From: Planctomycetota bacterium
GTDB lineage: Bacteria; Planctomycetota; GCA-002687715; DRQF01
NCBI GenBank assembly: GCA_011369445.1
Contig: DRQF01000207.1
Location: 1-54,894 of the forward strand
Length of the DNA: 54,894 nucleotides
Direction of reading: 5' to 3'
This document shows, piece after piece, positions 1 to 54,894 of this stretch; the first letter of the stretch is position 1, and every line of letters starts with the position of its first letter. The notes beneath the pieces were generated by a model. That model saw only the letters and a program-made list of their open reading frames with translations. It ran no database searches and was not told the origin of the DNA. The translations under genes and the position numbers were made by a program.

Positions 1-153
1 GACGTTGGTGATATCTCGGGTGACGCTCATGGTGCCTCCGCAGCTCACCGTGGGCGGCCCGAAGATGCTGTTGGCCGAGAGATCCGGAGACTGAGCCTGG
101 CCCAGGGACGACCAGGCCAAAACGAGCGCGACGAGCGAGATGGAGCGAATCAT
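1..153 (-). CDS. Secreted protein, N-terminal fragment with CARDB-like start
   Basis: Only the first 51 codons lie in the window; the gene continues past the left edge. Translating the minus strand from the ATG at 153 gives a typical Sec signal peptide (basic MIR start, hydrophobic core, GQAQ cleavage region), followed by PDLSANSIFGPPTVSCGG. The sequence PDL-x-V-x-x-I-x-x-P-x-x-V-x-x-G is how CARDB-type beta-sandwich domains usually begin, so an extracellular adhesion-like or repeat protein is inferred. It is divergent from the DoxX-family gene. The signal peptide is clear; the domain call rests on about 25 residues. Confidence 0.6.
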   Translation of the reverse strand, partial: MIRSISLVALVLAWSSLGQAQSPDLSANSIFGPPTVSCGGTMSVTRDITNV

Positions 154-283
154 GGCGGCTTCCCCTTTCGTTGGCAGGCCCCCATCATATCCCGGATCGA
201 AGGCCGCAACGAGAACCGAAGGTTTCCTCGGACGGGGAATAGTTGCCGGTCGGCGAGCGTTGGAGGTCAAACGGAGAACGCTC

Positions 284-727
284 ATGTGGCAGAAACGAAT
301 TCGACAGATACGGGAGGTCCTCGGCAAGGTGAGTTGGGTGGGCCCGTTGGCGGCCCGTTTGACTCTGGGACTCATGTTCTACGGAACGGGGCGGGGGAAG
401 CTGGCCCATCCGCCCGTGAGCTTCTTCGAGGATCTGGGAATCCCCTTCCCGGCCTTTCACGCCCACTTCGTCGGGTACTTGGAAACGGTGGGGGGGGTGG
501 CGTTGGTCCTGGGCCTTGCCACCCGATTCTTCGCGGCGGGACTCGGCATCACCATGATCGTGGCCCTGGCCACCGCCGTGGCTCCGCGGACCGACTCCCT
601 TTTGGACTTGGTCCGCGAGAGCGAATCGATCGACCTCGCCATTTGCCTCTGGCTTTTCGTTGCGGGTGCGGGGAAGATGAGTTTGGACCGCATCGTTTGC
701 CGGAAGTTGGACTCCGGCTGCGAATGA
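284..727 (+). CDS. DoxX-family membrane protein
   Basis: A 147-residue integral membrane protein with about four hydrophobic segments. It contains the DoxX pattern: an early helix with RLTLGLMFYGTGRGKL, then a PAFHAHFVGYLETVGGVAL segment in which the Glu-containing helix is characteristic of the DoxX/DoxD family. The family is linked to redox or sulfur-related membrane complexes, but the substrate here cannot be deduced. The open frame extends up to 140, but the ATG at 284 has a GGAG seven bases upstream and starts where the family similarity starts, so it is preferred. Its stop overlaps the start of the phosphatase gene (ATGA), indicating translational coupling. Confidence 0.8.
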   Translation: MWQKRIRQIREVLGKVSWVGPLAARLTLGLMFYGTGRGKLAHPPVSFFEDLGIPFPAFHAHFVGYLETVGGVALVLGLATRFFAAGLGITMIVALATAVAPRTDSLLDLVRESESIDLAICLWLFVAGAGKMSLDRIVCRKLDSGCE

Positions 728-1569
728 CGCGGCGGGGAGAAAGGGGAGGTCACACCGCGGTGGGAGATCACGACATCGGTCAAGACGACGGACTGCCCCG
801 TCTCAATGCGGAGCACGGAGCCGTTTCCGTGGCCCTCAAGTGCGGATCCGTCTGGGGCGGGACCCGGGACCTCGACGAGGATGTGCGCACCGGGGGGGTG
901 ACGGCCAGTGTCTACTCGGAGTCCTATGAGGGCGGCCGCGGGGGCGACATCTACTGGTTCAGCACCTGTGGTCACGATCTTCTCACCCGGATCGCCCTCG
1001 CCGACGTCTGCGGACACGGTCACACCGTCAATCAGGTGGCCGAATGGATGTATCGGCGACTCATCGACCACATGAATCAGCCCGATGGCGCGGAGATCCT
1101 GAGAGAACTCAACGTGCAGGCGGTGCAATACGGTCTTCGGGCCATGACGACCGCCACGATCCTCTCCTGGTACCGTCGTGACGGACTCCTCCGGTTCGCC
1201 TATGCCGGGGCGCCCCCGATTCTCGTCCGTCGACGAGATGGCGACGGTTGGCATCCCATCGAACTCGCCCACGCGGAGTCCGAGCCGGCGAATCTTCCCC
1301 TCGCCGTGGAGCCTGAGGCGCGTTTCGATCAGGGGCAGATGCATCTTGCGGCCGGAGACCGGGTCTTCCTCTACACCGATGGAGTGCTGGATGTCCCTTC
1401 GCTCGAAAGAGATCGGTTCGGCATGACTCGCTTGATCGAGGTCCTGGACGCCCACGGGACCGAATCTCCCTCCGAGATCAAGCATCACGTCCTTCAAGCC
1501 CTTTCCGACTTCGCTCAGGGGCCCTTTCACCACGACGATCTCACACTGATCGCCATCGAAGTCCACTGA
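724..1569 (+). CDS. PP2C/SpoIIE-type serine phosphatase
   Basis: A 281-residue soluble protein matching the PP2C-SIG (SpoIIE) phosphatase domain. Visible elements are GGD at about residues 73-75, ALADVCGHG at 91-99 (the metal-binding Asp and the Gly-His-Gly of the family), a central FAYAGAPP strand, FLYTDGVLD, and the terminal HHDDLTLIAIE that supplies late metal-binding aspartates. Such enzymes dephosphorylate phosphoserine/threonine, typically on anti-sigma-factor antagonists. No receiver, PAS or HAMP domain precedes it, and the first 30 residues look unstructured. It starts at the ATG overlapping the DoxX stop. The target is unknown; no STAS or anti-sigma gene is adjacent. Confidence 0.85.
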   Translation: MTRRGERGGHTAVGDHDIGQDDGLPRLNAEHGAVSVALKCGSVWGGTRDLDEDVRTGGVTASVYSESYEGGRGGDIYWFSTCGHDLLTRIALADVCGHGHTVNQVAEWMYRRLIDHMNQPDGAEILRELNVQAVQYGLRAMTTATILSWYRRDGLLRFAYAGAPPILVRRRDGDGWHPIELAHAESEPANLPLAVEPEARFDQGQMHLAAGDRVFLYTDGVLDVPSLERDRFGMTRLIEVLDAHGTESPSEIKHHVLQALSDFAQGPFHHDDLTLIAIEVH

Positions 1570-1596
1570 CGAACCCTTCCCGGTCAACGCGACACT

Positions 1597-2868
1597 TCAG
1601 CGGCGGAGAGCCTCGATGGGGTCGAGTTGGGCGGCGCGGCGGGCGGGATAGATTCCGAAAACCAGGCCCGTGAGGGTGGAGATCACAAGACTGAGGCCGA
1701 CCGCCCAGGGAGTCAGCCGGGTTTCCATGCCTGCGAAGTGATGCAGGGCCGAGGTGAATCCCGCCCCCGCTCCCACACCGAGACTTCCTCCCAGCAGCGA
1801 GAGGACGACGGTTTCGACCAGGAATTGAAGCGTGATGTCGAATCGCGTGGCGCCGATGGCTCGGCGGATGCCGATTTCCCGGGTTCGCTCCGTGACCGAG
1901 GCCAGCATGATGTTCAGGATGCCGATGCCCCCGACGAGAAGAGTGATGCCCGCGAACACGGGCAGCACCAGCGAGAAGATCTGTTGGGTCTTGCGCTTCG
2001 ACTCGAGAAGTTCGAGGGGAACGGTCATCTCGAAGTCCTTCCGCGGGTGCAGTCGGTTCAGAAGGGTTCGAATGCACCGCGCCGCGACGAGGACCTGGTC
2101 GACGTCGGCGACCTGGCAGACGATCTGATGCAGCTCGACGCGCGTGTTCTCGCTCTGGCCTTCCTCTGAGACCCGTTGCGTCAGGCCGAAGCGATCGACC
2201 ACCGTTCGGAACGGAACGTAGACCTCGAGACTGCGGTCGTCGATCCCCAGGACCGTCTGATTCGTGGAGCGAAAGGAGGCCTCGGGAAGGACGCCTACGA
2301 CGCGGTAGAAGTCATTGCCGATCTTCACGTCGAGTTTCAGCGGGTCACCCAGGTAGCGCGCCTCCCGGATGAGCCCTTCTCGGACGACGCAGACGCGGCG
2401 TTGGTGCTCCTCGTCGACGTTCTCGAGGGTGCGCCCGAGGATCGGTTTAAAGTGGAACGTTTCGAAGTAGGCCGGGGTGACGCCCCGCACATGGGCATCC
2501 AAACGGCGGCTTTTGAACCAGATCTTTTCCTTCACGTCGTGGACGCCGAGGACCTTCTCGATGAAGGGAAGCGTGAGCCGCATCTGCTCGCGATCGCGAA
2601 ACGTGAGGCCGTACTCGAGGACGCCGCTCCCGGGAGACTTCTCCGAGACCTTTTCTTCCGAGGGGGGTTTCTTCGCGTTGATGATGATGTTGCGGATGCC
2701 GAGTTCGCCGATCTGGGCCAGGAGCGCTTCGCGCGCCCCCTCGCCCGTGGAGACGATCGCGGTCACGGAGGCGATGCCGCAGATGATTCCGAGAGCCGTG
2801 AGCAGACTGCGCAGCTTGTGCCGCCAGAGGGAGCGAAGCGCTTCTTGGACGAGTTCGCTGAGGATCAT
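1597..2868 (-). CDS. ABC transporter permease, MacB/FtsX type
   Basis: A 423-residue permease with the MacB layout: an N-terminal helix (about residues 18-40, with LGIICGIASVTAI), a large periplasmic domain (about 45-285), and three C-terminal helices (near 295-320, 345-375 and 385-410). The cytoplasmic loop EIGIRRAIGATRFDI is the FtsX-family signature, and the end IYPARRAAQLDPIEALR is typical of MacB. Four helices with a periplasmic domain transmit ATPase movement to a periplasmic adaptor rather than forming a channel. It is the last gene of the minus-strand operon, overlapping the ATPase gene by four bases (ATGA). Here the ATPase is a separate polypeptide, whereas E. coli MacB is fused. Confidence 0.9.
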   Translation of the reverse strand: MILSELVQEALRSLWRHKLRSLLTALGIICGIASVTAIVSTGEGAREALLAQIGELGIRNIIINAKKPPSEEKVSEKSPGSGVLEYGLTFRDREQMRLTLPFIEKVLGVHDVKEKIWFKSRRLDAHVRGVTPAYFETFHFKPILGRTLENVDEEHQRRVCVVREGLIREARYLGDPLKLDVKIGNDFYRVVGVLPEASFRSTNQTVLGIDDRSLEVYVPFRTVVDRFGLTQRVSEEGQSENTRVELHQIVCQVADVDQVLVAARCIRTLLNRLHPRKDFEMTVPLELLESKRKTQQIFSLVLPVFAGITLLVGGIGILNIMLASVTERTREIGIRRAIGATRFDITLQFLVETVVLSLLGGSLGVGAGAGFTSALHHFAGMETRLTPWAVGLSLVISTLTGLVFGIYPARRAAQLDPIEALRR

Positions 2869-3554
2869 GCGGACACGGCCTCGTTGAGGACCCCATCGAG
2901 GATCGACACGCGGCGGGGCGCGAGAGCGGCGACTTCCAAGTCGTGGGTGATGAGGACGAGGGTCGCGCCTTCCCGGTGGAGTTCTCCCAGAAGTTCCATG
3001 ATGTCGACCGACGTCTTGGAGTCCAGATTTCCCGTGGGCTCGTCGGCGAGAACGACGTCGGGGGAATTCGCGAGCGCGCGAGCGATGGCCGTGCGTTGCA
3101 TTTCGCCTCCAGACAGCTGGTTGGGGCGATGGCGGAGCCGGTGGGAGAGCCCCACGCGCTCGAGGAGTCTCCGCGCCGTGGCGGCCCGCTCGGCCTTGCC
3201 GACCCGGGCATAGAGGAGTGGGAGCTGGACGTTCTCGAGAACCGTCAGGTGGGGGATGAGCTGGAAGGACTGGAACACGAATCCGATGCGGTGATTCCTG
3301 ATGTGGGAGAGCGCCGCGTCGCCCAGTCGGGAGACGTCGTCACCCAAGAAGAGATAACGCCCGCGCGAGGGGCGGTCGAGGCAGCCCAGAATGTTGAGCA
3401 GTGTGGACTTTCCCGAGCCGGAAGGGCCGACGATGGACACGAAGTCCCCCTTGCGGACGATAAGATCGATGCCCTTGAGCACGGCGACCCGGGTCTCCGC
3501 ATCGCCGTAGGACTTCTCCAACTCTTCGAGGGCGATGACGGGGGCGGAGTTCAC
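2865..3554 (-). CDS. ABC transporter ATP-binding protein, MacB/LolD type
   Basis: A 229-residue ATPase of the MacB/LolD class. Walker A GPSGSGKS lies at 43-50, the Q-loop near VFQSFQLIPHLTVLENV, the signature LSGGE at 147-151, Walker B VVLADE followed by PTGNLDS at 167-179, and the switch His in VLITHD. GNLDS after Walker B is diagnostic for this subfamily. It powers the downstream permease and works with the upstream adaptor and TolC. It overlaps both neighbours by four bases, so adaptor, ATPase and permease are translationally coupled. All catalytic elements are intact. Confidence 0.93.
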   Translation of the reverse strand: MNSAPVIALEELEKSYGDAETRVAVLKGIDLIVRKGDFVSIVGPSGSGKSTLLNILGCLDRPSRGRYLFLGDDVSRLGDAALSHIRNHRIGFVFQSFQLIPHLTVLENVQLPLLYARVGKAERAATARRLLERVGLSHRLRHRPNQLSGGEMQRTAIARALANSPDVVLADEPTGNLDSKTSVDIMELLGELHREGATLVLITHDLEVAALAPRRVSILDGVLNEAVSA

Positions 3555-5101
3555 GGGTTCTTGGCCTTCGTCGGTGCCGGAGAGGCGTCGGCGGGTGCGT
3601 TCTCGGGTCCGCTTCCCTGTCCGTCCTCGGGGATGGCTTGGGTCTCCTTGCCGATCTCCGGGTTGTAGAGAAGAACGCGGTCACCCGGCTGGAGACCCTC
3701 CTCGATGACGATGAAGTTGTCGTTGGAAAGTCCCACTTTCACCGCTCGCTTCTCATGCTCGCCGTTTCCGAGGGCCACATGGCAAAACGGCTTCCCTTCC
3801 TCGAAGAAGACGGCCTGAATGGGGACATAGAGGGTGTCCGCGAGATCCGCGACGTGAATGACGGCCTTCGCGCTCACTCCCGGCTTCAATTCCTGGCCGC
3901 CGGACCCATCCAGCGTCACGAGCACGTCGAACTTCTTCACGGCGGCGCTGGACCCCGTACCTCGGCGGGAGGCGTTGGCGATCGTGGCGATCTTCGTGAC
4001 CGATCCCTCGAGAACGAGGCCGGGATAGCTGTCCATCGTGACTCGTACGGACTGACCGACCTTCACCTTGTTGATGTCCGCTTCGTGGATCTGCAGCTTG
4101 ACCTGCATGACCCGGAGATCCGGAATGGTGAAGATGGCGTTCCCGCCCCAGACCTCGCCGCCCACCTTGATGTTCTCTCGCGTCCAAGGGTTCTTGGGGT
4201 CGCCGTAGAGGACGATGCCGGGGACGGGGGCCGTGAGGGTCATTTTCTCGATGCCTTCCTTCACCTCCTTCAGGTTCTTCCGAAGCCGCTTGAGGTGTTT
4301 CTTGGCGCGATTGAGGTTGACCTCCTTGTTCCGCACGAGGTTGGCGGACCTTTTTTCGACCGTACTCAAGTTGCGCTCGGCGTCGCTCACCGCGGTTTGC
4401 TTGTCCCGCAACGTCATGGGAAGCGTGTAGGTATCGTTCATCTCGAGATCGAGCTTCGAGCCCTCGAGTTCCACCTCGGCGCGCTCGAAGGCGATGCGGT
4501 CGTCCTCCAATTCCGTCTTCTTGATGAACTTCTGGGCGAACAGCGCCTTGGAGTCCTCGAACTTCTTCTTCGCCCGCGTGTAAGTCGTCTCGGCGTTCTT
4601 GATGGCGATGCGGAGGCGGCGTTTCTCCTTGGGGGCCTCCCCGTCCCGGTAGCGTTCGAGCTCGAGTTTGGCCTTCTCGAGAGCGATCTTGGCCTTCTCC
4701 ATGTTGGCCTTGTTGTCACCCACTTGAATCTCGAGTTCGGTCTCCGCCGTTTTGACCTGGGCTTCGGCCTGAGTGATCTCCGTCTCCAGTTGCTCCTTTC
4801 GCTCGAGGATCTGTTTCTTGTCCATCTCGCAGAGGATGTCGCCTTCCTTCACGCGTTTGCCTTCCTCGATGAGGGAGGTGATCTTCCCCTGCCAGCGGCC
4901 CTTATAGTTGACCTTCGCGGAATCCTTGGCGAGCAGGGTGCCGTTTTCCGTGAGGGTGATGTTCAGATCCCCCTTACGGACCTCCCACAGCCCCGCCTCG
5001 TCGTCGATGGAACGGGTGGATGCGGAGCTCCCGCCCCAATGGAGGAAGGCCCATCCTCCCGTCGTGAGGAGAATCAAACCCGCGACGATGAACTTGATCA
5101 T
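3551..5101 (-). CDS. Membrane-fusion (HlyD/MacA-like) efflux adaptor
   Basis: A 516-residue periplasmic adaptor. It has one N-terminal hydrophobic anchor (about residues 2-20), a split lipoyl/barrel-sandwich region (ENGTLLAKDSAKVNYKG and later TAPVPGIVLYG), and a very long Lys/Glu-rich coiled-coil hairpin (about 95-290), followed by beta-barrel and membrane-proximal domains (VKLQIHEADINKVKVGQ onward). The C-terminus is Pro/Ala-rich. The coiled-coil is longer than in MacA, suggesting a deep periplasmic reach to its TolC. The ATG at 5101 is preferred over one at 5128 because GGGAGA lies just upstream and the hydrophobic anchor follows directly. Cargo (drug, peptide or lipid) cannot be told. Confidence 0.88.
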   Translation of the reverse strand: MIKFIVAGLILLTTGGWAFLHWGGSSASTRSIDDEAGLWEVRKGDLNITLTENGTLLAKDSAKVNYKGRWQGKITSLIEEGKRVKEGDILCEMDKKQILERKEQLETEITQAEAQVKTAETELEIQVGDNKANMEKAKIALEKAKLELERYRDGEAPKEKRRLRIAIKNAETTYTRAKKKFEDSKALFAQKFIKKTELEDDRIAFERAEVELEGSKLDLEMNDTYTLPMTLRDKQTAVSDAERNLSTVEKRSANLVRNKEVNLNRAKKHLKRLRKNLKEVKEGIEKMTLTAPVPGIVLYGDPKNPWTRENIKVGGEVWGGNAIFTIPDLRVMQVKLQIHEADINKVKVGQSVRVTMDSYPGLVLEGSVTKIATIANASRRGTGSSAAVKKFDVLVTLDGSGGQELKPGVSAKAVIHVADLADTLYVPIQAVFFEEGKPFCHVALGNGEHEKRAVKVGLSNDNFIVIEEGLQPGDRVLLYNPEIGKETQAIPEDGQGSGPENAPADASPAPTKAKNP

Positions 5102-5118
5102 GGTGGGTATCTCCCTGT

Positions 5119-6714
5119 TTACTGCCACTTGCCCTTGTCATCGATGAACAACAGGCCCAGATTCCGAAGCAGCCGCAGACGGCCTATGAAGTGCTGAACC
5201 TGCAAGCTGATGAGGGCGTTCTTCGCGTCGGTGAGAGATTGACGTGCATCCAAAAGATCCCGGTTGTCGACTTCGCCCGCCTCATAGCGAATGCGAGTCA
5301 CTGCGACGGCGCGCTCTTCCTGTTTGATTTGGCCCTTCTGGAGTTCGATGCGGTCCTCGACGGATCGAAGGTCGCGAAGCTGGGCCCGAATGTCGAGTTC
5401 CAGACGATCCAAGGTCTCCGAGAAACTGCGTTGCGCCTGGACGTAGCTGATGCGCGCGGAGATGTAGGAATTGCGCTCCGCTTTCCGCTGAAGGGGAATC
5501 GTGAGACTCAGGCCCGCCGTGTAGCTCCAGACGTCCGGAAGAGCCCCCGGGATGCTGCCGCCTGTTCCGCCGAGATTGTAGGAGGCCGTGAGATTGAGGT
5601 CGGGGAGGAAGGCATCTTCTGCGATGCGCAGGCCCCGGGCCGAGTCCTCGAGCTGCTCCTCCTGAGTTCGAATGTCCAAGCGATTCACGCGGGCCGCCTG
5701 GACGGCGGAGTCCCAGTCCAGTCGCACGGGATCGAAGGGAGGTTTCTCATCGACGATGGTGATGCTCTGAGACGTGGGAAGGCCAAGGAGGATCTTGAAT
5801 TCGTCCTTGGCTCGCTCGTAGGAGGCCTTCGCGGAGATGAGGGCGTTCTCGGCCACGTTCTCCTGCCGCTGGGCGAGGAAGACCGCTTGGTCGTCGGCCC
5901 GTTCGACGCTGCGGAGCGCCAGGGCCTTCTTGCGATCGAAGACCGCCTGATCGTATCGGTCCTGCTGATTCTTCAGGGTCGTTTTCTGAGTCACCAGATC
6001 GAAGAAGCGGTTGGCGACGTCGATGCTGAAGTCCTCGCGAAAAAGCTCGAAGCTGCGGATGGCGTAGACCAGGTTGCGCTGGGCCTGAGTGAGGGCTTCG
6101 TGGGAGACGAGATAGCCTCCTCCCCGCAAGAGGGGTTGAGAATAAGTCACGCCGACGCCGCCGTTGAAGCTCTCTCGGCCGGTGGCCTTGCCCCCTTCCG
6201 GCCAGAGGCCGGCCAGGGAGGTCGTCAGCGCAAGGCTGCCGCCCGTGGGTAGGATCTGGCTCACCGAGAACGAGGTGTTGGCCGAGTGGCTCCCCACGGC
6301 GTCCTCCGCATCGGAGAGGAGATACCCGAGCGTGCCCGAGAGCTGAGGAGAGAAATTGAAGCGGGTCAGAGTGTAGGAGAGACCGGATAGATAAAGGCTC
6401 TCCTTTCGGGCCAGATAGTCCCTGTTCTGCTCGACCGCGATGGCGAGGGCCTTGGCGAGGTCGAGGACGAGGGGGCCCTCGTCCGGCCCCGTTTCTCTCG
6501 CCGGCTCCGGCCCTCGAAGCTCCCGCCCCTCGCCTTCGGCTTTCTTGGGTTGGAGCAGATCCTCCTTGCGTCGCCCCAACACGTCATCGGTCCTTTGAGC
6601 GAGAAGGGGATAGACCTCCTCGTCCCCGTCCTCGCTCCAATACTTCGTTCCACAGGAGAGGAGGACGAGGAGGAGCGGAACACCGAGAGAGACCGCTTGG
6701 CGGCGTCGAGACAT
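5119..6714 (-). CDS. TolC-family outer-membrane efflux lipoprotein
   Basis: A 531-residue outer-membrane factor and first gene of the efflux operon. The N-terminus is a lipoprotein signal peptide ending in LLSC (Cys21), so it is probably lipid-anchored as well as beta-barrel embedded. After a charged linker (about residues 25-80) it shows the two OEP repeats: LDLAKALAIAVEQNRDY and, in the second half, LDWDSAVQAARVNRLDI, each followed by long helices and amphipathic strands such as LSLTIPLQRKAERNSY. It supplies the exit duct for the adaptor/ABC pair encoded directly downstream (17 bases to the adaptor start). Confidence 0.9.
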   Translation of the reverse strand: MSRRRQAVSLGVPLLLVLLSCGTKYWSEDGDEEVYPLLAQRTDDVLGRRKEDLLQPKKAEGEGRELRGPEPARETGPDEGPLVLDLAKALAIAVEQNRDYLARKESLYLSGLSYTLTRFNFSPQLSGTLGYLLSDAEDAVGSHSANTSFSVSQILPTGGSLALTTSLAGLWPEGGKATGRESFNGGVGVTYSQPLLRGGGYLVSHEALTQAQRNLVYAIRSFELFREDFSIDVANRFFDLVTQKTTLKNQQDRYDQAVFDRKKALALRSVERADDQAVFLAQRQENVAENALISAKASYERAKDEFKILLGLPTSQSITIVDEKPPFDPVRLDWDSAVQAARVNRLDIRTQEEQLEDSARGLRIAEDAFLPDLNLTASYNLGGTGGSIPGALPDVWSYTAGLSLTIPLQRKAERNSYISARISYVQAQRSFSETLDRLELDIRAQLRDLRSVEDRIELQKGQIKQEERAVAVTRIRYEAGEVDNRDLLDARQSLTDAKNALISLQVQHFIGRLRLLRNLGLLFIDDKGKWQ

Positions 6715-6982
6715 GGGGGGCCCTTCCGAGTTTCTTTCGTATCCAGGAAGACGACGAATTCCATGAGATGTTGCATCGAAAAATCCGGTTTTTTCTGCTG
6801 ATTCGGAATCCCCGGGGCGGAGGGGTCCTTCGAAATCCGCGGAAAATGCGGTCCGTCCGCCCCTGGGATGACGTCCCTATCGTGGGGCCGCCGCGCGGTC
6901 CCCCCGCGGACATAGCATGGGCCGGGCCGTCGCCTCGGCAGACGGCGTCCCGTGGACCAGTCAAACGAGAAAGGGGCCGATC
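6715..6982. other. Divergent intergenic region with long inverted repeat, tolC/recA
   Basis: This 268-base region separates the divergent efflux operon and recA. It contains a perfect 8-base inverted repeat, GGGGCGGA at 6814-6821 and TCCGCCCC at 6856-6863, enclosing 34 bases that include the palindromes TTCGAA and CCGCGG. No convincing -35/-10 pair or known LexA operator was found for recA. It may hold both promoters and a recA operator, but this is inference. Confidence 0.35.
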
Positions 6983-8131
6983 ATGGCGTCGAAATCCTCC
7001 AAGAGCAGCAAGACCATGGGAGAGCGTCCCACGGACGATAAGTCCAGAGATCGCGCCCTCGAATTCACTCTCCAGCAGATCGAGAAGCAGTTCGGCAAGG
7101 GCGCCATCATGCGTTTGGGCTCCGGTCAGCTGACGGAGATCTCCTGCATTTCCACCGGCGCCATCTCGCTGGATCTGGCGTCGGGGGGCGGTCTGCCCCG
7201 AGGGCGAATCGTGGAGATCTACGGGCCCGAATCTTCGGGCAAGACCACTCTCACCCTCCACGTCGTGGCCAACGCCCAGAAGGAAGGGGGCGTTTGCGCT
7301 TTCATCGACGCCGAGCATGCCCTCGATCCCCAGTACGCCAAGAAGTTGGGCGTGGATATCGACAACCTCCTCATCTCCCAGCCCGACACGGGAGAGCAGG
7401 CCTTGGAGATCACCGAAACGTTGGTGCGAAGCAACGCGGTGGACGCCATCGTGATCGATTCGGTGGCCGCTCTCGTTCCCAGGGCGGAGATCGAGGGGGA
7501 GATGGGCGATTCCCACGTGGGACTCCAGGCCCGACTCATGTCCCAGGCCTTGCGGAAGCTCACGGGCATCGTCTCGAAGAGCAACACTTGCGTCATCTTC
7601 ATCAATCAGATTCGCGAGAAGGTGGGGGTGATGTTCGGTAGCCCCGAGACGACCTCCGGCGGTCGTGCTCTCAAGTTCTATGCCTCCATGCGCTTGGATA
7701 TCCGGCGCATCGGGCGGATCACGGACCGGGACGCCGTGGTGGGAAACCGCACCAAGGTGACGGTGGTGAAGAACAAAATCGCGCCTCCGTTCCGGGTGGT
7801 GGAGTTCGACATCATGTTCAACGAAGGGATTTCCCTGATCGGAGACCTCCTCGACCTCTCCGTGCGTGAGAACATCGTGGACAAAAGCGGGTCCTGGTAC
7901 TGCTACGGCGATCAGAGGCTGGGGCAGGGGCGTGAGCGGGCCAAGGCGTTCCTCAAGGAGAAACCCGCTCTCGTCGAGGAATTGCGGGAAAAGGTCTTGG
8001 ATAAGTTGGACCCGCGACGCCAGAAGAAGGCGGACGACGGTGCGGAAGAAGCCCCGTCCGAAACGGCTCCGGCCTCCAAGCCTGCCGGCAAGACGTCCGG
8101 AAAGACCGCCCGAGCGGGCGCTCGAGGCTGA
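6983..8131 (+). CDS. recA: Recombinase RecA
   Basis: A 382-residue RecA, the DNA-dependent ATPase of homologous recombination and co-protease of the SOS response. Walker A GPESSGKT is at 81-88, Walker [11 protein letters not shown] follows, and the L2-type region has [29 protein letters not shown]. The normal core is followed by a tail of about 30 residues rich in Ala, Lys, Pro and Gly, more basic at its end than the acidic tail of E. coli RecA. The ATG at 6983 follows AAAGGGG and gives the usual N-terminus before [18 protein letters not shown]; an upstream in-frame ATG at 6917 is unlikely. Confidence 0.97.
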
Positions 8132-8165
8132 CCTCCAGGATTCTTGTCTCGCCTCCAGGCCGTCC

Positions 8166-8193
8166 TTGACAAAGTCCTTCCGCCCTCGAGAAT
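8166..8193 (+). promoter_or_regulatory. Candidate sigma-70-type promoter for the orphan secreted gene
   Basis: A perfect TTGACA at 8166-8171 is followed, after 16 bases, by GAGAAT at 8188-8193 (four of six matches). It lies about 100 bases before the start at 8290, where no other gene intervenes. Not tested; spacing is slightly short. Confidence 0.3.
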
Positions 8194-8289
8194 CACGTTT
8201 CCGATCGCAACGGAGGCCACGCGAGAGCCCAAGGCCATGGCAGCGTCAGGCCCGCGCCCCATGCTCCCGACGACAAGGAGCGATCCTCC

Positions 8290-9297
8290 ATGAATTCACC
8301 ACTTCGCACGGTGTTGCTGATTCTTGCCGTGATGCTGATGGGATGGCCCGCGACGTACGGTCAGAAGACGGCGACGCTCAAGGTGTCGCAACGCTTGGAC
8401 CAGGTCTTGCGTTGGCTTCCGACCGACTGTGAAACACTGGTTGTCTTGAATGGACCTTTGAAGACTCCTCGAAAGGCACCCCAAGCGCCGGAATTCTTGG
8501 TATCAGCCCAACTCTTCTTCTTCTTTGGAATCGCAAATCTGCTACCGGAAGGCCTTCTCCCCAAGCAGCCGCATGGGCCCAAGGTGGTGATGGCCGTCGA
8601 CGCCAGCCGACGGTTTACTGCCCCCAAGGGTCTTGGGATGATGGAATTTGAGGACTGTCAAATACTGTTTTTCAACGCCTCGGCTCACGATGCCGTCGAA
8701 ACGGCACTCAAGACCTGGATTGAAAAGTCTCCCAAGACAATTCAGATCGGTGACACGAAGGTGGCTGTCTTCGCGGAGAAAGGGCAAAACGATCAGCGGC
8801 CCTTGCTTGTCGCCCGAGCGCAGCGCGGCGTGCTTCTGTGTGCGAACAACCGGAAGTTCCTCCAACAGGTTCTCGCACGCATGAAGCGAAAGAACCCAGA
8901 CCGCGCATTTCCAGACAGCCTTCCGGAATGGCGGCATGTCGACATGGAAGCGCCGATGTGGGGCATGAGGCATTACCGCAAGGGTTTCGCAGACCGTGAT
9001 CCTTCCTCTCCACTCGGGCCGCAAGCGGGCGCCAACGTTGCCGACCCCAAGGCCGTGGGTTTGGTGTTTTCGCTCGAGGCAAAACCTGAAATCGCAAAGG
9101 TCCGTTATCTCAGCGGCGCGAAAGACGCCGTCAGGATCGTAAGACGGGGATGGAACAATCCTGGTGAGAAACTGACACCAAAGATCCATGAAATGAAACC
9201 GGGCGTCATCGAGATCACGACACCGACCCAAGGTCGTACGGGAACCGTGTTCCTGCTCGTATTGATGGGGTATCTTGGCCACGGAATCTACATGTAG
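8290..9297 (+). CDS. Orphan secreted protein of unknown function
   Basis: A 335-residue protein I do not recognise. It starts with a clear signal peptide (MNSPLRTVLLILAVMLMGWP, cleavage likely after TYGQ) and AAGGAG eight bases before the ATG. The mature part is mixed alpha/beta with a recurring theme of LVVLNGP, VVMAVDASRRF and VARAQRGVLLCANN, the sort of pattern seen in planctomycete proteins of unknown function that assess single-protein 'values'; this is only an impression. The last 20 residues are hydrophobic (VFLLVLMGYLGHG), perhaps a C-terminal anchor. It sits alone between recA and rpmF with its own spacing on both sides and interrupts an otherwise housekeeping stretch. Confidence 0.75.
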   Translation: MNSPLRTVLLILAVMLMGWPATYGQKTATLKVSQRLDQVLRWLPTDCETLVVLNGPLKTPRKAPQAPEFLVSAQLFFFFGIANLLPEGLLPKQPHGPKVVMAVDASRRFTAPKGLGMMEFEDCQILFFNASAHDAVETALKTWIEKSPKTIQIGDTKVAVFAEKGQNDQRPLLVARAQRGVLLCANNRKFLQQVLARMKRKNPDRAFPDSLPEWRHVDMEAPMWGMRHYRKGFADRDPSSPLGPQAGANVADPKAVGLVFSLEAKPEIAKVRYLSGAKDAVRIVRRGWNNPGEKLTPKIHEMKPGVIEITTPTQGRTGTVFLLVLMGYLGHGIYM

Positions 9298-9357
9298 CGG
9301 CGGACCACTGGGAGAGCGAGCGAATCGGTGAACCGAAGTTGGCGTGGTCGGTCTATG

Positions 9358-9386
9358 TTGCGTCCAGGCGGGCCGCGCCGTAGAAT
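9358..9386 (+). promoter_or_regulatory. Candidate promoter of the rpmF-plsX-fab operon
   Basis: TTGCGT at 9358-9363 and TAGAAT at 9381-9386 are separated by exactly 17 bases. The -10 matches the consensus at five of six positions. It lies about 90 bases before rpmF, the first gene of the fatty-acid cluster. The same TTGC..N17..TAGAAT layout recurs at 41487-41515. Confidence 0.42.
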
Positions 9387-9477
9387 GAGCCTCCCAGACT
9401 GGGGATTCATTGTTTAAGTCGTTTGGATAAAAGAGTTTACGGCGCTGGCGTCGCGAGCTCGAGCGGAGATACATGCC

Positions 9478-9663
9478 ATGGCGGTTCCCAAGAGAAGGAC
9501 CTCCAAGTACCGGAAGAACATTCGCCGGTCTCATCATCACATCGAGCCCAAGGCCATGATCCGTTGCGGGAACTGCTCACACGCCGTCATTCCCCACCGG
9601 GTGTGCCCGAACTGCGGCTACTACCGCGGCCGGAACGTGCTCCACTTGGACCTGTTCGACTGA
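9478..9663 (+). CDS. rpmF: 50S ribosomal protein L32
   Basis: A 61-residue ribosomal protein with the standard L32 start MAVPKRRTSKYRK and a zinc ribbon using Cys30, Cys33, Cys43 and Cys46 (CGNC and CPNC). It binds 23S rRNA near the exit of the peptidyl-transferase region. The ATG at 9478 is chosen because the conserved family N-terminus begins there; another ATG at 9473 is out of frame. rpmF heading plsX and the fab genes is the classical order in many bacteria and ties lipid synthesis to ribosome production. Confidence 0.97.
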   Translation: MAVPKRRTSKYRKNIRRSHHHIEPKAMIRCGNCSHAVIPHRVCPNCGYYRGRNVLHLDLFD

Positions 9664-9667
9664 TCCC

Positions 9668-10681
9668 ATGAGAGTTGCACTGGATGCGATGGGCGGAGAC
9701 GCGGCTCCGAAGGAATGCGTGCAAGGCGCGCTTCGAGCCCTGTCGGAGAGACCTCAGCTCCAGGTGGCCCTGGTCGGCTTGGAGGACAAGATTCGCGAAG
9801 AGTTGGACGGCGAGTCCTATGACGCCGAACGGCTCGAGATCGTCCCGGCGACTCAGGTCGTCGCGGCGAACGAACGTCCCGCCGACGCTCTCCGCAAGAA
9901 GCGTGACAGCAGCATCGTCCGATCATTCACCTTGGTCCGAGAGGGCGGGGCGGACGCCGTGGTCAGCGCCGGCAACACGGGGGCGGTCGTGGGAGCCGCG
10001 ACCGTTTTGTGGAAGCTCATTCCCGGCGTGAGACGGGCGGGGATCGCCGTTGCCCTCGGCACCCAGTCCCACCACACCGTCCTCATCGACGTCGGCGCGA
10101 ACATCTACTGCAAGCCCCAGCACCTCGTCCACTACGGCCTCATGGCGTCCGTGTATGCCGAGCGCGTGTTGGGCACGGAGAACCCTCGCGTGGCCCTTTT
10201 GAACATCGGCTCCGAAGAGGGCAAGGGAAACGAACTGGTCAAGGAGACTCAACGTCTTTTCGCCGAGGCGCCCTTCAACTACGTCGGTCACGCCGAAGGC
10301 AATGATGTGTTCTCCGAATTGGCCGACGTCATCGTTTGCGAGGGATTCGTGGGCAACGTGGTCCTCAAGGTGGCCGAGGGGCTTTCCGAGCGGATGCACC
10401 GTCAATTCGACGCCGTGATGGAGAGCGCGACATTCGGCCGGGAAAACCCGGAATCCGTCGAGATCCTTCGCGAATTCCGCCGCAGGACCGACTACGCGGA
10501 AATCGGCGGCGCCGCGCTCCTCGGGGTGAACGGCACCTGCCTGATCGCCCACGGTCGATCGGATCGGAGAGCCATCAGCAACGCGGTCCAACTGGCCCAT
10601 CGGTTCGCGGAGGCTCAAGTCGTCGACGTCATCAAGGACGGCGTGGAAAACGCTCGGAGCGCTCTGCACCGCGAGGGCTGA
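9668..10681 (+). CDS. plsX: Phosphate acyltransferase PlsX
   Basis: A 337-residue PlsX, which makes acyl-phosphate from acyl-ACP and phosphate for PlsY in phospholipid synthesis. Family landmarks are the start MRVALDAMGGDAAP, the central VSAGNTGA, the GVRRAGIAVALGT stretch, LLNIGSEEGKGNEL, the GFVGNVVLK segment and the terminal GGAALLGVNGTCLIAHGRS. It begins four bases after rpmF and precedes fabH, as in many bacterial fab clusters. Length is normal. Confidence 0.96.
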   Translation: MRVALDAMGGDAAPKECVQGALRALSERPQLQVALVGLEDKIREELDGESYDAERLEIVPATQVVAANERPADALRKKRDSSIVRSFTLVREGGADAVVSAGNTGAVVGAATVLWKLIPGVRRAGIAVALGTQSHHTVLIDVGANIYCKPQHLVHYGLMASVYAERVLGTENPRVALLNIGSEEGKGNELVKETQRLFAEAPFNYVGHAEGNDVFSELADVIVCEGFVGNVVLKVAEGLSERMHRQFDAVMESATFGRENPESVEILREFRRRTDYAEIGGAALLGVNGTCLIAHGRSDRRAISNAVQLAHRFAEAQVVDVIKDGVENARSALHREG

Positions 10682-10694
10682 CAGGGAGACGGAA

Positions 10695-11684
10695 ATGAAT
10701 CAGCTACGCACCGTGGGGGTGGCCGGGACCGGTCACTACGTGCCGGAGCAAGTGCTCTCGAATCATGACTTGGAGGGCATGGTCGACACCTCCGACGAGT
10801 GGATCTTCACCCGAACCGGAATGCGGGAGCGCCGCATTGCCGGCAAGGACCAGGCCTGCTCCGATCTTTGCTACGAAGCGGCGCGGAAAGCCCTTCAGGA
10901 TGCAAAGATGGCGCCCGAGGATCTCCAACTCATCGTCGTGGCGACGGTGACCCCGGACCAATTGCTCCCGTCGACGGCGGCGTTTCTCCAGGAGAAGTTG
11001 GGCGCCTGGAACGCCGGAGGATGGGACATCAACAACGCCTGCACGGGGTTCCTCTCGGCGCTTTCGACCGCTTATGGAATGATCGCTTCCGGCAGCGTGG
11101 ACAACGCCTTGATTCTGGGCGCGGAGGTGCTTTCCCGCATCATCAACTACCAGGACCGCGCCTCCTGCATTCTCTTCGGCGACGGCGCCGGGGCCATGGT
11201 CTTGAAGGCGGATCACCCACGAGGTCAGATCATCTTCAACACGACGGGGATGGACGGATCCCAGTGGGACGCCATTCAGCGTTCCGCGGGAGGGAGTCGT
11301 CGCCCGATTGATCACGAGGTCTTGGAGACGAAGGAACATCTCATGACCCTCAAGGGCAATGAGGTCTTCCGGTTCGCCGTGGCGAAGTTTCGGAGCTTGG
11401 TGACGGAGTCACTCGAAGCGACGGGGCACACCCCCAGGGACATCGGCATGGTGGTGCCACACCAAGTCAACATCCGCATCATCGATTCGGCGATGAAGAA
11501 GCTGGACATCGATCCGGAGCGTATCTACGTCAACCTGGATCGCTACGGCAACACGTCCGCGGCGTCGATTCCCATTGCCTTCGATGAGGTCCGTGGGAAG
11601 GGGCTTTTGAACGAAGGCGACCTCGTGAGCTTCGTCGCGTTCGGGGCCGGACTCTCGTGGGGTTCCGCTCTGCTGCGCTGGTAG
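10695..11684 (+). CDS. fabH: 3-oxoacyl-ACP synthase III (FabH)
   Basis: A 329-residue beta-ketoacyl-ACP synthase III, which condenses acetyl-CoA (or branched primers) with malonyl-ACP to start fatty-acid synthesis. Catalytic Cys116 sits in INNACTGFL; the His and Asn are in VVPHQVN and YGNTSAASIP. The N-terminus has SDEWIFTRTGMRERRI, typical of FabH CoA binding. GGGAG lies six bases before the ATG. The primer preference (acetyl versus branched) cannot be settled by eye. Confidence 0.96.
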   Translation: MNQLRTVGVAGTGHYVPEQVLSNHDLEGMVDTSDEWIFTRTGMRERRIAGKDQACSDLCYEAARKALQDAKMAPEDLQLIVVATVTPDQLLPSTAAFLQEKLGAWNAGGWDINNACTGFLSALSTAYGMIASGSVDNALILGAEVLSRIINYQDRASCILFGDGAGAMVLKADHPRGQIIFNTTGMDGSQWDAIQRSAGGSRRPIDHEVLETKEHLMTLKGNEVFRFAVAKFRSLVTESLEATGHTPRDIGMVVPHQVNIRIIDSAMKKLDIDPERIYVNLDRYGNTSAASIPIAFDEVRGKGLLNEGDLVSFVAFGAGLSWGSALLRW

Positions 11685-11710
11685 TTCATCGAGTCCGGAG
11701 AATCCAACTC

Positions 11711-12628
11711 ATGGGCGATTTCGCCGTCATTTTTCCGGGGCAGGGTGCACAGTTCGTCGGCATGGGAGCACCGTTCGTCGAGAAGTCCGCGGCGGCCCGA
11801 GATCTCTATCGAAAGGCCGACGAGGTCCTCGGCTACCAGCTCTCGAAGATCATTCTCGAGGGCCCCGAGGAGGAACTGACTCTCACCCGACACTGCCAGC
11901 CCGCGATCTATCTCGCGAGCACGGCCATGCTGGCGGCGTTCGAGGAGGCGGGGCGCTTCGATCCCTCGGGCTGTCGGGCCACGGCGGGACTTTCTCTGGG
12001 AGAGTACACGGCGCTTCATTTCGCTGGAGCGTTGAGTTTCGAGGATGGTTTGAAGCTCGTGGCGAAGCGTGGAGCTCTCATGCAGGACGCCTCCGATGCG
12101 GCGCCCAGCGGGATGATCTCGCTCCTCGGCGCCGACCGAGCCCTCGCCGAGAAGGTGGCTCGGGCCGCGGCGGGTGACGACGTCCTCTCGGTGGCCAACA
12201 TCCTGTCGCCGAAGCAGGTCGTTCTCTCGGGGAGTCGCGCGGCTTGCGAGCGTGTCCCGCAGATCGCCAAGTCAATGGGGGTGCGCCGCGCCCTTCCCCT
12301 CAAGGTGGCCGGGGCGTTTCACTCCGCCCTCATGCAGCCTGCCGCCGACGCCTTGAAAGAGGCTTTGGCGAAGGTCGATCTCCGACCGGCCCGCATTCCC
12401 GTCTACGTCAACGCGGAGGCCCGTCCGCTGACGGAGCCCGCGGCCCTGCGCGCGGCGCTCGAGCGCCAAATCGTCGAGCCCGTGCTTTGGCTGGAATCGA
12501 TGCGGCGCATGAGGGAAGATGGGGTGGACCGCTTCCTGGAACCGGGCCCCGGACGGGTCCTCACGGGGCTGTTGAGGAAAATCGATCCGGAGGCCGCGTC
12601 CGAGAACCTGGACGCTTTGGAGGATTGA
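11711..12628 (+). CDS. fabD: Malonyl-CoA:ACP transacylase
   Basis: A 305-residue FabD that loads malonyl groups onto ACP. The start IFPGQGAQFVGMG is diagnostic, and the nucleophile Ser95 is in GLSLGEYTAL. The later LKVAGAFHSALM carries the catalytic His. The ATG at 11711 begins directly before the conserved strand; the 18 codons upstream that remain open overlap the end of fabH and look spurious. It is 26 bases downstream of fabH and ends one base before fabG. Confidence 0.95.
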   Translation: MGDFAVIFPGQGAQFVGMGAPFVEKSAAARDLYRKADEVLGYQLSKIILEGPEEELTLTRHCQPAIYLASTAMLAAFEEAGRFDPSGCRATAGLSLGEYTALHFAGALSFEDGLKLVAKRGALMQDASDAAPSGMISLLGADRALAEKVARAAAGDDVLSVANILSPKQVVLSGSRAACERVPQIAKSMGVRRALPLKVAGAFHSALMQPAADALKEALAKVDLRPARIPVYVNAEARPLTEPAALRAALERQIVEPVLWLESMRRMREDGVDRFLEPGPGRVLTGLLRKIDPEAASENLDALED

Positions 12629-12629
12629 C

Positions 12630-13376
12630 ATGGATCTCGGCCTGACAGGCAAGCTCGCTTTGGTGACCGGCGCCAGCCGAGGCATTGGAAGAGCCATCGC
12701 TACGGAGTTGGCGCGCGAAGGCGCCTCGGTCGCCTGCGTGGCGACGTCGAAGGAGCGTGTTCAAGACACCGTCGATGCTTGCCGAGCGTTGGGGGGGGCG
12801 GCCGAGGGCTTCGGATGCGACGTGTCCGATCATGCCGCTGTCACGGCCATGGCCGCCGAGGTCCAGGAACTCATGGGACCCATCGACATCCTGGTCAACA
12901 ATGCCGGTGTCACCCGAGACCAGTTGATTCTCCGGATGAAGGAGGAGGATTGGGATGCCGTGTTGGCCGTGAATCTCAAGGGCGCTTTCAACACCTGCAA
13001 GGCTTTCGCGCGCACTCTCATGAAACGAGGAGGCGCTAGGATCATCAACATTGCTTCCGTTGTCGGATTGACGGGGAACGCGGGTCAGGCCAACTATGCA
13101 GCCAGCAAGGGTGGGCTTTTGGCGTTCACCAAGTCACTCGCGAAGGAGCTGTCCGGACGGCAGGTGACCGTCAACGCGGTGGCCCCCGGTTTCATCGAGA
13201 CAGACATGACCGAAGGGTTTCAGGGAGAGGCCAGGGACGCCATGGCGAGAGCCATTCCCCTCGGTCGATTCGGAGCTCCGGAGGATGTGGCGCGGGTCGT
13301 CGCCCTTCTGGCCGGCACTCCTGGAGCTTATGTGACGGGACAGTGCCTCCCCGTGGACGGTGGGATGGCCCTTTGA
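12630..13376 (+). CDS. fabG: 3-oxoacyl-ACP reductase
   Basis: A 248-residue short-chain dehydrogenase performing the NADPH-dependent first reduction of fatty-acid elongation. The nucleotide loop GASRGIG lies at 14-20, NNAG at 90-93, catalytic Ser143, Tyr156 and Lys160 (YAASK), and the end is the familiar TGQCLPVDGGMAL. GGAGG precedes the ATG by eight bases and overlaps the end of fabD. Position between fabD and acpP supports FabG rather than another SDR. Confidence 0.95.
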   Translation: MDLGLTGKLALVTGASRGIGRAIATELAREGASVACVATSKERVQDTVDACRALGGAAEGFGCDVSDHAAVTAMAAEVQELMGPIDILVNNAGVTRDQLILRMKEEDWDAVLAVNLKGAFNTCKAFARTLMKRGGARIINIASVVGLTGNAGQANYAASKGGLLAFTKSLAKELSGRQVTVNAVAPGFIETDMTEGFQGEARDAMARAIPLGRFGAPEDVARVVALLAGTPGAYVTGQCLPVDGGMAL

Positions 13377-13389
13377 GAAATTCGCCTTC

Positions 13390-13408
13390 GGGGGACAAAG
13401 TCGCCCCC
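13390..13408 (+). terminator. Short GC hairpin after fabG
   Basis: GGGGGAC at 13390-13396, loop AAA, then GTCGCCCCC to 13408 form a 7-8 bp stem with one bulged G, 13 bases after the fabG stop. There is no T-tract, so it would be at best a weak terminator or processing site before the separate acpP promoter. Confidence 0.3.
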
Positions 13409-13413
13409 AGGGT

Positions 13414-13443
13414 TTGAAAGAAGACCGGAAATCGTGGTATTTA
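13414..13443 (+). promoter_or_regulatory. Candidate acpP promoter with extended -10
   Basis: TTGAAA at 13414-13419 and TATTTA at 13438-13443 are 18 bases apart, and the -10 is preceded by TGG (extended -10 TGn). It lies about 90 bases before acpP, giving that highly used gene its own transcription start inside the cluster. Confidence 0.4.
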
Positions 13444-13534
13444 GCTGGGCCGAGTCGTGTCCGGAGTCGAGGCGGGGTGGAAAGTTGCATCCCCGGGATG
13501 GACGTTCGGCCAGCATGGAATCGAGGAGCCGAAA

Positions 13535-13771
13535 ATGGCGAACATTGCCGAGAAGGTCAAGAGTATCGTTTGCGAGAAGATGGGCGCAAACCCGGAGAAG
13601 CTCACCGAGAGCACGTCGTTCATCAATGATTTGGGCGCGGACTCCCTGGACACCGTCGAGTTGGTGATGGAGTTCGAGGAGGCCTTCGACATCAACATCC
13701 CCGATGAGGACGCCGAGAAGATTCAAACCGTGGGTGATGCCGTTGCCTACATTGAGAAGCACGTCGCCTGA
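13535..13771 (+). CDS. acpP: Acyl carrier protein
   Basis: A 78-residue acidic ACP. Ser37 in GADSLDTVE is the 4'-phosphopantetheine attachment site. The remaining helices ([23 protein letters not shown] is split over helices II-III) follow the family pattern. The ATG at 13535 has GAGGAG six bases upstream; the open frame reaching to 13457 is unlikely to be used. It stands 158 bases after fabG and 123 bases before fabF, with a promoter candidate before and a hairpin after, so it can be expressed above its neighbours. Confidence 0.97.
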
Positions 13772-13806
13772 ATCCATCGACGGCGACGCGATTTCGGAAG
13801 GAACCG

Positions 13807-13836
13807 GGCCGTGCTCCCCATCATGGGCGCACGGCC
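13807..13836 (+). terminator. Strong hairpin between acpP and fabF (attenuator or terminator)
   Basis: GGCCGTGC at 13807-13814 is perfectly complementary to GCACGGCC at 13829-13836, and inside it CCCA and TGGG can add four more pairs around a TCA loop. Only a loose T-rich stretch (ACGTTCTTGG) follows. It lies 35 bases after acpP and 58 bases before fabF. Confidence 0.5.
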
Positions 13837-13894
13837 ACGTTCTTGGAACCGCTTTGATTCTCCGAAGTCTCCGTCTCGAAAGTGAGGAAGTGAG

Positions 13895-15142
13895 ATGACT
13901 GCGAAGCGCAGAGTTGTCGTGACTGGGATCGGATGCGTGACACCGCTCGCCCAGAATTGTGCCGACAGCTGGGATGCCTTGCTCGCCGGCAAGAACGGCA
14001 TCAAGCCCCTGGAGAACTGGGACTGCTCCGAGTATCCGGTCCGCATCGCAGGCGAGATCCGAGACCTGGACTCGTCCGCTCTGCTCCCGCCGAACAAGGC
14101 GGCGAAGCTGGATCGATTCGTCCTTTTGGGAATGCTCGCCGCCGACGAGGCCGTGCGCGACGCCGGCATCGAGGCTCAGACACCGCTGGCGGAGTCCTGC
14201 GGCGTCATCGCCGGCTCAGGGATCGGGGGTCTGCTCGAGATCGAGGCGCAGCATCGCAAACTCCTCGAGAAGGGACCGCGTCGTGTCTCGCCGTTTCTCA
14301 TCCCCAAGCTCATGCTGAACGCCTTGTCCGGCAACATCTCCATGCGCTTCGGAATGAAGGGCGTCAATTTCGCCACGGCTTCGGCCTGCGCCTCGGCCGG
14401 TCACGCCATCGGCATGGCGCTCCGGTGCATCCGCTATGGGGACGCCGACATCATCGTGACTGGGGGAGCCGAAGCGGCGATCACGACGTTGGGGATGTCG
14501 GGCTTCGCCAACATGAAGGCGCTCTCCCGTCGTAACGACGATCCGGAGCACGCCAGTCGGCCCTTCGACAAGGACCGGGACGGCTTCGTCATGGGCGAGG
14601 GGGCCGGAATCCTCGTCGTGGAAGAACTGGAGCACGCGCGGCGTCGCGGCGCGAAGATCTACTGCGAACTGGCCGGGGTCGGCATGACCGGTGACGGCTA
14701 CCACATCACCCAGCCCGCTCCGGAGGCCGAGGGCGCCCAGCGCTCCATGCGCCGCGCCCTGGAAGACGGCGGCATCCCGCTGGAAGAGGTGGACTACGTC
14801 AACGCCCACGGAACGTCGACGCCGATCAACGACCCCAACGAATCCCTCGCCATTGAGAAGGTGTTCGGAGACCGGGCCTCGAGGTTGGCCGTCAGCTCGA
14901 CCAAGAGCATGATCGGACACCTGCTGGGCGCTTCCGCGGCCGTCGAGGCCGTCGTCTCCTGTCTCAGCATTCTCCACGGTGTCGTCCACCCCACGCGGAA
15001 TCTCGTGGAGCCGGGAGAGGGGTGCCGCCTGGACTACGTCCCCGAGGGATCGAGGGATTTGAACGTCCGTGCGGCGATTTCCAACTCGTTGGGATTCGGC
15101 GGGCACAACGTGACACTTGCATTCAGGAAGCTGGAGTCCTGA
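13895..15142 (+). CDS. fabF: 3-oxoacyl-ACP synthase II (FabF)
   Basis: A 415-residue elongating beta-ketoacyl-ACP synthase. The catalytic triad is visible: Cys165 in TASACASAGHA, His in NAHGTSTPINDP, and His in STKSMIGHLLGASAA. The start VVVTGIGCVTPL is typical of KASII. GAGGAAG lies five bases upstream of the ATG. With fabH, fabD, fabG and acpP it makes a nearly complete elongation set; fabZ and fabI are not in the window. Confidence 0.96.
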   Translation: MTAKRRVVVTGIGCVTPLAQNCADSWDALLAGKNGIKPLENWDCSEYPVRIAGEIRDLDSSALLPPNKAAKLDRFVLLGMLAADEAVRDAGIEAQTPLAESCGVIAGSGIGGLLEIEAQHRKLLEKGPRRVSPFLIPKLMLNALSGNISMRFGMKGVNFATASACASAGHAIGMALRCIRYGDADIIVTGGAEAAITTLGMSGFANMKALSRRNDDPEHASRPFDKDRDGFVMGEGAGILVVEELEHARRRGAKIYCELAGVGMTGDGYHITQPAPEAEGAQRSMRRALEDGGIPLEEVDYVNAHGTSTPINDPNESLAIEKVFGDRASRLAVSSTKSMIGHLLGASAAVEAVVSCLSILHGVVHPTRNLVEPGEGCRLDYVPEGSRDLNVRAAISNSLGFGGHNVTLAFRKLES

Positions 15143-15143
15143 G

Positions 15144-16556
15144 ATGGCCGGTCCGATGTTGAGCGTGGAAGTGCGGACCGCGCTCGAGAAGTTGGACCAA
15201 CGAGATCTGTTGGCCCACTTCGATGCGTTGCCCAAAGCCCCGCGGAGCCGACTGAAGGCTGAACTGGAAGGCCTCGATTGGGGCCAGATCGAGCAGGTGA
15301 GGAAGCTGTTGCTGGCAGCGCCCTCTGCCGCCGAGGCGGCCCGCTTGGAGCCGGCCCCCAGCAAGAAGAAGGGCGCGGTTTCGGACGACGACGCTCGCGC
15401 GAAAAGGCGCGGATTGGAGCTCCTGGAGGCCGGTCGCGTGGCCGTCTTCGTCGTCGCGGGTGGGCAAGGTTCTCGCCTCGGATACGAGGGGCCCAAGGGG
15501 TGTTTCCCCGCAAGCCCCGTGGTCGGGCGGACCCTCTTCGAGATCTTCGCGGCGAAGATCCGAGCGCTGCGTGAGCGGCACGCGACTCCACTTCCGTGGT
15601 ATGTGATGACCAGCGCCGGGAATCACGCCCAGACGGTCGCCTATTTCGAGGAGAAGGAGTTCTTCGGCCTACCCAAGGAGGATGTGAGTCTTTTCCCGCA
15701 AGACATGCTTCCGGCGATGAGCCCGGAGGGCCGCATCCTCCTCGCTGCGGAGGATCGCCTGTTCCTTTCCCCAAACGGTCATGGCGGGGCCCTGTGGGCC
15801 CTTCGCACCAGCGGAGCGCTCGAGGACATGAGGGCTCGGGGCGTGGAGGAGATCTTCTATTTCCAGGTCGACAACCCCCTGGTTGCGATGGCGGACCCGG
15901 TCTTCGTCGGGCACCACGCTTTGGAGCACGCGCAGATGTCGGTCAAGGTCGTCGCCAAACGATCCGCCGACGAGAAGGTGGGGGTCGTCGGACGTATCGA
16001 TGGGCGTTTCGGCGTCATCGAGTATTCCGATCTTTCGCCGGAGGACCTGGAGGCCAGGGACGAATCGGGTCAGCTTCGCTTCCGGGACGGCAACATCGCG
16101 GTGCACATGCTGCGGCGCGATTTCGTCGAGTCCATCACGGAAGGAGGGCTCTCTCTTCCCTTCCATCTGGCCCGAAAGAAGATTCAGGCGTTCGATCCCG
16201 AATCGAAGACCTCCTGCGCGTTGGACGGCGTGAAGTTCGAGACGTTCGTCTTCGACGCCATGGGGCGAGCGGATCGCTGCGTCGTTCTCGAGGTGGATCG
16301 AGATCGGGAATTCGCACCAATCAAAAACGCCGAGGGCGAGGACTCTCCCGAGAGTTCGCAAAGAGCGCAGACGGAGCTTTTCGCGTCCTGGCTGGAGGCC
16401 GCGGGCGTCGCCGTCCCCAGAGATGCCGGGGGACGCGCGAACTGCCTTCTCGACATCGATCCCGCGTGGGCGGATTCTCTGGACGCCCTTCGGGACCGTC
16501 TGAGTCAGCAATCCCGCCTCGACATCCCCGCGGGAGGGGAATGCATCCTGCCCTGA
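15144..16556 (+). CDS. UAP/UGP-type UDP-sugar pyrophosphorylase
   Basis: A 470-residue nucleotidyltransferase of the eukaryote-type UDPGP family. The P-loop-like signature VAGGQGSRLGYEGPKGCFP at about residues 103-121 matches UDP-N-acetylglucosamine pyrophosphorylases (GG-x-G-T/S-R/M-x-G-x-x-x-PK). NGHGGALWALRTSG, FYFQVDNPLV and KVGVVGRIDGRFGVIEYSDLS are further family blocks for uridine and sugar-phosphate binding. Probable reaction: UTP plus GlcNAc-1-phosphate (or Glc-1-phosphate) to UDP-sugar plus pyrophosphate. The bacterial GlmU fold is absent here. It begins one base after fabF; placed before ddl, a role in peptidoglycan or lipid A precursor supply is likely. Sugar specificity is not certain. 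Confidence 0.85.
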   Translation: MAGPMLSVEVRTALEKLDQRDLLAHFDALPKAPRSRLKAELEGLDWGQIEQVRKLLLAAPSAAEAARLEPAPSKKKGAVSDDDARAKRRGLELLEAGRVAVFVVAGGQGSRLGYEGPKGCFPASPVVGRTLFEIFAAKIRALRERHATPLPWYVMTSAGNHAQTVAYFEEKEFFGLPKEDVSLFPQDMLPAMSPEGRILLAAEDRLFLSPNGHGGALWALRTSGALEDMRARGVEEIFYFQVDNPLVAMADPVFVGHHALEHAQMSVKVVAKRSADEKVGVVGRIDGRFGVIEYSDLSPEDLEARDESGQLRFRDGNIAVHMLRRDFVESITEGGLSLPFHLARKKIQAFDPESKTSCALDGVKFETFVFDAMGRADRCVVLEVDRDREFAPIKNAEGEDSPESSQRAQTELFASWLEAAGVAVPRDAGGRANCLLDIDPAWADSLDALRDRLSQQSRLDIPAGGECILP

Positions 16557-16592
16557 CCCGGCGACGTGGGGGGGCGGGGTTATCCTGAGCGC

Positions 16593-17648
16593 ATGAGAAT
16601 CGTAGTCCTCTACGGCGGGATCTCCCCGGAGCGTGACATCTCCGTCAAGTCGGGAACCCGGGTTGCCGACGCCCTGAGTACGCGCGGCCATGTCGTCGCA
16701 GGTATCCTCATCACCGGCGAGGGACGATTCGTCCTCCAGCGCGAGCCGGCGACGGGGCCGACGTCGGCAGGAAGAGGTCCTTGGTCGGCTGCGGAGTTTC
16801 TGAGTTTCCTCGAGGGCTGGAGGCCCGATGTGGTTTTCTTGGGCCTGCATGGCCGCGGCGGGGAGGACGGCGCCATTCAGGGATTCTTGGAATGGAGCGG
16901 GATTCCGTACACGGGGTCTTCCGTCGGACCGTCGGCACTGGCCATGGACAAGACGGCCTTCAAGGCGGTGCTCGTGGAATTGGGCGCTCCGACCGCGCCC
17001 CATGTCACCCTCACCCGAGACGAGTGGGTAGACGACCGCCGCTCCGCGTTGGGCAGAGGATGCGTGGTCGCTGGACTCCCGGGGGTCATCAAGCTGCCTG
17101 CGTCGGGTTCGAGCATCGGCGTGTGGATCGTCCATGATTCGAAAACTTGCGAAGAGTACTTGGACCGAGCCTTTCGGGAGGAAACGCGGGTGCTTTGGGA
17201 GGCCTATCGTCCCGGTCGGGAACTGACGGCGGCCGTGCTCGACGATCCCGAAACCGGCCAGCCCGTCCCGCTTCCCGTGGTCGAGATTCGTCCTCGTGGC
17301 GAGTTCTTCGACCTGGACTCGAAGTACGCCCCCGGCGGCGCGGAAGAGCTGGCGCCCGCCCCGATCGCCGCGGAGATAGCGGGGGAATTGCAGGAGTGGG
17401 CCGTCAGGATCCATCGACGCATCGATGGGCGAGGCTATTCCCGGACCGACGCCATGCTCACCGACGATGGCCTGGTGATTCTCGAGACCAACACTCTTCC
17501 CGGCCTGACCGAGGGCTCGTTGCTGCCGAAGGCGGCCGCGGCGGCGGGGATCGAGTTCGATGATCTCGTCGAGCGCATCGCCCTCGCGGCCTCGAGGACG
17601 CCAGCTGATGCATCCGCGCGCCCCCGCGAGTTCCATGCTGGAAGCTGA
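16593..17648 (+). CDS. ddl: D-alanine-D-alanine ligase
   Basis: A 351-residue ATP-grasp ligase forming the D-Ala-D-Ala dipeptide of peptidoglycan. Seen are VLYGGISPERDISVKSG, LGLHGRGGEDGAIQG, the GIPYTGSSVGPSALAMDK stretch, a Lys-rich ATP loop with KLPASGSSIGV, and the metal-binding ETNTLPGLTEGSLLPK. In the DLDSKY segment a Tyr is present at the site associated with D-Ala specificity in Ddl, though this was not aligned. It shows that the organism makes a peptide-crosslinked wall. No strong ribosome-binding site precedes the ATG at 16593. Confidence 0.93.
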   Translation: MRIVVLYGGISPERDISVKSGTRVADALSTRGHVVAGILITGEGRFVLQREPATGPTSAGRGPWSAAEFLSFLEGWRPDVVFLGLHGRGGEDGAIQGFLEWSGIPYTGSSVGPSALAMDKTAFKAVLVELGAPTAPHVTLTRDEWVDDRRSALGRGCVVAGLPGVIKLPASGSSIGVWIVHDSKTCEEYLDRAFREETRVLWEAYRPGRELTAAVLDDPETGQPVPLPVVEIRPRGEFFDLDSKYAPGGAEELAPAPIAAEIAGELQEWAVRIHRRIDGRGYSRTDAMLTDDGLVILETNTLPGLTEGSLLPKAAAAAGIEFDDLVERIALAASRTPADASARPREFHAGS

Positions 17649-18273
17649 AAGGGCCTCCCTGCTGACCTCAGTCGTGGTCACGCCGGACAGTGAGGATTGG
17701 CCCGCCGAGGACTTGCTGCTCCGACTGGGTGTTCTCCTGGATGCAGGCGTCACCGCGGTCATGTTTCGCGAGAAGCGTCTCGACGATGCGGCCTTCCTGC
17801 ATCTTGGCCGCCGGGTCAAGGATTTGTGCGACCGGCGCGGCGCCCTTTTCTGGTTGAACGAGAGAATTCATCTGCAACCGGCTCTGAACGCGGACCTCTG
17901 TCATCTGACGTTTCGTTCTCCCGACCTGGCGCGGGCCAAAGAACTCCTGCCCGACCACGTTGGCGTCACCGCGTCGGTCCACGACGTCGAGGAGGGGGTC
18001 CGGCGCATTCAGGACGGGCTGGATGGCGTCGTCTTCGGCCCCATCTTCCCGGTTCCGTCCAAGAAGGGGCGCGTGCCCGTGCAGGGTCTGGAGGCCCTCC
18101 GAGAACTCGTCCGGCGTGTGTCCGTGCCGGTGGTGGCCATCGGCGGGATGAACCCGGAACGGTTGCGTGACGTTCGCGCTTGTGGTGCGACGGGCGCGGC
18201 GGCGATACGCTTCTTCTTCGAAAACCCGCATGGGCGACGTGCGGTGGAGGAATGGCGGCGGGCCTGGGAGTGA
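17608..18273 (+). CDS. thiE: Thiamine-phosphate synthase (ThiE/TenI family)
   Basis: A 221-residue TIM-barrel protein. ThiE-like elements are VMFREKRLDD, LFWLNERIHL (family usually NDR), VFGPIFPVPSKKG, and VVAIGGMNPE near the end. It would join HMP-pyrophosphate with thiazole phosphate. The usual GVHLGQEDL is altered to CHLTFRSPDL, so a TenI-like aminopyrimidine or thiazole tautomerase role is possible; thiL two genes downstream favours a thiamine role. It overlaps the end of ddl. The start at 17608 follows GAGGA by nine bases; 17635 is an alternative. Confidence 0.75.
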   Translation: MHPRAPASSMLEAERASLLTSVVVTPDSEDWPAEDLLLRLGVLLDAGVTAVMFREKRLDDAAFLHLGRRVKDLCDRRGALFWLNERIHLQPALNADLCHLTFRSPDLARAKELLPDHVGVTASVHDVEEGVRRIQDGLDGVVFGPIFPVPSKKGRVPVQGLEALRELVRRVSVPVVAIGGMNPERLRDVRACGATGAAAIRFFFENPHGRRAVEEWRRAWE

Positions 18274-18278
18274 TGCGA

Positions 18279-18830
18279 ATGAGCAAGGACGGGGACAGCG
18301 TGGCGCCGGTGCAGCGGATCGATCGCATCCGCCGCACGGTGCGCCGCCTCGTGATTGCCGGTGTGCTCTTGGGCGTCGCCTGGTTCACCTATCGGTACGA
18401 CGTCTACACGATCCCGGAGGACTACCACGGGCTGGAGCCTCAGCACATGGGACCCGGCACCAAGGTCGTCATGACGGATGTGGACGACGACACGGTGCTC
18501 GGACCGGGAAGCATCGTTCTTTTCCGGGTCCCGGGGGCAAAGACCGATGCGTTCGGTGTGATCGTCGGCATGCCGGGTGAGATGGTTCGGATCGAGGACC
18601 TCTCGCGGGGCCGCGCACGGGTGATGATCGAAGATCGCGAAGAGGACCTGGTCCTCCCGCCGGGTTCCCGGCTGAAGCAGGGTCCCATCCCCGACGCGCA
18701 CTTCCTCATCTTCAGTGGCGATCGCCACCTCGTCGTGAACGCGATTCACCCGGACAGCCGCATCTTCGGGCCGATTCCTCGCGGTGCGCTCCGCAAGAAA
18801 GTCGTCACGTCTTTGTGGTTTCTGAACTGA
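18279..18830 (+). CDS. Signal-peptidase-I-fold protein lacking the catalytic dyad
   Basis: A 183-residue protein with one helix (about 23-38) and a periplasmic part resembling type I signal peptidase (S26). The motifs align in order: GLEPQHMGPGTKV where P-S-M is expected, GPGSIVLFRVP (box C), GVIVGMPGEMVRI (box D, usually KRVIGLPGD), and LIFSGDRH followed by HPDSRIFGPIP (box E). The nucleophile Ser is His56 and the general-base Lys is Gly93, so peptidase activity is not expected. It lies between thiE and thiL. GGGAG is eight bases before the ATG at 18279; an ATG overlapping the thiE stop (18273) is the alternative. Confidence 0.7.
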   Translation: MSKDGDSVAPVQRIDRIRRTVRRLVIAGVLLGVAWFTYRYDVYTIPEDYHGLEPQHMGPGTKVVMTDVDDDTVLGPGSIVLFRVPGAKTDAFGVIVGMPGEMVRIEDLSRGRARVMIEDREEDLVLPPGSRLKQGPIPDAHFLIFSGDRHLVVNAIHPDSRIFGPIPRGALRKKVVTSLWFLN

Positions 18831-18845
18831 GGAGCTCCGTGGTCG

Positions 18846-19775
18846 ATGGACGACGCTTTTCACGAACATGAGTTTCTCAAATGGATCGCCCAGAGGAACG
18901 ACGGCCCGTCGGCACGTCTTCCCGTCGGCCCCGGCGACGACGCGGCCATCATCGTTCGGGGGGAGGGCGCTGACTTGCTTTTGGCCATGGACGTGGTGTG
19001 CGAGGGAGTTCATCTGGAGGCGGGGCCGGATCTGCCCGAACGCTTGGCGCGGAAAGCGGTGCGTTCGAATCTCTCCGACATCGCGGCGATGGGTGGAGTG
19101 GCCGAAGCCATCGTCGTGGGCCTGGAGCTTCCCGTCGACGCCACGGACGCGCTTGCCCGCCGCGTGATGGAAGCGGTGCGCGAGGAGACCCGTCGGTTCG
19201 GGGTCGAGTTGGCCGGGGGGGACTCGGTGATGCGGCCGGGCGGATTGAGTTTGGGAGTTGCCGTGACCGGGCGACCCCATCGCGACGCCGTGTTGCGGAG
19301 CGGCGCAAGACCGGGAGATCTGGTCCTCGTGACCGGCGCCCTCGGAGGGTCGATTCTCGGCCGTCATCACGACTTCATCCCCCGCCTGGAGGAGGCCACA
19401 GCCCTGGTCGATCTTGGGCCGCCCTCCGCCATGACCGATATCAGTGACGGATTCTTGAGGGATCTTTCGAACATCCTCGAGGCCTCCGGAGTGGGCGCCG
19501 TCGTCGATGCCGCGGCCGTGCCGATTTCCGACGCGGCGGCCCATCTCGCCGCCCGCACCGACATGAGCCCGTTGGAGCACGCCCTCCACGACGGGGAGGA
19601 TTTCGAACTGCTGTTCACGATGGATTCGGAAACAGCGGGGCGAGTCCTGAAAGAGTGGAAGTTGATGACCCCGCTCACCGTCACAGGGAAGGTGGTGGAG
19701 CGGGGCCTCTGGCTGCAGACGGGCGACGAGAGGAAAGAGGTCGCCCCGGGCGGCTACGAACACGGGAGACCTTGA
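18846..19775 (+). CDS. thiL: Thiamine-monophosphate kinase
   Basis: A 309-residue ThiL that phosphorylates thiamine phosphate to thiamine pyrophosphate. The family landmarks are GPGDDAAII, LLLAMDVVCEGVHL, KAVRSNLSDIAAMGG, LAGGDSVMRPGG, VTGALGGS, MTDISDGFLRDL and HALHDGEDFELLFT, in the right order. An in-frame GTG at 18840 offers a start two codons earlier and with better spacing to GGAG; ATG at 18846 is kept as the conservative choice. With thiE it makes the final steps of thiamine synthesis. Confidence 0.93.
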   Translation: MDDAFHEHEFLKWIAQRNDGPSARLPVGPGDDAAIIVRGEGADLLLAMDVVCEGVHLEAGPDLPERLARKAVRSNLSDIAAMGGVAEAIVVGLELPVDATDALARRVMEAVREETRRFGVELAGGDSVMRPGGLSLGVAVTGRPHRDAVLRSGARPGDLVLVTGALGGSILGRHHDFIPRLEEATALVDLGPPSAMTDISDGFLRDLSNILEASGVGAVVDAAAVPISDAAAHLAARTDMSPLEHALHDGEDFELLFTMDSETAGRVLKEWKLMTPLTVTGKVVERGLWLQTGDERKEVAPGGYEHGRP

Positions 19776-19776
19776 G

Positions 19777-22700
19777 TTGCCTCAGCGTCGTCTGCTTTCT
19801 CTCCTTGCTGCCGTCTGGCTCGTCGCAGTGGCTTTGGGCCAGGACACATCCCCCCTTGGTCGCCTCCAGGGGCGCTTGGTGGATGCTACGACGGGTGTTC
19901 CTCTCTCCGGCGTCGCTGTGTCCCTGATCCTGCATCGCGAAGGTCGTGACGAACTCCGAGGGGACGTGAGGTCCGGCTCGGACGGCCGGTTCATGTTGGA
20001 TTCCGGTGTCACGTCGGGCCTTGTCATCCTGCGTGGCGTGCGCCGTGATGGAGGAGTCTTCTTTCTTCCCCTCGAGACGACGCCGGCGGGGGAAGGACTT
20101 CTTCTCGGGGATGTCCCCGTACCGCCCGCGGGCGTCCTCGATGTCCAGGCGGTGCTCCCCGACGCCGACCCCTTTTCCGCCGAAGTCCGAGCCTTTCCCG
20201 CTTACGCGGACGGAGTACTCGACCCCTTGAAGGGGATCCCTTTGGCGAGCGCCCCGGTGGATCCGGAGAGCGGAGCGGCGCAGCTGTTTCTTGCGCCGGG
20301 TCGCTACGTTTTGCTTCTCACGGATGGATTTCGCACCTTTCAGCCCCTCGTGATTCCCTGGAACATGCCGCCCGGCACGGCTCGGCTGGGAACTCTCCTG
20401 CCCCGGGAGGGTGATCCTTTCGCGGCCGATCTGACATGGAACGGCGGCACGATTGGCGACTTCGAGGTCGAAGTCGGGTCCGGTGCGTGGCCCCTCGAAG
20501 GGGGCGCCGAGATTCTGCTGCGTTGTCGACCGCCTTTGAAGTCGTCGTTCGATGGGGGGCTCACCCTTCGCCTCGATCACCTGCCTGCCGGGCGCGTTCG
20601 CGTCGCCGCGCATGCGCAAGATTTCGGCGGGACATTTGTCGGTGCCACCGGGACCGCCCTTCATCAGTGGCGGATGTCGAAGGGGGCTGCCTTGGCGCTG
20701 CGGGTCTTGGACGTCGCAAGCGGACACGATCTGAACAAGGGGCGAATCCTCTTGGACGGACGCCCCGGGACCTCGGCGGGACTTCGGCATGTCTTCGAGG
20801 GGCTCTCCACGGGCTGGCACGATCTCTTCGTTTCCGTGGCGGGGCACGAGTCGGTGGAGGATCGCCGTTTGTACTTGGCGCAACAGGGCGTCCAACGCAT
20901 CGGCGACGTCGGTCTCGAGCCCTTGGCGCGCATCGAAGGGCAGGTGAAGGACTCTTCGGGGAAGCCAGCGCGGGGCGCCCTCCTTCTGCTTGCCGACCGC
21001 TCTTTCAAACAGACCGCAGGTGTTCGCGTGGTGGGGCGGACGGACGAAAAAGGGCGATTCCGACTGAGAGTCCGTTCCGACAGGATCGGTGATCTTGTCG
21101 TCTGGCACGACAGAGGGTTTGCGCGAGCGCCGGATTGGCTGCGCGCTTCTCCGGGAGGGGTCGAGCATTGGACGGCCAGACTTTTCCCTTGGTCGACCGT
21201 GAAAGTCGCGTGTCGCGATGACTCCGGAGAACCCGCCCCCGGAGTTTCGGTCTGGCTCATGGGGGGCGAGACGCTGGGGAGTCGCCGACAAAGGCCGCCG
21301 GAGTTCACCCAGCTTCTTTGGCCCCTCGCCCGGCGGGTGGTGACCAACGGGCAAGGCCAGGCCGTCTTCGAGCGCGTTCCCACCGGGACGTTCCAATTGG
21401 GAGTCCTGCATGCCCATGACGCTTGGGAACTTCACGGGACGGTCGAGGTCGGCTCTCCCGGAAGTGTGGTCGGTGAGCGACTCTCCTTGGCGCCGGAGAC
21501 CACGACGTCTCAGGCGATCCCCTGGGAGGGTTTTTGGCGGGTGCTCTGGGAGGACGACGTTCGCCCGCCCATGGACTTGGGGCGGCTCGATCCCGCGGAC
21601 GAGAATGCCTCCACCGTTCGTCTCCTTCCCGGGCAAAACCTCCGGTATCGAGAACTCGCCGACCTCGTCGATCCACCCCTTCCCAGCCTCGCGGCCTATG
21701 GCGGCGTGGGAGAAACCAGGTCGGAGCCCGAGCAGTTGCGGAAGGGGAAGCTCCCTGGCCATCTCGCTCCCACTTCGGCATGGGGTGAGCTTCGCGGCAC
21801 CGTGCTTCGCGGGGGGGATGCCTTGGGCGGACAGGGAGTCGACCTGATCGCTTATCCGGTGCGGGCCGCTTCGGGGCGGACGCCCCGTCGCATCGATCAC
21901 GACCCGGTCACCGGGCGCTTCCAGGCGGTGCTCCCTCGTGGGGTCTGGATGCTCCAGGCCCAGGCGCCCCATTGGGCTCCTTCCTGGGTGGGGCCCTTCA
22001 CTTTGGGCGTGGATGCGGAAGACGTTTACGTCGAGCGGAACGTCTACCTCATTCCCGGGGGGAGCGTGGAGGGCCGCCTTCGGGGGGCGGAAGCGTCGAC
22101 GATCATGCGCAGCGACGAAGAGGTGACGTGGGACCGCAGTCTCGACGATTGGTTGCGCCCCTTCCAGTTGCGCCGAGACACCGTGGGGGTCGATTCCCGC
22201 GGTGGTTTCCGATGGAGCGATCTTCCGCCCGGGGAGATTCGATTCCGTGGCGGTTCGGGTCTTTTGGCCGCGGCGGTCGTCGGTTCGGGGGCGGTGACGG
22301 ACCTGGGCCCCGTCGCCTTGCCGGGGGCGGCGAGCGACGAGGAGAACCAAGTGCTCCTCGAGGACCGGATTCTCGAGGCGCCCTTTCGTGCCGTCCCGGC
22401 TCGTTCGCCCGCACTCTTGGCGGGGCGGTATTTTCTGGAGAGGGCGGCTCCCTTGGGAGCGGGCTTTTGGCCCCGTCGCCTCATCTTGGCCGAGCGAGGG
22501 GATGACGGCAGGTGGCGAGACGGTGAGGAACCGTCGCCGCCCAGATCATGGAAGTCGGTGCGTCTGCGCCTGAGGAGAGACGGGCGTCCGGTCCAGGGGG
22601 CACGGATCCGGTTGCGACCGGTGGATGACGGAGCGTACGCTTACCACCGCGAGGCCACGGAAATGATCTCGGACGACCGGGGACGGAGCGAAGCGCGGAT

Positions 22701-23697
22701 TCCCCAAGGGCAGTGGGTCGTGGAAACCCGCCTCCGCGGCCGTGACGGGCGGCTCTACCGTATCGACGATGAGCGGCTCATCGCCCCACCGGGGCGCGAG
22801 ATCTGGGACTTGGACGTGGTGACGGCACCCCTGCGTGTCCGGGTTCGGGATGCCGCCGGGCGGCGTCCACTTCCGGGGGCGTCCGTGCGAGTTTTGAAGG
22901 GTCCTGCGCCCTCGGGGATCATCGAGACCGTCGCGCGTCGCCGCTCCTTGGAGATCGTTCGCGGCTGGACGAACGAGAAAGGGGAGCTGACGTTTTCCGA
23001 CATGCCCCTCGGAACCTATCGCATCGAGGTTTCTCATCCGGGTCTCGGACGTTCCGCGCTGGACGAGGTGAATCTGCGGCAAGCCAGACGGGAGGTGAGG
23101 GCGAATCTGGACCTGGGGGCCTCCGCATCGCTCGTGGTCGCTCTCACCGACGCGGACGGGGCGGCCATTCAGGGGGCCGAAGTGCTCCTCCTCGATAGGG
23201 AAGGGCACCGGGTTGCGGCGGAAAGACTCTTCCTCACCGACGAGGAGGGGAGAGTGGGGATTCACGGCCTCAGCCCGGCTGACTATCAGGTCATCGCCCA
23301 GGGATCCGGCCGACCCGCTCAATGGATCGGTGACGTCGATCTCAATCCGGGCGGAACGGCCGTCCTCGAGAGCGGGCTCGACCGCGGCGGATCGATTCAG
23401 GTGATATGTCGGACCCAGGGCGGCCGACCTTTGTCCGGTGTCGTGCTGACGTTGGTCTCGGAGGCCGGGCCGTGGCGCGCCGTCCCCGTGGGCGCTCTGA
23501 ATATTCATGAGCTCCCTCGCAGAACGGACGAGGACGGCGTGCTTGTCCGAGAGACCTTTCCCTATGGAAAATGTACCATCCGAGCCGAGCGGCCCGGCTT
23601 TCGAGCCCAGACGGTCGAGACGGTCATTCGACCGGGGGAGCGCACGGTGGAAATCCTCGTCATGACGCCCGGTGTGGAAAAGCCTTCGAACCGATGA
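19777..23697 (+). CDS. Large secreted protein with repeated carboxypeptidase-regulatory-like domains
   Basis: A 1306-residue exported protein. It appears to use a TTG start one base after thiL, with GGGAG eight bases upstream; no ATG fits, and the signal peptide (RRLLSLLAAVWLVAVALGQ) starts immediately. Several CarboxypepD_reg-like beta-sandwich units can be seen, each of the form G-x-V-x-D-x-x-G-x-P-x-x-G-A-x-V followed by T-D-x-x-G-x-F/V: near residues 15-85, 380-440, 670-760, 1010-1090, 1115-1180 and 1200-1290. The regions between are less regular. No LPXTG, anchor or enzyme motif was found. Function unknown; surface or periplasmic scaffold or carbohydrate-binding is the natural guess. Confidence 0.8.
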   Translation: MPQRRLLSLLAAVWLVAVALGQDTSPLGRLQGRLVDATTGVPLSGVAVSLILHREGRDELRGDVRSGSDGRFMLDSGVTSGLVILRGVRRDGGVFFLPLETTPAGEGLLLGDVPVPPAGVLDVQAVLPDADPFSAEVRAFPAYADGVLDPLKGIPLASAPVDPESGAAQLFLAPGRYVLLLTDGFRTFQPLVIPWNMPPGTARLGTLLPREGDPFAADLTWNGGTIGDFEVEVGSGAWPLEGGAEILLRCRPPLKSSFDGGLTLRLDHLPAGRVRVAAHAQDFGGTFVGATGTALHQWRMSKGAALALRVLDVASGHDLNKGRILLDGRPGTSAGLRHVFEGLSTGWHDLFVSVAGHESVEDRRLYLAQQGVQRIGDVGLEPLARIEGQVKDSSGKPARGALLLLADRSFKQTAGVRVVGRTDEKGRFRLRVRSDRIGDLVVWHDRGFARAPDWLRASPGGVEHWTARLFPWSTVKVACRDDSGEPAPGVSVWLMGGETLGSRRQRPPEFTQLLWPLARRVVTNGQGQAVFERVPTGTFQLGVLHAHDAWELHGTVEVGSPGSVVGERLSLAPETTTSQAIPWEGFWRVLWEDDVRPPMDLGRLDPADENASTVRLLPGQNLRYRELADLVDPPLPSLAAYGGVGETRSEPEQLRKGKLPGHLAPTSAWGELRGTVLRGGDALGGQGVDLIAYPVRAASGRTPRRIDHDPVTGRFQAVLPRGVWMLQAQAPHWAPSWVGPFTLGVDAEDVYVERNVYLIPGGSVEGRLRGAEASTIMRSDEEVTWDRSLDDWLRPFQLRRDTVGVDSRGGFRWSDLPPGEIRFRGGSGLLAAAVVGSGAVTDLGPVALPGAASDEENQVLLEDRILEAPFRAVPARSPALLAGRYFLERAAPLGAGFWPRRLILAERGDDGRWRDGEEPSPPRSWKSVRLRLRRDGRPVQGARIRLRPVDDGAYAYHREATEMISDDRGRSEARIPQGQWVVETRLRGRDGRLYRIDDERLIAPPGREIWDLDVVTAPLRVRVRDAAGRRPLPGASVRVLKGPAPSGIIETVARRRSLEIVRGWTNEKGELTFSDMPLGTYRIEVSHPGLGRSALDEVNLRQARREVRANLDLGASASLVVALTDADGAAIQGAEVLLLDREGHRVAAERLFLTDEEGRVGIHGLSPADYQVIAQGSGRPAQWIGDVDLNPGGTAVLESGLDRGGSIQVICRTQGGRPLSGVVLTLVSEAGPWRAVPVGALNIHELPRRTDEDGVLVRETFPYGKCTIRAERPGFRAQTVETVIRPGERTVEILVMTPGVEKPSNR

Positions 23698-23721
23698 AGT
23701 CACCGTCTCGTTGAGGGAGAC

Positions 23722-24303
23722 ATGCAAGAGGACGAAGACGTCCAGCTCATGCTCGCGTTCCAGCAGGGCGATTACGACGCTTTCGGCACCCTCGTGGAGC
23801 GACATCAACCCCGATTGCTCCGCTATTTCCTTGCCCAGGCCCAGGATCGGCAGTTGGCGGAGGACTGCACGCAGGAGGTCTGGCGGAAAGTCTTCCTTTC
23901 CAGGGATAGCTATCAGCCCCGCGCCCGGTTCTTGACCTACTTGCTGAGGGTCGCTCGCAACCTGTGGATCGACGTCTATCGCGCCCGGAGTCGAAACCCA
24001 CGTCCCTATCTCACGGGGAGCGGCGGGAGCGACGAAGACGGCGGGGGATGGGATGTCCACGACACGGACGGCCGGACTCCGCTGGATGACTTGATGCAGT
24101 CCGAACAAGGCAAAAGAATCGCCCGTGCAATCATCATGTTGCCGGATTCCATGCGGGATGTTTTCGTTTTGTCCGAAGTCGAGGATCTTCCCTATCAGCA
24201 GATCGGCGAGATCCTCGATATTCCCGTGGGGACGGTGAAGTCCAGGATGTTCCACGCCGTGCGAAAACTCAGGGAAATCCTGAAGAAAGAGCTGAACGGA
24301 TGA
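23722..24303 (+). CDS. ECF-type RNA polymerase sigma factor
   Basis: A 193-residue sigma factor with regions 2 and 4 only. Region 2 runs from DYDAFGTLVERHQPRLLRYF through AEDCTQEVWRKVF and FLTYLLRVARNLWIDVYRA; region 4 is the helix-turn-helix LPYQQIGEILDIPVGTVKSRMFHAVRKLRE. A Gly/Asp-rich linker of about 35 residues joins them. GAGGGAGA precedes the ATG. It follows the large secreted protein by 24 bases and is followed 43 bases later by a one-helix membrane protein that may be its regulator. The target promoters are unknown. Confidence 0.92.
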   Translation: MQEDEDVQLMLAFQQGDYDAFGTLVERHQPRLLRYFLAQAQDRQLAEDCTQEVWRKVFLSRDSYQPRARFLTYLLRVARNLWIDVYRARSRNPRPYLTGSGGSDEDGGGWDVHDTDGRTPLDDLMQSEQGKRIARAIIMLPDSMRDVFVLSEVEDLPYQQIGEILDIPVGTVKSRMFHAVRKLREILKKELNG

Positions 24304-24346
24304 TCTTCCCGAGCGTTCTCATCCCCAACGAAGCCCGAGACCCGAC

Positions 24347-24910
24347 ATGATGAGCCCCGAAGACATTCCCACAATCGATCCCCAGCATGGTGAGGTTTCC
24401 GAGGAGCGGATTCGTCGTCTTCTTGACGACCTGGGACCGGATTTGAGGTCCTATCGGCAGGAATTGGCCGCTGCTGCCCGCATGGATTCGCGATCGCAGG
24501 CGCGAATGCGGCGCATGTTGGTGTCTTTGGTGCGTGAGGATGTCCGTCGGCGCTACGCCGACCAAGGGTTTGTGGCCCACGCACGCCGGACCTTCGGACG
24601 CATCTTGGGGGTGTGGAACCAGCTCCTCGCTCAATCCTCCGGTTTTCGTTGGCTCCATCACGGGGCCTTGAGTCTGGGGGTCGTTCTGGTGGTTTTCATG
24701 CTTTGGGACCTTTCTTCGGATTCTAGGACCACCGCGTCCTCCTCTGCGGCAGGGGCTCGCATGGAGCGCCTTTTGCCAAGAGAGCCTTCCCACCTCGGGC
24801 CGGTAGGAAATCCCGACTGGCAGCCCCGCGACGCCTTGGATGCCCGACGTTTGTCCGAGTCCCTTCCCGAGGGGTTTCAGGGCGCTCGGCGCATTCGGAA
24901 GAAGCGCTGA
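24347..24910 (+). CDS. One-helix membrane protein, possible anti-sigma factor
   Basis: A 187-residue protein I do not recognise. The N-terminal half is charged and predicted helical (RLLDDLGPDLRSYRQELAAA and ARMRRMLVSLVREDVRRRYA), one hydrophobic helix lies at about residues 105-120 (ALSLGVVLVVFMLW), and the C-terminal part is Ser/Arg/Pro-rich. This topology and its place after an ECF sigma gene fit an anti-sigma factor, but the zinc-binding HxxxCxxC signature is missing, so the call is inference. Two adjacent ATGs (24347, 24350) are possible starts. It is followed by a strong hairpin. Confidence 0.6.
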   Translation: MMSPEDIPTIDPQHGEVSEERIRRLLDDLGPDLRSYRQELAAAARMDSRSQARMRRMLVSLVREDVRRRYADQGFVAHARRTFGRILGVWNQLLAQSSGFRWLHHGALSLGVVLVVFMLWDLSSDSRTTASSSAAGARMERLLPREPSHLGPVGNPDWQPRDALDARRLSESLPEGFQGARRIRKKR

Positions 24911-24911
24911 C

Positions 24912-24935
24912 GGGAGCCGGGTTCGGCCCGGTCCC
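24912..24935 (+). terminator. GC-rich hairpin after the ECF sigma/regulator pair
   Basis: Directly after the stop codon, GGGA-g-CCGGG (24912-24921) pairs with CCCGG-TCCC (24927-24935) over nine base pairs with one bulged G and a five-base loop. No T-tract follows closely, so termination is plausible but unproven. It also lies about 220 bases upstream of the sigma-54 promoter start site, where an activator could bind DNA. Confidence 0.42.
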
Positions 24936-25125
24936 TGAAGGGGGGGATTTCGTTCTCCTGATTTGACGTTTTCGTGCAGTGCAGGAGGAACCGGTGCGCC
25001 AAATGGTGACCCCGAGGGGGCGGGGGACCCTCCGTCTCCGACGAAAGACCCCCGCAAACCTGTCTATGTCGGTCTGAGAGCCCCGCGCGGCGGTCTCAGC
25101 GCTGTCTGGATGAAGATTTTTTGTA

Positions 25126-25140
25126 TGGCACAAGCATTGC
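25126..25140 (+). promoter_or_regulatory. Sigma-54 (RpoN) promoter, -24/-12
   Basis: TGGCAC at 25126-25131, five bases, then TTGC at 25137-25140. The GG and GC dinucleotides are exactly ten bases apart, as sigma-54 holoenzyme requires, and a T6 run lies just upstream of it. A start at about 25152 would give a 49-base leader before the small gene at 25201. The 290 bases between 24911 and 25200 hold no other gene; an inverted repeat CTGAGA/TCTCAG sits at 25074-25099. Confidence 0.68.
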
Positions 25141-25200
25141 GTGGTCGATGAATGTCGGAGACACGCAAGATTGAGACCCCGCGCCGGACAGAGGAGTCCC

Positions 25201-25374
25201 ATGATCATCAGATATTTCGATTCGATGAAGGGTGTTCGCTACTACCAAGTCTTCCTCCAGGGCGAGGAAGTGTTCATGGGGACATTGGGGGAGTGCAAGC
25301 GCTACATCGTGATTCACAACGAGAAGGTTCTGCTTCGCCAGGAGATGGACCGGAAATCTCGCGCCGCGGGTTGA
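25201..25374 (+). CDS. 57-residue orphan protein under a sigma-54 promoter
   Basis: A small soluble protein, not recognised. It begins MIIRYFDSMKGVRYYQVF and continues with EEVFMGTLGECKRYIVIHNEK; the alternating strands and the short helix around the single Cys suggest a compact alpha/beta fold. GAGGAG is four bases upstream of the ATG. A frame open from 25141 runs through the promoter and is rejected. The gene after it starts 62 bases downstream and may be cotranscribed. Because sigma-54 genes are switched on by an enhancer-binding activator, this may be a regulated adaptor or stress protein, but nothing in the sequence names a role. Confidence 0.65.
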   Translation: MIIRYFDSMKGVRYYQVFLQGEEVFMGTLGECKRYIVIHNEKVLLRQEMDRKSRAAG

Positions 25375-25436
25375 GTCTCGAACGGAGCGACGCCTCTTGG
25401 TGGCGATCGTATTCAGACGACATAGGATGGGAGGCC

Positions 25437-26705
25437 ATGAAGGCCTCCTTTTTTTTTGACATCGCGAAGTTCGTCGTCTGGGTCGCTCTCTCGGTCACGG
25501 GAGTCCAGCCCTTGATCGGACAGGTCCGACGCCCCGAAGTCTATCGGCCCTGGTTCGACGAAGTCGCCCTCTCCTCGTGTCACTCCCTCGTCGTGGCGCA
25601 TATCACCCGAGTCAACCGAATCGCCGACGGTCAGCGACTCATCCGGTTCGCCGTCGACGAAGTCCTCCGCGGCAAGGAAAGTGATCGCATTCTCGTTCTT
25701 TCGAGCGACGAGGGACTGGTGGCCTGGCCGGATCTCCAAAAAATCCTCTTCCTCGTCCCCTCGCGCAAGGGGCTGATGCGCCTCGTCGTCGATCACGTCG
25801 ACCTCCCCCAAGCGGACGCGGCGGAGAGAATCCGGTTTCTCCGCGCGTTGGTCCCGGTCTCGTCGATCATCGGTCCGGGGCGGCAGGCGATGTTCGTGAA
25901 AAACCTTCTGCGCACGTACCGCAACTCATCCTCTCCTTGGGTCCGTCGCATACTCGTCGAGGAGGCGAGGCGCCTGGCGGAACGGCGGCCGGAGACAGTG
26001 ACGGCCCGAGATCTGGAGTGGCTGACGAGTTTTTCCCTGCAGGGGTTGACGTCGGACATGCGCACCGTGTTCAACGAGGCTTTGGTCGATTTCAAGGAGG
26101 CCAACGCGCTTCGGTGGACCGAGGCCGACCTCGTCTTTCCCGATGCGGCGTCGAAGAAGAGTTTTCTCGCCAGTTACGCGCGATTCCAGGATGTTTCGAC
26201 CCCCGAGGCCGTGAGGCTCGAATTCCTCGAGAGCGCCATCAAGATCTTCGGTGAGAAGGCCTGTCCGATCCTCGTGCGTTCGCTCAGGGATCCCTCCGCT
26301 GCGGTTCGAAAGCGCGCTCTCGCCTTGATCAGGAAGACCCGCTACCAGCCAGGTTGGCGGGAGATCCTTCGCCTCGTTCGGCGCAGCCGATCCGCGGATG
26401 AGCGCATCCAAGCTCTGAGGACTCTCATGTTCGCCGTGCCGCTCCAGGCCGCGAGTGCGGTCATCAAGCTGGCGAAGAACGGGATGAAGACCCCGGAGGA
26501 GGATCGCGCCGTCTTGGAAGTCCTTGCGGCCATCAACAGTGGGGAGGCGAGCCTTTTTCTCGAGGATCTCGAGAAGCGTTGGCGGCGTGAGCCGGCAAAG
26601 AACAAAGGTCGACTCGCTCACCTCGAATACATTCGCAGTGACGCCTTCCGCCGGAAACTTCTCGGCGCCGGGTCCGGTGTTCTGGGAGGCGATCGACGCC
26701 GGTGA
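25437..26705 (+). CDS. Secreted HEAT-like repeat protein
   Basis: A 422-residue protein starting at an ATG two bases after GGGAGG. Residues 1-30 form a signal peptide or anchor (FFFDIAKFVVWVALSVTG). Residues 40-130 form a small beta-rich domain with VVAHITRVNRIADGQRLIRFAVDEVLRGKE. The last 170 residues show HEAT-like helical pairs (CPILVRSLRDPSAAVRKRALALI, ADERIQALRTLMFAV). The end overlaps an unlikely upstream ATG of the TolC gene; the latter's real start is 33 bases further. No enzymatic motif. A scaffold role for the following outer-membrane protein is possible. Confidence 0.75.
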   Translation: MKASFFFDIAKFVVWVALSVTGVQPLIGQVRRPEVYRPWFDEVALSSCHSLVVAHITRVNRIADGQRLIRFAVDEVLRGKESDRILVLSSDEGLVAWPDLQKILFLVPSRKGLMRLVVDHVDLPQADAAERIRFLRALVPVSSIIGPGRQAMFVKNLLRTYRNSSSPWVRRILVEEARRLAERRPETVTARDLEWLTSFSLQGLTSDMRTVFNEALVDFKEANALRWTEADLVFPDAASKKSFLASYARFQDVSTPEAVRLEFLESAIKIFGEKACPILVRSLRDPSAAVRKRALALIRKTRYQPGWREILRLVRRSRSADERIQALRTLMFAVPLQAASAVIKLAKNGMKTPEEDRAVLEVLAAINSGEASLFLEDLEKRWRREPAKNKGRLAHLEYIRSDAFRRKLLGAGSGVLGGDRRR

Positions 26706-26737
26706 TAGGGTGCGGGAGTGCAAGAGGGATTGAACTG

Positions 26738-28309
26738 ATGGATGAGGTACGCCGGCTCCGCGCCGGAATGATGGCTTTTTGGGTCGTCTTGCTCGTCGGG
26801 GGGGGCATCGCCCATCGCGGCGTGGCTCAGGAAGCCGGCCGCCCCCCCGCGCAGCGCAAGCTGAGGTTGGGTATCGAGGATGCGGTCCGTTTGGCGACGA
26901 CCCACAACTCGTCGCTCAAGGTGAGCTTCTTCAACCATCTCATCGACCGCACGCGGATCGCCGAGGCCGAGGCCGCCTTCGAACCGGTCGGTTTCGTGAG
27001 CGCCGACGGTGGTGTTTCCGAAGTGAGTTTCCCCCAGATCTTTCCCACCGGAAACATCAACCCCGACGGCACACCCGAATTCTTTCAAACGATCGTGACG
27101 GACAGTTCGGTCACGGCGGATTGGCTGGCGGGCGCCCGTGGACTGCTTCCCACCGGTGCGACATGGCAGTTGCAAGTTCGCACCGATTACCGCGATCGCG
27201 AGGCCGGTGGCCTCGTGAATCCGAGTTTCCAGACGGCCACCACCGCAACGTTCACCCAGCCGATCCTCCGCGGAGCTTGGTTGCAGTACAACCTTGCGGC
27301 GACACGTCAGGCCGAATTCGCGGAGCAACAATCTCGCCAGAGATTCCGCGGCGATGTGCTGGACACCATTCTTCGAGTTCACGAGGCGTATTGGAACTAC
27401 GTCTTCGCCATTCAGGACCTGAAGGTCAAACGACAGTCGCTTGCTGTCGCGCAAGAACTCCTGGATATCAACCGAATCAAGGTCGAGACGGGCGTGTTCG
27501 CCCCCATCGAGATCACCTCCGCCGAGGCGGGCGTCGCGTCTCGTGTGACCGACGTCCTCGTTGCGGAAAATCAGGTCAAGGAGACCGAAGACATCCTAAA
27601 GCGCCTCGTGCTTCCTTTCCGAGGGCTCGGGGAATGGAAGACGCAGATCATTCCGGTGGATATAGCCAGTGAAACCCGCTGGAAAATCCCCGACCTCGAG
27701 GATGCCATCCGCCTCGCCTTGAAGGAGCGGCCCGAGCTGCTGGAGGCCCGAATCCAGCTGCGCAGCCGCGATCTGTCGGTCGCCGTCGCAGACAACGAGA
27801 CGCTGCCGAAATTCGACGTCAAGGGCAGCGCGAACTTCACGGGACTGGACGCAACGTTCGAGGACTCGTTCCTAGGTGGATTCGGTCCCACGGGGGCCGA
27901 GAGTTGGAGCGTGGGCATGGCGCTGGAATTCCCTTTGGGCAACAAGGCAGCCCGCGCGAAGTTGAGTCGCAGCCGTCTCGAGCGGGATCAGGCCCTCTAC
28001 AGCTATCGAGATCTTCAGCTCGCCGCCGTGGCCGACGTGCGCAGTGCTTGGCGGGCGGTCAAGATCTCGGAGAAGACGATCGCCTCCCGCAAGAAGTCCG
28101 CGGAGCTGAAGGAGGAGGAACTCCGGAACGAGCGGGTCAAGCTGGACAGCAAGGTGTCGACGAACTTCGAGGTCTTGCGCGTCGAGGATGACTTGGCGCA
28201 AAGAAGGAGCGAACTCATTCGCACGCTGGCGGACTACCGCATCAATCTCGCCCGCCTGGCCCGAGCTCTCGGCTCGAGTCTCGACGTACTCAAGTGGCCG
28301 CGAAATTGA
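26738..28309 (+). CDS. TolC-family outer-membrane protein
   Basis: A 523-residue protein with a signal peptide (MMAFWVVLLVGGGIAHRGVAQ) and two OEP-type repeats: LGIEDAVRLATTHNSSL in the N-terminal half and IPDLEDAIRLALKERPELLEARIQL in the second. The family's mixture of long helices and strands follows (MALEFPLGNKAARAKLSRSRL). There is no lipobox. AGAGGGA lies nine bases before the ATG at 26738. No inner-membrane pump or adaptor is next to it; instead HEAT-like proteins flank it, so it may serve a pump encoded elsewhere or a secretion role. Confidence 0.87.
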   Translation: MDEVRRLRAGMMAFWVVLLVGGGIAHRGVAQEAGRPPAQRKLRLGIEDAVRLATTHNSSLKVSFFNHLIDRTRIAEAEAAFEPVGFVSADGGVSEVSFPQIFPTGNINPDGTPEFFQTIVTDSSVTADWLAGARGLLPTGATWQLQVRTDYRDREAGGLVNPSFQTATTATFTQPILRGAWLQYNLAATRQAEFAEQQSRQRFRGDVLDTILRVHEAYWNYVFAIQDLKVKRQSLAVAQELLDINRIKVETGVFAPIEITSAEAGVASRVTDVLVAENQVKETEDILKRLVLPFRGLGEWKTQIIPVDIASETRWKIPDLEDAIRLALKERPELLEARIQLRSRDLSVAVADNETLPKFDVKGSANFTGLDATFEDSFLGGFGPTGAESWSVGMALEFPLGNKAARAKLSRSRLERDQALYSYRDLQLAAVADVRSAWRAVKISEKTIASRKKSAELKEEELRNERVKLDSKVSTNFEVLRVEDDLAQRRSELIRTLADYRINLARLARALGSSLDVLKWPRN

Positions 28310-28365
28310 TCTGCGACGAGTCGGACGTGGATCTCTCACCGGAAGAGTGACTTTTCGAGGTGATC

Positions 28366-29781
28366 ATGATCCGCAACGGACTTCTCTATATCTTGGTCTT
28401 GGCGATCTCGGGAACCCTGGCGTGGGCTCTTTGGAATCAATGGCACGCCCCGGCGGAGCCTCCTCCTCTGGAGGGGATCGATGACCCCCTGTGGTATCGC
28501 ACAGCGGACTTCGCCACGCGTCGAGCGGCTCTCGAGAAACGTCTCGACCTGATGACGTCGACGCGCATCGCGGCCGCGGATGTCGGCCCCATCAAAGACG
28601 ATGTCGCCCTTCTCTGCAGGGATCCCCGCCTCGTGGACGTCGTCGTGCAACGCTTCAGGGAGCGAAAGGACATCAACACGGCGCAGCTCTCAGCGTTCAT
28701 GGAGATCTTTGCTCGTGTCAAGAATCCGAAGTTCGCGAAGCTTCTGTCCGAAGGAATCCACCATCGCGAATTCGAACCTCGCATCAACGCATTCGACGCC
28801 GCCTTGACACAGGGAGATCCGGCGATCTTGGCGGACCTGCGGACGGTGATGGGTTCTCAAGGCGGATATTCGCTGCGCCGCGTCATCGAGGCTCTTGGCG
28901 CGATCGGCGGTGACGAGGCTCTGGATCTGGTGACACGGGCCATTGCGTCCGGAGACCACGACGCCGTTCTTCAGGGGATCGCCACCTGCGTCGTCTATCG
29001 ACTCAATCGCGCCATCCCCATCCTCGAGCCTCTGCTGAAGGATGGGAGACGGGACGTCGCCCTCACGGCGGCTTGGGGGCTCGTCTCTTTGGGGTATTCG
29101 GGTGGGGCGGACGTCATACGTCGCTTGGCTCTCGATCGCGGCGTGGACCAGGGGACGCGCGCCCAAGCGGTGATCTATCTGCTCGAGACGTCCGGAAAGG
29201 CGGCGACGGAGACGCTGCGCCGGCTGCGAGCCGATCCCGATCCCAACGTGGCCTTCGAGGCCCGGTTGGGACTGATCCAGCTGGGGGACGAGGACGAGCT
29301 TCTGGCTCTCGACCGGGCTTTGCGTTCCGAGGATCCGGGGGAGCGCGAGCAGGGCGCGACCTTTTGCGCGGCTTCGGGACGAGACGAGGACGTGGAGCGA
29401 TTTCGCCGTGTCATGGGGTCTGTTGGACGGGCCGAGATCACTGCATTTCTGAACGCATTGCCTCGTGGGAGGGCTCCCGCGGCGTTGTCGATTCTGAAGG
29501 ATCTCTCCCGACCGGGCGGCCCGTATGAGCAGCTTGCGATCTCCCGATTCCACGAGTATGGGGATGACGGCGTGGAGGCCATCGAGACTCTTCTTGCGAG
29601 TCATCCCGAGGGGGAGCGACTGGGTTGGTTGATCAGCGCGCTCGGCTCCATCGGGACACCTCGTGCTCGTGACACCCTGTTGAAGATGCCCCCCCCACGA
29701 AGTCGACGCCTCTGGCTGTACTTGCGGAACAACGTGAGGGTCATCGATTTGGCCCTTCTCAAAAAGGGCGTCTTCGAGTGA
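28366..29781 (+). CDS. Membrane-anchored HEAT-repeat protein
   Basis: A 471-residue protein with one N-terminal helix (GLLYILVLAISGTLAWALW) and an outward-facing array of HEAT-like repeats covering most of its length: IEALGAIGGDEALDLVTRAI, GIATCVVYRLNRAIPILEPLL, ALTAAWGLVSLGYSGG, QAVIYLLETSGKAATETL and FEARLGLIQLGDEDELLAL are successive units. The ATG at 28366 follows GAGG by five bases; a GTG at 28360 is rejected. No catalytic motif; probably a scaffold. Its stop overlaps the next gene's GTG start (GTGA). Confidence 0.8.
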   Translation: MIRNGLLYILVLAISGTLAWALWNQWHAPAEPPPLEGIDDPLWYRTADFATRRAALEKRLDLMTSTRIAAADVGPIKDDVALLCRDPRLVDVVVQRFRERKDINTAQLSAFMEIFARVKNPKFAKLLSEGIHHREFEPRINAFDAALTQGDPAILADLRTVMGSQGGYSLRRVIEALGAIGGDEALDLVTRAIASGDHDAVLQGIATCVVYRLNRAIPILEPLLKDGRRDVALTAAWGLVSLGYSGGADVIRRLALDRGVDQGTRAQAVIYLLETSGKAATETLRRLRADPDPNVAFEARLGLIQLGDEDELLALDRALRSEDPGEREQGATFCAASGRDEDVERFRRVMGSVGRAEITAFLNALPRGRAPAALSILKDLSRPGGPYEQLAISRFHEYGDDGVEAIETLLASHPEGERLGWLISALGSIGTPRARDTLLKMPPPRSRRLWLYLRNNVRVIDLALLKKGVFE

Positions 29782-30350
29782 TCGAGCGACGCGAGGTCGT
29801 CGTGGCCGCCGAGGTGGAGGAGATGGGATCTCGCGTTGGTCGTTTCCTGGAGGATCAGGGTTACGAGGTGACTCAGGAAGAGTCCGGCCTTTCGGCTCGG
29901 CCACGGGGGCGATCCGCTCCATGGGGAGGGCGAAGCTGGGGAGCGGACCGCATCGTTTGCGGCTGGGCTTGCGGGGACTCTGGGAATGATGGCGCGCCGC
30001 GGACGATTCTCTGCGTGTCGCTCCATAGGAAACGTCGATGGCTCTCCACGGGGAGCCTGGCGCGCCTTCACCTGGAGGCGCTCGCGGACGCCCTCATCGC
30101 TGCCTCTCAGGCGGCGGTCGCGGCGGACCCCGAAGCGAGGGTTCGACCTCTCCGCAATCTCGTCAGGGCGACGATCGGTCTGAACGTGTTGCTCGCATTC
30201 TTGTTGCTGTTTTTCTTGGGAACCGTCCTGGGGCTCACCGTTCCGCAACGACTTCTCGCCGCGGGAGCCGTGGCGCTGTTGGACACGCTTGCCATTTCAA
30301 GCTTCGCGGCCCTGGTGATTCAGGGGACGCGAGCCTTCATGGGGCGATAG
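29778..30350 (+). CDS. Membrane protein of unknown function
   Basis: A 190-residue protein with a GTG start overlapping the HEAT-repeat gene stop. Residues 1-125 are soluble and charged; two hydrophobic helices follow (about 131-150, LNVLLAFLLLFFLGTVLG; and 156-180, LLAAGAVALLDTLAISSFAALV). A motif RTILCVSLHRKRRW precedes them. I do not recognise the family. Its 3' end overlaps the convergent GTPase gene by 14 bases, so antisense interference between the operons is possible. Confidence 0.65.
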   Translation: MIERREVVVAAEVEEMGSRVGRFLEDQGYEVTQEESGLSARPRGRSAPWGGRSWGADRIVCGWACGDSGNDGAPRTILCVSLHRKRRWLSTGSLARLHLEALADALIAASQAAVAADPEARVRPLRNLVRATIGLNVLLAFLLLFFLGTVLGLTVPQRLLAAGAVALLDTLAISSFAALVIQGTRAFMGR

Positions 30351-32067
30351 CTTCTTCCATCGCTCTCAACCGGCGAGCGATGTCGTCCAGCAAAGTGCGA
30401 TCCTCGGCCAGCTTGTTGTCCTCGAGGCCGAGCTCCGGCGCCACCACGGACTCCAATTCCCTCAACACGTCCTCCTGAAACTCCTGCTGGCGAATCGCAT
30501 CCAGAACGCGGCGGCGAGCCTCCTTCGCCGCGAGAGCGCGGAGGAAGCCGAGGATGATCAACAGGACGAGAGCCACGAAGGCCGCCGAGACCAGCAGATG
30601 GGCGGCTCCTGTCATCCGGATGAGTCGCCATGATAGGCGGACGGCCAACGATGCGGTTCCTCCATCCGGATCGAGTATCTCCTCGAGCAGAGGTTGAATG
30701 AGAGGAAACCAAAGGATGATCCCCCAGATCATGACCTTGCGCGCTCTGGAAGGCCTGGAGGCCGGAGAGTCGGCAAGAGAGTCGGGCGAGACGATGGCCT
30801 CGATCTTGGATTCGAGCCTTCGCATGGGGCCGTCCAGATCCGCCAGTTGCGTGGGCACGGGAGCGAGGCAGGGTGCGGGGACGAGGCTTCTTCGCCTGCG
30901 CCGCTCGAACAGCAAAGGAGTGAGGAGCGCGTCCAGCGGCTCGTTGGACGGCGGAGCACCCCCGTCGATGCCGGGGGTCAAGTGGCGAAGACGCCGGAGG
31001 TTTCCAGCCAGGCTTGCGATGGGCGACAGCAAGAATGCGAACTTGGGCAGGACGGGCCACGAGGCCAGTGTACGTCGGTAGATGTCCCGGGTCAGGGAAT
31101 CCACGAGGCGTCTTCGACCGAGTTTGCTTTCCAAGGCATGCCGCATCCGCGAGTCGTTCAGCGCCGATATCAGGTCTTTGCGCGTCGCCGCTCGCTCCTT
31201 AGCGATCTCGCGAGCTCTCTCCTCGATCTTCAGCCGAGCTTGGGCGCGGCTCATTCGGTTGCGGGCAAGGGCGATGCGATTCGAGGACTTGATTCGCTGA
31301 ATCTCTCTCGCCGTCCGCTCGCGAAACAACGCCGCCTTGAACGTCGAGAAGTCGTTGCCGGGGATGGCGGCTTCCGGATGAAGGGCCGAGAGAGTGAAGC
31401 AGGAGTCGCGGACATCGAAGGAGGAAAAGAGAGGCTGGATGACCTCCGTCACGCGCGCGCGAAAGGCTTCCTCGAGACGGGATGCCGCCCGAACCGGATC
31501 CGGTTCGGAGATCTCGTCGACCTTGTTCAGGACGAAGAAGAGGTTCGAGGGGTCAAGTGTCCGCGAATGACGTTTCATCCAGTCGGAAAAAAGGCGATCC
31601 GCGTACTTGGTCAGTGACGTCATCCAGATGACGATGTCCAAAAACGGTAGCGCTGCTTCGACCACATCCGCGTGTCGTCCAATGAGCCCGTCCATGTCGG
31701 GAAGATCGAGCAACACGAGCGAGCGGATCGTCTCGACGTCGTGAATACCCGGCGCCGTGGAAAGGTAGGGCCGGAGTGCCGGGACCCCCTGGAGAAGCCT
31801 CTCGTGATCGGCGTGGACGTACGGGACGATGCGATCGGTCGTCGGGCGTCGGGCACCCGTCATCGTGACCTTGCGCCCTGCCAGGGCGTTGACGAGGCTG
31901 CTCTTGCCGACTCCCGTCCCGCCGACGATCCCGACCAGGATGACGTCCGGGGAGATGTCCTCGTTCCGGGGCGTGTCCTCCGTCACGGAATCGGGCTTTG
32001 CGCCGGACCGCTCCTCTAACCTGTCCAGCAAGGCTTCGGCTTCGCGGAGCTCGTCGTGGAGGGTCAT
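30337..32067 (-). CDS. Dynamin-like membrane GTPase A
   Basis: A 576-residue GTPase. P-loop GGTGVGKSS is at 49-57, a threonine-containing switch I near PTTDR (74-79), G3 DLPDMDG at 121-127 and G4 NKVD at 181-184. After the G domain come long charged helices (about 255-340) and two hydrophobic segments (near 430-455 and 480-510), then a helical C-terminus. The G3 D-x-P-D in place of the D-x-P-G usual in dynamins, followed by KYAD, recalls a family of bacterial dynamin-like GTPases. Likely role: nucleotide-driven membrane remodelling or envelope quality control. Its ATG overlaps the stop of GTPase B, so a heteromer is likely. Confidence 0.8.
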   Translation of the reverse strand: MTLHDELREAEALLDRLEERSGAKPDSVTEDTPRNEDISPDVILVGIVGGTGVGKSSLVNALAGRKVTMTGARRPTTDRIVPYVHADHERLLQGVPALRPYLSTAPGIHDVETIRSLVLLDLPDMDGLIGRHADVVEAALPFLDIVIWMTSLTKYADRLFSDWMKRHSRTLDPSNLFFVLNKVDEISEPDPVRAASRLEEAFRARVTEVIQPLFSSFDVRDSCFTLSALHPEAAIPGNDFSTFKAALFRERTAREIQRIKSSNRIALARNRMSRAQARLKIEERAREIAKERAATRKDLISALNDSRMRHALESKLGRRRLVDSLTRDIYRRTLASWPVLPKFAFLLSPIASLAGNLRRLRHLTPGIDGGAPPSNEPLDALLTPLLFERRRRRSLVPAPCLAPVPTQLADLDGPMRRLESKIEAIVSPDSLADSPASRPSRARKVMIWGIILWFPLIQPLLEEILDPDGGTASLAVRLSWRLIRMTGAAHLLVSAAFVALVLLIILGFLRALAAKEARRRVLDAIRQQEFQEDVLRELESVVAPELGLEDNKLAEDRTLLDDIARRLRAMEEAIAP

Positions 32068-33716
32068 CGCTCACCCTCCGGCGCAACGGTTTCCTCCAAG
32101 ATACGCGCCGCCCTCGCGATGGCCTCGACCGATTCGGCGCCGGGCGGCAACGCCAGCAGGGCTTCGGCGTAGCGGCGGCGCTGCAGTCGGCGGGCGGCTT
32201 CGAGCTCGGCCTGAAACCGGCCACGGAATTCATCGAGCTTGCGTTCGACCTCACTCGTAAAGGCCGGGAGGCCCAAGGCGCGCAAGAGTTCGTGGAGCAG
32301 GGGCGGAACGATGGCCATCGAGAGGGCGACCACCACGAGGTTGAGGACGAGCCCGACGAAGAGACTCCCGAGTTTTCCCAGGGGTCCCGTCGAGTGACCT
32401 CGGGCCGCAGTCAGCGTTGCGATCATCCCCTGAGCCCAGGAGTGGATGTCGCCGCCCAGGGAACGGAATGCCTCGCGAATCTCCGAGGGGTCCAGTTCGG
32501 TGGCCGAGTCCGGCTCCGCCAGGAGTCGGCGCCCTTCCGGCGTCGACTGGAGGATCTCTCGCACCCGGACCCGGTCCCTCTCGATCCCCGCCATCCCCTG
32601 ATCCGCGACGCTGTCCAAGATTTCCTCTTGAGAGGGAAGCGCATCGGGACGAAGCGTGGTGAAGAGTCTGGCCGGGTTCCGTACCCAGCCGGCGATCCTG
32701 CGGAACACCGTTCGGTGGGAGTAGCGCAGGAAGAACCGTCCTTCCTCTTCGACGCGGCCGAGCTTCCTCAGCTTTTCCGCCGGATGAAAGCTGGCGGGCT
32801 CGATCTCGGCGGAGAGGATGGATTCCCCCAGCTGTTGCCTGGCGCGCAGATCGCGCTGGAGCGGTGTGAGGATTTCCTGGGCTACCCGGGTGGCGAGGAC
32901 CTGGCTCAGGACCCCTGCCTGGGGGCAGCCTGCGGACTCTTCCACGAATCGGCGAATGCGATCCATGATCGGATCGTCCTTCAACTCGGCCTGCGCGCCG
33001 CGGCGCAACGTGACGACTTCCGGGTCGGTGAGACCCAACTCTCGCAGCTTGGAAGCATAGTCTTCGCGCAGGCGATCTCGATGCTCGGGATCGACTTTGT
33101 TGAGGACGAAGAGCGTGGGAATCCTGAGATCGGCGATCTCTTTCAGCAGATCTCGCACGGAGGCGTCCGCGTAGCGTTCCGCCGACGTGACGAGGACGAG
33201 ACGTTCGGCCCAGGGAAGGACCCGAAAGGTCACCTCGCGATTGGCCAGAACGTGGGTGTCGTGATCGGGGGCATCGACGAGAGCAATGTCCTTGCCTGTG
33301 GTCAACGAGGAACGAAGAAACGTCATCGTGGATTCGCGGCCGCTCTCGCGATCGGAATCGGAAAACGCCTTCGCGAAAGTCGGAAACAGCAAGGCGTCAT
33401 CACATTCGGTCGCACTCAGGCCGGCCACGAGACCGCCGCGTGTCGATGGGCGTTCGATGGACGAAACCCGGGATGCGTCCCTGTCGAGGAGAATGTTGAA
33501 GAGGGTCGATTTCCCGGCTCCGGAGGGACCGACGATGAGAACGATGGATGGCGCATCGGGACGTCTCGCGGCCCGCCGAAGTCTTGATCTCAAGGCCGCG
33601 GCCATTTCGGCCAGGACGCGGGCTCGCGATTCCAGTTCCGGAAGATGAGGGACCGAGAGACCGGCAAGATGCGTGACCAGGCTCTTCAGCTCTTCGCTGG
33701 TGGGGCTGACCGTCAT
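32064..33716 (-). CDS. Dynamin-like membrane GTPase B
   Basis: A 550-residue GTPase related to its downstream partner. P-loop GPSGAGKST is at 63-71, G3 DAPDHDT at 148-154 (again D-x-P-D), RYAD at 181-184 and G4 NKVD at 206-209. A long helical middle (about 300-430) is followed by one or two hydrophobic helices near 460-490 (LFVGLVLNLVVVALSMAIVPPLL) and a coiled C-terminus (RRLQRRRYAEALLAL). The chosen ATG at 33716 overlaps the previous gene's stop (ATGA); an in-frame ATG at 33737 has no ribosome-binding site. Overlaps on both sides mark a three-gene operon. Confidence 0.8.
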   Translation of the reverse strand: MTVSPTSEELKSLVTHLAGLSVPHLPELESRARVLAEMAAALRSRLRRAARRPDAPSIVLIVGPSGAGKSTLFNILLDRDASRVSSIERPSTRGGLVAGLSATECDDALLFPTFAKAFSDSDRESGRESTMTFLRSSLTTGKDIALVDAPDHDTHVLANREVTFRVLPWAERLVLVTSAERYADASVRDLLKEIADLRIPTLFVLNKVDPEHRDRLREDYASKLRELGLTDPEVVTLRRGAQAELKDDPIMDRIRRFVEESAGCPQAGVLSQVLATRVAQEILTPLQRDLRARQQLGESILSAEIEPASFHPAEKLRKLGRVEEEGRFFLRYSHRTVFRRIAGWVRNPARLFTTLRPDALPSQEEILDSVADQGMAGIERDRVRVREILQSTPEGRRLLAEPDSATELDPSEIREAFRSLGGDIHSWAQGMIATLTAARGHSTGPLGKLGSLFVGLVLNLVVVALSMAIVPPLLHELLRALGLPAFTSEVERKLDEFRGRFQAELEAARRLQRRRYAEALLALPPGAESVEAIARAARILEETVAPEGER

Positions 33717-34324
33717 GGGATCGATTCGTTCCGCCATCGGAGATGTTTCTGCCAACCCCGTGTCTTTCGTGCGAAAGGATAAGATCTCTCGTTCGGCGGT
33801 TTTGCCAGCCACGGATCGGGGGGATGCGTGACGCCCACGAAAAGGGGGATGGCATGTTCCCATGACCGCAAGAATCCGAAGGAGTCCGCGACGAAGAGGC
33901 GTCGACCGGGGTCGCCCCACTCCTCCGGCCAGGCGTATGCGATCCAGAAACGGGGGTTGAGCGTCACATCCTTGACCGGCGCCTCGGCATGGGGTTCTCC
34001 CAGGGAATCGGCGAGCGAGACTCGAAAGCAGTACCCGTTGAGGAGGAGAATCCCGTCTTCGACCTTTCCGCGGCCATGGCCGGGGACGGTCGTCTCCAGC
34101 GCGCCCGAATCGACGAGCTCGTTGATGAACAAAGGGCGCATCGGAGACCGGCCCGATTCCAAATGTTCTCTCTCCAGGCGTGCGATCGTGGCCAGTTGGC
34201 CCTTGGCCCAGGCCTCGGCGGCGAGCGAGTCTCGAGCGCGATCGCGGGCTTTCCAAAGCCACCCCAACGAGGCGACGATGAGAAGCAGCGTCACGGTCGA
34301 AGGGATCCAGGGCTTCGTCTCCAT
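33713..34324 (-). CDS. Pseudopilin-like single-helix membrane protein
   Basis: A 203-residue protein with an N-terminal helix (TVTLLLIVASLGWLW) followed by AKGQLATIARLEREHLESG and small beta elements (GILLLNGYCFRVSLA, RFWIAYAWPEEW). This order, an anchor helix running into a long helix then a beta sheet ending in a 'gY-x-F' strand and a LFVADSFGFL strand, resembles type II secretion pseudopilin-like proteins. There is no prepilin-peptidase site (no GFTLIE), so it would stay anchored. First gene of the GTPase operon; it probably presents a periplasmic domain. Family call is by pattern only. Confidence 0.6.
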   Translation of the reverse strand: METKPWIPSTVTLLLIVASLGWLWKARDRARDSLAAEAWAKGQLATIARLEREHLESGRSPMRPLFINELVDSGALETTVPGHGRGKVEDGILLLNGYCFRVSLADSLGEPHAEAPVKDVTLNPRFWIAYAWPEEWGDPGRRLFVADSFGFLRSWEHAIPLFVGVTHPPDPWLAKPPNERSYPFARKTRGWQKHLRWRNESIP

Positions 34325-34515
34325 GGGCCCACTCTAACCCAGGGGGGAGGGAGTTCGAATCCCGGCCGGGTCGTGTCCCCGCCCCGAAGAATCCTGACGT
34401 TTGTCGGGGGAACCTCCGATTCCGTAAGGTCGGGAGACGGCCTCGGTCGGCTCGGACCGAAGACCGCCGCTTCGGTGAGGCCGAATCGCGGGCGGAGACA
34501 CGAAGAGAGCGGGAC

Positions 34516-35769
34516 ATGAACGAAACCAGAAGCTTGGTCGCTGCGCGTAAGGTCGCCCAAGGGCTGCGGGATGCCGGCCGCGAGGTTTGGTTCGTGGGGG
34601 GGTGTGTTCGGGACGATCTGCTGGGAAGGGAGCCCGCCGATTACGACCTCGTCACGTCGGCGCGCCCGGAGGAGGTGCAGAAGCTCTTTCCCCGTCACGT
34701 CGCCATCGGCAAGCAATTTGGCGTCATCGGGGTGCTCCAAGGGGGGCGGACCGTCGAAGTGGCGTCTTTTCGCACGGAGTCCGACTACCGAGACGGCCGG
34801 CATCCCGGCGTCGTGGGGCCGGCGACCGCGCAAGAGGATGTGCTTCGGCGCGACTTCACGATCAATGGCCTGTTGATGGACCCCTGGACCCGCGAGGTCG
34901 TGGACTTCGTCGGCGGAAGGGCGGATCTCGAGGCAGGAATCATCCGCTGCATCGGTGAGCCCGCTTTGCGCTTCGAGGAGGATCATCTTCGCATTCTTCG
35001 CGCCATCCGTTTCGCAGCGCGGCTGGGCTTCGTCATTGAGGAAGAGACGGCCGCGGCCATCCAAGCCGCGGCACCCATGGCCGGAACGCCCAGCCCGGAG
35101 CGGGTGAAGGCCGAGCTCGAGAGAATGTGGACGGAGGGGGGAGCCGGGCGAGCGCTCCGCATGCTGCGCGATCTCGAGGTTCTGCCCCACGTCCTTCCAG
35201 AGTTGGCCGCAAACCGAAATCGCTCCTTGGAGGCGCGGTGGCAGGTCGAGGGTTGTTCCTTTCCGACGGTGCTGGATCGGACCGTGGCCGTTCTCGAGAA
35301 CGCCGAGGGCGAAAAGCTGGACGCTCCGGTGGCTTGGTCCCTCGTGCTGGACGATCTCGTCGACGGGTTCCCCGTTGCCAGGTCGAAAGAGGGGCGCCGT
35401 GTCCTCGAACGACTGCATTCGAGCCGCGACCTGATGAACAAGGTCGAGGATCTGGTCCGCTGGAGGGATCGACTGGTCTTTGCCACGGACGTGAGTCGAG
35501 CGCGTCGCCGACTGGTTGGCGCTTTTCGGGGCCTGGACGCCCTCATCGCCTTTCACGGGAGGGAAGCCGCCGTGGCCGCCTCTCATCGACCCGAGAGGGA
35601 CTGGGACGCACTGGAAAGGGTTCCGCTCCCGCCCCCGTCCGTGGATGGCCGCGCGCTGATGGCGAAAGGAGTTCCGCCGGGCCCCGCGTTGGGCCGAGCC
35701 TTGCGTCGGGCGAGGTTCATCCAGCTCGAGAAGGAGGAGGCGCCGAAAAAGGGGGATGGCGCCTCATGA
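34516..35769 (+). CDS. CCA-adding/poly(A) polymerase family nucleotidyltransferase
   Basis: A 417-residue class II nucleotidyltransferase. GGCVRD at 28-33 and DYD at 42-44 form the active site, RRDFTINGLLMDP and DLEAGIIRCIGEPALRFEEDHLRILRAIRFAARLGF are the family's motifs B-D region, and SPERVKAELERM follows. The enzyme either adds CCA to tRNA 3' ends or A-tails RNA; the two activities cannot be separated by eye. No HD domain was seen; the C-terminal half is divergent. The last six bases overlap the convergent ubiA gene. An adjacent 191-base gap (34325-34515) contains no gene. Confidence 0.88.
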   Translation: MNETRSLVAARKVAQGLRDAGREVWFVGGCVRDDLLGREPADYDLVTSARPEEVQKLFPRHVAIGKQFGVIGVLQGGRTVEVASFRTESDYRDGRHPGVVGPATAQEDVLRRDFTINGLLMDPWTREVVDFVGGRADLEAGIIRCIGEPALRFEEDHLRILRAIRFAARLGFVIEEETAAAIQAAAPMAGTPSPERVKAELERMWTEGGAGRALRMLRDLEVLPHVLPELAANRNRSLEARWQVEGCSFPTVLDRTVAVLENAEGEKLDAPVAWSLVLDDLVDGFPVARSKEGRRVLERLHSSRDLMNKVEDLVRWRDRLVFATDVSRARRRLVGAFRGLDALIAFHGREAAVAASHRPERDWDALERVPLPPPSVDGRALMAKGVPPGPALGRALRRARFIQLEKEEAPKKGDGAS

Positions 35770-36660
35770 ACCTCGCTGCGAAATGAGGCGAGCCGACCCC
35801 TGGATTCCTGCGTAGAGCAGAACGCACACGACGGCGAGCTCGGGGCGTTCGGACCCGAGGCAGATGAGCCCGTCGAAAAGCACGAGGGTGAAGACGCCAC
35901 GTTTCACAGTCAGGCTCACCCGTGCCCCGCGAAGAGGCGACAGGACCCAAAGCGCCAGGATCAGGCCGCAGGGGAGAAGCAACGCGACGCGCCCGGGAAA
36001 CAAAAGGACCGGGGCGAGGTAGAGCACCGTCATGCCGCAGGCGAGCACGCTCTGCCACCGTCGTGCGGAACCCCGCGAAAAGGTGGGGGCTTCATGTTGG
36101 CTCAGAGCGGTGAGACCCGTCACGAGCAACCCGTACGCGGCGATGGCCGCGACGCTGTTTTTCGTGATGCCTGCCGTACCCCAGGCGAGGAGAAAGCCCA
36201 GCGCCATGGATTGGGCGCGGCAAAGTCCCATGGCGATCGGCCCGATGATGGCCCGCTCGGCTCCGAACAGGTCGTAGAGGACGATGGCGCCGAGGAGCCC
36301 TGCGGCCACCCCGAGCCGCCACGGGAGGGGAGGGTTCCCAAGGGACCAGACCACGAGGGCGAATCCGAGACCGAGGAGAACTGCGGCTCCCGCGAGGGCG
36401 TGGTGGGGGAGAATCTCCCCCGCGGGCAACGGACGATCGGGGTGAAGGGTCCGGTCCCGCTCGCGATCGCTCCAGTCGTTGAGGGCCATTCCTCCCGTGT
36501 AGAGGAGCGCCAGAGCCGCCAATCCGGCCGCCATGACGGAGAACCGGGGAAGGGACGTGGCTGCGAGGGCGCAACCCGCCAGGAGATCCCCGGCCGTGGA
36601 GAAGGCGTTGGGCAGCCTCAGAAGACGGAGCCACGGGAGGAAGCGGCGTCGCCTTTTCAC
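35764..36660 (-). CDS. UbiA-family prenyltransferase
   Basis: A 298-residue membrane protein with eight to nine helices. The first aspartate-rich motif NDWSDRERD lies at 61-69 and the second, YDLFGAERAI, at about 128-137; PLPAGEI follows the first, as in UbiA-type enzymes acting on small aromatic or polyol acceptors. It would transfer a prenyl chain to an unknown acceptor; EboC-like planctomycete proteins share this look. A GTG start is required (36660), one base beyond the rseP stop. It follows dxr and rseP in one operon, which fits isoprenoid supply. Confidence 0.82.
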   Translation of the reverse strand: MKRRRRFLPWLRLLRLPNAFSTAGDLLAGCALAATSLPRFSVMAAGLAALALLYTGGMALNDWSDRERDRTLHPDRPLPAGEILPHHALAGAAVLLGLGFALVVWSLGNPPLPWRLGVAAGLLGAIVLYDLFGAERAIIGPIAMGLCRAQSMALGFLLAWGTAGITKNSVAAIAAYGLLVTGLTALSQHEAPTFSRGSARRWQSVLACGMTVLYLAPVLLFPGRVALLLPCGLILALWVLSPLRGARVSLTVKRGVFTLVLFDGLICLGSERPELAVVCVLLYAGIQGSARLISQRGS

Positions 36661-36661
36661 G

Positions 36662-38512
36662 TCATCCGATCAGGCGAACGATGTCGTTGAAGGTCACATA
36701 GACCATGAGGCCGAGGATGAGCACGAGCCCGAAGATGTTGGCCCAGCTCATCGCCCGTTCACTCAGCGGTCCGCCCTTCACCTTTTCGAGAATCAAAAAG
36801 ACCAGGTGTCCGCCGTCGAGGACGGGAATCGGGAGGATGTTCAGGATCGCCAGATTGAGGCTGAGTATCCCCATGAAGAAGATGATCTTGCCCAGGCTCT
36901 GTCGGGCGAATCCGTAACTGGCCCGCGCGATGGTGATGATCCCACCCATGTTGCGCGCCGAGAGGTCTCCCATGACCAAGGATCGCAGGGTCAAAAGGAC
37001 GTTCTTGACCTCGTTGACGGCCTGACGGGAGCCCTCGACCACGGATCTCGGAAACGGGAGTTGGATGTCCCGCTTGCGGTCCTCGTAGACCAGTTGGGCG
37101 AAGACGCCGTTTTGACGAAGAGGCCGGGCGCGAAGAGTCAGGCTTCGCAGAGCGCCCTCGGGGCTTCGCAGCGTGAGGTGAAGATCGGAGCCGTCGGAGT
37201 CTCTCACGCGCTCCACGAGAGCCGCCCAGCCCGCATCGCTGGCGTCGACGGGTTCGTCGTCCAGCGACACCAGAATGTCGCCGGGTTGGATGCCGGCCTC
37301 GGCGGCCGGACCCCCGGGCACGGGGCGTACCGCGAGGTCGTTGGCCTCGAGGTGGAAGGACTCCATGAAGCGAGCCCCGTCGTCGTCTTCAGTCATGGTC
37401 ACGACAACGGTCATCCGCTGCATGCCGCCGTCGGGCGCCGGTCGGTCGAGGACGAGATCCAGGGCCCCCCTCCCGTGCATCGCGTCGATCGCGTGCCAAA
37501 GATCGATGGGGCCGTTGACGGGGGAGCCGTTCACGGACACGAGGACGTCGCCATTCATGAGGCCCGCTCGGGCGGCCAGGTCGGCGGCGTGGGGGAGGGC
37601 GTTTGTGGGACGCAGAGCGGTCACCCGTTTGAAGCAGCGAACGAGCCCCAGTCCGGGAGGCGTCTCGTCGTCCGGATCGGCGGGCGGCGCCTGGATGGTC
37701 TTCTCGACGATCGTGCCGTCCACCCGCTTCACTCGGACGACCACGGGGGCGTCGGGCGCCGTCTGAAGCGCGACCTTGCCCACGAGACTGAGGTCCTCTG
37801 CCGGAACTCCGGCGATCGTCACGATCTCGTCGTCCTCGCCGATGTCGAATTTGCGCGCCAGGTCCTCGTCCGCCAGTCGAACTCGGAGCGCCGGGCCGAC
37901 ACCGATCACGTACGCTCCCCGTTCTTCCGAGTACTTGGGTTGAACCGAGAGATGGAGGTCGGAGCCACCCCTGCGTATGTCGAGCTCGAGAGGCGAACCG
38001 GAAAACGCGGCGGCATAGCGGAGGTCGTCGAATCGCAGGCTTTCGGTTCCGTCGATGGCGAGAACCTCGTCGCCCCGTCGGATGCCGGCTTCCCACGCCG
38101 CCGAGGCGGGGGATACGTTGCCGATCAGGGATTCGGTGAAGGGAACGCCCACGCTGAAAGCGAGCGGGAAGGCGAAGAACGCGAAGATCACATTCATGAT
38201 GACGCCGGCCGACACCACCCAGGCTCGCTGGCCGACCGACTTCGCGAAGAACTCGTCACCGACGGGCTGATCCGTCGTCTCACCCGGATACTCGCCCGCC
38301 ATCTTGACGTATCCGCCGAGGGGAATGGCGCAGACCTTGTAGTCGGTGCCTCCTCGAAAGAAGCCGAAAAGCTTCGGGCCGAAGCCCAGGGAAAAAGCCT
38401 CCACGCGGATTCCCACTTTCTTCGCCATGAGAAAGTGGCCCAATTCGTGGACGAAGATCAAAATCCCGATGGCGATGACGACCATCAACCCGTAGATGAT
38501 GCTCAAAAGCAA
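36662..38512 (-). CDS. rseP: RseP-like site-2 intramembrane metalloprotease with four PDZ-like units
   Basis: A 616-residue membrane protease. HELGH at 22-26 binds zinc, LDGGH at 565-569 supplies the third ligand (Asp566), and GFGPKLFGF and IPLGGYVKMAGE match the RseP/RasP family. Four PDZ-like segments follow: about 128-192 (AAWEAGIRRGDEVLAIDG), 205-275 (GEDDEIVTIAGVP), 300-375 (ARAGLMNGDVLVSVNG) and 385-465 (AAEAGIQPGDILVSL). Most RseP proteins have two. It cleaves anti-sigma factors or signal-peptide remnants; the ECF system at 23.7-24.9 kb is one possible client. A TTG start overlapping the dxr end by ten bases is proposed. Confidence 0.9.
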   Translation of the reverse strand: MLLSIIYGLMVVIAIGILIFVHELGHFLMAKKVGIRVEAFSLGFGPKLFGFFRGGTDYKVCAIPLGGYVKMAGEYPGETTDQPVGDEFFAKSVGQRAWVVSAGVIMNVIFAFFAFPLAFSVGVPFTESLIGNVSPASAAWEAGIRRGDEVLAIDGTESLRFDDLRYAAAFSGSPLELDIRRGGSDLHLSVQPKYSEERGAYVIGVGPALRVRLADEDLARKFDIGEDDEIVTIAGVPAEDLSLVGKVALQTAPDAPVVVRVKRVDGTIVEKTIQAPPADPDDETPPGLGLVRCFKRVTALRPTNALPHAADLAARAGLMNGDVLVSVNGSPVNGPIDLWHAIDAMHGRGALDLVLDRPAPDGGMQRMTVVVTMTEDDDGARFMESFHLEANDLAVRPVPGGPAAEAGIQPGDILVSLDDEPVDASDAGWAALVERVRDSDGSDLHLTLRSPEGALRSLTLRARPLRQNGVFAQLVYEDRKRDIQLPFPRSVVEGSRQAVNEVKNVLLTLRSLVMGDLSARNMGGIITIARASYGFARQSLGKIIFFMGILSLNLAILNILPIPVLDGGHLVFLILEKVKGGPLSERAMSWANIFGLVLILGLMVYVTFNDIVRLIG

Positions 38513-39654
38513 CTTGCCAGCTCCTCACGCGCCCACCGGTCCGCCGCAAGAATCTCTGCGAGATTCGGCGACGCGATGGAGTCATGCCGTTCCATCACCG
38601 TCGCGACGGAATCGAAAATGTCCTGAAATCCAATCTGACCGTCGACGAACATGGCGACTGCCTGCTCGTTCGCCGCGTTCAGCACCGCACCATATGTCCC
38701 ACCTTTCTCCGCGGCCAGGAAACCCAGGCGGAGAGAAGGAAATTTCTCGAGATCCGGTGCGAAGAATCTCAATCCGTCGAAGAGTTCCGGGCTCCAAGTT
38801 TGCACAGTCCCGTCCAGCCGAGCCGGGTAGGTGATCGCGTACTGAATGGGCACCTTCATGTCCGGGGCACCCATCTGAGCGATCACGCTGCCGTCTCTCC
38901 AAAGCACCATCGAATGGACGACGCTTTGGGGATGGACGCAGACTTCGATGTGCTTCGAGCCGACGTCGAAGAGCCAACGGGCCTCCACGATCTCCAAGGC
39001 CTTGTTGAACATGGTGGCCGAGTCGATGGTGATCTTCGGTCCCATGTCCCACGTCGGATGCTTCAGGGCCTCCTCCAAGGTCACGTCGGCGAAAGACTCT
39101 TGGGGGCGGGTGCGAAACGGGCCCCCGGACGCGGTCAGGATGAGTCGATCGACGTCTTCGGGACGACCGGCCGCGAGGCACTGGAAAAGGGCGCTGTGTT
39201 CGCTGTCGACAGGGATGATTTCGGAGTCCGAACGGCGAGCCGTCTCCTGAAGGAGGGGCCCCGCCATCACCATGGACTCCTTGTTGGCCAGACCGAGTCG
39301 TTTGCCCGCGGAAGCGGCCGCCAGGCTCACCGGAAGCCCCTGAGCTCCGCTGATGCCCTGGAGGACGATGTCGACCGTGGGCAGCGCCGCGGCCTCCACC
39401 AGGCCCTCCTCGCCCGCGAGAAGTCGGAAACGGCTCGCCTCGGCGCCCAACAGGTCTCTGAGTTGGGAGAGCCGTTGGGGATCGGCGATCACCAAGGTGG
39501 AGGGGTTGAATTCCAGCGCCTGTCGCGCCAAGTCCTCCAGCCGGGACCCCGCGGCCAGGACGTCGGCCCGAAAACGGTCCGCGTGCTTGCGTAGAATATC
39601 CAGGGTACTCTCGCCGATGGAACCCGTCGAACCGAAAAGCCCGATGTTGATCAA
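38503..39654 (-). CDS. dxr: 1-deoxy-D-xylulose-5-phosphate reductoisomerase
   Basis: A 383-residue enzyme of the MEP pathway converting DXP to MEP with NADPH. The nucleotide-binding GSTGSIG is at 8-14; LGLANKESMVMAG, PVDSEHSALFQCL (Asp150, Glu152 metal ligands) and MFNKALEIVEARWLF are intact, as is HPQSVVHSMV. No ATG lies at the right place: the best start is TTG at 39654, five bases after AAGGAG, and it begins INIGLFGSTGS as the family does; an in-frame ATG at 39885 would add 77 spurious residues. It leads the dxr-rseP-ubiA operon. Confidence 0.95.
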   Translation of the reverse strand: MINIGLFGSTGSIGESTLDILRKHADRFRADVLAAGSRLEDLARQALEFNPSTLVIADPQRLSQLRDLLGAEASRFRLLAGEEGLVEAAALPTVDIVLQGISGAQGLPVSLAAASAGKRLGLANKESMVMAGPLLQETARRSDSEIIPVDSEHSALFQCLAAGRPEDVDRLILTASGGPFRTRPQESFADVTLEEALKHPTWDMGPKITIDSATMFNKALEIVEARWLFDVGSKHIEVCVHPQSVVHSMVLWRDGSVIAQMGAPDMKVPIQYAITYPARLDGTVQTWSPELFDGLRFFAPDLEKFPSLRLGFLAAEKGGTYGAVLNAANEQAVAMFVDGQIGFQDIFDSVATVMERHDSIASPNLAEILAADRWAREELASCF

Positions 39655-39685
39655 GGCTGCTCCTTGGAGTCTAAGTGACTGTCGA

Positions 39686-39737
39686 ATAATAAGTTGCGGG
39701 ATGTGGTAACCCCGCGGCGGCTCAGGGGTGGGACCAC
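39686..39737 (-). promoter_or_regulatory. Candidate dxr promoter and overlapping inverted repeat
   Basis: On the minus strand a TATTAT hexamer (39691-39686) lies 32 bases before dxr. No good -35 is visible. At 39703-39737 an interrupted inverted repeat occurs: GTGGT at 39703 and ACCCC at 39709 pair with GGGGT at 39725 and ACCAC at 39733. It covers the expected -35 site, so an operator is plausible. The 278-base gap up to 39932 otherwise holds nothing recognised. Confidence 0.35.
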
Positions 39738-39932
39738 TCTCGCAGAGGATACCAAAACGGACCCGGGGAGCCCGGGCGAGGAGCGCGTCGCAAGAGGGAA
39801 GAAGCGACGTGCCTCTGTCCCCGTCACGGGCCCCCGGTTTGCTGCGGAAGGGAATGAGGAGGTTGCGCCCCACCTCGGGCGTCACCTGGACGTAACATGG
39901 GGAGGCGGACCATCATGAAGGGAGCGCGGAGC

Positions 39933-41447
39933 ATGCAAGATCGAAGAACCATCGGGGCGCTGGGAGTCGTGGTCTGGCTGCTTGTCGCCTCCTTGGCTTC
40001 GGGACAGGACACGCTCGAGGGGCCAGCCCTCGAGGCCGCGGCCCGCCAGGCCTTGAAAGGGGCCCACTGGTCCAAGGCTCAGGGGTATTTCGAGAAGCTC
40101 GTGAGTCAGGAGAGGTCGGCGGAGCACCTCATGGGCTTGGGCCGGGCGCTCTTTCAGCAGGGTGAGAACCAGCACAGCCTGGCGTGTTTCGAGGAAGCCC
40201 TGAAGAAGGCGCCCCAAGATGCGGAGCCGCCCTTGTATGTGGCGCTCACGATGGAACGCCAAGGGCGCGCGTCGCTGGCGAAGGGCAAGCCTCTCGCGGA
40301 GAGCACTCTTGCGGACGCCGTTCTCTTCTATCGACAGGCGGCGGCGCTCTCGTCCGATCCGTACGCGCCTCGATTCTGGGCCGGGGAGATCCTCCTGCTC
40401 CTCGAGCGCTACCCTGAGGCGGCCCAGGAGTTTCGCGAGGCCTTGAGGTCACGGCCCGGTGATCGGGCCTCCCGCGAACGCCTTGCCACGGCCCTGTATC
40501 TGTCAGGCAATCTGAAGGAGTTTCTCGAGGTGACCGATGGGCTCCTTCGGGAGACCCCCGACCATCCGGGGCTTTTGAACAAGACATTGACGGCGCTCGC
40601 CCGGTTGGGGCGGGTGAAAGAGGCCGACGCCCTGTTCCGCAAACTCGTCATCGAGCAGCCGGACGTTGGGCTGTTCTTCGATGCTCTGGAATCCGCATGG
40701 AAGGATCCGGCCCGCCTCGACCATCTGGAGAAGCTCTATGGGTCCGTGGTCGCGTCCTCCCCGCAGCGTTTCCTGCCTCACTATCGGTTGGGCGTCCTCC
40801 TCACGCGACGGGGGCGTCTGGAGGCGGCCTTGGCCGAGTTCCTCGCCGCTTTGGAGATCAGTCCTCGGGAGCCCTATGCCACCGCCGGGGCGACGTGGAC
40901 CCTGGAGCAGCTGGGGCGCCTCGATGAGGCAGAACAGCGCATTCGCCGGGCTTGGAAGGATGCGCCGGGGAATCCCATCCTGTCCGAAGAGATCAAGCGG
41001 CTCGTTGCGGCGCTCGTCACCCAACACCGTCACGACCGGGCGCTGGCTCTGCACACTTTGATTTGGACCTCGGATCCCGACACTCCGGGGACGATCCGGA
41101 ATCAGGCCATCCTGCTGAAGGACGCGGGCCTGCGTGAGGAAGCCATGGCGATGTTGGAGCGGCTGCTGGACGAGAAGGATCTCACGGCCAAGGAGAGATC
41201 GAGCCATCTCAACGACCTGGCTTTGGTGAAGAAGGGCCTGGGGCGAGTTCACAAGGCCGAATCGACCTTGCGGCAGGCCCTGGCCGCGGACCCGGAGAAT
41301 TTGGACGCCCGCGAGAATCTCGCGGTCCTTCTTTTCGACCTGGGACGGCGGGAGGAGGCCCTCCGGGAGATTCGACGGGTCCTCGACGACCCCGACGGCG
41401 CTCGTCGAGAGCGGGCCCGCTACTATGCTCGCAGGCTCGGAAACTGA
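39933..41447 (+). CDS. Secreted TPR protein
   Basis: A 504-residue protein with a signal peptide (IGALGVVVWLLVASLASGQ) and tetratricopeptide repeats throughout: LMGLGRALFQQGENQHSL, ALTMERQGRASLAKG, LLLLERYPEAAQEFREAL, LGVLLTRRGRLEAALAEFL, TLEQLGRLDEAEQRI and ENLAVLLFDLGRREEAL. It has no enzymatic part and is probably a periplasmic protein-interaction scaffold. The ATG at 39933 has AAGGGAG eight bases upstream; ATGs at 39915 and 39897 are possible but less well placed. Confidence 0.82.
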   Translation: MQDRRTIGALGVVVWLLVASLASGQDTLEGPALEAAARQALKGAHWSKAQGYFEKLVSQERSAEHLMGLGRALFQQGENQHSLACFEEALKKAPQDAEPPLYVALTMERQGRASLAKGKPLAESTLADAVLFYRQAAALSSDPYAPRFWAGEILLLLERYPEAAQEFREALRSRPGDRASRERLATALYLSGNLKEFLEVTDGLLRETPDHPGLLNKTLTALARLGRVKEADALFRKLVIEQPDVGLFFDALESAWKDPARLDHLEKLYGSVVASSPQRFLPHYRLGVLLTRRGRLEAALAEFLAALEISPREPYATAGATWTLEQLGRLDEAEQRIRRAWKDAPGNPILSEEIKRLVAALVTQHRHDRALALHTLIWTSDPDTPGTIRNQAILLKDAGLREEAMAMLERLLDEKDLTAKERSSHLNDLALVKKGLGRVHKAESTLRQALAADPENLDARENLAVLLFDLGRREEALREIRRVLDDPDGARRERARYYARRLGN

Positions 41448-41486
41448 GAATCCGGTCAAAAGTCCGGGAATGGGGGCGTATCAGGT

Positions 41487-41515
41487 TTGCCGCCGCGGGG
41501 GGCCAGGATTAGAAT
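41487..41515 (+). promoter_or_regulatory. Candidate promoter of the esterase-like gene
   Basis: TTGCCG at 41487-41492 and TAGAAT at 41510-41515, exactly 17 bases apart; layout as for the rpmF promoter at 9358-9386. It gives a leader of about 25 bases before the ATG at 41547. Confidence 0.4.
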
Positions 41516-41546
41516 CCGCCCTCGCCTGCAAAGGAGAATGCAATTC

Positions 41547-43058
41547 ATGGGCCTTCCGCATCCGACCGCCCTCGTCGTCCTCATCGCCGCGACCTTGTTC
41601 CTGCTTCCGGCTGCCGCGCCCGCCCAGGAGGGCGCAAAGGAGTCAGAGGGCACGACCCAGGACGTCAAATTGACACCGAAGGACTTCAAGAAGTTCTCGA
41701 AACTCTTGAAGAAACTCATGGAGAAAGGGGACTACGACAGTCGCGCTGCCTTGACCGACGCCATCGAGGAGTTCAAGAAGGCTCACACGCCTCCGGGCGC
41801 CGAACCGGATGACGACTCGGGGAATCCCCTGAAGGATGTCGAGGCTTGGTCGAAGCTGGCGGAGGACTACTTCACCTCCACACTGGAAAAGCGAGTGTCC
41901 GGCAAGGGGCGCATCCAGACCGAGACGATCTCCTACTCGTCTCGCGGAGACGTCTATCTGTTCGAATACGCGTATCGTCTCCCGAAGGGCTACACGCCGA
42001 AGAAGAAGTGGCCTGTGATCCTCTGCATCCCGGATCGCAACAGCACCGGGAAGGAATACCTGAAGGCGATCTGGGAGACCAACAAGCCCACGAAGGCTCT
42101 TGCGGACAAATTCATCCTCGTTGCACCGACGGTGGGAGAGAAGACTCTGAAGGGGCGGGTCGGCAGGAAGGATGCGGCTCAGGCCCGTCTGGACTGGTTC
42201 ACCGGTTTCCACGCGCGAGCGATGTTGTTCCCCGTTCAGAAGATCCAGGGGCGGTTCCGCTGCGACCCGCAACGGATCTATCTCGAAGGCGTGGGGAAAG
42301 GGGCCGACGCTGCTGTCCAGTTGGCATGTCTCTACGGCGAGGTCTTCGCCGCCGTGGCCGTGAGACAGGGCTATCCTCATGAGCCCGCCCTGGCCCCCGG
42401 AGTGAAAGGCGTTCCCATCAAGTTCCTCCTCCGCGAGGGCTCCGCATTCACGAAGGGCGGACGGAAGAGCGCTCTGGACACGTTCCAGAAGTTGGCCAAG
42501 GAAGCGGGAGTTGCCGACGAGGATCTTCAGATCCAATTCTACCCCAAGCTGGCGAAGATCACGCCGAAACTGAGGGCCAAGCAGGACACCGAGCCGATTC
42601 TCGAGGCGACTCCCGATGTCGTGGCGTTTCTCGAGAAGCACACCCTCCCGGCCTATCCCGAGTCCGTCCGCATCACCACGAATAACCGGATCTTCGTCAA
42701 GCGCGCTTGGGCCAGGCTCACGAAGTTCGACATCGACGAGGACAATCCGATCGTCGATTTCGAGGCCAAGCTGAATCGGGACACGAATACGGTGGAGGTG
42801 ACGGCAAAGAACGTCTTCGGCTTCACCTTGTTTCTGAATGACCTGATGCTTGACCTGGACAAGCCTGTCCACGTGACGGTCAACGGCAAGAAGGCCTCCA
42901 GTGGCACGGTGGAGCGAGAGCTCAAACTCGTCACCCGTTCCATCAAGGGGCAGCCGTTCCTGTTCCATCGCATCTTCACCGCCTACGACAAGGTCGATTT
43001 CCGCGACGCGGAACCCGAGAAACCCCAGGGGGACGGCGAGGAACCCAAGGACAAGTGA
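41547..43058 (+). CDS. Secreted esterase-fold protein lacking the nucleophile
   Basis: A 503-residue exported protein. Its signal peptide (ALVVLIAATLFLLPAAAPAQ) is followed by a charged helical region (about 40-120) and an alpha/beta-hydrolase-like domain (130-390): KKKWPVILCIPD, LVAPTVG and RCDPQRIYLEGVGKGADAAVQLACLYGEVFAAVAV, the pattern of PHB-depolymerase/Esterase-D enzymes. The elbow, normally G-x-S-x-G, reads GVGKG at 248-252, so Ser is Gly250. The C-terminal 120 residues form a beta-rich domain. AAGGAG is ten bases upstream of the ATG. Hydrolysis is not expected; binding or structural function is inferred. Confidence 0.75.
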   Translation: MGLPHPTALVVLIAATLFLLPAAAPAQEGAKESEGTTQDVKLTPKDFKKFSKLLKKLMEKGDYDSRAALTDAIEEFKKAHTPPGAEPDDDSGNPLKDVEAWSKLAEDYFTSTLEKRVSGKGRIQTETISYSSRGDVYLFEYAYRLPKGYTPKKKWPVILCIPDRNSTGKEYLKAIWETNKPTKALADKFILVAPTVGEKTLKGRVGRKDAAQARLDWFTGFHARAMLFPVQKIQGRFRCDPQRIYLEGVGKGADAAVQLACLYGEVFAAVAVRQGYPHEPALAPGVKGVPIKFLLREGSAFTKGGRKSALDTFQKLAKEAGVADEDLQIQFYPKLAKITPKLRAKQDTEPILEATPDVVAFLEKHTLPAYPESVRITTNNRIFVKRAWARLTKFDIDEDNPIVDFEAKLNRDTNTVEVTAKNVFGFTLFLNDLMLDLDKPVHVTVNGKKASSGTVERELKLVTRSIKGQPFLFHRIFTAYDKVDFRDAEPEKPQGDGEEPKDK

Positions 43059-43065
43059 TCCGCCC

Positions 43066-44640
43066 ATGATCGAGCGTCGGGTCTTCTGGCTTGCCGTCAG
43101 TTTCCTTGCCGGCGGAGGGACGATGATCCTCGAGATCACAGCCCCCCGCCTCATGCAGCCCTACTTCGGCGCGTCGACGTTCGTCTGGACGAATGTCATC
43201 GGCGTCATCCTGCTTGCCCTGGCCTTGGGGTACGAGATGGGGGGGCGACTGGCCTCGCGGGGTGCGTCTCACCGGGCAATGGGGTGGATTCTCGTCGCGG
43301 CCGCACTCTTCGCTTTGGTGGAGGTCTTCGCGTTCGGGCGTCTTGCGGGGGCCCTGTTGCCGGATTCCGGAAGACTGGAAGATCTGGGCCCGACACGACG
43401 GCAACTGCAGTGGGCCTCCTTCGCCGCCGCTTCGTTTCTCTTCGCGCCTCCGGTTTTTCTGCTGGCGTCGCTGCCTCCTCAGATCGTGGCTCGGTTGAGC
43501 GCTCTTTCGTCCCCGGGCAAAGCCGCGGGCGACGTCCTCATGTGGGGGACCCTCGGAAGTCTCCTCGGGACCTTTCTCCCCACGTATCTGGTGATCCCCG
43601 TCTGGGGCTCGAGGGCCTGTCTTCTCCTCGCGGTCACCGTCTTGGGGCTTCCGGCTGCCGCCCTGCTCCTTCGAGGGCGCCGGGGCACGGCCGCGGCCGC
43701 GGGGATTCTCCTCCTGGCTCTTCCGGTGGTCGGACCACCCGGGGGACCGCTGCGGGGCCCGCTCGGGGGAGAAAAGCTTCTGCTGGAGGAAGAGACGCCC
43801 TACCAATACCTCCGTATCGTGGAGGCTCCGGCGTACGGCGAGGGGCTGGATCCCGGCCGCGATCGGCAGGAGTTGCTGCGGATCGACGAGGGAGTGCGAG
43901 AGTTCCATTCGGTCGGGCCGTTGCCGGGTCGGGCGGATTCAGGGGGCAAGTACTACGACCTTTTCGCCGTGTTGCCCGGCGCTTTTCCCAAGCACCGTGC
44001 GTTGGAAGCGGTGATTCTCGGAGCGGGGGCGGGAACGACCTCGAGGCTTCTCGACGCCACGTGGCCGGGAAGGTTCTCGCGTATCGTGGACGTGGAATTG
44101 GATCCGGAGATCCTGGCTTTGGCGGAACGGTTCGACCCCGATCGAGCGAAACGCCCCGTGAGGGGCGTCGCCATGGACGGGAGAGGATTTCTTCGGCTCT
44201 GCGACGAACCCTGGGATCTGATCCTCGTCGACGCCTACGCGCGCCAGGTCGATATCCCGTTTCACATGACCACCGTCGAATTCTGGAGGCTCGTTCGGTC
44301 CCGTTTGAAGCCGGATGGTCTGGTCGCCCTCAATGTGTCGGCGCCCGACGTCGGGGCGGGCCTCATCCAGTCGCTGGCCCGCAGCATGAGAGAGGCGGGT
44401 CTCCGCTCGTTGCACTGCACACCGGTCCCCTTCTGGGGGAACGTGATCCTCTGGGCATCGGCCCGTGAGAGGCGGGGTGGGTGGGGAAGTCTCCGCGCCC
44501 CGGAGCCCTTGAGCCGCATCCACGCGCGCGCCTCCCGATTCGATCTTGCCTTGGAGGATGACGGAGAAGGCGTTCTTCTTCGCGATGACCATGCTCCGGT
44601 GGAATGGTTGACGGAGCGCAGCCTCGAGAGCGCGCGGTGA
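43066..44640 (+). CDS. Membrane-fused spermidine-synthase-like protein
   Basis: A 524-residue protein with two halves. Residues 1-225 carry about seven transmembrane helices beginning RRVFWLAVSFLAGGGTMILEI, with MQPYFGASTFVWTNVIGVIL as in fused MFS/spermidine-synthase proteins. Residues 250-524 form a Rossmann methyltransferase-type SpeE-like domain: VILGAGAGTTSRLLD, RIVDVELDPEILALA and LILVDAYARQVDIPFHMTTVEFW. The family moves aminopropyl groups in characterised members, but membrane-fused ones are unproven, and the polyamine-binding aspartates were not verified. It starts seven bases after the preceding gene. Confidence 0.82.
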   Translation: MIERRVFWLAVSFLAGGGTMILEITAPRLMQPYFGASTFVWTNVIGVILLALALGYEMGGRLASRGASHRAMGWILVAAALFALVEVFAFGRLAGALLPDSGRLEDLGPTRRQLQWASFAAASFLFAPPVFLLASLPPQIVARLSALSSPGKAAGDVLMWGTLGSLLGTFLPTYLVIPVWGSRACLLLAVTVLGLPAAALLLRGRRGTAAAAGILLLALPVVGPPGGPLRGPLGGEKLLLEEETPYQYLRIVEAPAYGEGLDPGRDRQELLRIDEGVREFHSVGPLPGRADSGGKYYDLFAVLPGAFPKHRALEAVILGAGAGTTSRLLDATWPGRFSRIVDVELDPEILALAERFDPDRAKRPVRGVAMDGRGFLRLCDEPWDLILVDAYARQVDIPFHMTTVEFWRLVRSRLKPDGLVALNVSAPDVGAGLIQSLARSMREAGLRSLHCTPVPFWGNVILWASARERRGGWGSLRAPEPLSRIHARASRFDLALEDDGEGVLLRDDHAPVEWLTERSLESAR

Positions 44641-45158
44641 TGGGAGGGGCGAGGGCGACCCTTCTCATCCTGGTTGCCGCATCGGCATTCTTGTCGGCCC
44701 AGGAGCCCGCCTGGAAGAGGGCCGAGCGAGCCTTTCTCGAGGCGCCCCGACCCTTGTCCGTTCTCGAGGCCCTCGCCCGCGACCACGGGGACCAGGCGGG
44801 CGTGCTCTATTGGCTGGGACGGGCGCGAGAGGAATCGCGCCTTCTGGGACGGGCGGAGGCGGCGTACCAGGCGTCGTCCGTCGCGGCTCCGAACAACCCC
44901 GCCCCTCTGGAAGCCTGGGCGGAAATGCGGGATCGCATGCTGTCCGATCCGGACGGTGCGTTGCCGATCTTCGAGAGAGCTCTCAGGCTCGCCCCTCCGG
45001 GGAGCGAGGCCGCGAAACGCCTCGCCCGTCGCGTCGCCGAGTGTCGCGATCAGGCCGAAAAACGCGCCGCCAACGATCGCCACGTGCGTGGCATCGTCGG
45101 CGGCGCGGTGCTCTTGCTCTTGGCGAGCGCGATCGGAGTGTTTCGCCTCAGGGCATGA
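44640..45158 (+). CDS. Small exported TPR-like protein with C-terminal anchor
   Basis: A 172-residue protein whose ATG overlaps the preceding stop (TGATG). It has a signal peptide (ATLLILVAASAFLSAQ), about two TPR-like helix pairs (VLYWLGRAREESRLLGRAEAAY, DGALPIFERALRLAPPGSE), and a C-terminal helix VGGAVLLLLASAIGVF ending RLRA. It would sit in the inner membrane with its TPR part in the periplasm. Its 3' end overlaps the convergent peroxidase gene by 11 bases. Confidence 0.72.
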   Translation: MGGARATLLILVAASAFLSAQEPAWKRAERAFLEAPRPLSVLEALARDHGDQAGVLYWLGRAREESRLLGRAEAAYQASSVAAPNNPAPLEAWAEMRDRMLSDPDGALPIFERALRLAPPGSEAAKRLARRVAECRDQAEKRAANDRHVRGIVGGAVLLLLASAIGVFRLRA

Positions 45159-46857
45159 TCGTGATCTGGACCCCGTCACTCGTCGCGGCGCCCAAACCTC
45201 CGTCATCCAACATCACCCACTGCAAGAAGACGTTCAGACCCGCCAAGGCCGGGTTGTCGGCGATGGAGATGGTCAACGACCCGTAGCCCTCACCATGCAC
45301 CAAAGTCGGTCCATTCAGGATCACGGACGTGATGAGGGGGGGCGGACTCTGGGCGACGAAGAGAGGAATCGCCCCGAAGATGGGTGGGTCGGAGCCGGGA
45401 TTCTGGGGTCCGGCCAGCAGGAAGGCGGGGACGCCACCGATCCCGTTGGCGAGGCCGACGGTGAAGAACGGGTGGTTCAGGTTGGGCGGCTCCTGGGCCA
45501 GGATCTGAGGCAGTCGCCCCGTGCTGTCGGGAAAGCCCGTCCCGGGGAAACGCCTGGGATTCGAGGTCGGCAAAGTACCGTCGCCCTGGAGTTCGGAATG
45601 CAGGGTGGGGCGATCGAAAGGCGGCAACTCTTGGGCGACCCGCGGATCGGTGAGTCCGAAGCGGAGAAAGTCCACCAGGTCGAGGCGCTCAGCCGTCAGC
45701 AATCCGAGCGGCGCCATGGCGGGATCGATGTTCTCCATGAAGACGCCGCCGTTGTTGTAGAACTGAACGACTAGGTCCAGTGAGCTCCCGCTTCCGGTAC
45801 CCGTGTGGAAGAGCCCGCCGGATTCCCTGAGCCCCACGTTCCGAAGAGTGGGGGTCTTCATTCTTCCCTTGTCCTGGGGATCTCCCGTGACTGCCATGCG
45901 GCCGATGTCGCCGTTGGGATCGGTGAGCCCGATGTTGTGGAAGAGGCCGTCGGTGAACATGCCGTTCATGGTGTGGCAAAAGACGCAGTTGCCGGTTGTC
46001 TTGAAGAGGTTCAGACCGTTCTGCTGGGCCGGGGTGAGAGCCGCCGTGTTCCCGGCGTTGAAGGCGTCCCATGGGGTTTGGTCGGAGATGAGGGTGCGCT
46101 CATAGGTGGCGATGGCCATGGCCACGCGGCCCGCCGTGATGTCGGGAGTGCCGAAGGCGGCCGCGAACAGGGCGGGATAGGTGACCCCGGGGGTGAGGAC
46201 GGCTTGAACATCGGGAGGCAGATTGGTCGCGAGCGCCATGGGCCGCACGCGTTGCAGCTTGAAGAGGATCTCCGTCCAGGGGCGATTCTGGTGGGCCATT
46301 TCGACGCTGGAGACGGGGGGGCCGACGGCCTGGCTTTCCAAGGCGCCGCCGAACGCGATCAGGACCTGTCCCGTCACCGGATCGGAAAACTCGCTCGTCG
46401 CGCGGCCGTCCCAAAAAATGTCCGGGGAGAACCATGAGTCCGTGGCAGGCGGGGTCTTCCGCCCCGTACGCTGGACATCCGGGAAGAAGAGACCGTCATC
46501 TTCCATGGTTCCGCCATGCATCGCATTGATGACGCCGCGGGACCCGCGGACGTCATCCAATGTTCCGAAGACCCCGTCGGCCCCCGGATGATCCGAATTC
46601 GGGCCCGCGGCGCGGGGGTCGCTGCCGCCCGCGGAGAAGATGTGGCAGGTTCCACAGGCCTGGGTGTTCGTGGAACTCATCTGCTCCTCCCAGAAGAGGA
46701 TCTTCCCCAGGATACGCTTGGCCTCCGAGAAGGGGTTCTCGATGGGATGGGTCACGGGCGGGTAGGGGGGATCCGCTTGCGCCGTGGCTGTGGCGCTCAG
46801 ACCTCCCAGGGTCACGAGAGCCGCAACGGCAAGAACGAGGAATCGTCGACTGCGCAT
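45148..46857 (-). CDS. Di-haem cytochrome c peroxidase / MauG-type protein 1
   Basis: A 569-residue periplasmic protein with a signal peptide (LVLAVAALVTLGGLSATATAQ). Two haem-c sites are present: CGTCH at 68-72 and CVFCH at 291-295. Between them are ILGKILFWEEQMSS, the FWDGRA segment and TYERTLISDQTPWDAF, all typical of the CCP/MauG family, which reduces peroxide or oxidises protein side chains. After residue 440 a beta-rich tail ends with IADNPALAGLNVFLQW. AAAGGAG precedes the ATG. A paralogue lies upstream; the two may be duplicates. Confidence 0.9.
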   Translation of the reverse strand: MRSRRFLVLAVAALVTLGGLSATATAQADPPYPPVTHPIENPFSEAKRILGKILFWEEQMSSTNTQACGTCHIFSAGGSDPRAAGPNSDHPGADGVFGTLDDVRGSRGVINAMHGGTMEDDGLFFPDVQRTGRKTPPATDSWFSPDIFWDGRATSEFSDPVTGQVLIAFGGALESQAVGPPVSSVEMAHQNRPWTEILFKLQRVRPMALATNLPPDVQAVLTPGVTYPALFAAAFGTPDITAGRVAMAIATYERTLISDQTPWDAFNAGNTAALTPAQQNGLNLFKTTGNCVFCHTMNGMFTDGLFHNIGLTDPNGDIGRMAVTGDPQDKGRMKTPTLRNVGLRESGGLFHTGTGSGSSLDLVVQFYNNGGVFMENIDPAMAPLGLLTAERLDLVDFLRFGLTDPRVAQELPPFDRPTLHSELQGDGTLPTSNPRRFPGTGFPDSTGRLPQILAQEPPNLNHPFFTVGLANGIGGVPAFLLAGPQNPGSDPPIFGAIPLFVAQSPPPLITSVILNGPTLVHGEGYGSLTISIADNPALAGLNVFLQWVMLDDGGLGAATSDGVQITIMP

Positions 46858-47124
46858 CTTTTACTCCTTTGATGGATCGGCTGGGGGCCGCCAAGTCTTG
46901 GGACCCCGCAGATTCGGCGATGTTGGGTACGCGCAGTATAGAGACCCGATGTCCGTGGACGAAGCAACCCGGGAATCTTTTCCGTCTGGCCCGTTGGGAG
47001 GGCTGCGGCAGGTCGTCGCGGTCTCCCGGCCCACCCGCGGGAAAAAATGCGAGCCGAGAAGGGACTCGTCCGGAGTGACCCTCTCGGCCCGCGCAGGGGG
47101 TGCGTTGTCGGCCGCATCAGCCCA
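46858..47124 (-). promoter_or_regulatory. Gap between the peroxidase genes with a candidate -10
   Basis: On the minus strand TATACT (46940-46935; five of six) lies about 80 bases before the ATG at 46857, but the -35 (TTCGTC) is weak. A T6 run (plus strand A6, 47042-47047) lies 80 bases after the upstream paralogue's stop, without a convincing hairpin. So separate transcription of the two genes is possible but unproven. No gene or RNA was seen here. Confidence 0.3.
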
Positions 47125-48777
47125 TCAGAAGAAAGTCAAGCGTGTCCCTTGACTTGCCGCGGCTCCCCCGGTCGCGGTGGGGTCCACGACGAACCATTGC
47201 AAGAAGAGCTCCAAGCCCGCGAGGGCGGGGTTGTCGGCGATGGGGACCTGGACGCTGGCGTACCCGGCTCCGCTGACCCCGGGCGTCCCTTCGAGAACCA
47301 CCGGTGCGACGACGAGACTCGTCGGATCGAGGCTGATGTTGATGGGGATGCCCGCGAGGACAAGGCCTGCAGGTGCGGGGGAGAAGGCCAAAGCCAGGTA
47401 GGCCTGGGCCCCACCCAGAGCGCTGCCGATGCCCATCTTCCAGTCGACGGCGTTGATGTGAGGTGGACTGACCGCGATCATCTGCGGAGTCAATCCCCCG
47501 GAGCCCACGGATGACCCTCCGAAGAGGATCGGATTCGGGGGCACGACTTCGGAATGCAGAGTCGGCCGATCGAAGGGGGGCAGCGCTCCCGCCACTCGCG
47601 GATCGGTGAGCCCGTTCTGCAGGAAGTCGACGAGCTGGCTCCGCTGGAGAGGTGACAGACCGAGAGGAATCAGCAGGGGGTCCTTGTTGGCGGGGAATAG
47701 GCCGCCCCCGCCGTTGTAGAAGTTGACGAGGAGGGTCAGGTTCGGCAAGCCCCCGTTGTGCATGAAGCGATTGCGCAGACCGACGTTTCTCAAGGGGGCC
47801 GTCTTGAACCGACCGGCATCGGCCGGGTCGCCCGTCACGTCTTGGCGGCCCGCGTCCTCGGCGATGGGCCGGTTCCCCAGGTTGTGGAAACCGTGGTCGC
47901 TGAAGTCCGGGCCGCTGTGGCAGAGGTTGCAGCGGCCGGGGCCGTTGAAGACGGCCAGCCCCGCCTGCTGTGCCGGCGTGAGGGCGGTAGTGGAGCCGGC
48001 CATGAAGGCATCGAAGGGGGTCTGATTTGGGATGAGGATGCGTTCGTAGGAAGCGATGGCGAACGCGATGCGCTCCGCCGTGATATCTGGGCTCCCGAAT
48101 GCCGCGTTGAAGAGATCCGGATAGGTGGGTGACGCCGCCAGGGCCGCCGTGATGTCCGGCGTGAGACTGGTGGCCAGCTTCATGGGAGTCGCCGTGACCA
48201 GCTTCGCGGTGATCTCGCTCCAGTCTCTGGATGCGTGGGCCATCTCCACGTCCGAGACGGGTGGGCCCGCGGCCTGGCTCTCGAGGGCGCCGCCCGATGC
48301 GATGGAGACGGTTCCCGTTTCCGGATCCAGGAATGTCGACGAGGCACGCCCGTCCCAAAAGAGTTCGGGGGCGGCGCCCACGCCGATGAACGTCGGAGCC
48401 CGACGCCCCGTGACCTGGCGATTGAGGCCGAAGAGAGCCGAGGGCTCGAAAGCGTTGCTCGCGTCCGAATGGATCACGCCGGGAGAGCCTCTCACATCGT
48501 CCGGCGTCCCGAACAAGCTGTCGGCGCCCGGATGGATGGCGACGCGAGGGTCGACGCCTCCCACCTCCGGCCGGTGACACGTTCCACAGGCGACCGTATC
48601 GTCACTGGAAAGCTGCTCCTCCCAGAACAACATCTTTCCCAGGACGACTTTCGACGGTGTGACGGGGTTCTCCGGTGGGCCCAAGGGAGCTTGGGCCGCG
48701 CTGGTGGGGGCCACGGCGGCCAGGGCGAGGAGACCGGCGGCCACCGTGCGGCCCCACGAGGTGAAATGGTTTTGCAT
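47125..48777 (-). CDS. Di-haem cytochrome c peroxidase / MauG-type protein 2
   Basis: A 550-residue paralogue of the downstream gene. A signal peptide (VAAGLLALAAVAPTSAAQA) is followed by CGTCH at 64-68 and CNLCH at 283-287. ASYERILIPNQTPFDAF, LFWDGRASS and VEMAHASRDW match the paralogue, as does the C-terminal tail with IADNPALAGLELFLQWFVVD. The order is retained but identity looks moderate, so the duplication is old. The ATG at 48777 follows GGAG by seven bases; an in-frame ATG at 48867 would put 30 residues before the signal peptide and is rejected. Confidence 0.9.
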   Translation of the reverse strand: MQNHFTSWGRTVAAGLLALAAVAPTSAAQAPLGPPENPVTPSKVVLGKMLFWEEQLSSDDTVACGTCHRPEVGGVDPRVAIHPGADSLFGTPDDVRGSPGVIHSDASNAFEPSALFGLNRQVTGRRAPTFIGVGAAPELFWDGRASSTFLDPETGTVSIASGGALESQAAGPPVSDVEMAHASRDWSEITAKLVTATPMKLATSLTPDITAALAASPTYPDLFNAAFGSPDITAERIAFAIASYERILIPNQTPFDAFMAGSTTALTPAQQAGLAVFNGPGRCNLCHSGPDFSDHGFHNLGNRPIAEDAGRQDVTGDPADAGRFKTAPLRNVGLRNRFMHNGGLPNLTLLVNFYNGGGGLFPANKDPLLIPLGLSPLQRSQLVDFLQNGLTDPRVAGALPPFDRPTLHSEVVPPNPILFGGSSVGSGGLTPQMIAVSPPHINAVDWKMGIGSALGGAQAYLALAFSPAPAGLVLAGIPINISLDPTSLVVAPVVLEGTPGVSGAGYASVQVPIADNPALAGLELFLQWFVVDPTATGGAAASQGTRLTFF

Positions 48778-48959
48778 GCTGTTTCTCCAGCTCCGATCAG
48801 CGCGACGAGAGCTGAAACCCCCGAGAGAGGAAAGGGGTTCGGTCAATTCCTCATGAATCGCCCGCACCCCGTCGAAAGAATGCGAAGGGGCCGGCGGTGG
48901 CGTCGCGGCGACGACCAGGCTAACGTCCCGCCAACGCGGTGGTTGGGAGTCGAAGAGCC

Positions 48960-50228
48960 TTGGATGTTTTCGGCACGTCCTTGATGACGGTGGCGGCGTT
49001 CGTTGCCGTCGGATTTCCGTGGAGGTCCCTCGGGCGGAAGCTCGGATTGCCGCCCGCGGTCTCTCTCATGGCGCTAGGCGTGCTGGTGGGGCCGGATCTG
49101 CTGAACGTGGTCCCGCCTTCTTATGTCTCTGCCCATGCGACTTGGATTTCGGGAGCCGCCTTCGCCATTCTCCTCGTTCGCGCGGGTTTGGGCGTTGTCG
49201 TCGAGCGGCGGGTGCTCCTCTCCGCTCTCTTTTTGGGACTCGGTCCGGTCGCCGTCGAGTTCGGCGTTCTGGCGGGCGGCTCCCGCTGGCTTGTTTTCGA
49301 GCGGTGGGATCTCTGCTGGCTCTTCGCCTTCTTGCTGGCGGCCGTTTCTCCTGCGGTCATCCTCCCCACGATGCTCGAGCAGAAACTGAGGGGGCGCGGG
49401 GCCTTCCATCGGGTCCCCGACCGCATCATGGGGGCGACGGTGATCAACGCCTTCATCGCGCAGACGGGGATCTTGGCCCTGCTGGACCACATGACTCCGC
49501 CACACCCCGACGCCACCGTCCTCATCCCCCTCCACTGGCCCGTCACCGGCCGCCTCGTGGTCGGGTTGGGGGTGGGCGTACTTCTGGGGATTCTCATCGG
49601 CGTCGTCCTCCCCTTGCCCCGAGTTCCGGCCAAGAACGGCGGGGGTGATGAGCCTCGCCGCCGGGCGACCCTTCTGATGGCCCTGACGGGGATCGCCGTC
49701 TATTTCGCGGGAAGGCGGCTGGGGTTCGAGAGCGTTTTCGCCACCTTGGCCGTGGGGGCGGTCGCGCATCGCAGACTCGGTTTGTCCGCCCTTCACGTGG
49801 AGAGGGGACTGCGTCGCGTCTGGTCCTTCGCGGAAATCCTCCTCTTCGCGAATCTGGGAATGAGAATCTCCGTTTCCCATCTGACGGATCCGCGTCTCCT
49901 CGCTTTCCTGTTTCTCCTCATTGCCGTGGCCCTGGGGTTCCGTATTCGAAGCGCCTACTACGTCGCCCGGTGGGGAGGGCTTCCTGCGCCGGAATCCACG
50001 TATGTTTCCCTCGCTCAGATTCCGAAAGCCACGATTCAAGCCGTCTTCGGGGCTCTGCCTCTTCAGAGGTTCCTGGAGGCGGAGGCCCAGCAGCTCGTCC
50101 CCGCGGGGTCGACTCTTCTGGTCGCCGCCGTCCTCGCTATCGTGATGACGGCGCCGGCCGGGGCCGTCGTCCTGGACCGATGGGCCAAGACTCTCATGCC
50201 GCAAAGGCAGGAAGGAGACGTCGCGTGA
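48960..50228 (+). CDS. Cation/proton antiporter (CPA, NhaP/KefB-like)
   Basis: A 422-residue membrane protein with about 12 helices and the CPA pattern: LGRKLGLPPAVSLMALGVLVGPDLL near the start, the FAFLLAAVSPAVILPTML stretch with PAVI, a centrally placed short cytoplasmic loop, FAEILLFANLGM and LAQIPKATIQAVFGALPL toward the end. It exchanges Na+ or K+ for H+; no RCK/TrkA domain is attached, so regulation must be separate. The start is uncertain: TTG at 48960 (ten bases after GGGAG), GTG at 48939 or ATG at 48984. Confidence 0.82.
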   Translation: MDVFGTSLMTVAAFVAVGFPWRSLGRKLGLPPAVSLMALGVLVGPDLLNVVPPSYVSAHATWISGAAFAILLVRAGLGVVVERRVLLSALFLGLGPVAVEFGVLAGGSRWLVFERWDLCWLFAFLLAAVSPAVILPTMLEQKLRGRGAFHRVPDRIMGATVINAFIAQTGILALLDHMTPPHPDATVLIPLHWPVTGRLVVGLGVGVLLGILIGVVLPLPRVPAKNGGGDEPRRRATLLMALTGIAVYFAGRRLGFESVFATLAVGAVAHRRLGLSALHVERGLRRVWSFAEILLFANLGMRISVSHLTDPRLLAFLFLLIAVALGFRIRSAYYVARWGGLPAPESTYVSLAQIPKATIQAVFGALPLQRFLEAEAQQLVPAGSTLLVAAVLAIVMTAPAGAVVLDRWAKTLMPQRQEGDVA

Positions 50229-50473
50229 ACGAACGAGTCGACGCGGAGGAGGGGCGAGATGGAAAACCGGCTTCGGACCTGAGGGGGCTTCGCAGGTTTC
50301 ACAAGGTGACGGTGGGGGCGGGGATCGTCTTCGTGGCCATGATGTGCTGGCGCTTCACACAGGCTTGGCTGAGGGATGGCTCCACCGCGCGGGGGCTCTA
50401 CGGCCTCGCCGCCGGGATCGCTTGCGTCCTGCTCGTGATCTACTGGCTTCGCTTCAATCGTCGCGGACTCTGA
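50225..50473 (+). CDS. Small two-helix membrane protein
   Basis: An 82-residue protein with a GTG start overlapping the antiporter stop (GTGA) and AAGGAG eight bases upstream. A charged N-terminus (about 28 residues) is followed by two hydrophobic helices, VTVGAGIVFVAMMCW and GLYGLAAGIACVLLVIYWL, ending in basic RFNRRGL. Tight coupling to the antiporter suggests a small partner or modulator. I do not recognise a family. It ends seven bases before the convergent glutamate dehydrogenase. Confidence 0.65.
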   Translation: MNERVDAEEGRDGKPASDLRGLRRFHKVTVGAGIVFVAMMCWRFTQAWLRDGSTARGLYGLAAGIACVLLVIYWLRFNRRGL

Positions 50474-50480
50474 TTGCGGG

Positions 50481-53423
50481 TCATGTCTCGTCCGAGATCC
50501 CCAGGATTCCGGCGCGCTCCAAAAGTGAGGCGATGGCCTCGCGGTCTTTCAATCCGCTTTGCCTCACCTCCTCGGCCAGTCGCCGTCGCTCCCTCTCGAC
50601 GCGGAGGAAGCGCAACGCACCGCGAGCGATGACCTTTTGGCTCATGTGTTCGAGCAACTCGAAACCCTCGCGATAGACGATGCGCGCGGCCAGCGTCTTG
50701 GACATGATCCATGTCAGGTAGGTGGGGGGAAGGTCCGACCACAGGCGATCTCCCGCGGCCTCGACGAGGGTGGGGGGCAGGTGCTCGGTCACGAGCCCGC
50801 GCATCGTCTCCTCGTCTTCCGACAGCAATTCGTCGATGTCGCCCGCGATGGCGTCGGCGACTGTGATCACGACTTTCGAGAGACGAATCGAGAGTTCGAA
50901 GAGCGGAATGTCGGGTTGGTGGCGCCGCATTCTCAACAAGAGGTCCGCCTCACGGCGCGCCAGATGACGAAGACGCTCGAGAACCTCCTGAACGAATCGC
51001 TCCTTGATTCCCAGGAATTCGTCTTCGTTCAGCAACATGCAGGCCGCGATCTCGAAGCTCGACGTGATGACTCCGCACTTGTTGGCCGAGCTGTCCTTGA
51101 TGATGAGACATCCGCGATCCGACAGGGCTCGGCGGGCGTCGGGAGTGAGGAAGAGGTTCGCCCCCTCGACGATGACCGGACAGATCGGGCGCCCCCTCTG
51201 GTCGAGGAAGTCCTTCCAATTGCCGCCATGGATCGTGGCGGGGCGACCGCCACCCGGCACGAAGGCATCGGCCGCGACGCGAAAGTGCATCGTATTGCGG
51301 AGCTGAACTCCTTCGGGCTCCTCGATGGTGACGATGCGCCCTCGGGGTCCGACTTTCGACCGGTCGAACGAGGCGATTGGCAGTCCCTCCCGGAAGAGGC
51401 GAAGGAGCTCCTCGTGGTCGAGTCCGTCCGGGTCCTCGCCGACGCCCGAGCCGTCCGCGATGCCGACGATGCGCGCGTTGCCGCTGTAGTCCCGATCGAG
51501 AATGCGGATCATGTTGCCGGCGACGTCGCCGTCCGGGCCCCCCGTGATGCTCACGCGGAAGGGCTGTTCGGTGGGCTTGATCCCGATGCTCTCCAGCGCG
51601 GCCCGCAGGAAGACGTTGACGCCCTCGCTCGTGACGCCGTAGGTCTTGTGGTTGATGCCCGCGCCCGGTTTGGAACTCATGAGAGCGGTGGGCATGGGGT
51701 AGCCCCGTTGTTTCGCTCGCTCCACGACCCACTCGATCATATCCGGCGAGATGTTCTCGTCGGGACCGAAGTAGAGGAATTCGGGCTGTCCGAATCGATC
51801 GACGATGCGTGCTCGGGTCGAAGGCTCCGGCGTGATGAGGTCCAGAAGGCTGTCCACGAAGGCTTGCACCGAGCGGCGCAGCGGTGTTCCGGGTTCGATG
51901 AGAATCACGGCCTTGGAACCGCCCTCGGGGATGTCTTTGTTCTTCAACTGTTGGGCGTAGGCCAGTCCGTACACCTCGTCATAGAGGCGTTCGCATTCCC
52001 TCGTGTGCTGGTCCGAGCCGATGGTGCGCACCGCCCTGATGCCGCCCCGAGCGATGTCCCTGAATCGCACGTGGAAACCGTTGAAGGAGCGGCCGTGGAC
52101 GAAGAACACGCCGTAGGGGAGTTCGGGGCGCTCCTCGGTCTGGAGGAGCTCCGGGCGAATTCGCATCGAGAGGGCGTAGCGGGTCCGTAGGAACACGTTC
52201 GTCCGCATGACGCCGGCCACCGCATCGACGAGGGCGTGCATGACGGTGCGTCCCGCCTCGAGGTCGACTGACGCGTCGATTCTCTCGTGCAACTTGGCCG
52301 AGTGGGACTCGAAGTCCTCATCCGGCAACGGGCGCTCCGGATTGAACCTCAGAAGGAAAAGATCGACGACTTCCGTGGTGAGGTCGAAGTTCTTTTTCGC
52401 GTGACGAAGGATGCGGTCTCGGTCGAAGGCGTAGGGATTGCGTTTGACGAGGATGTGGTTCACGAGATGGCAGAGACTCATGATGATCTCGGCGCGCGTG
52501 AGTGAGAGGTTCTCATGGCTGTAGGCGAGATCGAGAGTCGTGCGATCGATCCACTTCAAGCGGAGCAGATCTTTTCGGATCGACTGCCAAAGTTGGGACG
52601 CCGGGTCGAGGGCCTTGCCGTCCGGCCCCCGGACGACGAATCCGAGCATGTTCACGAATCCGTTGTCGTCATCCTCGATGCGATCCAGATAGGCACGAAA
52701 GATGTTGACGTCGGCGCGGGCGAGCCGGGTGGCCACCCGTTCGAGCATGCCGCGGGTCCGACTGTTTGCGACCGTGACGACGATGCGAGAGACGTCCGGA
52801 TCGTTCTCCTCTTCCAACGTCGCCGTCGTATTCTCCGTCTTGCTGACCTCGAGGAAATGGACGCGTTGGCGGCAGATGCGCAGCGGCGTCAGAGTCCGGA
52901 TGGAGACCCCGGTGCAGCGGGAGAAATGATCCTCGATCTGCTCGCGGGTCCAGGAGGGAAAGTTCTCGGCGGCGAATGCAATCGTTTCCTCCAACTTGGC
53001 AGCCTGCTCGGGGTCGGAGGGATCGAAGCGAGGCGGGTCGCCGGACTCGAAAATCACCAGCAACAGTTGACCGTTCTTGGCCGAATGAATCTTCGCCGAC
53101 CAAAGGTTGAAGTCCTCGGGCAGCTGGGCGGCCATGGACGCCAGGATGCCCGGACGGTTCACGGGAGCCATCATGGTCCACTGGGCGTCGTTCTCGCTTT
53201 TGAGAACCATCTCGAGCGGGCGTCCCGAGGCCTTGGCGGCGAGTATGGATCGAAGCTGGGCCAACTGCTCGTCGTGGCTTGTGTCCTGGAAGTAGACGGG
53301 GGGCATGTTTTCCAAAAACCAGGGCACCACGTCTTCTGCGGTTCGACGGAGGCTCCCCGCCAATTCGTCGATGAGCGATTGGGGGTCGACCGCGGCGGAT
53401 TCGGAGGATGGTTCGCTTTTCAT
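50481..53423 (-). CDS. Large NAD-type glutamate dehydrogenase
   Basis: A 980-residue enzyme. The first 300 residues hold ACT-like sensory segments (APVNRPGILASMAAQL, VTVANSRTRGMLERVATRL) as in large NAD-GDHs. The catalytic core is VRFRDIARGGIRAVRT, then QLKNKDIPEGGSKAVIL, KTYGVTSEGVNVFL, SITGGPDGDVAGNMI and VEGANLFLTPDARRAL. It oxidises glutamate to 2-oxoglutarate with NAD, linking amino acids to the TCA cycle. It is shorter than the ~1600-residue GDH180 class and matches the ~1000-residue GDH115-like class. No clear ribosome-binding site before the ATG at 53423. Confidence 0.88.
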   Translation of the reverse strand: MKSEPSSESAAVDPQSLIDELAGSLRRTAEDVVPWFLENMPPVYFQDTSHDEQLAQLRSILAAKASGRPLEMVLKSENDAQWTMMAPVNRPGILASMAAQLPEDFNLWSAKIHSAKNGQLLLVIFESGDPPRFDPSDPEQAAKLEETIAFAAENFPSWTREQIEDHFSRCTGVSIRTLTPLRICRQRVHFLEVSKTENTTATLEEENDPDVSRIVVTVANSRTRGMLERVATRLARADVNIFRAYLDRIEDDDNGFVNMLGFVVRGPDGKALDPASQLWQSIRKDLLRLKWIDRTTLDLAYSHENLSLTRAEIIMSLCHLVNHILVKRNPYAFDRDRILRHAKKNFDLTTEVVDLFLLRFNPERPLPDEDFESHSAKLHERIDASVDLEAGRTVMHALVDAVAGVMRTNVFLRTRYALSMRIRPELLQTEERPELPYGVFFVHGRSFNGFHVRFRDIARGGIRAVRTIGSDQHTRECERLYDEVYGLAYAQQLKNKDIPEGGSKAVILIEPGTPLRRSVQAFVDSLLDLITPEPSTRARIVDRFGQPEFLYFGPDENISPDMIEWVVERAKQRGYPMPTALMSSKPGAGINHKTYGVTSEGVNVFLRAALESIGIKPTEQPFRVSITGGPDGDVAGNMIRILDRDYSGNARIVGIADGSGVGEDPDGLDHEELLRLFREGLPIASFDRSKVGPRGRIVTIEEPEGVQLRNTMHFRVAADAFVPGGGRPATIHGGNWKDFLDQRGRPICPVIVEGANLFLTPDARRALSDRGCLIIKDSSANKCGVITSSFEIAACMLLNEDEFLGIKERFVQEVLERLRHLARREADLLLRMRRHQPDIPLFELSIRLSKVVITVADAIAGDIDELLSEDEETMRGLVTEHLPPTLVEAAGDRLWSDLPPTYLTWIMSKTLAARIVYREGFELLEHMSQKVIARGALRFLRVERERRRLAEEVRQSGLKDREAIASLLERAGILGISDET

Positions 53424-53520
53424 GGATCGGAATAGCGGGGTTTTCGTGTAGGATCAAGCCGCTATCTTTTGACGAGACGATGTTGCGCTCACGCCCCCGC
53501 GAGAAAGGAACCTCTGCATC

Positions 53521-54894
53521 CATGGCGCCCTCCGCCGACGACGAAGACGACGAAAGGCCCGTGGAATCCGAGGATCTGCTGGAATGGGGCCGGGATGAAG
53601 GTTCCGTCGAGGCCGGAATCGAGAGATTCTTTCAGCTGGGACAGCAGGAAGGCCTGACTCTGGGGGACGGGGCTGGGGAGGGCTCGGACAGTCTGCCCAC
53701 TCAGGAGTTGCGGAGCGTCATCGAAGACTTCACCAGGGACCTCGGTCCCCAATTGGGCGGTCGATGGGAGATTCCCAGACGAATGGGGCCCTACGTGCTC
53801 AGCCACTACGTGGGGCATGGAGGGATGGGCGTCGTCTTCAAGGGGGTTCACCGGGACACGGGGCAGTCGGCGGCCGTGAAGCTCGTCCCCGAGTCCCGCG
53901 ACGACCTCGTGCGGGCTTTGGAGCGGGAAGCGGCGTCCTTGGAGAACTCGCCCCATCCTCACATTCCGGAGTTTTTCGGGTCGGGGCGAAGTGGGGGGTA
54001 TGCGTGGGTGGCCTCCCGATGGATCGACGGGAAGAGCCTGGCCGATGAGATTCACGAGCGCAGCACGGTCCGCGAGGCTTCGCCGACGCCCGCTGCGCCT
54101 TCGACGGCATCGACCGGGACCGCAGGTGCGCTTTCCTCGCGGGGCCGCCGGCGCCATAAGGCCCGCCGCGAGGAGCTCAGACGGGTCATCGGGTGGGCCA
54201 GAGACATGGCTCGCTCCCTGCAAGCCATCCACGAGGAGGGGCGTGTCCACAGGGACGTCAAGCCTTCGAATCTGGTGCTGGATGACAACGGCAAGATCTG
54301 GCTCATCGATTTCGGGTTGGCGGAGCGAACTCATGGGGATTCCGACGATCCTCTGGCCTTCCACCTCGCGGGAACCGTGCCCTACATGAGTCCCGAACAG
54401 ACTTGGGGTGGGCGCGTGGGCGTGGGCCCTCCCAGCGACGTCTACGCCCTGGCGGTCACGTTCCACGAAGTGATCACGGGCTGTCGCGTCGTCCAGTCGG
54501 AGGGGGGAGGGGCCTTGCGCGAGATCGCCCTTTCGGAGGTTCCTCGCCTTTCGGATCTCGTCGGCGGGATTCCGGAAGACCTGGACCGGATCTTTCTGAA
54601 AGCGACCCGGAAGAATCCCTCCGAGCGCTACCAGCAGGCGGGCCAACTGGCCCGCGACCTGGAGGACTGGTTGGAAGGGAGGACGCCTCATTTTGCCGTC
54701 GCCATGGCGGAGCGCAGAGCCGTTCTGCGTGACGCCGCCTACCTCGTTCTTCTTCTCTCCGTCACCGCGCTGCTGGCTTGGACACTGGCGCCCACGGCGA
54801 CCGAGCGACGATGGAGTGAACTCCGGGGGCTGATGGAGGCCGGCCGGGCCGAGGAGGTCTATGACGCCTTGGTGGAGGAAGGGAATCGCTTCAC
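53521..54894 (+). CDS. Membrane-anchored Ser/Thr protein kinase, N-terminal part
   Basis: 458 codons are visible and the gene runs past the right edge. An acidic leader (residues 1-85) precedes the kinase domain, which starts near residue 88: glycine loop VGHGGMGVVFKG, AVKLV, VHRDVKPSNLVLDD, LIDFGLAERT and PYMSPEQ are all intact. A low-complexity Pro/Ala/Thr/Ser-Arg insert lies within the domain (about residues 184-225), before the EELRRVIGWARDMA helix. A membrane helix follows at about 406-424 (YLVLLLSVTALLAW); the extracytoplasmic part is cut off. ATG at 53521 is preferred, with AAAGGAA about ten bases upstream. Confidence 0.9.

Follow-up and report, generated by a model that had tools for sequence, protein, structure and literature searches.

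A predicted sigma-54 unit headed by a small-protein gene and followed by envelope genes in Planctomycetota

Most of what is known of sigma-54 control in the Planctomycetota comes from motif scans. The window analysed here, meaning the whole 54,894 nt stretch of planctomycete DNA under study (contig DRQF01000207.1), carries a sequence with the form of a sigma-54 promoter a short distance before a gene of 57 codons, and this raises the question of whether the sequence is a promoter or a chance match and, if it is a promoter, which genes it serves. The comparisons described below indicate that a sigma-54 promoter under enhancer control very probably operates here, with the gene of an undescribed, presumably cytoplasmic small protein at the head of its unit and envelope genes following.

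The Sigma-54 Element and Its Conservation

The features at the head of the predicted unit are as follows.
25126–25140, plus strand: sigma-54 −24/−12 element TGGCACAAGCATTGC, an exact match that is kept upstream of orthologues
25192–25196, plus strand: ribosome-binding site AGGAG, from the sequence
25201–25374, plus strand: 57-aa small protein encoded at the head of the unit (its family occurs in 12/12 genomes of the order; substitutions mostly third-position; AlphaFold pLDDT 92.7)

The first-pass annotation described sigma-54 spacing ahead of a small gene with a ribosome-binding site, and both observations hold. The GG-N10-GC arrangement of TGGCACAAGCATTGC is exact and is the sole exact match in the window, while the gene has an ATG start, 57 codons and AGGAG just upstream. 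Transcription is predicted to start at about 25152, which would give a leader of 49 nt before the small gene. The same annotation considered a chance match unlikely from the motif alone, and this argument had to be given up. At one mismatch or fewer, the window contains 2 matches against 2.2 in shuffled sequence, and the genome-wide scan for other such sites that it had proposed (4.5 Mb) returned 8 exact matches, compared with 5 for the reversed pattern. The motif by itself is therefore weak evidence, and its rarity was not used further.

What does set the element above chance is its conservation upstream of homologues, which were divided into the orthologues of the window's gene (class A, n = 12), paralogues at other loci with FEC-I/V-FEG near the start (class B, n = 11) and family members elsewhere in the phylum (class C, n = 29). 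The 140 nt upstream of each gene were scanned for TGGCACN5TTGC, with shuffles and the reversed motif as controls. Counting related sequences, which are non-independent samples, and allowing no more than a single mismatch, the element was present in 9/12 class A loci (0.07 on average and never above 1 in shuffles; 0 for the reversed motif) and 10/29 class C loci (shuffles 0.07), and in none of the 11 class B paralogues. At two mismatches, the corresponding values were 11/12 (shuffle mean 0.99), 16/29 (1.39) and 2/11 (0.52) for classes A, C and B, respectively. The distance from element to start codon varies from 39 to 102 nt in class A (39–75 nt for the nine counted at one mismatch or fewer), and the remaining upstream sequence shows a global identity of 0.50–0.56 at most in several pairs, so the element has been kept against an unconserved background. 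Four families (f6, f49, f36 and f27) have the small protein and lack the motif.

Two findings named beforehand as ones that could overturn the promoter reading were a lack of motif conservation upstream of homologues and the absence of rpoN. The motif is conserved upstream of 9 of the 12 orthologues, and rpoN is present in the genome (PF04552, E = 1.5e-60); together they uphold the assignment of a sigma-54 promoter. The presence of rpoN is expected rather than specific, since the gene is near-universal in the phylum sample (369/392 Planctomycetota); it was not found in 4 of the 39 genomes bearing the small-protein family, all four of which are drafts. The genome also has 12 strong matches to the sigma-54 activator domain, at least seven of them with GAFTGA, and none of these activator matches lies on the window's contig. 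Conditional expression of the small gene may fairly be inferred from sigma-54 biology.

The Small Protein Family

Substitutions between close relatives fall mostly at third codon positions (18/21 and 16/20 in the comparisons made), indicating that the ORF is truly coding. Earlier labeled an orphan, the protein instead belongs to a phylum-level family: a single-sequence search found relatives in 18/59 genomes, and a profile search found the family in 39/392 sampled Planctomycetota, with all 12 genomes of the window's order carrying it. The named homologue matches were only to Planctomycetota and Planctomycetia, and a search of plasmids for the small protein gave no match. No Pfam or NCBIfam profile matched above cut-off, and searches of PDB sequences and folds and of viral models returned nothing significant. 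In the AlphaFold model, three beta strands are followed by a helix at residues 29–56. A signal peptide was absent by inspection, which suggests a cytoplasmic protein. Whether it regulates or assembles envelope products from there is a guess, and a doubtful one.

Class B paralogues, among them L075 (G000:C244), L064, L066 and L109, occupy other loci, without sigma-54 sites. In several genomes, the class B gene lies directly before a gene with a radical-SAM-like start (CNLxCVMC motif; resemblance by eye).

Candidate Enhancer Sites

Two candidate activator-binding dyads lie upstream of the element.
24962–24979, plus strand: candidate enhancer site 1, TTTGACGTTTTCGTGCAG, the best position-matrix match with a matrix made without the window's own genus (p = 0.003 against shuffles)
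24994–25011, plus strand: candidate enhancer site 2, GTGCGCCAAATGGTGACC, a consensus and matrix match that aligns with dyads of two same-family relatives

Activator sites of sigma-54 promoters lie roughly 80–200 nt upstream, and in all 12 class A loci a dyad close to TGCAC-N6-GTGCA is found in the sequence 104–155 nt before the −24 element. In the window, the center of site 1 lies 155 nt before the −24 TGG, and site 2, which is 32 bp downstream of site 1, is centered 123 nt before it. Paired dyads 31–33 bp apart occur in the window, L017, L018 and L019, the second site of L018 being weak. The consensus was first spotted by eye in the upstream regions; an unbiased search covering all 5-mer dyads with spacers of 2–12 came later and ranked TGCAC-N6-GTGCA first in class A (8/12, against a shuffle maximum of 4). 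A leave-one-genus-out matrix test gave p ≤ 0.013 in all 12 loci. In family f59, the unbiased search returned GTCCC-N6-GGGAC in 7/9 upstream regions (shuffle maximum 4), and the members L057, L060, L083, L084, L087, L088 and L063 carry GTCYC-N6-GGGAC 148–152 nt before the −24 element. The two dyads are alike in geometry and different in sequence. No dyad rose above shuffles in the upstream regions of class B.

When the genomes of the order were searched for exact dyads, sites adjoining a sigma-54 element were found only upstream of the small genes, with the exception of one two-mismatch element in L140, and most of the remaining sites lay within ORFs. Exact dyads were abandoned as a route to the wider regulon or its activator. 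Between the enhancer sites and the promoter there is also a 26 bp imperfect palindrome, CTGAGAGCCCCGCGCGGCGGTCTCAG (25074–25099), which was dropped as a candidate enhancer because no matching conservation was noticed in relatives.

Downstream Genes and Their Linkage

Downstream of the small gene, the following features were recognized.
25429–25449, plus strand: terminator-like hairpin and T-run, with the ATG of the next gene in the loop
25437–26705, plus strand: secreted protein with a signal-peptide-like N-terminus, a five-stranded OB/NTR-like domain and HEAT repeats (linkage; HEAT profile; model pLDDT 84.5)
26702–28309, plus strand: TolC-family outer membrane efflux protein (PF02321, E = 4e-41)
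28360–29781, plus strand: HEAT-repeat protein, a possible further member of the unit (PF13646, E = 1e-19; neighbor in 7 loci)

The first-pass annotation was right about the sigma-54 promoter, but it missed both the enhancer dyads and the secreted-protein and TolC genes. The secreted-protein gene lies downstream of the small gene, in the same orientation, at 36/41 loci (11/12 in class A and 25/29 in class C), the contig of the twelfth class A locus ending before the gene could be seen, and at none of the 11 class B loci. Presence of the promoter is associated with this linkage (25 and 1 versus 11 and 15; Fisher p = 4e-5, uncorrected for relatedness). Among families that lack the small gene, homologues of the secreted protein had no convincing upstream sigma-54 element, a single two-mismatch match being seen in 1 of 10 loci. 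The five-stranded domain is at the N-terminus of the modeled protein, and its weak fold matches include the complement C3b C-terminal domain and RecO, which are NTR and OB folds, respectively. The TolC-family gene overlaps the secreted-protein gene by 4 nt, and TolC-like genes are present in the cluster at 12 loci.

Hairpins are found at the matching place in two same-family relatives (L090 and L091). The idea that a terminator regularly follows the small gene was discarded, as terminator-like structures are not widespread in the larger set. No Rfam matches were found in the window. The hairpin, whose loop contains the secreted-protein start codon, could control readthrough or translation.

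Elsewhere in the window, upstream of the small gene, there is an ECF sigma factor gene (23722–24303), and several relatives have an ECF-like gene upstream as well; behind the window's ECF gene comes one predicted to encode a membrane stretch, the pair spanning 23722–24910. A 1306-aa protein with carboxypeptidase-regulatory-like repeats is encoded at 19777–23697 and has a counterpart at the equivalent place in L090. Two adjacent GTPase-like genes occupy 30337–34517 on the minus strand, the first of which matches Dynamin_N and MMR_HSR1.

Proposed Mechanism and Alternatives

From the computed motif, its conservation, the dyads, the gene linkage and the presence of rpoN and activators, we infer the start site, cotranscription and looping as follows. 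An NtrC-type activator, encoded elsewhere, would bind the dyads at 24962–25011, and DNA looping would bring it to RNA polymerase-sigma54 held at 25126–25140, where ATP hydrolysis would open the promoter for transcription from near 25152. The first product would be the 57-residue cytoplasmic protein of the undescribed family. Part of the message, at least, probably runs past the hairpin at 25429–25449 into the secreted OB/NTR-HEAT protein and the TolC-like channel, so the unit would serve the cell envelope in response to a specific signal.

It could still be argued that the motif is fortuitous and that some other, unrelated promoter drives the small gene, given that exact matches in the genome barely exceed the reversed control; this is highly improbable, as the conservation and matching enhancer dyads recur in several families and are absent from the paralogues. 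A more serious alternative, possible although we think it rather unlikely, is that the promoter serves the small gene only, the hairpin terminating transcription and the secreted-protein and TolC genes having their own promoter. The hairpin and T-run are strong, with hairpins alike placed in two relatives, and most transcripts may stop at the hairpin, just beyond the small gene. However, the gaps to the secreted-protein gene in class A are mostly 26–90 nt, the linkage extends across many families, terminator-like structures are not general, and the hairpin overlaps the start codon of the secreted-protein gene.

That overlap, and the position of the ORF before the secreted-protein gene, would also suit a small ORF that is mainly a regulatory leader, its translation controlling readthrough of the hairpin. 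This is very unlikely in view of the protein-level constraint seen in the third-position changes, the confident fold and the class B paralogues that stand alone elsewhere, which argue for a functional protein, and again the limited occurrence of the hairpin. Under the preferred reading, an enhancer-dependent unit extending into the envelope genes, a tentative extension is that the small-protein family supplied the founding gene of a sigma-54 module devoted to the envelope, in which the architecture has been kept and the enhancer sequence swapped between lineages (TGCAC-N6-GTGCA versus GTCYC-N6-GGGAC), with the small protein perhaps acting as a cytoplasmic regulator.

Comparison with Known Systems

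At this locus the conservation of promoter, enhancer and gene order goes together and has internal negative controls, which makes it a well-defined regulon anchor. With two enhancer sequences to compare, the activator might be traced by setting the activators of the different lineages side by side. The small protein can be compared with DUF1508/YegP-like small proteins, in which strands likewise precede a helix, through PDB 3bid, one of its weak PDB matches (Foldseek E about 1, TM about 0.36). Membership was not assigned, there being no sequence match and a TM of about 0.36.

The predicted Planctomycetota sigma-54 regulons of PMC12316311 are alike in phylum and promoter type. That study reports COG families, and a text search of it found neither small proteins nor TolC; such regulons were also predicted by Studholme and Dixon (2004), as cited there. 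Similar in architecture are the NtrC-type sigma-54 promoters of E. coli NtrC targets, with which the locus has in common the GG-N10-GC element and NtrC-like half-site dyads upstream of −24. The E. coli NtrC consensus is a 17 bp box, TGCACCAnnnTGGTGCA (PMC8743547). The class A dyad (TGCAC-N6-GTGCA) has half-sites matching that box and is 16 bp long, its spacer one base shorter, and for this reason it is not called an NtrC site. In four class A loci the dyads come in pairs about 32 bp apart, a further resemblance to the E. coli targets; the target here differs in being a small-protein and envelope unit.
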